Of a stretch of DNA of 32,366 nt, positions 1 to 32,366 are shown one piece after another. The notes beneath the pieces were generated by a model. That model searched no databases, had not been told where the DNA came from, and was given only the letters and a program-made list of their open reading frames with translations. This stretch comes from a virus, in the IMG/VR virus record IMGVR_UViG_3300006736_000045, positions 1-32,366 of that record; one strand, given 5' to 3'. Position 1 is the first letter of the stretch. The number at the start of each line of letters is the position of its first letter. The translations under genes and the position numbers were made by a program.

Positions 1-1
1 A

Positions 2-1729
2 CTGCTTCAACCCCGCATTGCGCCTGACATAAGTGTCATCTCTAACAACCCAGGATCAGTCACTCTCTCCGTGCACCTTACGGATCCGGGCCTTTTCCAC
101 GGGTGTAAGATCAAAATCTTACGCAGTTACATAAATAATTCCGCTGGTACCATAGGGGATCAAGTACTAGTGGGAACGATAGATCCCAAAGACTTCACTC
201 TTACAGTCCCGGGCTCCCCCGACGCCGTGGCCTCCTCTGCAAAGAGTTTTTACGTGATTAATGACGGAGGCGTAAATAACTCTCTATCTAACTCCGTCAT
301 CTACAGAGCGGTCGTTATTACCAACGGTGCCGTAGGTCCAGCTTCAAGCGTGGTCGTTAGAGGACTCCCGAGGCCACTCGCTGCATCGCAGACCGATACC
401 GCTACTATATCTCTTATAGCGTTGAATGACCCTAGCGAAGGGCGCATCAACATCGAATTGCGAAACATACCGGCAGCCGTTACACACGTGAAGCTTATGA
501 GGGAGGACCTCTTCGGTATCGGTAGTTTTTCCGATAGAGTGAAGACTGTGACGCTAGGTGACGCCGGCGCAGTAACACACCCAACTTTCGATGCTTGGGT
601 AGACGTCGCAGGTGAAGCGATAACCTCATACACCGATGGTGCAGTTTTCCCGGGCAGGTCGTACAGATATTTTATTAGCTGCCGAGAAAGCATAGGACCA
701 GATTATTTAGCAGAAGATGACGCCGTCGTAACTTACACCCCTCTTAAGGAGGAGGACCTAGACGTAATGTCAATACAAGATGTCACTGCCGACTCCGTCC
801 CAAGCCCTAGGGCAACCTTTAGCATAATAAGTGCCCCGACGACCCAGGGCTTCGACCTAGTCTCTCAACTGTTGACGAACCTTGGGGTAATTGATACATA
901 TGCTGACGCGCTGAGCGATCAAAGCATGCAAGTATCAGACGTAATAGTGTATTCCGTTGACAGGGTGGATCTCAAGACTGGAAGAGTCGATAGCTTTGGT
1001 CTTCAAACGACTTCGAAGCTCACCGACGACGGCCCTCAAGGCACTACGATAACAAGATTTGTGGACGAGCCGCGTAATGTCGCTCAAGGCGGCCCGTCTA
1101 ACCTCATACCGGGCCGTACATATCGGTACGTCGTAAAGCAGTTGGCAGCCCCAGCGCCCGCTTTGTTCAACAAAATCCTCGTCCCAGTCACTGCGAATAA
1201 GGGTGAGCGGAACGGTTTGTCTGTTTTGGCACAAAAATTCATGGGAGTGTACGCGCGCAGATCCGCGTTCTCTCCTGGAGGGGCTATGCCGTCACAAGCG
1301 GAGCTAGAGGCTCCTGCCGACGTTGTAGCAAATTTTCTGCGCCGCCCGACAGGCCGGATCATGGTTCACGATGTAGAAATCCCAGCCATGCCGGCCCCTA
1401 CTCCAAGTAAACCCACTTTGACGAGGTACCCAGGCGGAGCATGCAAGATAACGTGGGAAGTGCCGCCCAAGGCCGATGTTCGAGAAGCGGATCATTTCGT
1501 CATCCTTGCTTACGTGAACCAAGTTCGTTGCACTGTAGGCACTGTTCCTACGGCGCCTGAGGCATATAATTACGTGTTTGTCGACGAAACGTACGCCCAC
1601 CTTCCAGGCAACGTCGACTACGCTGTGAAGGTTGTATACCGATCAATGACAATCGGTGCTGAGTCCGGTAAGACCAGGCGCAGCTGGAATAAAGTTTCTG
1701 AAACGCCGGAGGAGCTGATAGGCGTATAA
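2..1729 (+). CDS. Virion structural protein with FN3-like repeats (5' end outside window)
   Basis: The reading frame is open from base 2 with no stop, so the gene starts upstream; the GTG at 71 is simply the first possible start in the window and is not preferred. The visible 575 residues contain several beta-sandwich units ending in a recurrent pattern, aromatic-x-D, 8-15 residues, G-x-x-Y-x-Y-x-V. Examples are YTDGAVFPGRSYRYFIS (about 628-684), FVDEP...GRTYRYVVK (about 1054-1140) and FVDETYAHLPGNVDYAVKV (about 1573-1635). This resembles fibronectin type III folds, which are common in tail, baseplate and fibre proteins. The 599-residue protein at 5829-7628 has the same pattern. The exact virion location is inferred only from context. 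Confidence 0.7.
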   Translation: MLQPRIAPDISVISNNPGSVTLSVHLTDPGLFHGCKIKILRSYINNSAGTIGDQVLVGTIDPKDFTLTVPGSPDAVASSAKSFYVINDGGVNNSLSNSVIYRAVVITNGAVGPASSVVVRGLPRPLAASQTDTATISLIALNDPSEGRINIELRNIPAAVTHVKLMREDLFGIGSFSDRVKTVTLGDAGAVTHPTFDAWVDVAGEAITSYTDGAVFPGRSYRYFISCRESIGPDYLAEDDAVVTYTPLKEEDLDVMSIQDVTADSVPSPRATFSIISAPTTQGFDLVSQLLTNLGVIDTYADALSDQSMQVSDVIVYSVDRVDLKTGRVDSFGLQTTSKLTDDGPQGTTITRFVDEPRNVAQGGPSNLIPGRTYRYVVKQLAAPAPALFNKILVPVTANKGERNGLSVLAQKFMGVYARRSAFSPGGAMPSQAELEAPADVVANFLRRPTGRIMVHDVEIPAMPAPTPSKPTLTRYPGGACKITWEVPPKADVREADHFVILAYVNQVRCTVGTVPTAPEAYNYVFVDETYAHLPGNVDYAVKVVYRSMTIGAESGKTRRSWNKVSETPEELIGV

Positions 1730-1730
1730 T

Positions 1731-1787
1731 ATGGCACTTAATTTTGACAATAACGCAGGAATAGAACGACTTGGAGCGATAAATTGA
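1731..1787 (+). CDS. Possible 18-residue leader ORF
   Basis: An ATG directly after the upstream stop opens an 18-codon frame (MALNFDNNAGIERLGAIN). Its TGA overlaps the TTG start of the next gene as TTGA. The arrangement would allow translational coupling into the 1342-residue gene. However, the best upstream Shine-Dalgarno-like run, GGAGGAG at 1708-1714, is about 16 bases from the ATG, which is too far to be convincing. It may be a chance frame in a 54-base gap. Confidence 0.25.
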   Translation: MALNFDNNAGIERLGAIN

Positions 1788-4700
1788 GCGTCAATAAATT
1801 AGATCCGCAATCAGTTCCACTCATACCGTCTGTGTCCGTTTCGGACGGACTGACTTCTGTCGGAGAGACACCGGAACTCGTAGCAGATAATTCGGTGCAC
1901 GCAGAGGTTATATCTCCACAAGCCGGTGGGCGGAACCTGTATAACACAGCTCCTGGAGCCCTCGGCGACTGGCTAGAGGGTTATCCGGCCCTGATATCCA
2001 GTGTGCGACTCAGTGAGTTTCAGCTCGATGGCTTCAGGGAGCTACTGACGGCGAGACTGACCGAACAATGGATAGATGACGCGACGACCAGCAACCTGTA
2101 CGCCACGGCTGAAAGTGATGTTGGTGATCCGGAGTTGTTGGCATCTATAAATCAACGTGTGGACGAAGAAATAGAGTTGGCGGATACAAGGATACAAGCC
2201 TTCGATGAGATATTACGCATGCGAAAAATTGCATATGCGGGGTACGGTCCTGTGTGTATACCGGCGAGCTCAGAATTCATGGATGCAATCATAAAGACCG
2301 GCCTGAGTCCGGAGCAGATTGATCCACTGATATCCGCAGAGATGATTTCCGCTAACTGGAGAACCACACTCAGCAGGATTGCCGGGCTGGGGAATCCTGA
2401 TGCCCACGCCGGCCTGCAGGTACTGCCGAACACCATGGCTTATATTTTCATTCTGGATCAACTGGAATTCATGATGCTATACGGCGTTTCATCCGGCTTG
2501 ATGATGGCCAGGGCTAACCAACAAAGCCTCATGAACACCATCGGTGGGAAACTCAATCACGCCGTAAACTACCTCGGCGCCCCTCCTCCTGGCGCATCGA
2601 ACACTCACCGCTACTTGCGTAAGGCCACCAGCCGCGCTGACGCCCAGCACGACCACCCGCCCCGCTCTCTTCCCACCATTGGCGACCACACCGGTAATCA
2701 GGCCAGGTTGACCATTACCGGTAATGCTCGTGATAATTTCGACAAGATCCTCCAACGAAAGATCAATAGGCCTGGCCTGAACGCCGTAGATCGATTGGTT
2801 TACTATAGTTGTGCATTGTCCCGCGAGTTTGCAATGTCTGTCGGCAAAGGCCTTCTACAGGGTGTACCGCTCGGACAAAAATACGGCGTAGGCGAAGGCG
2901 CTTCCCTTGGCAGCTCCGGCTGGGAGGGCATTCTGCGCAATTTGCTGGGGACTCAACACCTAAGTACTAACTTAGACCCCTGGGACCTGGCCAACCGGGA
3001 CTTATTTATTCCCGGATCTCTGTCCGAGTTAGCCGTATATCCGGGCCGTGACCCTCAAGGGTCTGACCCTCGGCAAGTAATATTGGCTCTGGAGGGGCAC
3101 AATGGCATCAATCCGGACGAACCACGACTGCCCATCGGTGACAGAAGCAATACGACCGGAAGGGCAGCATGGATAGATTCGTTGGCCTCCGGCGGCAACA
3201 TGTCACAGAATCGTTTGGGGGAGCTAAATGCATGGTTGAACGAGGCTGAGACTCGTTTTTCGGACGCAGGGGATATAATTTCGTCACTCCTATGCAGAGG
3301 CATGGATGCCGATCTGCTCACCCCCCGAGGCCTATTCACGCGCATCATATCTGATTTCTCAACATATCTCGAAGGAGTTGGGGAAACTAGTGCGAATGGA
3401 TCGGTGACCGACGATGCAGTCAATAAAGCCTGCGAGATCTCTATATTTTCCGCCATGGTGGGCACCCCGACGGACACCACGCGATGTTACTACTGGGCCC
3501 TGCTCAAAGCGGCCATGCAGGAAAAAATGGCTGGATCCAGGGAAACCGAAGAGGGCGGGATCGAAACCGACGCGATGTGGGAGGACTTCAACAGGGATAA
3601 CATGCGCGTACGTTTGGTTCCGAACGAGAACGATGCGTACGAAAAGGACGTCGAAGACGACGGCAACAAGGACTCGCGTTGGAGGCTCTTCTCCGACGCC
3701 CTTGTGGAGACCATGCAAACACCCGGTGTCTATGGCCGTACGATCGGGGAGGTCAATGCCCTGTATAGACCTAGCAACGGCTATTCCTCCTGTAGAGTGA
3801 CTGGTCTGCGCTACTCAGAGGTTTTCTCGTCCTGGAGTGGCGCCGATCTCAACGGCCGATCGGCTAGTGAGAGACAACCACTATTGAGGGACATCATCAT
3901 CAAAATCTTCAACGATATGCAGGACGAAGCCAAAAGACTGGTTGCGTCCGAGAATGATCAAGCTTCCTACTTGGATGCGTCAAACCAGACCCTGAATGGT
4001 GCTTTCGACGGGCAACGAGCCATGTTTTTCCTCTTGCAATCCTTCATCACTCTCGTAGATACGTACGTCCCGACGTTTACAATCGCAGACGTCGGTTTGA
4101 AGATTGATGAGGCCTCCCAGGGCCACGTTCGGCACCTCAAGGATGCCCCCCAAAATTTCGTAGTGCTGAACACTGGTCATACCGCCCCCGGCGCGTCGCC
4201 TATCCAACAGGGCACGACCGTCACGGTGAAAAACTTCCTACGTGAATTAGCAGCTGCATCTAGAGCCGATGATCTTTCCGGCATTGTCACTGCTGGCGCC
4301 GACGGGACACAAGAGTTCACTCCCGGGATCCGTGAGCTCCTAGGAGGTGGGCAAGCTGCCGAGTTTACTGGGTTGGGAACTTCTCTGCCTCCAGGTCCTG
4401 CGGCTCTGGTGGATGGTTTGATATCTACTGCACGCGAAGAGGAGATGCCTTATTTCTTGCTTTCTACCGCTCACTCTTTTATCAAAAACATAAAGAATCG
4501 TACTTCGGAGTGGAAGGCACTTGGAATGACTCTCGCGGGTACAATCGTTCCAGACGATCCTCCCCCTGCGACGAAGACGTTACTCCAGCTTCAGGGTGAA
4601 CCTGAATCTGATTATGCCCGTAGGTTCATTGCAGAAGTCTCTGCGTTTTCGATTTCTCAAGCCAGGAAAAGACTGTCCGATATCAGAGATGCAACTGCAC

Positions 4701-5812
4701 CCGATTATCTACTAGAGAAAACAGAGCCGTCTATTCTTAAGGCGTACAATTATCTGATTGATGAGATGGCTGCTTCAGAGAACTCGCCGCATGCTGTCGT
4801 CTTTGTCGGTACCACACCCGGCCAACTCCAAGCATTATCGCCGGCCGGCCTCGATCAAGACTCTATTGTTAGAGTCCAAATACAGAAGGCAGATGTAGCC
4901 TACCGCGGACTTAAATTTAATAATTTAGATTTTAAATTCTGCCCACAGCTGAAGACTCGAATGGGCTATGTGCTGGAGGTACTGACAAGCTCTGCACCTC
5001 TCCCCATAAACATAGAAGCCCTCGCACTCGCTGTGAAGTGGGATGTCGCGGGCCTAGACTATCCGATCGCAGGAGGGGATTTAGCAGGGCCCAGCCATGA
5101 GCGCGGCGACCAGCGCATTGCCAGAAATAATTACCGTGACAGTTTTACAAAGATCCTCGGCAACCACATGCGTTCTTTTCTCTTAAAGAACATGTTTGAA
5201 GATGTATACGGCATGGCATTTTCAAGCGAGAAGATCGTCCGGCGATTGCATTTGGATCGCAGTGACGAAGTCCGGCCTTTGATGCAGCTACTTTCGCGTC
5301 CCATGGGCATAGACCAAGATGCAGTCGATAAGATATTTGCCAACCCCACCAGTGCCCAAACATCCAGCGGTTTCGTAGATGCTGCAGACCCCTCCGCAAA
5401 GGTCCTTAAAGGTTACTCGCAGCTGGATTTAGAGCTGCAGCCCTCACGAACAGAGATAGGTGGCGAACCGGCTTGGAACGTCCCAAGGATGACCCAGACC
5501 CAGGTCGAAGCCATTCAAAACTTTTTTGCTACTAAGCCTTTCTTTCTGAATAGAGTGGCCACGCACGTATTTTCGCCTTCTATGTTTGAGTCAGTTTTCG
5601 CGCTGTTGGTGCCTCTAGGGGTGCTGGACCCCGGACAGGGCTCGTGCTGGCGGGCCATGAGTCCTATACGCCAACTCGGCCGCTATGAGATCGTAACGCA
5701 ACGCCAGTACACCACCTTGTACGATAGATATATTCATGACGCCGAATTGGAGCGTGCAGACTTCTTCTCTATGACTGTCGTAAACGCAAACATCACCGTG
5801 GCCGACAGGTAG
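1784..5812 (+). CDS. Very large virion-type protein of unknown function (1342 aa)
   Basis: I do not recognise this protein. It is encoded in one uninterrupted frame of 1342 residues. The TTG start is supported by a GGAG seven bases upstream and by in-frame stops just before it (1739, 1745, 1751). The sequence is soluble and mixed alpha/beta, with no signal peptide or long hydrophobic segment. A short His-rich, basic stretch lies near residues 275-300. It sits between two FN3-like structural genes with small intergenic gaps, so a tail, baseplate or virion-associated role is likely. It is long enough to be a tape measure protein, but I did not see the long continuous coiled-coil or hydrophobic segments typical of one. 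Confidence 0.65.
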   Translation: MSVNKLDPQSVPLIPSVSVSDGLTSVGETPELVADNSVHAEVISPQAGGRNLYNTAPGALGDWLEGYPALISSVRLSEFQLDGFRELLTARLTEQWIDDATTSNLYATAESDVGDPELLASINQRVDEEIELADTRIQAFDEILRMRKIAYAGYGPVCIPASSEFMDAIIKTGLSPEQIDPLISAEMISANWRTTLSRIAGLGNPDAHAGLQVLPNTMAYIFILDQLEFMMLYGVSSGLMMARANQQSLMNTIGGKLNHAVNYLGAPPPGASNTHRYLRKATSRADAQHDHPPRSLPTIGDHTGNQARLTITGNARDNFDKILQRKINRPGLNAVDRLVYYSCALSREFAMSVGKGLLQGVPLGQKYGVGEGASLGSSGWEGILRNLLGTQHLSTNLDPWDLANRDLFIPGSLSELAVYPGRDPQGSDPRQVILALEGHNGINPDEPRLPIGDRSNTTGRAAWIDSLASGGNMSQNRLGELNAWLNEAETRFSDAGDIISSLLCRGMDADLLTPRGLFTRIISDFSTYLEGVGETSANGSVTDDAVNKACEISIFSAMVGTPTDTTRCYYWALLKAAMQEKMAGSRETEEGGIETDAMWEDFNRDNMRVRLVPNENDAYEKDVEDDGNKDSRWRLFSDALVETMQTPGVYGRTIGEVNALYRPSNGYSSCRVTGLRYSEVFSSWSGADLNGRSASERQPLLRDIIIKIFNDMQDEAKRLVASENDQASYLDASNQTLNGAFDGQRAMFFLLQSFITLVDTYVPTFTIADVGLKIDEASQGHVRHLKDAPQNFVVLNTGHTAPGASPIQQGTTVTVKNFLRELAAASRADDLSGIVTAGADGTQEFTPGIRELLGGGQAAEFTGLGTSLPPGPAALVDGLISTAREEEMPYFLLSTAHSFIKNIKNRTSEWKALGMTLAGTIVPDDPPPATKTLLQLQGEPESDYARRFIAEVSAFSISQARKRLSDIRDATAPDYLLEKTEPSILKAYNYLIDEMAASENSPHAVVFVGTTPGQLQALSPAGLDQDSIVRVQIQKADVAYRGLKFNNLDFKFCPQLKTRMGYVLEVLTSSAPLPINIEALALAVKWDVAGLDYPIAGGDLAGPSHERGDQRIARNNYRDSFTKILGNHMRSFLLKNMFEDVYGMAFSSEKIVRRLHLDRSDEVRPLMQLLSRPMGIDQDAVDKIFANPTSAQTSSGFVDAADPSAKVLKGYSQLDLELQPSRTEIGGEPAWNVPRMTQTQVEAIQNFFATKPFFLNRVATHVFSPSMFESVFALLVPLGVLDPGQGSCWRAMSPIRQLGRYEIVTQRQYTTLYDRYIHDAELERADFFSMTVVNANITVADR

Positions 5813-5828
5813 CCCAAGGATCGTCAAA

Positions 5829-7628
5829 GTGGCAGAAGTAACGTTAAGGCTAACTAGCAGATCACGGTCTTCGCCGACGATCCCGCTTTTCAACGTCCCA
5901 GCGCCCCTAGACGTGGTGGTACGATTCGTGTTCAATTTTTTCCTACCGGATGAAAGAATCAATTCGGACGGCGTGCCAAGATACCAGGGCCAGGGCACCC
6001 TAGACGACGATGACCCTAGCAGTGTCAAGGACGCTGAGCTCGAGCTACCTAGATACATAGAGATTCATTTTACTCCAGCGCCGAGCGCCGCCGGCGATGA
6101 TACAAGGGTCGGAACAGGCCTCGATATCGAGATAAACTCCAACAGTATCATAATGGAGGAATCTACCGTTAACGAAACGAACCTGGCTATAAACTATAAA
6201 GACCCACACGTGAAAAAGAGGATGGAAAATAAGGCCGAGCTCCTAGCAGGCCTGTTAGATGTTGATCCACTTACATCTCCATCCAATAAAGCGCAACGCT
6301 TGTACGACTCCTACCCTCTTCTGAATCAACCGAACCCCACCGCAACCATGGGAATTGAAGAATACCTCCAACAAATATTCGAAGAGACGAAGATCGGCTT
6401 CGTAAACCAGGTGGGAGAGTTCAAGCCGGTTTCAGTTTTTGTCAAAGCCTCACAAATGACGATCAACAGCACGCTTTTCAGAAAGGCTGCAGACTCCATA
6501 GTCGGTGGCAACTATGCAGTTCAGGATCCCAACAAACAGGCGCTGATCAATGAGGTGTCAAACTCGAGTTTTTACCGTGAAAGACCTGATGAACAACTGC
6601 ATTTGACGCACATTACAGAATCCACCGCCGACGATCCCAATCCTGTTATAGGAACTAATGGCTACATCATAATTCGTAGAGAGAAACGTGCCGATGGTAC
6701 TGCTGGAGAGAATAGACGGTATTTCTTGCAGGGCAGAACGAACACCCGTTTTATCGATACTGAAATCCTGTACGGGAGCGTATATTCATACAGCGTACGC
6801 AGAGTGATTGAAGCGCGCGTTGTTACCAGCCACCAAGGTGGAGGCGCCAGGCGGCCCTACAACAAGGCTACTTTCTTGATCGCTTCGGAGCCATCAACAA
6901 TTCAATCCGTGGAAGCCTCTGAAAACATTCCTCCGATCGAGCCTGATGGTGTTTTCTACCGTTTCAACTACGACGACGGCGCAGGCCTTTTCATAAAATG
7001 GCAGATACCTTCTGGCAGGCAAAGGGACGTAAAATACTTCCAAGTATTTCGAAGAAAAACGATAGAAAACGCGTACGAGTGCATCGCAGAGATTGATTTT
7101 GACAATTCAGAGGTTAAATCACCGAAGCGAGAATTCGTCTTACCTGCCCGCCGCATAAAAGCCTCAGCACCAGTGACCATGTTTCTAGACACGGGGTTTG
7201 ATCGTGACTCAGACTACATTTATGCGGTAGTGGCTTTGGATGCTCACGGCTTAACTTCAGGGTACAGCGCACAGTCCCGTGTTGGTTTCGACCGTAGAAA
7301 AAATAGATTGACGCTGCAGAACATCTCGAGATCTGGCGCGCCAAAACAATACCCTAATTTCTTCGTCGATCCAAAACTAGACGATAATATACATGTGAAC
7401 AGCTTGACTCAAGACGCAATGATGACCAGTCGGCGTCGTCGCGCTAAGGTGTATTTCGATCCAGATCTAATACAATACGACACCCAAGCTTTAGGGAGGG
7501 TACCGCTGTTGGCAACGGATAAGATATCTGGATTTTACAAACTACTACTGATAAACACAGATAGACAAAAATCGGCAGATGCGGATATTGTCATTGAGGA
7601 TATGCGATCACCGCCAGATCCCGTGTAG
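5829..7628 (+). CDS. Virion structural protein with FN3-like repeats (599 aa)
   Basis: The GTG start follows an AAGGA about eight bases upstream and lies 16 bases after the preceding stop. The N-terminal third is unassigned. The C-terminal half carries at least two beta-sandwich units ending FIDTEILYGSVYSYSVRR (about 6751-6807) and FLDTGFDRDSDYIYAVVALD (about 7183-7242). These have the same aromatic-x-D...Y-x-Y-x-V pattern as the protein at the start of the window. FN3-like domains in phages usually decorate tail, baseplate or fibre proteins. I infer that this is a paralogue or partner of the first gene, with the 1342-residue protein between them. The exact role is unknown. Confidence 0.65.
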   Translation: MAEVTLRLTSRSRSSPTIPLFNVPAPLDVVVRFVFNFFLPDERINSDGVPRYQGQGTLDDDDPSSVKDAELELPRYIEIHFTPAPSAAGDDTRVGTGLDIEINSNSIIMEESTVNETNLAINYKDPHVKKRMENKAELLAGLLDVDPLTSPSNKAQRLYDSYPLLNQPNPTATMGIEEYLQQIFEETKIGFVNQVGEFKPVSVFVKASQMTINSTLFRKAADSIVGGNYAVQDPNKQALINEVSNSSFYRERPDEQLHLTHITESTADDPNPVIGTNGYIIIRREKRADGTAGENRRYFLQGRTNTRFIDTEILYGSVYSYSVRRVIEARVVTSHQGGGARRPYNKATFLIASEPSTIQSVEASENIPPIEPDGVFYRFNYDDGAGLFIKWQIPSGRQRDVKYFQVFRRKTIENAYECIAEIDFDNSEVKSPKREFVLPARRIKASAPVTMFLDTGFDRDSDYIYAVVALDAHGLTSGYSAQSRVGFDRRKNRLTLQNISRSGAPKQYPNFFVDPKLDDNIHVNSLTQDAMMTSRRRRAKVYFDPDLIQYDTQALGRVPLLATDKISGFYKLLLINTDRQKSADADIVIEDMRSPPDPV

Positions 7629-7722
7629 ACCCAAAAGCAAGATTGATTTCTAATTTTTGGATGTGCAGATTTTGGATTTACTACTATTTCAGACAAGGTA
7701 TATTTATCACCAGAGGCAAAAT
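7629..7722 (+). other. Short A/T-rich intergenic gap
   Basis: This is one of the longest non-coding stretches in the window. It is A/T-rich and contains a TATATTTATC run near 7700-7709. I see no convincing terminator or canonical promoter. CCAAAA and TTTTGG can pair across about 18 bases near its start, but no U tract follows. It may hold a promoter for the downstream micro-ORF and structural gene. Confidence 0.4.
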
Positions 7723-7800
7723 ATGGGATTTCTAGATCGTAAAACATATAAGAAGTATAAGCGGCAGTATGCTGCAGGAGGTGTATCATCGGTTTCCTAG
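7723..7800 (+). CDS. 25-residue micro-ORF beginning MGFLD, overlapping the next gene
   Basis: An ATG with a GAGG about eight bases upstream opens a 25-codon frame (MGFLDRKTYKKYKRQYAAGG, then VSSVS) that is strongly basic in the middle. The AGGAGGT ribosome site of the next gene lies inside its last codons, and its TAG at 7798-7800 falls 10 bases into the next frame. Its first residues, MGFLD, match the first residues inferred for the downstream protein ([M/I]GFLDH). It could be a real small protein, a coupling leader, or the decayed start of a duplicated copy. Confidence 0.4.
   Translation: MGFLDRKTYKKYKRQYAAGGVSSVS
7776..7782 (+). promoter_or_regulatory. Strong ribosome binding site deciding an AUC start
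   Basis: AGGAGGT is a near-perfect anti-16S match followed after five bases (GTATC) by the ATC at 7788. No ATG, GTG or TTG in the open frame lies at a usable distance. It is also inside the coding region of the upstream 25-codon ORF. Confidence 0.6.
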
Positions 7801-8489
7801 ATCACAGTACAAATAATATTATCATCGATGCAGTCTTGACGGACAAAGGTCGCGAGCTTCTTGCTAACAACGAAGGTAATTTCAAGATTGCTTTCTTTTC
7901 TTTGGCCGACGATGAGGTAGATTACAACATCATTGAAAAATTTGGACGAGCCGTAGGGAAAGAAAAGATAAGCAAGAATACCCCTGTTTTTGAAGCTCAA
8001 ACGGTTGGTACCCTTGCTATGAAACACAGACTGCTTACCTTGCCTAACCCTAAGGTAGTCCGGCTGCCATCTTACACGCTTACCGCCCCCAACTTAGATA
8101 ACGAGATCCTTAGTTTCAGTGCAAACACCCCTATCAATGAAATGACCGTCAACCAAATCATCGTTGGACAAGCTACCATACCCGAGGGTGTTGCTGACAC
8201 CACATTTACTGTACTTCTGCCGGACAGATTTTTGACTCTACAAGGCAGGAGCCGAATTTCCATAGAGGCCACTACTAGAACCGCTACGTATGGCATCACG
8301 GCGACAGGCCGCAACGACGCTCAAGGTGCCACAGCTCAGTTTACCCTGCAGAAACAAAGCATAGACGATACTATGTTTACGATCTACGGAGACTCCAACG
8401 ACAAAAGTACGATCACCGGCGTGGTGTCGATCATAGGGGACCAGTCCGGTCTGAGAAAAGACTTCAGTTTTCAGATAAAACAAACATAG
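7788..8489 (+). CDS. Virion structural protein (MGFLD...-type), apparent AUC start, 233 aa
   Basis: The first conventional start in this frame is TTG at 7836, which has no Shine-Dalgarno and would remove a family-like N-terminus. The frame is open from 7761. Reading from ATC at 7788 gives [M]GFLDHSTNNIIIDAVLTD, which resembles the MGFLD...DAVLT-x-KGR-x-LL opening I recall in T4-like virion proteins of unknown function. An ideal AGGAGGT at 7776-7782 lies five bases before this ATC. The protein has a helical N-terminal region (KGRELLANNEG, then FFSLADDEVDY) and a beta-rich C-terminal half from about residue 100. I infer a tail or baseplate component. If AUC is not used, the product would be a 217-residue form from TTG. 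Confidence 0.65.
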   Translation: MGFLDHSTNNIIIDAVLTDKGRELLANNEGNFKIAFFSLADDEVDYNIIEKFGRAVGKEKISKNTPVFEAQTVGTLAMKHRLLTLPNPKVVRLPSYTLTAPNLDNEILSFSANTPINEMTVNQIIVGQATIPEGVADTTFTVLLPDRFLTLQGRSRISIEATTRTATYGITATGRNDAQGATAQFTLQKQSIDDTMFTIYGDSNDKSTITGVVSIIGDQSGLRKDFSFQIKQT

Positions 8490-8506
8490 AGAAGGTGAAT
8501 TAACGC

Positions 8507-9847
8507 ATGGCAAATTTGACAGGTGGCAGCTTTAAGCGAATAAGTCCACAAGATATCTCAAACAAACAGTCGACCCTAAACCAACTTGTCGACGTCGTAC
8601 AGGAAGACGTTTCTGGTTCTGCTACTAGAAAAAAATATCAAGTCTTCGTCACTGGCGGCGTAGGTCCCGGAGTCACGAGCTCCCTATTTCAAACCGTATA
8701 CGACCAAGACTTCTCTCTCCAGACTGCTAACCCCATCTTCGACATGACTGTGGGCCTGTACCAGTCCGGAACTACGGTCACCGCCGCGAAGACTGGCCAG
8801 GACGGCACCGGAAAACTCTTGTTTTCCTCCCAATCCCTGATGATGAGAGAGAAGGTCGACGTTTACAAGCAATTCGCTGCTAATCTTTTAGGCGATGCCG
8901 GGCGAGCATTCTTCGCGCCGTTCAACGCTCCATCCACCACCGACCCGACCGACCCGGGTGGGATCAGTAACCAAGTTAACGAGGCTCTGTTCGTTTCCTT
9001 CAAGAGGTTGTTCTCTCGGGATAAGATCAAGAGAGAGACGTTCGCGACGAGGATCTACCGTAGCGGTGTCCTGGACGGCTCTCCTGCCACCGGACTTTAC
9101 GAGCCCGGCGTTGCCGGCACACCCGGCATGGACAACGGCGAGGCCAGAGTCCTCCAAGGGTATACGGGCTCTAACATCTATAGGACTTCCACCTCAGGCA
9201 GCGCAATCTTCAGCGACATCGGGGCGGCAGGCAGTGTGCTATCGTCCTTCGGCGGCGGCGTAGGCAACATAGTGAATGCTGCGAACACAGCTGAGACGGT
9301 GGGGCTGATGTTTTACGATGCAGGCACGGCCGTGTTCGACATGAAGAAACTGTTCTTCTGGGATCAGCACATGAGCGGTGCCATCCAAGCCATGGCGACT
9401 GCAAACACCGTCAACGGTGCGACCATAGCCACTGGATACTCCGTCATGGGAGCCTCTGCGTCCAACGGCAAGGCGCAGCTCATCCCTGACTTCTTGGTGT
9501 CTGGTTCCATTGATCAGATCGTCGACCACGTTGCTTCGACCAGGTTCCAGTCCGGATCTTTGACTGCTGCGACTTTCCAGAATGCGACTAACATAAACTC
9601 TACCCTCATCTTCTGTCGAGCTACAGCCGATGAGTTCAACTATTCGTCGAACCCAACTTTCACGACCGACAACAGGATTGTAGTGATAGATCAGGGACAA
9701 GATGATACTCAGCGATCCTTTACGTTCCCGACGACTGTAGGATTGCATGATGAATTTGGTAACTTATTGGCTGTGGCAAAGATGTCCAGACCGATAGAGA
9801 AGAATGACGAAAAGGATATTACGTTCAGAATACGTTTAGACTTTTAG
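8507..9847 (+). CDS. Tail/baseplate-type structural protein (446 aa)
   Basis: The ATG start has GAAGGTG about ten bases upstream and follows the previous stop by 17 bases. The N-terminal region (about residues 1-190) is mixed. It includes DQDFSLQTANPIFDMTVGL and a helical segment with EALFVSFKRLFSRDKIKRE. The middle is rich in Gly, Ser, Thr and Ala. The last roughly 60 residues (SSNPTF..., TVGLHDEFGNLLAVAKM, then FRIRLDF) match the end of the downstream 829-residue protein. This terminal domain resembles ones I recall in structural proteins of T4-like marine phages. A baseplate or tail-tip role is inferred from context, not demonstrated. Confidence 0.65.
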   Translation: MANLTGGSFKRISPQDISNKQSTLNQLVDVVQEDVSGSATRKKYQVFVTGGVGPGVTSSLFQTVYDQDFSLQTANPIFDMTVGLYQSGTTVTAAKTGQDGTGKLLFSSQSLMMREKVDVYKQFAANLLGDAGRAFFAPFNAPSTTDPTDPGGISNQVNEALFVSFKRLFSRDKIKRETFATRIYRSGVLDGSPATGLYEPGVAGTPGMDNGEARVLQGYTGSNIYRTSTSGSAIFSDIGAAGSVLSSFGGGVGNIVNAANTAETVGLMFYDAGTAVFDMKKLFFWDQHMSGAIQAMATANTVNGATIATGYSVMGASASNGKAQLIPDFLVSGSIDQIVDHVASTRFQSGSLTAATFQNATNINSTLIFCRATADEFNYSSNPTFTTDNRIVVIDQGQDDTQRSFTFPTTVGLHDEFGNLLAVAKMSRPIEKNDEKDITFRIRLDF

Positions 9848-9881
9848 TCGGTTTTCGCTGGATGCAAAAAAGGCGAGCTGA

Positions 9882-12371
9882 ATGTCTATCATAAACTTAA
9901 CGAAAGATTATTTTCAATCCCTAAAACTCATTACGAACCCTCGTCGTACTTTTTCATCTTCCTCTGCTGGGGTGACGGGCAGCGTCGCTCTTTTCCCCGA
10001 TGCGTCTTCCGGCGTCAAGGATCTTTATCCTACATACGGAGAAAGCTCCGGATCTTGGGGTGGAGCACAGATAGAGGAATTCCGAAACAATTTAGTTCAG
10101 TCGATTGCTGGTAATCCGGATGGCGATTGGGACAGCGCTTTCGTTCAATATATGGACCTAGTAGGAAGTGCTTCTGTTCCTGTACGGTCGTCCAAGAGAC
10201 AAGAGGTTCTGCGGTTTACACCCGGCGTGACGCTGGATAAGACGTTCATGAAAAAGAACGTGGTGAAGAACATTCTTTTCCCCTATTACAGGAACTTGTA
10301 CCGCAGCGCACAGTGGAATTACACAAATTATAACTGCCTCAATTTCGTCACCGGAGGTAATCTTCCTACGGACTCTGTGCTCATCTACCCGGCCGGTACC
10401 GGGAGCGCGTTGGGCGAAGATGAAAATCCGTACGGAACTGCAGCCACTGGGTTTACTTTTGATTTCTATATAAATCCTCGATACAGCTCAACCAGGCCTG
10501 GAGACGAGTATACTGCCGGCACCATCCTACATATGTCTTCTTGCTTTGCGTTGAGTCTGGTTACCGGAAGTTCCATGGGCGCTGATGGTAAACCGGACGG
10601 TTTTCGGCTACTTCTGCAATTGAGTTCGAGTGCAGACATTCCTCCACGCAGATGTGCCATATCGGGAGATGCTGTTACGACTCCATCACCCGGCCAAAAT
10701 TCCACGTGGGCTTTCGTGTCGAAGGATAATTCGCTCAAGAAGAACAACTGGCATCACGTCGCTGCTCGTTGGGGCGGCCCTTCTGCCAACAACGGCACCG
10801 GCTCTATATTGATAGACGGAGTTCACAATTCCGATTTCGTCGTAAACACTCCCACTAGTAGCATTATGCAGGTTACATCCAGCGGCACCTCTCTGTTAGA
10901 TCCTGACGCACTATTTGTGGGCAATTACTACGAAGGCACCAACTACGGAGCTAACGCGATAGGGTTATTCTTCAACCCGGCAGCTAGTAGAGACGAGGGA
11001 GTCGTCAGCTATTCGGACAATTACCCCAGCGAAGACCCCGCCGCTTTTTCTTTTGCGCACCCCCTGAATGCAGAACTGCATGACATAAAGATTTTCAATA
11101 AATACAAACTTGAGGGAGAGATAAGAAGCAACGCTTCGGTAGGGTCCAAACTAACGAGCGATCTGATATTTTACGTGCCACCGCTTTTTACCAAAGACTC
11201 GCGAAAGAGGTATGTCCTCCAAACGCCTTTTTACAGTGCCACCGGTTCTTCCGAAGATCCTTTCAACGTCGCACTAGCATTCGGAGTGGGTGGTCTTAGC
11301 ATAAACTTAGAAAACTTTACTAAGGAATTTGTAACCAATCAGTTTCCCAGACTTTTTAATCTATCTGCTTCTAGGATCGACACGCAGGTCAATATCCCGC
11401 GTACTGCCGATTATCTTCTTTACGAATCTGGCTCTTCCGTAAAGAGGAACCTTACGATCACGCCTTGTGATAACGGCAAGTTTTTTCCAAACTTCGATCT
11501 ACTCAAGACGGTGCCTTCTTCGGGAGTCACCAACATATCCTCGGGAACGACGTCTACAGACCAATATACCGGCGTCTTCGACGACAGGTTTGTAGACGCA
11601 TTCGGTTCTTTGGATTTTTCCATCATCGATCTTTCGAGCATGGTAGATACCGGAATGTTGGCTTCGGGTACCATGATACCCACTCGTACAACATTGGACG
11701 ACGAAAATCCAGAAAGCACAGGGTTCGAAAATGACGGTTCTTTACTGGTTCCTTTGGAGGGGGCCACCCCGGAAGACCCAGGAGTAGCTCCAGGAAATAT
11801 TTTGACTGTGCTGCAGAGGACGGAAGACCCCAGTTCTAACCAGGTTGTATTTTTTGATATCTCGAATATGTTTTATGGTGATCGCATCAAACCTAAAACA
11901 TTGGTGATAGAGGACCTAAGCGTTACCGGCTCCGCCGGGCGCATGAGTTTTAAGTTCAAGGACGACGGACGCGGTAACCTGTACCGAGCCGACAGCCCTC
12001 CACCACATCCCACCTGGTCTTCCGTTGGAAACGTTTTGTACGAAGAAGGGATCATAGTAATAAAGACTCCACATGCACCGTTTTTCGGTAAGGACTCCTT
12101 TAAAGTGAGTTTCCTAGGCGAAAGAAACGTGTACGTCTTGGAGATACAGGTACCTCTGAACACGTCTGCATTCAACTCCTCCAGTAACCCAACTTATTTA
12201 GAGATGGCTCCTTCCAATTATCGCAATGATACTGCAAGAAAGTTTACCTACATCACCGGCTTAAATCTCCACGACGACAACATGAACGTCATCGCTAGAG
12301 CGAACTTGGCCCAACCGATAGTGAAAACAGACTCGGATAAAATGGTGATCAAACTAAGGATCGATTACTAA
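9882..12371 (+). CDS. Tail/fibre structural protein with LamG-like domain (829 aa)
   Basis: The ATG is preceded by AAGGCGAG. Residues about 190-415 read as a LamG/concanavalin-like jelly roll: FTFDFYINPR strand, GTILHMSS, the diagnostic NNWHHVAARW (288-297), GSILIDG (307-313), and a closing LHDIKIFNKYK (399-409). Such domains bind sugars or pack in fibres and baseplates. The C-terminal about 60 residues (SSSNPTY..., ITGLNLHDDNMNVIARANL, KLRIDY) are homologous to the end of the 446-residue protein upstream. The two genes therefore probably share an attachment mode in the particle. The stop and the next start overlap as TAATG, marking translational coupling to the resolvase gene. Receptor binding is possible but unproven. 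Confidence 0.72.
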   Translation: MSIINLTKDYFQSLKLITNPRRTFSSSSAGVTGSVALFPDASSGVKDLYPTYGESSGSWGGAQIEEFRNNLVQSIAGNPDGDWDSAFVQYMDLVGSASVPVRSSKRQEVLRFTPGVTLDKTFMKKNVVKNILFPYYRNLYRSAQWNYTNYNCLNFVTGGNLPTDSVLIYPAGTGSALGEDENPYGTAATGFTFDFYINPRYSSTRPGDEYTAGTILHMSSCFALSLVTGSSMGADGKPDGFRLLLQLSSSADIPPRRCAISGDAVTTPSPGQNSTWAFVSKDNSLKKNNWHHVAARWGGPSANNGTGSILIDGVHNSDFVVNTPTSSIMQVTSSGTSLLDPDALFVGNYYEGTNYGANAIGLFFNPAASRDEGVVSYSDNYPSEDPAAFSFAHPLNAELHDIKIFNKYKLEGEIRSNASVGSKLTSDLIFYVPPLFTKDSRKRYVLQTPFYSATGSSEDPFNVALAFGVGGLSINLENFTKEFVTNQFPRLFNLSASRIDTQVNIPRTADYLLYESGSSVKRNLTITPCDNGKFFPNFDLLKTVPSSGVTNISSGTTSTDQYTGVFDDRFVDAFGSLDFSIIDLSSMVDTGMLASGTMIPTRTTLDDENPESTGFENDGSLLVPLEGATPEDPGVAPGNILTVLQRTEDPSSNQVVFFDISNMFYGDRIKPKTLVIEDLSVTGSAGRMSFKFKDDGRGNLYRADSPPPHPTWSSVGNVLYEEGIIVIKTPHAPFFGKDSFKVSFLGERNVYVLEIQVPLNTSAFNSSSNPTYLEMAPSNYRNDTARKFTYITGLNLHDDNMNVIARANLAQPIVKTDSDKMVIKLRIDY

Positions 12372-12934
12372 TGATACTTCTGGGGCTGGATATCTCTACC
12401 GCTGTGGTTGGATGTTGCATTATAGACACAGAACTGCCCCCTAGGGACAGATTGCTTCATGCGTACGCGATCGTATTGTCTAAAAAAAACGGCCTTTACT
12501 CAAAGGCTGATCACGTAAGAGATGAGTTTTTGCAACTCAAGAGAGGGTTTTCCATTGATCAGGTGCTGGTAGAAGAGAATCTCCAAGCCTTTCGCCGCGG
12601 TCTGTCTTCCGCGAAGACACTTTCTACCCTAGCAAAGTTTAATGGGATCGTATCTTTTTTGGCTCAAGACGTATTAGAGGTACCAGTAGAGTTGATAAAC
12701 GTCAACAGCGCGCGTGCCGCTGCTAAGGTAAAAGTGGACAGAAAAATAGACGTCGATGCAAAGCAGCAGGTGTTGAATGCGATCTCTGGAAGAGAGGAGT
12801 TCAAAGGGTATCAATGGCCTACTAAGACCTTGAAATCAGGGCCCAGGAAAGGCTTGACCATAAATGCTCCTGAGTGTTTTGATATCGCTGATGCCGCTGT
12901 GATCTGTCTCTCCGGTCTGAGTACTGAACATTAG
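12371..12934 (+). CDS. ruvC-like: RuvC-like Holliday junction resolvase (187 aa)
   Basis: The protein opens with MILLGLDISTAVVG, the first strand of an RNase H/RuvC fold with the catalytic Asp at residue 7. The second acidic position lies in VLVEENL (E68/E69). The final pair is in CFDIADAAVICL (D171, D174) before the C-terminal helix. The length and D...E...D..D spacing fit RuvC-family resolvases, which cut four-way junctions; in a T4-like phage such an enzyme would debranch DNA before packaging. T4 uses the unrelated endonuclease VII (gp49), so this is an alternative solution. The start overlaps the upstream stop as TAATG. A related RNase H-fold nuclease with another DNA target cannot be excluded. 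Confidence 0.82.
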   Translation: MILLGLDISTAVVGCCIIDTELPPRDRLLHAYAIVLSKKNGLYSKADHVRDEFLQLKRGFSIDQVLVEENLQAFRRGLSSAKTLSTLAKFNGIVSFLAQDVLEVPVELINVNSARAAAKVKVDRKIDVDAKQQVLNAISGREEFKGYQWPTKTLKSGPRKGLTINAPECFDIADAAVICLSGLSTEH

Positions 12935-12940
12935 TGTTAT

Positions 12941-12959
12941 ACACGTAAAATTAACGTGT
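12941..12959 (+). promoter_or_regulatory. Small hairpin overlapping the primase start codon
   Basis: ACACGT (12941-12946) and ACGTGT (12954-12959) can form a 6-bp stem with a seven-base A/T loop. The 3' arm includes the first two bases of the GTG start at 12958, and no Shine-Dalgarno is visible upstream. This could limit initiation or act as a translational operator. A 6-bp inverted repeat can also occur by chance. Confidence 0.3.
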
Positions 12960-13908
12960 GAATTATAGACGCGATATAAAGCAGCTGCTTAACAAGGCTT
13001 TTGGGGGAGGGACCCCTTCTCGCGACGGGATAAATTATTCTCTTAGGTGTCCTACTTGTAACGACACCGACGCGTCCAAAAGAAAACTAGTCGTGCGTCT
13101 CGACGACGGCCGATTCCACTGCTGGGTGTGCGAGACCAAAGGCGGAAATATCCTCAGGCTGATAGGCAAATACAGGCCTGAACTAGTTCGTAATATTAGC
13201 TTAGAGTTTCGATCCGACGACCCGCCCGATGATATTCGCGAGAAAGTAGAGCTTCCAAAAAACACGGTGCTGTTAGGAGCGGTGGGAGATAAAACGGACC
13301 CCGACATAAAAGCAGTCTTTAATTACCTCCAACGACGCGGCGCGACTCGACGGGATATGTTAAGGTGGAGGATGCTTTCTTGTTCTACCGGTCGTTTCCG
13401 TAGGAGGGTTATCATACCATCTTTCGACGATTGTGGCGAAATTAATTTTTACGTTGCGCGCACAATAGATCAAACAAAAAAAATGAAGTATTTAAATGCC
13501 CGAGTCTCTAAAGACGATGTTGTCTTTAATGAAATAGACTTGGACTGGAGTAAGGAAATAATCTTAGTAGAAGGCGTTTTTGATGCCATAAAATGCCCAG
13601 AGAATGCTGTTCCAATTTTGGGCTCCAGTATTTCCAAGAACTCTGCACTGTTAAAGAAAATATCGACGCATCAAAGCCCCTGTGTAGTATCTCTCGATCC
13701 TGATATGAAACACAAGGCTTTTGCTTTAGCCGACTCTCTGGTCTCCTTTGGGTGCGACGTCAAAATCGCTTTTGCCCCTCCAAGACAAGACGTAGGCTCT
13801 ATGGAAAAATCGGACGTGCGTAACCTATTGAGTTCCGCCGCGATTTACAATGATATGATGAGAATATCGCATAAGATAAATGGGATAAAATCCGGATCGA
13901 TTTTTTGA
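12958..13908 (+). CDS. gp61-like: DNA primase, T4 gp61 / DnaG type (316 aa)
   Basis: The protein makes RNA primers for lagging-strand synthesis, working with a replicative helicase that is outside the window. An N-terminal zinc-binding motif has CPTC (C31, C34) and CWVC (C55, C58), matching the CHC2-type domain. A TOPRIM core follows, with EGVFDA (E205) and the SLDPD acidic pair (D247, D249). The 316-residue length is close to T4 gp61. The start is GTG with no clear Shine-Dalgarno, and a hairpin covers it. The gene is followed within eight bases by the Mre11-Rad50 fusion, so the two are probably co-transcribed. Confidence 0.92.
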   Translation: MNYRRDIKQLLNKAFGGGTPSRDGINYSLRCPTCNDTDASKRKLVVRLDDGRFHCWVCETKGGNILRLIGKYRPELVRNISLEFRSDDPPDDIREKVELPKNTVLLGAVGDKTDPDIKAVFNYLQRRGATRRDMLRWRMLSCSTGRFRRRVIIPSFDDCGEINFYVARTIDQTKKMKYLNARVSKDDVVFNEIDLDWSKEIILVEGVFDAIKCPENAVPILGSSISKNSALLKKISTHQSPCVVSLDPDMKHKAFALADSLVSFGCDVKIAFAPPRQDVGSMEKSDVRNLLSSAAIYNDMMRISHKINGIKSGSIF

Positions 13909-13915
13909 GTAAATA

Positions 13916-16900
13916 ATGAAATATAAATTTGCGCACTTCGCCGATGTTCACTGGCGGGGGCTTAGCCGTCACCTCGAGTATCGCCGCGCGTTCAGTAGGT
14001 GTTTTGAGGAACTTCGTCATGAGAATGTTGATGCTATTTTCGTCGTAGGGGACATAGTACACTCCAAGACCCAGGGGATATCCCCAGAGTTGATTGATAG
14101 CCTATGCTGGTGGTTCAGAGAGATGGCCGAGATGGCTCCCACATACGTCACGCTGGGAAACCACGACGGCTTAGTTCTCAATAAGGACAGGGAGGATGCT
14201 ATAGGTCCAATCATTAGAGCTCTGGATCATCCACAGCTGCACTTGATAAAAATGACTGAAAAGGTGTCTTTCGATGAGAATATCGACATAAGTAACTTTT
14301 CTTGCTTTGATGAGACTAGTTGGCCAAATATTTCTCCAACCGAGGGAAAGATGAACGTTGCGTTGTTTCACGGCGCAGTACGCGGGAGCAAGACCGACAT
14401 AGACTGGGAACTGGATGGTGAAGTTGAAGCCAAGATGTTTGATGGCTATGACTTTGTGTTCTTGGGCGATATCCACAAACATCAATTCCTCGACGAGGAG
14501 AGTAGGATAGCATACTGTGGGTCGACCATACAGCAGAATTTCGGCGAACTTCCCGGTAAGGGATTTCTTCTGTGGGGGATAGATTCGAGCGACGAGTACG
14601 AATGTAAGCACGTGGAAGTTCCTCATGACAGGCCGTTCGTGACCATCGACTGGATGGGTAACGTGACGAAAACTATTGATGAAGCCGAGGCACACCCAGA
14701 CCACGCTCGCTTTAGAATAAAGACTACTCAACCGATAAGTCAAGGAGAGATAAAGCAGCTTTATAGCGCGCTGAAGGAGTTCAAGAGTGCTTCGGAGATA
14801 GTGATGAAGCATGAACCGCAACGTGTCGTCACTGATTTCGACACTGAGGCTTCTACAGACTCACAGAACCTGCAAGACCCTAGGTTTGTGTCACGCATGA
14901 TACAGACGTACTACCAGAAGGCAGGACTTGGTAAAAAAACTAAAGAGCGATTAGACGAAATGCTACACCGGCTATGGAAGACCGCGATAAAGTCAGATTC
15001 TTACCCTGCCGGCAGATGGTCACTGAGATCCGTAGAGTTCGACAACACGTTCGGTTATACCAAAGACAATCGTATAAATTTTGATTCAGCAGATGGTATC
15101 GTAGGAGTTTTTGGAAAAAACAGGATAGGAAAATCCTCAATATGCGGGACTCTCATGTACAGTCTGTTCAATGCAACGGACCGCGGGCCCATTTCTAATC
15201 TCCACGTAATCAACACGAGAAAAGGGCATTGTAAGGTTCGTGCTGTGATCAGCAAGTCTGGAAAAAATTATCTCATAGAACGGCAGACGGTAAAGAAGCA
15301 GGCTCGGAATGGAAAATTGAGCGGTGTGACGCAACTTAATCTATTTGAGGTGGACGATGATCAAAAGATCATAAAAGACCTTTGCGGTGAGCAGCGCCGA
15401 GAGACTGAAAAAATCCTTAGAAAGATTGTGGGTACGGCTGAAGATTTTCTACTCACTTCTTTCGCTGCCCAGGGAGAGATGAATTCTTTTCTAAAGCAGA
15501 AGGCTTCCTCAAGAAAAACTGTCTTATCTAAATTTTTGCAACTCGATGTTTTTGAGAAGCTGCACGAAGCAGCAAAGGAGGAGAGTCTTGCAGTTAAACA
15601 ACTGCTTAAGAGTGTTCCTGAACGTGATTTTGATGTCGCCATAATCGACCTTAAAAACAAACTCTCAACAAGGGAGAACGAGAGACAAACCGTCTGGGGC
15701 AGGTTGGAAAAATTCCGGCGCCGCGCGCGTGAGCTAGAGGTGACTTTGGCAACGAGGTCGGACGGTAACTTAGTGACTAAATTTGACGTGCAACAACAAG
15801 AGGAAAAGGTAGAAAAATTATCGGCCGAGGTGGAGAGGAGAGGCCTGACTGAAAAAATATTGACGGAGGAATTTGCGGTTTTAGAAGACAAGCTGGTAAA
15901 ACTGTCCTCTTTTAAGAAAGATTTCCCCCTCGTAGATCTCAAGTCGTCGCTGGAAGAACAGAGGCAGCTGGAAACAAGTACGTCCAGTATAAAGCACGGT
16001 GTAGAGAAAGAAAAGCAAAAACTAAAGAGTTTGGAGAATCAGGTGGCAAGGCTAACGGATGTTCCCTGCGGAGATTCGTTCCCAACGTGCCAATATATCG
16101 TCAGTGCACGAAAAGCAAAAAAGAAATTAAACACTCAAGAAAAAAAGATCACTGAGTTGAGAGAGGATCTTTCGGCTACACGCAAGTGTCTAAAGAAGCT
16201 CTTAGATCAAGATCTGGAAAGCAAGCTCGATAAATACGACGTTCTTCTATCAAAGCATAGTAAGATGGAACTTGAAAAAAGCCAGCTTCAGATGACGTTG
16301 GCTAACGAGAGCGCCGATTTTAAAACTGCGCAGGAGACGTTGGAAGTAGAGGATCACCGGCTTGACGAAATGAGAGCCAACCTAGCAACTGATGACGCGG
16401 CCGCTCAAGTTAAACAGCTTCGCGAAAAATTAGATTTGTTTAGGGAAAAAATCTCTATGGACGAGACAAAACACGCCGCCGTCTCTGAGACTATAGGCCT
16501 TCTTTCCTCCGACATCTCTAAACTAAGAAAGGAAAAACACAGGTTTAGGGACCTGATAGAAAGCTGGAAGGTTTTTGACTTGTTCCTGCAAGCGACGTCT
16601 AAAAACGGAATTCCGCTAGAAGTCATAAGGTCAAGACTGCCTGAGATCAATGCTGAGATAGCAAGCGTACTGCAAGGCGTGACTGGCTTTACTGTTGAGC
16701 TTGAGTCGGATGAGGGGTCCAACGATATGGATATTTATATCAACTATGGAGACTCTAGAAGGATAATCGAGTGTGCGTCCGGTATGGAGAAGATGATGTC
16801 TGCCTTGGCCCTTAGAGTGGCGCTGATAAATGTATCGTCTCTACCTAAATCCAGTCTTCTAGTGATCGACGAGGGTTTCGGTGCTTTGGACGGAGCCAAC

Positions 16901-17050
16901 GTTGAAGCATGCGGTAGATTCTTGGAGGCGCTAAAAAAGTGGTTCAAGACTATATTGGTTATTTCTCATGTAGATGCCGTAAAAGACGGGGTAGATAACG
17001 TGTTGGAGATTGAACGTCGAGGAGTGGATTCCCATGTCGTATTCGGCTAA
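13916..17050 (+). CDS. gp47-gp46 fusion: Mre11-Rad50 (SbcD-SbcC, gp47-gp46) fusion recombination nuclease (1044 aa)
   Basis: One uninterrupted frame encodes both subunits that T4 makes separately as gp47 and gp46. Residues 1 to about 340 are the Mre11 phosphoesterase: ADVHW (D10, H12), GDIVH (D46, H49), GNHD (81-84), FHG (H152) and GDIHKH (184-189). Residues from about 368 are Rad50: Walker A GKNRIGKS (400-407), Q-loop near Q519, and coiled coils at about 550-710 and 730-880. A hook region with C718 and C725 lies between the coils. The ABC signature is SGMEKMM (955-961), Walker B is LLVIDEG (981-987), and the H-loop is at H1018. The complex resects DNA ends for recombination-dependent replication. 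The linker (about 340-367) shows no stop or internal start signal. Confidence 0.95.
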   Translation: MKYKFAHFADVHWRGLSRHLEYRRAFSRCFEELRHENVDAIFVVGDIVHSKTQGISPELIDSLCWWFREMAEMAPTYVTLGNHDGLVLNKDREDAIGPIIRALDHPQLHLIKMTEKVSFDENIDISNFSCFDETSWPNISPTEGKMNVALFHGAVRGSKTDIDWELDGEVEAKMFDGYDFVFLGDIHKHQFLDEESRIAYCGSTIQQNFGELPGKGFLLWGIDSSDEYECKHVEVPHDRPFVTIDWMGNVTKTIDEAEAHPDHARFRIKTTQPISQGEIKQLYSALKEFKSASEIVMKHEPQRVVTDFDTEASTDSQNLQDPRFVSRMIQTYYQKAGLGKKTKERLDEMLHRLWKTAIKSDSYPAGRWSLRSVEFDNTFGYTKDNRINFDSADGIVGVFGKNRIGKSSICGTLMYSLFNATDRGPISNLHVINTRKGHCKVRAVISKSGKNYLIERQTVKKQARNGKLSGVTQLNLFEVDDDQKIIKDLCGEQRRETEKILRKIVGTAEDFLLTSFAAQGEMNSFLKQKASSRKTVLSKFLQLDVFEKLHEAAKEESLAVKQLLKSVPERDFDVAIIDLKNKLSTRENERQTVWGRLEKFRRRARELEVTLATRSDGNLVTKFDVQQQEEKVEKLSAEVERRGLTEKILTEEFAVLEDKLVKLSSFKKDFPLVDLKSSLEEQRQLETSTSSIKHGVEKEKQKLKSLENQVARLTDVPCGDSFPTCQYIVSARKAKKKLNTQEKKITELREDLSATRKCLKKLLDQDLESKLDKYDVLLSKHSKMELEKSQLQMTLANESADFKTAQETLEVEDHRLDEMRANLATDDAAAQVKQLREKLDLFREKISMDETKHAAVSETIGLLSSDISKLRKEKHRFRDLIESWKVFDLFLQATSKNGIPLEVIRSRLPEINAEIASVLQGVTGFTVELESDEGSNDMDIYINYGDSRRIIECASGMEKMMSALALRVALINVSSLPKSSLLVIDEGFGALDGANVEACGRFLEALKKWFKTILVISHVDAVKDGVDNVLEIERRGVDSHVVFG

Positions 17051-17249
17051 AACTATGATAATTTACTTGGGAGACAGTCAACCGTACACTTGTGTTGTAT
17101 GCGAGTTCGTTCTTAGGGACGATGAGGATGTTGAATCAGTGAAGACGGAGGGGGCATGCGAACACTGCGTCTTGATGTTCAAGTATTCTCGACGAAAAGA
17201 GTGGGATTCTGGATGGAGACCTACTATCGCTGAGGCAAGATGCTACTAA
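17034..17249 (+). CDS. Small four-cysteine putative zinc-ribbon protein (71 aa)
   Basis: The ATG at 17034 has AGGAG nine bases upstream and is preferred over the TTG at 17010, which would overlap the fusion gene more deeply. The frame overlaps the end of that gene by 17 bases. The product has two pairs, C20-x2-C23 and C42-x2-C45, separated by an acidic stretch. This is a typical structural zinc-ribbon layout. Many small phage zinc-ribbon proteins bind nucleic acid or polymerase, but nothing here identifies a target. Its position joins the DNA-metabolism island to the packaging genes. Confidence 0.65.
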   Translation: MSYSAKTMIIYLGDSQPYTCVVCEFVLRDDEDVESVKTEGACEHCVLMFKYSRRKEWDSGWRPTIAEARCY

Positions 17250-17277
17250 AGGTGATAATTATTCGGGGAGGCCAACC

Positions 17278-17649
17278 ATGAATTTAGAAACCGTGAGAAA
17301 AATCGGAGATGTCCTCGAGACGTCTTGGGGCCGGTCTTCTAGCGAAGACGGCACATATTCCATAAAGTACGCTCTAGAGGGCGATCTACTAGTTCTTAAG
17401 TTTACCACCGTGGTAACTTTCGAAAGTGAGTCGGGCCTGCGCCCGCAGATCAATGTCGCCAATGAGCAAGCTAAGCAACTGATAAATGCGAAGATTTTGG
17501 ATGTAAAAAGTTCTTATAAACAAGCTAACGACGAGCCACTTTCCTTGAAGGATCTCGGAGGAGCTGACGACTTAGAACTTATATCACCTGTCGGACCTAA
17601 GAAGTACGCCTACTATCGATACAACCACTCCTATAATGTTCAGAGTTAG
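17278..17649 (+). CDS. Conserved-type hypothetical protein upstream of terminase (123 aa)
   Basis: The ATG has a strong GGGGAGG seven bases upstream. The protein starts with a helix (NLETVRKIGDVLETSW). A likely beta hairpin follows (GTYSIKYALEGDLLVLKFTTVVTF), then a charged helix with an SSYKQAND segment. No catalytic motif or helix-turn-helix is evident. It sits three bases ahead of the terminase gene, the usual place for a small terminase subunit. It is shorter than T4 gp16 (164 residues) and shows no recognisable DNA-binding domain, so that role is only a guess. Confidence 0.6.
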   Translation: MNLETVRKIGDVLETSWGRSSSEDGTYSIKYALEGDLLVLKFTTVVTFESESGLRPQINVANEQAKQLINAKILDVKSSYKQANDEPLSLKDLGGADDLELISPVGPKKYAYYRYNHSYNVQS

Positions 17650-17651
17650 TT

Positions 17652-19241
17652 GTGGCCAAGGTCGGCAAGCAAAAACAGATCAAAGAAATAATAAAGTGCG
17701 GTAAGGATCCGGTCTACTTCGTAAACAGATACGTCAAGATCCAACATCCTACCAGGGGACTCATCCCCTTCGACACATATAGTTTCCAAGACGACTGCTT
17801 TTCCGATTTTGTCGATCATCGCTTCAACATTATTTTAAAATCAAGACAGCTTGGAATATCAACGCTGACTGCATGTTATGCCGTGTGGTTGGCGTGTTTT
17901 TATAGAGATAAAAATGTTTTAGTTATCGCCACCAAGCTTGCTGTTGCGCAGAACTTCATAAAGAAGGTTAAGACGGCGATCAGGAGTATGCCAAAATGGC
18001 TTACAATTCCAGAGGTAATTTCTGCAAATAAGCAAGGGGTAGAGTTCAGCAACGGATCAACCATCAAAGCAGTACCCACGTCGGACGATGCCGGTCGTTC
18101 CGAGGCGTTGTCTCTATTGATAGTTGACGAGGCAGCATTCATTAGAAACTTCGACGAACTGTGGCTGGGGTTATATTCTACCCTATCGACCGGTGGTAGA
18201 GCCATCGTTCTATCTACACCCAACGGCGTGGGAGATAAGTACCATGAACTCTGTATGGGCGCTGAAAACGGAGAAAATGAATTTAATTTCATAAAACTCC
18301 TGTGGGATGTACACCCAGAGCGGAACGACGAGTGGTTCGAGAGCGAAACTAAGAACATGAGTCGGAAGCAGATCGCTCAAGAGCTCATGTGCGATTTTGC
18401 AGCCTCCGGAGACACCTTTCTTTCTTCTGCGGACATAGAGAAGTTGTCTATGAGGATCCAGAAGCCTTTGGAACGCTGGGGCCCAGACATGGGAGTGTGG
18501 GTGTGGAAATACGCCCTGTCTGAGCATAAATACGTTATCTCGGCTGACGTCGCCCGCGGCGACGCGGCCGATTACTCTGCATTTCATGTGTTTGACACTA
18601 CAACATCTGAACAGGTAGCCGAATACAAGGGCAAAGTGCCCCCAGATCATTTTGCTACTTTGTTGGCAGAAGCCGGAAAACGTTACGGCACTGCACTCAT
18701 ATGTCCAGAGAATAACACATATGGTTACGCCACCGTCATGAAACTTGTGGACCTAGGTTACCGTAATCTGTATTTCAAGAACGAAAAAGATCGTTTTTCG
18801 GCGCTGTACGGAAATTCTACCCCAGACGTTTCTAGGATAGGCTTCCAGACAAACGTCCAAACTAGGGGACAAGCGCTAACCAAGCTGGAAGAATCCATAA
18901 GGACGAACGCTGTAAGATTTTACTCCTCACGGTTTTATGGTGAGCTCAAGACTTTCGTTTGGAAGGGCTCAAAGGCTCAAGCCCAAAAAGGAAAGAACGA
19001 CGACTTGGTGATGTCAGCCGCGATCGGAGTATGGATATTCGAAACTACCCCCTCGCACAACGCGCAAGCGCAAGATCTCAATAAGGCCATGTTGGATGGT
19101 TTTGCCACTAACGACCGAGGGCAAAGAAAGCCTTACAACCCGTGGTCACGTTTCGCGTTCAATCCCTTCAAACCCTATCACATGTCTAGCATGCCCGCGA
19201 GTGGGTCTGCAGACGGGATAGATTTTAGCTGGGTTTTATGA
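17652..19241 (+). CDS. gp17-like (terL): Terminase large subunit, T4 gp17-like (529 aa)
   Basis: This is the packaging motor ATPase and headful nuclease, which docks on the portal. The ATPase domain has an adapted Walker A, SRQLGIST (64-71), Walker B LLIVDEAAF (155-163) and coupling motif STPNG (188-192). The C-terminal RNase H-like nuclease has its three acidic positions in ISADVARGD (D299), CPENNTYG (E353) and NDDLVMSAA (D450/D451). The order matches T4 gp17, and the length is somewhat shorter than T4's 610 residues. The GTG start lies two bases after the preceding stop, suggesting coupled translation. No intein or frameshift interrupts it. Confidence 0.97.
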   Translation: MAKVGKQKQIKEIIKCGKDPVYFVNRYVKIQHPTRGLIPFDTYSFQDDCFSDFVDHRFNIILKSRQLGISTLTACYAVWLACFYRDKNVLVIATKLAVAQNFIKKVKTAIRSMPKWLTIPEVISANKQGVEFSNGSTIKAVPTSDDAGRSEALSLLIVDEAAFIRNFDELWLGLYSTLSTGGRAIVLSTPNGVGDKYHELCMGAENGENEFNFIKLLWDVHPERNDEWFESETKNMSRKQIAQELMCDFAASGDTFLSSADIEKLSMRIQKPLERWGPDMGVWVWKYALSEHKYVISADVARGDAADYSAFHVFDTTTSEQVAEYKGKVPPDHFATLLAEAGKRYGTALICPENNTYGYATVMKLVDLGYRNLYFKNEKDRFSALYGNSTPDVSRIGFQTNVQTRGQALTKLEESIRTNAVRFYSSRFYGELKTFVWKGSKAQAQKGKNDDLVMSAAIGVWIFETTPSHNAQAQDLNKAMLDGFATNDRGQRKPYNPWSRFAFNPFKPYHMSSMPASGSADGIDFSWVL

Positions 19242-19246
19242 GGAAG

Positions 19247-19254
19247 AATAAATA
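19247..19254 (+). promoter_or_regulatory. Possible T4-type late promoter upstream of portal gene
   Basis: AATAAATA matches the T4 late consensus TATAAATA at seven of eight positions. It lies in the 47-base gap between terminase and portal, about 35 bases before the portal ATG. Similar octamers also occur by chance inside genes in this window, for example near 129 and 11099, so the support is positional only. Confidence 0.33.
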
Positions 19255-19288
19255 GATATTATTATGGTCATCAACGTGAGAGGATAAG

Positions 19289-21238
19289 ATGCCAAAACAG
19301 CCAAGCCTGTTTAATAGACTGACCAGACTTTTTAGATCCGGTCCAATTGTCAAACGAAGAGTAAAGGATTACAGACAACCTGCTGCATCCTCGGCTCTAG
19401 AAGTCTTTAAACGCGCTCACAGCGACGTGTACAGCAATACCTTGAGTGCGTACGGATCCTACGACCGTATGTCCCGATACAGCGACTTCAGCGAGATGGA
19501 AACAACTCCGGAGATTGCTGCAGCATTGGACATATACGCGGAGGAGACAGTATCGCCCGACGAACACGGTAGGGTACTCCACGTATATTCAGAGAATAGA
19601 AAAATACAGGAACATTTAGATCATCTCTTCTACGACGTTCTTAACGTTGAGTTTAACCTCGTGATGTGGGTGAGGAACCTCTGCAAGTACGGTGACTTCT
19701 TTCTTTTTAACGACGTCTCACCAGAGTTCGGCGTAATCGCTGCGTATCCGATTGCAATAAGCGAGATGGAGCGAGAGGAAGGTTTTGACCCAGAGGACCC
19801 CATGGCTGTTAGGTTTAGGTGGGTGACACAGGGCAACCAGCTTTTGGAAAACTGGCAAATATCACATTTCAGACTGTTAGGAAACGATGCGTTTTTGCCG
19901 TACGGAAGCTCTGTCCTAGAATCTGCGAGACGGATATGGAGGCAACTGATCCTCATTGAGGATGCCATGCTGGTATATCGAGTGATACGTGCACCGGAGC
20001 GCCGGGTGTTCTATATAGACGTTGGTAACGTACCTCCGGAAGATGTCGCCAATTATCTCGAGCAAGCCCAGAGTACCTTGAAGAGAAACCAAGTGGTCGA
20101 CCGCGATACCGGCAAGGTAGACTTGAGGTACAACCCACTGTCTGTAGACGAAGATTATTTTCTTCCAGTGCGAGGCGGAGAATCAGGAACCAAGATTGAT
20201 ACCCTCGCCGGCGGCCAGAACACGGCGGCAATTGAGGATGTCGAATACATCCAGAAAAAGCTTTTTGCTGCTCTGAAAATACCTAGAGCTTATCTCGGGT
20301 ACGACGAAGAAGTAGGTGCCAAAGCCACTTTGGCTCAAGAAGATATCCGGTTTTCTCGAACCATCCAGAGGATACAAAAGACGGTGGTCTCCGAGCTCAA
20401 TAAGTTGGCAATGATACACCTATATTGTCACGGCTACGAAGGTGAAGAGTTGGCGGATTTCGAGCTTAGACTATCTAATCCGTCGACTATCGCGCAACAG
20501 CAGAAACTAGAATTAATCCGAACCAGATTTGAGATCGCCGGCACTGCGCCTGAGGGGTCGGTTGATAAAGGGTGGATACAAAAGAACGTTCTTGGACTTA
20601 CAGACGAAGAAATCAAAGATATCCTCCAAGGCCGAATCCAGGACAAGATAAACGATGCTGAGGTTGAAAACGCAGAAGTTCCAGGCGCCGGCGGCGAGGA
20701 GGCTGGTGGCGAGATGGGCGGCGAGATGGGCGGCGAACCAGAGGGTGAAGACTTGTTCGCAGCCGACCAGTTCGCAGGGGATCTATTGACGGCTCTTCCC
20801 CCCAAGGATTCAGGCGATGATCCAGAGGATTTGCCGGACGATGATTTGCTTGCCGATCTTTCTATAAACGACGACGATGCTCCCATAAAAGCCCAGGCGG
20901 CTATCATGAACGTTTTCGGTGGACCGACAACGCAGCGCAGAGTTTCTAGACATGGCCCTGCCTCCACCCACATGCCCGACATGCTTTCCATGGCTTCGAC
21001 TGGTAGACGATCCCGCGGCCAAGATACTCTCAACAAACCTTTCGATGACGATTTCATGAAATCTCCGTTTAAAGAGGCACAAGATACCACATTAATGCCA
21101 CCAAGATTAACTTTTGATCTAGTTAAGACGCTCGGACACATGTCGAACAAAATAGGTATACCTAAGAGGGCTTTGATCTCGGAGTCTGAAGATATGGAAG
21201 AAGACACAAGGAGTGGTGACCACAATGGCGAAGCATAA
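19289..21238 (+). CDS. gp20-like: Portal protein, T4 gp20-like (649 aa)
   Basis: The portal forms the dodecameric ring at one head vertex, nucleates prohead assembly and docks terminase. The start has AGAGGA seven bases upstream. The core reads as T4-type portal: YSDFSEMETTPEIAAALDIY near residues 63-83, a LVMWVRNLCKYGDFFLF segment near 124-140, and KLFAALKIPRAYLGYDEE near 324-341 in the stem/clip part. It is longer than T4 gp20 (524 residues) because of a C-terminal tail. That tail is acidic and Gly/Glu-rich at about 470-545 and then basic. It ends with an overlap into the next gene of 14 bases. Confidence 0.95.
   Translation: MPKQPSLFNRLTRLFRSGPIVKRRVKDYRQPAASSALEVFKRAHSDVYSNTLSAYGSYDRMSRYSDFSEMETTPEIAAALDIYAEETVSPDEHGRVLHVYSENRKIQEHLDHLFYDVLNVEFNLVMWVRNLCKYGDFFLFNDVSPEFGVIAAYPIAISEMEREEGFDPEDPMAVRFRWVTQGNQLLENWQISHFRLLGNDAFLPYGSSVLESARRIWRQLILIEDAMLVYRVIRAPERRVFYIDVGNVPPEDVANYLEQAQSTLKRNQVVDRDTGKVDLRYNPLSVDEDYFLPVRGGESGTKIDTLAGGQNTAAIEDVEYIQKKLFAALKIPRAYLGYDEEVGAKATLAQEDIRFSRTIQRIQKTVVSELNKLAMIHLYCHGYEGEELADFELRLSNPSTIAQQQKLELIRTRFEIAGTAPEGSVDKGWIQKNVLGLTDEEIKDILQGRIQDKINDAEVENAEVPGAGGEEAGGEMGGEMGGEPEGEDLFAADQFAGDLLTALPPKDSGDDPEDLPDDDLLADLSINDDDAPIKAQAAIMNVFGGPTTQRRVSRHGPASTHMPDMLSMASTGRRSRGQDTLNKPFDDDFMKSPFKEAQDTTLMPPRLTFDLVKTLGHMSNKIGIPKRALISESEDMEEDTRSGDHNGEA
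20708..20736 (+). repeat. 12-bp tandem repeat in portal C-terminal tail
   Basis: The unit GGCGAGATGGGC is present twice in tandem plus a partial third copy, encoding G-E-M-G repeats within a GGEEAGGEMGGEMGGEPEGE low-complexity segment. The period is a multiple of three, so copy-number changes would preserve the frame. Confidence 0.8.
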
Positions 21239-22052
21239 CAAGAAGCGCAACGTCGGTCTATTGCACGAACAGTTGGTGCGATACGCTAGCGAAAAATTGG
21301 TCGATGGAGAACGCGGATTTGCCGAACTTGCGATCGAGGTACTTCAAGAGCACTTCACTGACGGAAGTGAACTCAAGAAGGAATTTAGACTGTTCAATGC
21401 ACTGGTTCATACCTCTGTAGAAGATAATGCGATTGCAAGGCAAATAATAAAGGAGAGCAGAGAGGCGTGCAAAAATCATGATTTTAACCAGCTGCGCTCT
21501 GAGAAGTCACAGTTGATAAGAGATATTAATCACAAGTTGGACCCGGATAATTTCTACAACAAAAAAATATCCAAATATAGGGTTTTTGCAACGGTGCAAG
21601 CACTTCTAAATGAGTGGCGCGGATCACGAAGGCTCGGCCCTGAAGAGGTGGTCCAATACGAAAAAGTATTAGAGGAGTGGCTTACGAGAAAGCCGATTGA
21701 GGCTTCAATGGATAAAAGTTCTGCCGCTAATCCCTTGGCTTTAAAGTTGATGATCGATAGATTCAACGCAAAGTACAACACTGTGCTGAGCGAAGAGCAG
21801 CAATCGTTGCTTGAAAACTGCTTGCACGACGATGAGGAAAAACTGGGAAACCAACTGAGCGATATAAAAACACGAGCTAAACTAGCCCTTCAGCGTTTTT
21901 ACGACGATTGCGACAACCAGATTCTCCTTGAAAAGCGAGATATCTTGGAGCGTAGAATAGACTCCTTAGAGTTTGATGCTTCTAGGCGATCGATCGTGAA
22001 GGCGCTTACTATATGTGAGCTCGTGAAAGAGATGGAGGATGAAGATGAATAG
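21225..22052 (+). CDS. Helical protein of unknown function between portal and protease (275 aa)
   Basis: The ATG at 21225 is chosen over the in-frame GTGs at 21213 and 21216 because AAGGAG lies upstream (21208-21213) and the protein then starts MAKHNKKRNVGLLHEQLV. It overlaps the portal end by 14 bases. The protein is almost entirely charged and helical, with a basic N-terminus and EFRLFNALVHTSVEDNAIA near residues 53-71. I recall similar proteins beside protease genes in T4-like marine phages, but no function is known to me. T4 encodes prohead core proteins gp67 and gp68 in the same interval, so a core role is possible. The end overlaps the protease gene by eight bases. Confidence 0.7.
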   Translation: MAKHNKKRNVGLLHEQLVRYASEKLVDGERGFAELAIEVLQEHFTDGSELKKEFRLFNALVHTSVEDNAIARQIIKESREACKNHDFNQLRSEKSQLIRDINHKLDPDNFYNKKISKYRVFATVQALLNEWRGSRRLGPEEVVQYEKVLEEWLTRKPIEASMDKSSAANPLALKLMIDRFNAKYNTVLSEEQQSLLENCLHDDEEKLGNQLSDIKTRAKLALQRFYDDCDNQILLEKRDILERRIDSLEFDASRRSIVKALTICELVKEMEDEDE

Positions 22053-22656
22053 CAAGAAACTGTTGACAGAGTGGCTGGCTTTCGAGTACGATGCCGATCT
22101 GATAAAAGAATCCATCGAAAGTAACGCCGGTAAAGTTCTTATGAAAGGTGTTCTGCAGAAGGCGGATACCTTGAATCAAAACGGGCGCATTTATCCTGAA
22201 GTCATTCTCGAGCGTGAGGTGAGGAATTATCAAAAATTCATAGGGGAGAATCGTGCTCTTGGAGAATTGGACCACCCGGACTCTTCCGTAGTTGAGCTCA
22301 AGAACGCATCTCATATAATCAGAGAGGCCTATATGAACGACGGGGTTTGTTACGGTACGGTGGAGATTCTAGATACTCCTTCGGGAAAAATACTTAGAAG
22401 CCTCATCGGCTCTGGAGTGACGTTGGGTATTTCTTCGCGCGGCGTTGGAAGTACGCGCCGTGACGGTGATCATGACGTGGTACAAGACGATTTTCAATTA
22501 ATATGTTGGGATTTCGTATCTGAGCCTTCCACACCCGGAGCTTTTATGATGGCCGAGGGCAAAGATTTTGACAAGACGTCTCTCAGGAGACATTTTAATA
22601 AAACAGACAGAGTTGATAGAATAGTGAATGACATACTATCTTGGGAGAATGAATAA
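22045..22656 (+). CDS. gp21-like: Prohead maturation protease, T4 gp21-like (203 aa)
   Basis: This serine protease degrades the scaffold and trims head proteins during maturation. ATG 22045 is preferred to 22039 because the GGAGG at 22034-22038 is then six bases away. The catalytic His lies in GELDHPDSS (H77), the Ser in LGISSRGVGS (S130 or S131), and the third triad residue is probably D156 in CWDFVSEPS. These three blocks are the T4 gp21 herpes-protease-type signature, and the length is close to T4's 212. N-terminal (I/L)-x-E sites such as LTE9 and IKE22 may be self-cleavage points. The stop overlaps the next start as TAATG. Confidence 0.94.
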   Translation: MNSKKLLTEWLAFEYDADLIKESIESNAGKVLMKGVLQKADTLNQNGRIYPEVILEREVRNYQKFIGENRALGELDHPDSSVVELKNASHIIREAYMNDGVCYGTVEILDTPSGKILRSLIGSGVTLGISSRGVGSTRRDGDHDVVQDDFQLICWDFVSEPSTPGAFMMAEGKDFDKTSLRRHFNKTDRVDRIVNDILSWENE

Positions 22657-23069
22657 TGGGACAATGGCCTTCAAGCAACCACAACGACGTAGATCAATAC
22701 GTTGGATCGCCTTTTCCTTATGTGACGGGCTCGGTGGTCGTTGGTACAACACCGGTGGAGATAAAATTCCCCTACGTGACACGCTGGGTCGTCGTCACTA
22801 ACGACGGCGATAGCGGCAACGGACAACTTCGGGTGGGGTTCACTGAAAACGGTGTTAACGCAAACCCGGCGGCACAGACGAATTATTTTCTATTGCCGTC
22901 CCTTACGGGTTCGTGCTCTTCTGGACGACTTGAACTCAAACTTGATAGGATGTTCGTGCGCGCAGACGCTGGCACCACACTGTGTACCGTCTTAGCCGGT
23001 TACACGTCCATCCCGGTGGGAGACTTCCCGACACTGACTGGATCTGCAAACTTCACGGGAATAGGATGA
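22656..23069 (+). CDS. Small beta-rich virion protein, possible head decoration protein (137 aa)
   Basis: The start is coupled to the protease stop (TAATG). The protein is predicted by eye to be nearly all beta: VTGSVVVGTTPVEIKFPYVTR, then VVVTND, GQLRVGFTE, GRLELKLDRMFVRAD and TVLAGYTSIP. Such compact beta proteins within a head operon are often capsid decoration or stabilising proteins. No specific family is recognised, so this is inference from fold and place. It contains no long charged helices and so differs from its core-like neighbours. Confidence 0.6.
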   Translation: MGQWPSSNHNDVDQYVGSPFPYVTGSVVVGTTPVEIKFPYVTRWVVVTNDGDSGNGQLRVGFTENGVNANPAAQTNYFLLPSLTGSCSSGRLELKLDRMFVRADAGTTLCTVLAGYTSIPVGDFPTLTGSANFTGIG

Positions 23070-23473
23070 TGGCTAAGATCAATAAAACACAGCTGAAGTC
23101 TGTTGTAAAAGAATGCTTGCTCGAGTTACTGTCCGAGGGGCTGGATCATAACGTCGCCCAGCTTAATACTCGGCGTAAAGCTAAAAAGAAGCAAAAGGTC
23201 GAAGAGCAGAGACTCGCAGAGCAGCGAAAGAGGTTTGAGTACACAGTGGATAATACAGTGACCGCAGTGACGGATGATCCCATAATGCAGAGTATATTCC
23301 AAGATACCGCTAGGACTACACTGCAGGAACAGACGTCGAATGAACCCAGGGGGCACTCGCAGGGATCTATACCTGTTAATACTGCTGGCTCTTCTGCAGC
23401 AGCCGGAATAGATTTAGATGGTATTTTTGACAGCTCTGATAAAAATTGGGAAAAATTGGCGTTTGATGAGTAG
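23066..23473 (+). CDS. Small charged helical protein, possible prohead core component (135 aa)
   Basis: The ATG at 23066 overlaps the previous TGA as ATGA; ATG 23069 is the adjacent alternative. The N-terminus (AKINKTQLKSVVKECLLELL) forms an amphipathic helix carrying consecutive (L)-x-E sites, LLE and LSE. A strongly basic Lys/Arg/Gln helix follows (about residues 36-58), then a flexible Ser/Gly-rich, acidic tail. This layout recalls internal or core proteins of T4-type proheads that are processed by gp21, but I recognise no named family. Confidence 0.6.
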   Translation: MMAKINKTQLKSVVKECLLELLSEGLDHNVAQLNTRRKAKKKQKVEEQRLAEQRKRFEYTVDNTVTAVTDDPIMQSIFQDTARTTLQEQTSNEPRGHSQGSIPVNTAGSSAAAGIDLDGIFDSSDKNWEKLAFDE

Positions 23474-23501
23474 TTGCCCGGCCAGTTTGCCTCGCGAGTC
23501 G

Positions 23502-23509
23502 CATAAATA
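23502..23509 (+). promoter_or_regulatory. Possible T4-type late promoter
   Basis: CATAAATA matches TATAAATA at seven of eight positions, in a 57-base gap. It is 21 bases upstream of the ATG of the 94-residue gene, with that gene's GGAGG in between. The leader would be very short. The match is positional and could be chance. Confidence 0.33.
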
Positions 23510-23530
23510 TGAATATACGCGGAGGATAAA

Positions 23531-23815
23531 ATGTCACGAAAAGTAAGAAAGGTCACGTCGGCTTATTTGAAGCAGATGATAGTTGAGGAAGCTAGGAAGC
23601 TTCGTACAGAGGTTCTGGAAACCGGAGCTTCCGATGTTGAAAAGGCGGCTGCATCCGCTGAAGAGGTAGATGCCGACAAGCTAGCTGACAGTCTAGTGAA
23701 AGACATAGATTTTGTCAAGGCTCTTAAAATAAAAGAAGCACGTTTGAAGAGGGCTCTGAGCGAGGTGCGCAGAGTTAAAGATAAGTTACGCAAAAGAATA
23801 ACCAAGAGGCTATAA
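23531..23815 (+). CDS. Small helical basic/acidic protein, possible prohead core protein (94 aa)
   Basis: The ATG has GGAGG about eight bases upstream. The protein has a basic start (MSRKVRKVTSAYLKQ), a helix with (I/L)-x-E sites (IVE at 17-19 and LRTEVLE), an Ala/Glu/Asp-rich centre, and a very basic C-terminal helix ending KDKLRKRITKRL. Small core proteins of this charge pattern (T4 gp67, gp68) lie in the same interval of T4 and are cut by gp21. The assignment as a core protein is inference from size, charge and place. There is no enzymatic motif. Confidence 0.6.
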   Translation: MSRKVRKVTSAYLKQMIVEEARKLRTEVLETGASDVEKAAASAEEVDADKLADSLVKDIDFVKALKIKEARLKRALSEVRRVKDKLRKRITKRL

Positions 23816-23816
23816 G

Positions 23817-24290
23817 ATGGCAAGTCAGAAACAAACGATGGTTGAAACTACCCCAACCGAGTATAAGATGGGAGGAGCTGGATCCCAAGGCTTGCAAAAA
23901 TTGTTTGCCGGCAGCCCAATCTACAAGGGGAAGATTTCTGACTCCGAGCGGGCCGAGTACTTCCAAGACAACGTTCTATCTGGAGTGCGCAAAACGGGCT
24001 TTGGGTTAGACGGATTCGACACCGATTTTGTGGACGCTCCGGAATTGAGTGAAGTGAAGACTGGCGACGGAGGACTCCCTGCGTCTCCTTACGTTCCGAA
24101 TCCAACTTCACCCGGCGAAGGTAGTCAAAATGCAACAGATCAGCCAGAAGCGCCTGAAGATTTTGGTAAGAATCCCAACTCCCAATACGGCGTCGGACCT
24201 GGACACACTCTGTCTCCTAAGGCCTCGGCAGAAAAGATCGCCTCTCAGAAGCTAGGTGATTACGCCTTGGGAAGATCATCTCAAGAATAA
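23817..24290 (+). CDS. Hypothetical protein in head gene cluster (157 aa)
   Basis: The ATG follows the previous stop by one base and has AGAGG eight bases upstream. The first about 75 residues are ordered-looking (LQKLFAGSPIYKGKISDSER, FGLDGFDTDF). The remainder is Pro/Gly/Ser/Asn-rich and probably disordered, ending with a short helix (KASAEKIASQKLGDYALG). No family is recognised. Its position between core-like genes and the next head gene suggests a minor capsid or assembly protein. Confidence 0.55.
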   Translation: MASQKQTMVETTPTEYKMGGAGSQGLQKLFAGSPIYKGKISDSERAEYFQDNVLSGVRKTGFGLDGFDTDFVDAPELSEVKTGDGGLPASPYVPNPTSPGEGSQNATDQPEAPEDFGKNPNSQYGVGPGHTLSPKASAEKIASQKLGDYALGRSSQE

Positions 24291-24308
24291 TGAGCAGCTG
24301 ATAGACTT

Positions 24309-24917
24309 GTGTGGACCAATACACAAATAGCAAAGTACATTGTTCCGCAAGTCGCCACCCACGGCGACGATCGTCTAGGCTTAGGATACGGCCAACTCCA
24401 GCAAAAATTTCACGAACCTATGGTATCGGCCCAGACTTTTCCGTTCCCCGCGGACGAAGATCTGGGTGACGACGAAGATGATTACCCAGGCGAAAACTCT
24501 CAAGGCGCAGTCAAGTCAAAGGTAGATTATTTTCAACCCAATGATTTCCTCGCGTACAAGAAGGCAAACAGACTGTATTACGCTGGTGCTTCTACCAAAT
24601 TAGCTGCATGTTTTTTCCGGCCGGATGAAATCCTGCTTGAGATAGGTGCTACTGGCAAAAGTATCGTTCCGATTCCAGGGTTGTACAAGAACCGCACTGG
24701 ACCGGCCGTCGGCGGCTATAGTACGGCACCGGTTTCATTCGACGAACGACCGTACAAAAGGACGGGCACTACTAGAGGATGGGCCGCTACACCTCCGGAG
24801 AGTGCCGTCGAGGCTGAAATTGAATACGAGGAAGATGAGCCCACTGAAGAATTTTTTGACTTGAAAAGCTTGGCTAAACTGCAGAGACGCAGTTTGGGAG
24901 AGCATTTATTCTTTTAG
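24309..24917 (+). CDS. Hypothetical protein upstream of scaffold (202 aa)
   Basis: The start is GTG (24309) with only a weak ribosome site. The protein has a helical opening (WTNTQIAKYIVPQV), an acidic loop (DEDLGDDEDDYPGE), a central ordered region (YFQPNDFLAYKKANRLYYAG), and an acidic stretch (EAEIEYEEDEPTEEFFDLKS) near the end. It has no hydrophobic segment and no known motif. Context places it in the head assembly cluster; the acidic character could fit a core or scaffold-associated protein, but I cannot assign it. Confidence 0.55.
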   Translation: MWTNTQIAKYIVPQVATHGDDRLGLGYGQLQQKFHEPMVSAQTFPFPADEDLGDDEDDYPGENSQGAVKSKVDYFQPNDFLAYKKANRLYYAGASTKLAACFFRPDEILLEIGATGKSIVPIPGLYKNRTGPAVGGYSTAPVSFDERPYKRTGTTRGWAATPPESAVEAEIEYEEDEPTEEFFDLKSLAKLQRRSLGEHLFF

Positions 24918-24953
24918 TGCGATATTTATCAAAAAGTTAGCAACAGGTTTTTT

Positions 24954-26540
24954 ATGAGCAAATCACTTTACGAAGAAGCAATCGCCGACGCTAAGAAGCT
25001 TCGGGAACTAGCAGAAGAGACGGCGAAAAACAAGGTGGTTGAGGCGGTGATGCCTCAAATCAGGGACTTGGTCAATCGCAGGATCCTAGGAGAACAACTC
25101 GAGGATCTCGAAATTACCGACGAAGAGTTTTTTGAGCCAGAGGTGCAGGTCGATACCTTGCTACCTCCTTCGATAGAAGATGAATTGGACGTAGAGGAAG
25201 ATTCCACTGTAGCTCCGGTGATTAATGTGTCCGCTCAGGGCGACGTTAACATTGAGGTGGAATCCGCCCAGAATGACGATGACATCATTTTATCGGATTC
25301 TATGGCCGAAGCACTCGCAAGATTGATAAAGGGAGATTCTCCCGAGAACGGCCGCCTGGAGGTACTTGAAAACGCTGTGCGGAGGATAAGCGGCATTTTC
25401 GATGACGGCATAGTCGATAAGATGTCCCACAGGCAAAAGGTTGAATTCAACAAATATTACAACCATTGTCTAAAAGAAGCGTTGAATTTGCGTAAAACAA
25501 TCATACTTACTGAGTTGAGCGCTCACGAAGGGCTACAACAGAGACTGATCGAAGTTATCAAGGAGATGAGAGACATGTCAAATCGTCAGAATATTTTTGA
25601 TTTCCTCTTTGAACAAGGCGACGACGTCACCGTCGACGTAGAAGATGAAATCACCGGGGCTGAGGCCTCTGAAGAAGTTGAAGGGGTAGCCGCTGAGGAG
25701 CCCGTAGAGGTCGACCCAGAAGAGGCGGCCGAGGCACTTGAAGACCTCGGTGCGGTACTCGGGCTTGATGTTTCCGTCGGAGAAACTGTCGAAGAGGTCG
25801 AAGTCGAAGAAGAGACTGTCGAGCTCGGAGCAGAAGATGCTGACGATGCTGTGGACCTTGATATAGATCTTGAAGAGATATACGGCGGATCCATGGATGA
25901 AGTATATGAGATCGATGAGACCATGCTTCGTCGTGAGATCAATCGCATGCGTAAACTTCGCGAGGACGGCGGCGTCGATGCTGCTGTACTTGACAACTTT
26001 GGCGGCGGCGAAGACGAAGGTGATGTCTTCGAGGTGAGTGAAGATGATCTCATCAATGCGCTAGCTGACGAGCTCGGCCGTTCTGACGTTCCTACCCCTA
26101 AGGTGGAAGCCGCGCGTCGTCGCAGGCACCCCCGAGGCCGCCGGCGCAGCCAAGTGGTCGAGTCGCGTACACAGAAAAAGCAACTTCATCAGTATCGTAA
26201 TGCATTGGCTGGGATGAAAAAGCAACTTGTCGAGATGAATCTCTTCAACGCTAAACTCCTGTACGCTAACAAGCTTATGCAGAACAAGAATCTTTCTACG
26301 AAGCAGCAGCGAGCAATTGTCGAGGCCCTAGATAATGCCAAGACGCTCCGTGAAGCTAAGCTTCTATATAAGAGCCTGTCGGAATCCCTCTCCCGGCGCG
26401 CTCGTGGTAGTAAACTAAATGAGGGAAATTTACGGACGCTCGGATCGTCTTCCAGATCAACCCGTTCGGCTCAGCCGGCATCCAGTGGCGTTGAGGTAGA
26501 TCGATGGGCAGTCCTCGCCGGAATTCCCGGTAACGACTAA
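24954..26540 (+). CDS. gp22-like: Prohead core scaffolding protein, T4 gp22-like (528 aa)
   Basis: This is the internal scaffold on which capsid protein assembles and which the protease then degrades. It is immediately upstream of the major capsid gene, as in T4. The protein is extremely acidic, with Glu/Val/Asp low complexity across about residues 225-315. It then has a basic Arg-rich patch (ARRRRHPRGRRRS, about 385-397). A long helical C-terminal region follows (QLVEMNLFNAKLLYANKLMQ, KQQRAIVEALDNAKTLREAK), which resembles scaffolds of T4-like marine phages. (I/L)-x-E sites are plentiful from the N-terminus onward (LYE, LAE). At 528 residues it is about twice T4 gp22 (269). The Shine-Dalgarno (AGG) is weak. 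Confidence 0.82.
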   Translation: MSKSLYEEAIADAKKLRELAEETAKNKVVEAVMPQIRDLVNRRILGEQLEDLEITDEEFFEPEVQVDTLLPPSIEDELDVEEDSTVAPVINVSAQGDVNIEVESAQNDDDIILSDSMAEALARLIKGDSPENGRLEVLENAVRRISGIFDDGIVDKMSHRQKVEFNKYYNHCLKEALNLRKTIILTELSAHEGLQQRLIEVIKEMRDMSNRQNIFDFLFEQGDDVTVDVEDEITGAEASEEVEGVAAEEPVEVDPEEAAEALEDLGAVLGLDVSVGETVEEVEVEEETVELGAEDADDAVDLDIDLEEIYGGSMDEVYEIDETMLRREINRMRKLREDGGVDAAVLDNFGGGEDEGDVFEVSEDDLINALADELGRSDVPTPKVEAARRRRHPRGRRRSQVVESRTQKKQLHQYRNALAGMKKQLVEMNLFNAKLLYANKLMQNKNLSTKQQRAIVEALDNAKTLREAKLLYKSLSESLSRRARGSKLNEGNLRTLGSSSRSTRSAQPASSGVEVDRWAVLAGIPGND

Positions 26541-26566
26541 CCATCTTTAACTCAAGGAGAACAAAA

Positions 26567-28495
26567 ATGAGTAAAAAGTTTTCATTGGATCAGTTGACTG
26601 AAGGTATTCGCCAGAGAAATCTGGGAGGCCAAAACAAGCAGCTGGTCGAGAAGTGGTCCCGTACGGGTCTGCTTAGAGGTCTAGAGGGAGTAAAGAGAGA
26701 GAACATGGCACGTCTGCTTGAAAACCAGGCTAGCCAGGTCCTCAAAGAGGCTTCTTCTGTTTCAACCGGTGGCGGTAACCTGACTAGTTCTGGCGACCTC
26801 CGCGGTTTCACGAACATCGCTTTTCCGATCGTTCGACGCGTGTTCGGCGGCTTGATTGCCAACGAGCTCGTTTCCATTCAACCCATGAGCCTGCCTTCGG
26901 GCCTGCTCTTTTACCTGGACTACACTTACGGTACCCCAACGGGTAATCTCGCAAGTCAGGGTGCTGCCTATAACACTGGTTCGTCTATCTATAGCGTTCC
27001 TACCGGTAAGGGCGTACAGTCTGGTTCTCAAGCCGTCGGTGGTCTTTACGACCTCGCCGGCCAGGGATACTCCCGTGCGCATTCCACGTTTGCCTTAGCT
27101 GCAACGGCCGACCTTCTGGCTTCCGGTGCGGTTCACGGTACTAACGGAGTGATCACGGCCGGTTGGTCCTGCCAGGCGACTGGCTCCGACGCCAAGTATC
27201 TCCAGTTTGACCCCCAGATCCTAAATTCGATCCTTAACAACGACACTACAGGTCCAGGCCACACGGTTGGTAATGGCGCGTATACGCTCGCTGCTTTTGC
27301 GACTGATAACATCGCTTCGGATTGGGATTCCACCATGGTCAAAGAGGTCACGTTGCTTTCCGACGTCTTCGGCACCCGTCCTAACACTCTGGGTAACATC
27401 GGTAACGACACCGATGGAAACGCAATTCAGGGTGGCACCGGTGTGCTCAATGTGCGCCGCTTGAACCAGTTCGGTACACTCGGTGTTAATAACGTCTTCA
27501 GTGCGAATGCGTTTGCGGATCCGACCGATAGCCGTTCGGTCATCCTGATGGTGCTCTCCGGAGTTATGAATGATGATAACTCCAGCAATGGTGCAACCAT
27601 CATGACGGTCAGCTATCCGCTTGGTGCTGCGTTGAACACCTCTGCTAACGCATCGTCTCTGGTCATCCCGGCGTTCGAGTCCGATTTTGCTGCGACTCCT
27701 TCCCCGGCGATTCCTGAGATCGACATCAAGATCGAGGCGTTGGCAGTCGTTGCTGAGACTCGTAAGCTGCGTGCACGATGGTCTCCTGAGCTCGCTCAGG
27801 ACCTGAATGCCTACCACAGCCTCGACGCTGAGGTGGAGCTTACACAGATCCTCTCTGAGCAGATCGCTCTAGAGATCGACCGTGAGGTCCTAAACGACCT
27901 TCTTACCCAGGCTACTGCCGCCAACTATTACTGGTCGCGTGCACCTGGTAAGTTCCTCAACAAGGAAACGGGAGCCGAGGAGCTCGCTAGTAACACTCTC
28001 TCTCCGGGTCCTGCTTGGAGAGGTACCGTTCGCGAGTGGTACGAGACTCTTATCGAGACTTGCATCGACGTTGGTAACCAGATTCACCGTAAGACCTTAC
28101 GTGGATCGGCTAACTTCATCGTGGTCGGCCCTGATGTGGCTACCATCCTGGAGTCTTCGGTCTTCTACAAGCCTAACTACACCCTCGATGGTGACGGACA
28201 GGTGAGTGGCGGAATGGTCATCGGCGCTGAGAAGGTCGGTAGCTTGAGCAACCGGTTCACGGTCTACAAGGACCCTTACTTCCCTCGGAATAAGGTCCTG
28301 GTCGGCTATAAGGGCGGAAGCTATCTTGAGACCGGCTTCGTCTACGCTCCGTACGTACCTCTGATTGTCACTCCGACGATCTTCGCGCCTGAGGATTTCA
28401 CCCCGCGTAAGGGTGTCATGACTCGCTACGGCAAGAAGATGGTTCGTGCTGACTTCTACGGTACGGTCACTTGTGCTGACATGAGCATCATCTAG
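26567..28495 (+). CDS. gp23-like: Major capsid protein, T4 gp23-like (642 aa)
   Basis: This is the HK97-fold shell protein. A strong AAGGAGA lies seven bases before the ATG. The N-terminal delta-like domain (1-61) is charged and helical. It ends in VLKEASS, where L59-K60-E61 followed by A62 fits a gp21-type cut, close to T4's E65/A66. The core has gp23 hallmarks: RKLRARWSPELAQDLNAYHS, then EQIALEIDREVLNDLL, FIVVGPDVATILES and KVLVGYKGGSYLETGFVYAP. It is longer than T4 gp23 (521) through a Gly/Asn/Ser/Thr-rich insertion in the middle (about residues 170-375). Codons are visibly biased toward CGT, GGT and CTC/CTG, unlike its AGA/AGG-rich neighbours, which fits very high expression. Confidence 0.97.
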   Translation: MSKKFSLDQLTEGIRQRNLGGQNKQLVEKWSRTGLLRGLEGVKRENMARLLENQASQVLKEASSVSTGGGNLTSSGDLRGFTNIAFPIVRRVFGGLIANELVSIQPMSLPSGLLFYLDYTYGTPTGNLASQGAAYNTGSSIYSVPTGKGVQSGSQAVGGLYDLAGQGYSRAHSTFALAATADLLASGAVHGTNGVITAGWSCQATGSDAKYLQFDPQILNSILNNDTTGPGHTVGNGAYTLAAFATDNIASDWDSTMVKEVTLLSDVFGTRPNTLGNIGNDTDGNAIQGGTGVLNVRRLNQFGTLGVNNVFSANAFADPTDSRSVILMVLSGVMNDDNSSNGATIMTVSYPLGAALNTSANASSLVIPAFESDFAATPSPAIPEIDIKIEALAVVAETRKLRARWSPELAQDLNAYHSLDAEVELTQILSEQIALEIDREVLNDLLTQATAANYYWSRAPGKFLNKETGAEELASNTLSPGPAWRGTVREWYETLIETCIDVGNQIHRKTLRGSANFIVVGPDVATILESSVFYKPNYTLDGDGQVSGGMVIGAEKVGSLSNRFTVYKDPYFPRNKVLVGYKGGSYLETGFVYAPYVPLIVTPTIFAPEDFTPRKGVMTRYGKKMVRADFYGTVTCADMSII

Positions 28496-28519
28496 AACTT
28501 ACTAGAAGATGCAACCTTG

Positions 28520-28551
28520 AAGGGGCGCCCTCGGGCGCCCCTTTTTTTTTT
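28520..28551 (+). terminator. Strong intrinsic terminator after major capsid gene
   Basis: GGGGCGCC, loop CTCG, GGCGCCCC forms an 8-bp perfect GC stem, extended by flanking A-T pairs. It is followed by a run of ten T from 28542. It sits 25 bases past the capsid stop and separates the head operon from the PAS-protein operon. Confidence 0.95.
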
Positions 28552-28636
28552 ATATTCTCTCCCTCACTGGAGTGAATTGAGTATCTGAAGTCTCCTTCTA
28601 GGCGATTTGTTTCCCGCGTGTCAAATACTTAGACTC

Positions 28637-29182
28637 ATGAGCGTACGCAATCGAAAAAACCTGCAGCGGCTGAAGTCTCTCGTTTCTGAACTGAGTGATC
28701 GAGACGAACAGCTTAAGCGGGACGCTAATCTCTTTGAAGATTTCTTCGATAATTTTCCGCTGCCTGTTACGACGTGGTCTATAGGTCAAAACGGCGTTAT
28801 TCTTTCTCAGCGCGGAAACGGCTTTGTGTGTGCAGAGGCAAAGACCATTGAAGACTTGTTTCTATGTTCTAAGATAAAAAACGTCTCTATTCCTCACCAT
28901 CATTCCGCGCTCAAAGGAGAGAAAGTAGATTACATGGTTCAAAGCGGCGATCGATCGTTTTTTGTAAAGTTGGTTCCGCGCCATGACGACTATGGTGCCA
29001 TCTGTGGTGTCACTGGGGTGTCGTGGGATGTTTCTCAAAACATGACTATGGTTTCTTGTTTAGAGACCATTCGCGAGTTGACAGAGGGACGTAGGGGAGA
29101 TTACAAGAAAGTTCACCAAGAGTCGTCTACTGCTCTCAAGGCTAGCCGCCTGAGGCAAATGATCCTAAACACAGAGGAGTAA
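28637..29182 (+). CDS. PAS-domain protein (181 aa)
   Basis: The ATG at 28637 is preferred over the TTG at 28607, although neither has a clear Shine-Dalgarno. Residues 1-32 form a charged helix. Residues about 33-135 look like a PAS sensory fold: FFDNFPLPVTTWSIGQNGVI, then IEDLF, a central helix, RSFFVKLVPRHDD and GAICGVTGVSWDVSQN. The C-terminal 45 residues are helical. A small HPHH-like cluster (P86-H87-H88-H89) could bind metal or a cofactor. No kinase, cyclase or DNA-binding domain is attached, so it would act as a ligand- or partner-binding module. It directly follows the capsid terminator and therefore needs its own promoter. PAS is a moderately confident call from pattern alone. Confidence 0.68.
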   Translation: MSVRNRKNLQRLKSLVSELSDRDEQLKRDANLFEDFFDNFPLPVTTWSIGQNGVILSQRGNGFVCAEAKTIEDLFLCSKIKNVSIPHHHSALKGEKVDYMVQSGDRSFFVKLVPRHDDYGAICGVTGVSWDVSQNMTMVSCLETIRELTEGRRGDYKKVHQESSTALKASRLRQMILNTEE

Positions 29183-29186
29183 ACGA

Positions 29187-29513
29187 ATGCCAGATAAATC
29201 ACAGAATGGCTGGAACGAATATTCTAAACTGGTGCTCAAAGAGTTAGAGACTTTGTCTGACGGGATTGATATTTTAAAGGTAGAGTTGCAAGAAGTACGG
29301 CAAGAGCTGACAAAAATGCATGCTAGAGAGGATAAGGTGGATGAGCTCCGCTCATGGAAGGAAAGAGTGGACGACGTGGCATCCCCAACGCAACTTAAAG
29401 AACTCGTGGAAAGTGTGGAGGATCTTAAGACATTTCGCACGAAAGCGATAACAGTATTCGCTGTTGTTCAATTTGGAATGGCGGTGGCTATGTGGATAAT
29501 AAAGGCAATATAA
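29187..29513 (+). CDS. Coiled-coil protein with C-terminal membrane segment (108 aa)
   Basis: The ATG has AGGAG about nine bases upstream and follows the PAS gene by four bases. Residues 12-84 are a charged heptad-type coiled coil (LKELETLSDGIDILKVELQE and onward). Residues 87-106 form one hydrophobic segment (AITVFAVVQFGMAVAMWII) ending in a single Lys. The tail-anchored design resembles XhlA-like lysis-associated or superinfection-type membrane proteins, but homology is not claimed. It probably sits in the host inner membrane with the coil in the cytoplasm. Confidence 0.65.
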   Translation: MPDKSQNGWNEYSKLVLKELETLSDGIDILKVELQEVRQELTKMHAREDKVDELRSWKERVDDVASPTQLKELVESVEDLKTFRTKAITVFAVVQFGMAVAMWIIKAI

Positions 29514-29523
29514 AGGAGATACA

Positions 29524-29682
29524 ATGCCAGTTAGCAAGAAAAGTGATGATAAGAAGGCGGCACAAAGCAAGACGTCTAAAAAGTCTAAAGCCGCGGCACC
29601 GGCCGCGCCGGTACCCGTTGTGGCCCCCGCTGCTCCCAAGGTAGTACAGGCATCAAGAGCACGGTGCCGCCGACGAGGTTGA
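29524..29682 (+). CDS. Tiny Lys/Ala/Pro-rich basic protein (52 aa)
   Basis: An ATG with a strong AGGAGAT five bases upstream opens a 52-codon frame. The N-terminal half is rich in Lys and Ser (SKKSDDKKAAQSKTSKKSK), the middle is Ala/Pro/Val-rich (AAAPAAPVPVVAPAAPK), and the end is Arg-rich (RARCRRRG). This composition resembles the tail of histone H1-like or DNA-binding basic proteins. It could bind nucleic acid or act as a linker peptide, but nothing proves this. The strong ribosome site and tight spacing argue that it is translated. Confidence 0.6.
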   Translation: MPVSKKSDDKKAAQSKTSKKSKAAAPAAPVPVVAPAAPKVVQASRARCRRRG

Positions 29683-29717
29683 TATAAAGATACCCTCTGT
29701 AACGATAGGAAATAACA

Positions 29718-30893
29718 GTGCCCAGCTTTGCTAACACAACCAGCCCCACTCCATTTGGATTTTTCGACGCCGAGGCCGACTTCCAAACGGAGGCCGATGC
29801 CATGTTGACTTTCGTTAAGCGTAAGCTTGGAGACGACGTGCTCTCGGTTGAGTTGACGAACAAACAAATATGGGCCTGCTTCGAAGAAGCGTTTTGTACG
29901 TACGGTGCTATCGTAAATGAACACCAGGCAAAATCCCAATTGGCCAATCTATTGGGAACCGCTACAGGGTCACTGAGTGGTAGTGAACAGAGGTTTCCTA
30001 GAGAGAACTTCGAATTCATGTTACGTCGTGCAGAACCCTATGCCATGGATGCTGGTACCGGAGGATCATATAACACATTCTCCGGCTCTATTGCCGCTCT
30101 GGACGGGGTACAGGATTACGACTTATATACTGATCTCAAGGACGATTCCGGGACGGCACTTTTTGCGAATGCAGCGAACTCCCCCCAGAGCAAGATGAAG
30201 ATCATTGAGGTTTTTCATTCGAGTCCGTCCAACGCGTATAGGTTTTTCGACACCACTAGTGCAGTAAATTACCTCGCCAACGAATTTGCTTTCGAATCCT
30301 ACACACCAGAGACGGTATTTTATATCCTCCCAGTCTTTGAGGATATATTGCGTGGTGGCATGCTAGATTTATCTACCCGTGTGAGAAGAAGCAATTACTC
30401 TTATCGCATATCTGGGACTAAGATTAGGATTTTCCCTACGCCCACCGGCACTCCAGTTAAACCAAAAAAGATTTGGGTTCGCGTAGGATTTAGCCCAGAT
30501 CCTATGAATCCCAGCTACAACGATGAGTCTATCTATGGAGTCAGCAACCTCTCGAACGTTCCGTACGGAAATTTGATGTTTGATAGAATTAATTCCATTG
30601 GGCGCCAGTGGACCAGACAGTACTGCCTAGCTCTTAGTCAGGAATTATTAGGTCTTATCAGATCTAAGTTTGCGTCTGTCCCTATACCGGGAGGTGATCT
30701 GCAGCTCAATGGTACGGAGTTGGTAGGTCTAGGCAGGGAGGATCAGGCTTCCTTAAGGGACAGTTTGACAAATATGTTAGAGTCGCTTACGTACTCTGCT
30801 ATGCTTGAGGACGAAGCTGCGGCAAGTGAAAACCTTACACGGATTCTTAAAAATATTCCCATTCCTAATGGGCGCGCTATCGTGGTAGGATAA
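29718..30893 (+). CDS. Neck/head completion protein, T4 gp13-like (391 aa)
   Basis: The GTG start has AGGAAAT six to seven bases upstream. The N-terminal domain has a helical segment typical of head-completion proteins (AMLTFVKRKLGDDVLSVELT, then QIWACFEEAFCTYGAIVNEH). The rest is mixed beta with TPETVFYILPVFEDILRGGM and YSYRISGTKIRIFPTPTG, and ends in a helical region. The gp13-type call comes mainly from gene order, since the next two products resemble T4 gp14 and gp15. It is longer than T4 gp13 (309 residues). It would close the filled head together with the gp14-like protein. It could instead be another connector or adaptor. Confidence 0.6.
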   Translation: MPSFANTTSPTPFGFFDAEADFQTEADAMLTFVKRKLGDDVLSVELTNKQIWACFEEAFCTYGAIVNEHQAKSQLANLLGTATGSLSGSEQRFPRENFEFMLRRAEPYAMDAGTGGSYNTFSGSIAALDGVQDYDLYTDLKDDSGTALFANAANSPQSKMKIIEVFHSSPSNAYRFFDTTSAVNYLANEFAFESYTPETVFYILPVFEDILRGGMLDLSTRVRRSNYSYRISGTKIRIFPTPTGTPVKPKKIWVRVGFSPDPMNPSYNDESIYGVSNLSNVPYGNLMFDRINSIGRQWTRQYCLALSQELLGLIRSKFASVPIPGGDLQLNGTELVGLGREDQASLRDSLTNMLESLTYSAMLEDEAAASENLTRILKNIPIPNGRAIVVG

Positions 30894-30896
30894 AAA

Positions 30897-31580
30897 ATGG
30901 CGAGGTTATTCATGACTCCGCGCGAGGTCGACCTGATCTCGGACATCACTAAGGAAGTCATTAAGGACGTCGTCGGCCAAAAGATATATTACTATCGTGT
31001 AAGAGAGGACTTGTCTAACGTACACGAAGTCTACGAAGAAGCCATGCACAAGGTTTTTGACCCTCCGGTTGAGATAGACGCGCGCGTTGATTGGCAGTCC
31101 AGTACCATATCGACCGGTCGTTACGGGAGTGAACAAGTGTCAAACATTACGGTGTTCTTACACGAGAGAGACCTGATCGACAACAACCTGGATCCGGATA
31201 GTGGCGACTACTTTAGCTACGGTGATACATTTTTTGAGATAATGAACGCCACTGTAGAAAGTCAAGTTTACGGACAGGTAGAACACAACGTCGGTTTGCT
31301 TCTGGAAGCCAAACAAGCTCGTATAGGTCTCATAGATAAATTACCCATCGGACCTACCGATGCCGTATACACCGATCCTGGAGCCATCCAAGAGGTGTTT
31401 GTGCAGCAAAGAGGTTTTGAGGAGAATAAGTTAGGACCCACCGGCGACGTCAGATCACTTCAAGAGAAGGGAGTTTTGGACGCACCAATCAGCGGCCCAG
31501 CTGAGATAGCTCCCGCCGGCGGAAACGGCTCTGAGGACGAGATCGGTATGATCGATTCAGCCTTCTACGGCGATTCATAA
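30897..31580 (+). CDS. gp14-like: Neck protein, T4 gp14-like (227 aa)
   Basis: The ATG lies three bases after the previous stop. The pattern matches T4 gp14: KIYYYRVREDL early, EEAMHKVFDPPVEIDARVD, then the central NITVFLHERDLIDN, DYFSYGDTFFEIMNATVESQ, and a pro/gly-rich acidic C-terminus. T4 gp14 has the equivalent YYVPRE..., FGMQVQDEVTLSINPNLF and [20 protein letters not shown] blocks. With gp13 it forms the neck to which tails attach. The protein is slightly shorter than T4 gp14 (256). Confidence 0.72.
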   Translation: MARLFMTPREVDLISDITKEVIKDVVGQKIYYYRVREDLSNVHEVYEEAMHKVFDPPVEIDARVDWQSSTISTGRYGSEQVSNITVFLHERDLIDNNLDPDSGDYFSYGDTFFEIMNATVESQVYGQVEHNVGLLLEAKQARIGLIDKLPIGPTDAVYTDPGAIQEVFVQQRGFEENKLGPTGDVRSLQEKGVLDAPISGPAEIAPAGGNGSEDEIGMIDSAFYGDS

Positions 31581-31591
31581 GAGGTTTTATT

Positions 31592-32366
31592 TTGTCGACA
31601 AGGACTGATATAAAGGAAAAATCCGCTGCTATAACACAGCAGGGAAATTCCATACCCGAAGACTATGACGTGCCTACATGTACCATAGAGGACGTGGACC
31701 GGTCCGTTTTTGAACTGTTCGATAAGCAGCTCCCGTTCACATATAAGCTTAAAGAGGGTATTAGGAAGGCTCCGGTTATATTTGCAACGGGCGAGCGTTT
31801 CGCAGTACTGCGTAGGAAGGAGCCCTTACGCGATAAGTCAGGTGCGTTGATTTTACCCCTCATCTCGATCATGCGTACCGGTGTGACGCAGGCACCAACC
31901 ATGGGAGCCGGTACTAATCAAAACGCTGACTTGGTCGTGAAAAAGAGGTTGAGCGAAAAAGACCCTCTGTATCAAAATTTGATAAATAAACTCGGCCTAG
32001 TGAACTCAGACAATATGTCATCTCCCGCCGCCAAGGCACATCCCATGTCCGGGTCTCTCCCGGGAAGGTTAGCTACGCGTCGGCCGTCTCCAAAGAGAAG
32101 CGTCAATACTCTCGAAGGAAAACTCTTGGTGCCTGAACTTGGAAAGAATATTTTCGAGATCATAACCATGCCGCCGCCAAAGTACTATACGGCGACCTAT
32201 GAGGTGACGTTCTGGAGCCAGTATACGCAGCAGATGAACAATATGCTCATGTCGATTATGAGCCTATACCAATCGTATTCACAGCGGACTTTTAGGCTGG
32301 AGAGTCCAAAAGGGTATTGGTTCGTCGGATATTTCGAAGACGCACTTACCCCTGGAAATAATTTTG
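31592..32366 (+). CDS. gp15-like: Tail sheath stabiliser/terminator, T4 gp15-like (3' end outside window)
   Basis: The TTG start has GAGG seven bases upstream (31581-31584), and the frame stays open to the window end, giving 258 visible residues. The most telling block is PPPKYYTATYEVTFWSQYTQ (about 190-209), followed by QMNNMLMSIMSLYQSYSQRT. This parallels T4 gp15, where a similar strand-helix unit (IYELSIFTRYEDDMFQIVEQ) precedes the C-terminal half. An early segment with DVDRSVFELFDKQLPF and PLISIMRTGV also fits. The protein caps the sheath and tube and joins the tail to the neck. Gene order (after the gp13- and gp14-like genes) agrees with T4. Confidence 0.74.
   Translation, partial: MSTRTDIKEKSAAITQQGNSIPEDYDVPTCTIEDVDRSVFELFDKQLPFTYKLKEGIRKAPVIFATGERFAVLRRKEPLRDKSGALILPLISIMRTGVTQAPTMGAGTNQNADLVVKKRLSEKDPLYQNLINKLGLVNSDNMSSPAAKAHPMSGSLPGRLATRRPSPKRSVNTLEGKLLVPELGKNIFEIITMPPPKYYTATYEVTFWSQYTQQMNNMLMSIMSLYQSYSQRTFRLESPKGYWFVGYFEDALTPGNNF

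Follow-up and report, generated by a model that had tools for sequence, protein, structure and literature searches.

In the T4 record, genes 46.1 and 46.2 lie between 46 and 47, which are distinct genes, whereas the window analyzed here (the whole stretch of 32,366 nucleotides, positions 1 to 32,366 of IMG/VR virus record IMGVR_UViG_3300006736_000045) has Mre11 (SbcD) and Rad50 (SbcC) in a single frame. This contrast, which the initial annotation drew and which holds, raises the questions of whether the fusion is real, what its product does, and whether it is exceptional. The frame is open from its ATG to its stop (Table 1), and it does contain Mre11 followed by a complete Rad50, as claimed, with all of the motifs then named (D10/H12, GDIVH, GNHD, and GDIHKH) present. 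Pfam searches with the 1044-residue product returned Metallophos at residues 4-188 (1.3e-10), AAA_23 at 379-588 (5.8e-8), and SMC_N at 773-1032 (1.2e-10), and PHROGs placed SbcD-like phrog_100 over residues 1-354 and SbcC-like phrog_77 over 369-1036. In a phmmer search of the PDB, Rad50 and Mre11 chains matched at both ends of the fused protein, and a PDB search with a profile of 49 relatives gave E. coli SbcC as the best match (7e-28), with T. maritima Mre11 at 1.4e-14.

Table 1. Coordinates in the window of the fused gene, the parts of its product, and neighboring genes
Feature	Position	Strand	Evidence
RuvC-like Holliday junction resolvase	12371..12934	+	phrog_159 2.5e-9; upstream in 42/45 relatives
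DNA primase	12958..13908	+	phrog_47 1.1e-39; 44/45 relatives
Fused Mre11-Rad50 (SbcD-SbcC) gene	13916..17050	+	1044 aa; Pfam, PHROGs, and PDB matches; frame also in contigs L001 and L003
Mre11 phosphoesterase (nuclease) domain, residues 1-245	13916..14650	+	Pfam Metallophos; 84 relatives; AF2 model
Mre11 capping domain, residues 247-300	14654..14815	+	AF2 secondary structure; profile match to E. coli SbcD 172-362
Cap to helix-loop-helix link, low-confidence, probably flexible, residues 301-321	14816..14878	+	pLDDT <50 at 303-315
Mre11 helix-loop-helix (HLH; Rad50-binding), residues 322-357	14879..14986	+	helices 322-332 and 340-357; conserved alignment
Fusion linker, 9 aa, residues 358-366	14987..15013	+	without secondary structure; first Rad50 strand at 367
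Rad50 ATPase N-lobe, Walker A GKNRIGKSS (400-408), residues 367-543	15014..15544	+	Pfam AAA_23; PDB Rad50 matches
Ascending coiled coil, residues 544-715	15545..16060	+	long helices in AF2 model
Coiled-coil apex, C-x6-C motif VPCGDSFPTCQYI (C718, C725)	16061..16099	+	helix break about 716-725; CX6C in relatives
Descending coiled coil, residues about 729-894	16100..16597	+	AF2 model
Rad50 ATPase C-lobe	16598..17047	+	Pfam SMC_N / SbcC_Walker_B; invariant columns
Terminase large subunit, T4 type	17652..19241	+	PF03237 4.4e-15, phrog_2; 45/45 relatives

The metal ligands of the Mre11 domain are D10, H12, D46, N82, H152, D185, and H187, and these, along with H49 and H83, are kept in 83-84 of 84 fused proteins. 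The position of the canonical Mre11 His206 is occupied by Asp (D185), and motif V reads GDIH, not GHxH. Both ATPase lobes are complete, the C-lobe supplying the signature SGME (955-958), Walker B LLVIDE (981-986), the D-loop (991-992), and H1018 to go with the Walker A of the N-lobe. The sequence shows that the single frame encodes an intact two-metal phosphoesterase, a cap, an HLH, and an ABC ATPase. The domain set and fold are the same as in E. coli SbcCD and in archaeal and eukaryotic Mre11-Rad50, although those complexes consist of two chains, with a longer coil and a CXXC hook.

An AlphaFold2 model of the window protein has a mean pLDDT of 84 and shows the domains in the expected order, its pTM being only 0.52 because of the long coil. 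Foldseek retrieved Mre11-Rad50-Nbs1, SbcCD, and Rad50 as the best matches in the PDB and, in BFVD, fused Mre11-Rad50 proteins of Tupanvirus, other giant viruses, and the Tenacibaculum phages pT24 and PTm1 at full length. The initial annotation had called for a check that the linker can span the two halves; a fusion has been estimated to bridge a gap of 28 A, corresponding to 9-12 residues (PMC3175470), and the linker found here, judged from length alone, is sufficient at nine. Together with the usual HLH, a linker of this length in the model suggests that the ordinary geometry of the complex is retained.

The apex of the coiled coil differs from that of T4 gp46, which has a canonical CPTC hook. 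In the window protein the CXXC zinc hook is absent and is replaced by C-x6-C (VPCGDxFPTC): relative to CPTC, the first Cys is changed to Phe or Tyr, and another Cys is found four residues earlier. The two cysteines are invariant across a 49-row alignment, and CX6C was present in 203 of the 207 relative ORFs scanned, typically as VPCGDxFPTCKFI. The outgroup proteins L005, L006, and L010 have CXXC. A literature search of open papers retrieved none describing a C-x6-C tip, and hook sequences are not discussed in the paper that described Mre11/Rad50 fusions (PMC3175470). Given the Asp at the His206 position and the non-CXXC hook, metal use and tethering may differ in detail from the canonical enzymes, and the altered hook amounts to a natural test of the need for a CXXC zinc joint.

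T4-type packaging and head genes surround the fusion gene in the window. Among 45 long loci, 42 retain the order RuvC, primase, fusion, small ORFs, terminase, and the resolvase, primase, and terminase neighbors fit a replication-recombination-packaging module. Since all of the ordinary Mre11-Rad50 parts are present, we favor the conservative reading of DNA-end processing for recombination-dependent replication: judging from sequence, the gene product is very probably a tailed-phage Mre11-Rad50 nuclease in single-chain form, which would carry out this processing under ATP gating. By analogy with T4 gp46/47, with which the window protein appears to share the same two enzyme activities as well as a setting of T4-type terminase and head genes, its job is likely ATP-gated end processing with the subunits at 1:1, and this stoichiometry, as proposed in the initial annotation, follows from the single chain. 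Two chains would dimerize through their Mre11 domains and ATP-bound Rad50 heads, and across the nine-residue linker each HLH would bind the foot of the Rad50 coil in either its own chain or the partner chain. The heads would then open upon ATP hydrolysis, allowing the nuclease to reach DNA ends or hairpins, yield 3' ends for recombination-dependent replication, and clear blocked ends. The fusion itself would secure a 1:1 supply and the co-transfer of the two activities while adding no new activity, and the protein may be cleaved into two chains post-translationally.

A fused protein turned to another task, such as host-DNA degradation or anti-defense, would offer an account of the C-x6-C tip and of the GDIH in motif V with its Asp-for-His ligand. 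Nevertheless, we consider this improbable, as every other catalytic and ATPase residue is retained and the resolvase, primase, and terminase adjoin the fusion in nearly all relatives; moreover, the annotation of T4 gp46/47 covers recombination as well as the degradation of host DNA, so one role does not preclude the other.

No stop, frameshift, or overlapping gene was found at residues 340-368, in agreement with the initial annotation, and an in-frame ATG at residue 349 falls within the second helix of the HLH and is without a good ribosome-binding site. Two separate contigs, L001 (97% nucleotide identity) and L003 (99.6%), have the same frame, open, which excludes a stop or frameshift concealed in the window sequence, including the sequencing error near 14940-15020 that had been named as a potential refutation. 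L001 covers the Mre11/Rad50 junction and has one synonymous difference at residues 340-370; over the 867 codons shared with the window gene, 16 differ, 15 of them synonymous and 1 non-synonymous, which indicates strong purifying selection on the fused product. Although a similar artefact may exist in Listeria phage LMTA-57, which has one 1009-aa ORF while nearly all of its close relatives have two genes, we give practically no credence to the fusion in the window being an assembly or sequencing artefact in which a lost stop or frameshift masks a gp47/gp46 boundary, as the two independent contigs carry the identical open frame and a single fused frame is also present in over 80 relatives with identities as low as 22%. 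We would like to note that the LMTA-57 ORF (1917-4946 of L007) is annotated as an exonuclease and that this stretch is one base shorter than in the sister records; LMTA-57 is therefore doubtful as a genuine case of a fused gene in a cultured phage, and its fusion may be a sequencing artefact.

The initial annotation had also regarded the fusion as exceptional, and here its estimate was too high. A search of IMG/VR for the family yielded at least 587 confirmed relatives, and 84 of the 96 loci retrieved have a single frame that begins with Mre11 and continues through the end of Rad50, in a sample picked by similarity to the fused query and hence not an unbiased fraction. The remaining matching frames among these loci are mostly cut by contig ends, in addition to L006. 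A second sample, drawn by the tip motif only, comprised 37 fused genes, 36 cut by contig edges, and 5 split within the nuclease, with no splits at the boundary where the two genes are usually separated. Fused genes are also present in Microcystis phage Mel-JY01 (PP395634; 27% identity) and the 735-kb huge phage LR756501 (24%), both having an SbcDC encoded by a single ORF that matches across the whole query; their tips, unlike that of the window protein, have a canonical CXXC. No nucleotide-level relatives were found among phage records. The fusion is the usual form in an uncultured, largely marine phage group, and the occurrence of the same fusion in many relatives, which the initial annotation said would lower its novelty, is what we observed. 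In one locus (L256, near 4587), the frame is broken near the Mre11-Rad50 linker, and either genuinely separate genes or an error in the contig could account for this.

Yoshida, Claverie and Ogata described such fusions in 2011 for Mimivirus R555 and Bacillus phage 0305phi8-36, among others; they also occur in plasmids, bacteria, and eukaryotes, and aquatic viral metagenomes are rich in them, with phage primase genes adjacent (PMC3175470). The window fusion belongs to this known kind and is not novel as a fusion; many other single-chain SbcD-SbcC proteins were found by the search of phages that had been suggested. It resembles the R555-type fusions in its order of Mre11 then Rad50, its HLH, and its short linker, and shares with R555 the deviations of a His in GDxxH (motif II) and an Asp for Pf His206, although R555 is 1351 aa long versus about 1044 aa for the window protein. 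What it adds is a well-supported, widespread phage clade in which the fusion is the rule; a single chain as compact as this, about 1040 residues long, could suit structural work on Mre11-Rad50 gating.

Within this group, about 24 loci (15 without near copies) have the fused gene broken inside the phosphoesterase, always at a single site between GDIHKxQ and the strand AYPGSxIQQ, which leaves all metal ligands on the first piece (L216-L228, L230, L232, L233, L274, L283, L104, L105, L114, L138, L150, and L006 at 7944-12169). The corresponding position in the modeled window protein is a loop that joins two strands. Both pieces have acquired conserved ends, the first an acidic tail REVELEIDExDLxxYPGAEVI and the second a basic head MSKKIKIKVKKPW; L282 and L286 have a similar longer stretch in one frame. 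Spacing between the pieces ranges from overlaps of 4 or 8 nt, mostly 4-nt stop/start overlaps, up to a gap of 924 nt. The 924-nt gap, in L227, contains an ORF (2979-3881) of 300 aa with a Cys-rich N-terminal part and weak Vsr/DUF559 matches, and remnants of this nuclease-like ORF are found in L223 (about 5673-5810) and L225 (about 5646-5722). A different ORF, of 305 aa and with a match to TnsA-like endonucleases, lies between the pieces in the 484-kb phage LR756508 (L006, 8665-9582). In L105, an ORF of about 70 aa (387-602) between the pieces has start/stop overlaps with both neighbors.

The split relatives match the genes-in-pieces pattern of T4-like phages, as in Aeh1 nrdA, which is split by mobE, and T4 gene 39/60 (PMC2988022). 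The likeness consists of about 24 relatives split in the nuclease domain, one of them carrying a nuclease-like ORF between the pieces; the differences are that the window gene is itself unsplit and that the gene split in its relatives is an Mre11-Rad50 fusion. In a FastTree tree, the split or fused state changes at least 6 times, and because the method is quick and some branches are long, we consider recurrent splitting likely rather than proven. As other explanations for the split relatives, frameshifting is unlikely, since gaps of up to 924 nt have stops in the relevant frames; a self-splicing intron was rejected, as Rfam gave no match and the 4-nt overlaps leave no space for one; and a split intein was rejected because the tails start without a Cys/Ser intein motif. 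We tentatively entertain, with more doubt than confidence, a scheme in which the CXXC zinc hook, conserved widely in Rad50, has become a relocated C-x6-C (C-G-D-x-[FY]-P-T-C), the arms being tethered differently through a wider zinc site or none, and in which Mre11 has undergone recurrent fission after insertion of a nuclease gene, the conserved new tails rejoining the pieces. The split relatives bear on how such an enzyme tolerates division into two pieces.

Elsewhere in the window, a 1342-aa ORF (1784-5812) without a PHROG or Pfam match is probably structural. A small Cys-rich ORF (17010-17249, with its probable ATG near 17034), to which no family was assigned, overlaps the fusion gene at its 3' end, and 39 of 45 relatives likewise have it downstream of their fusion genes.
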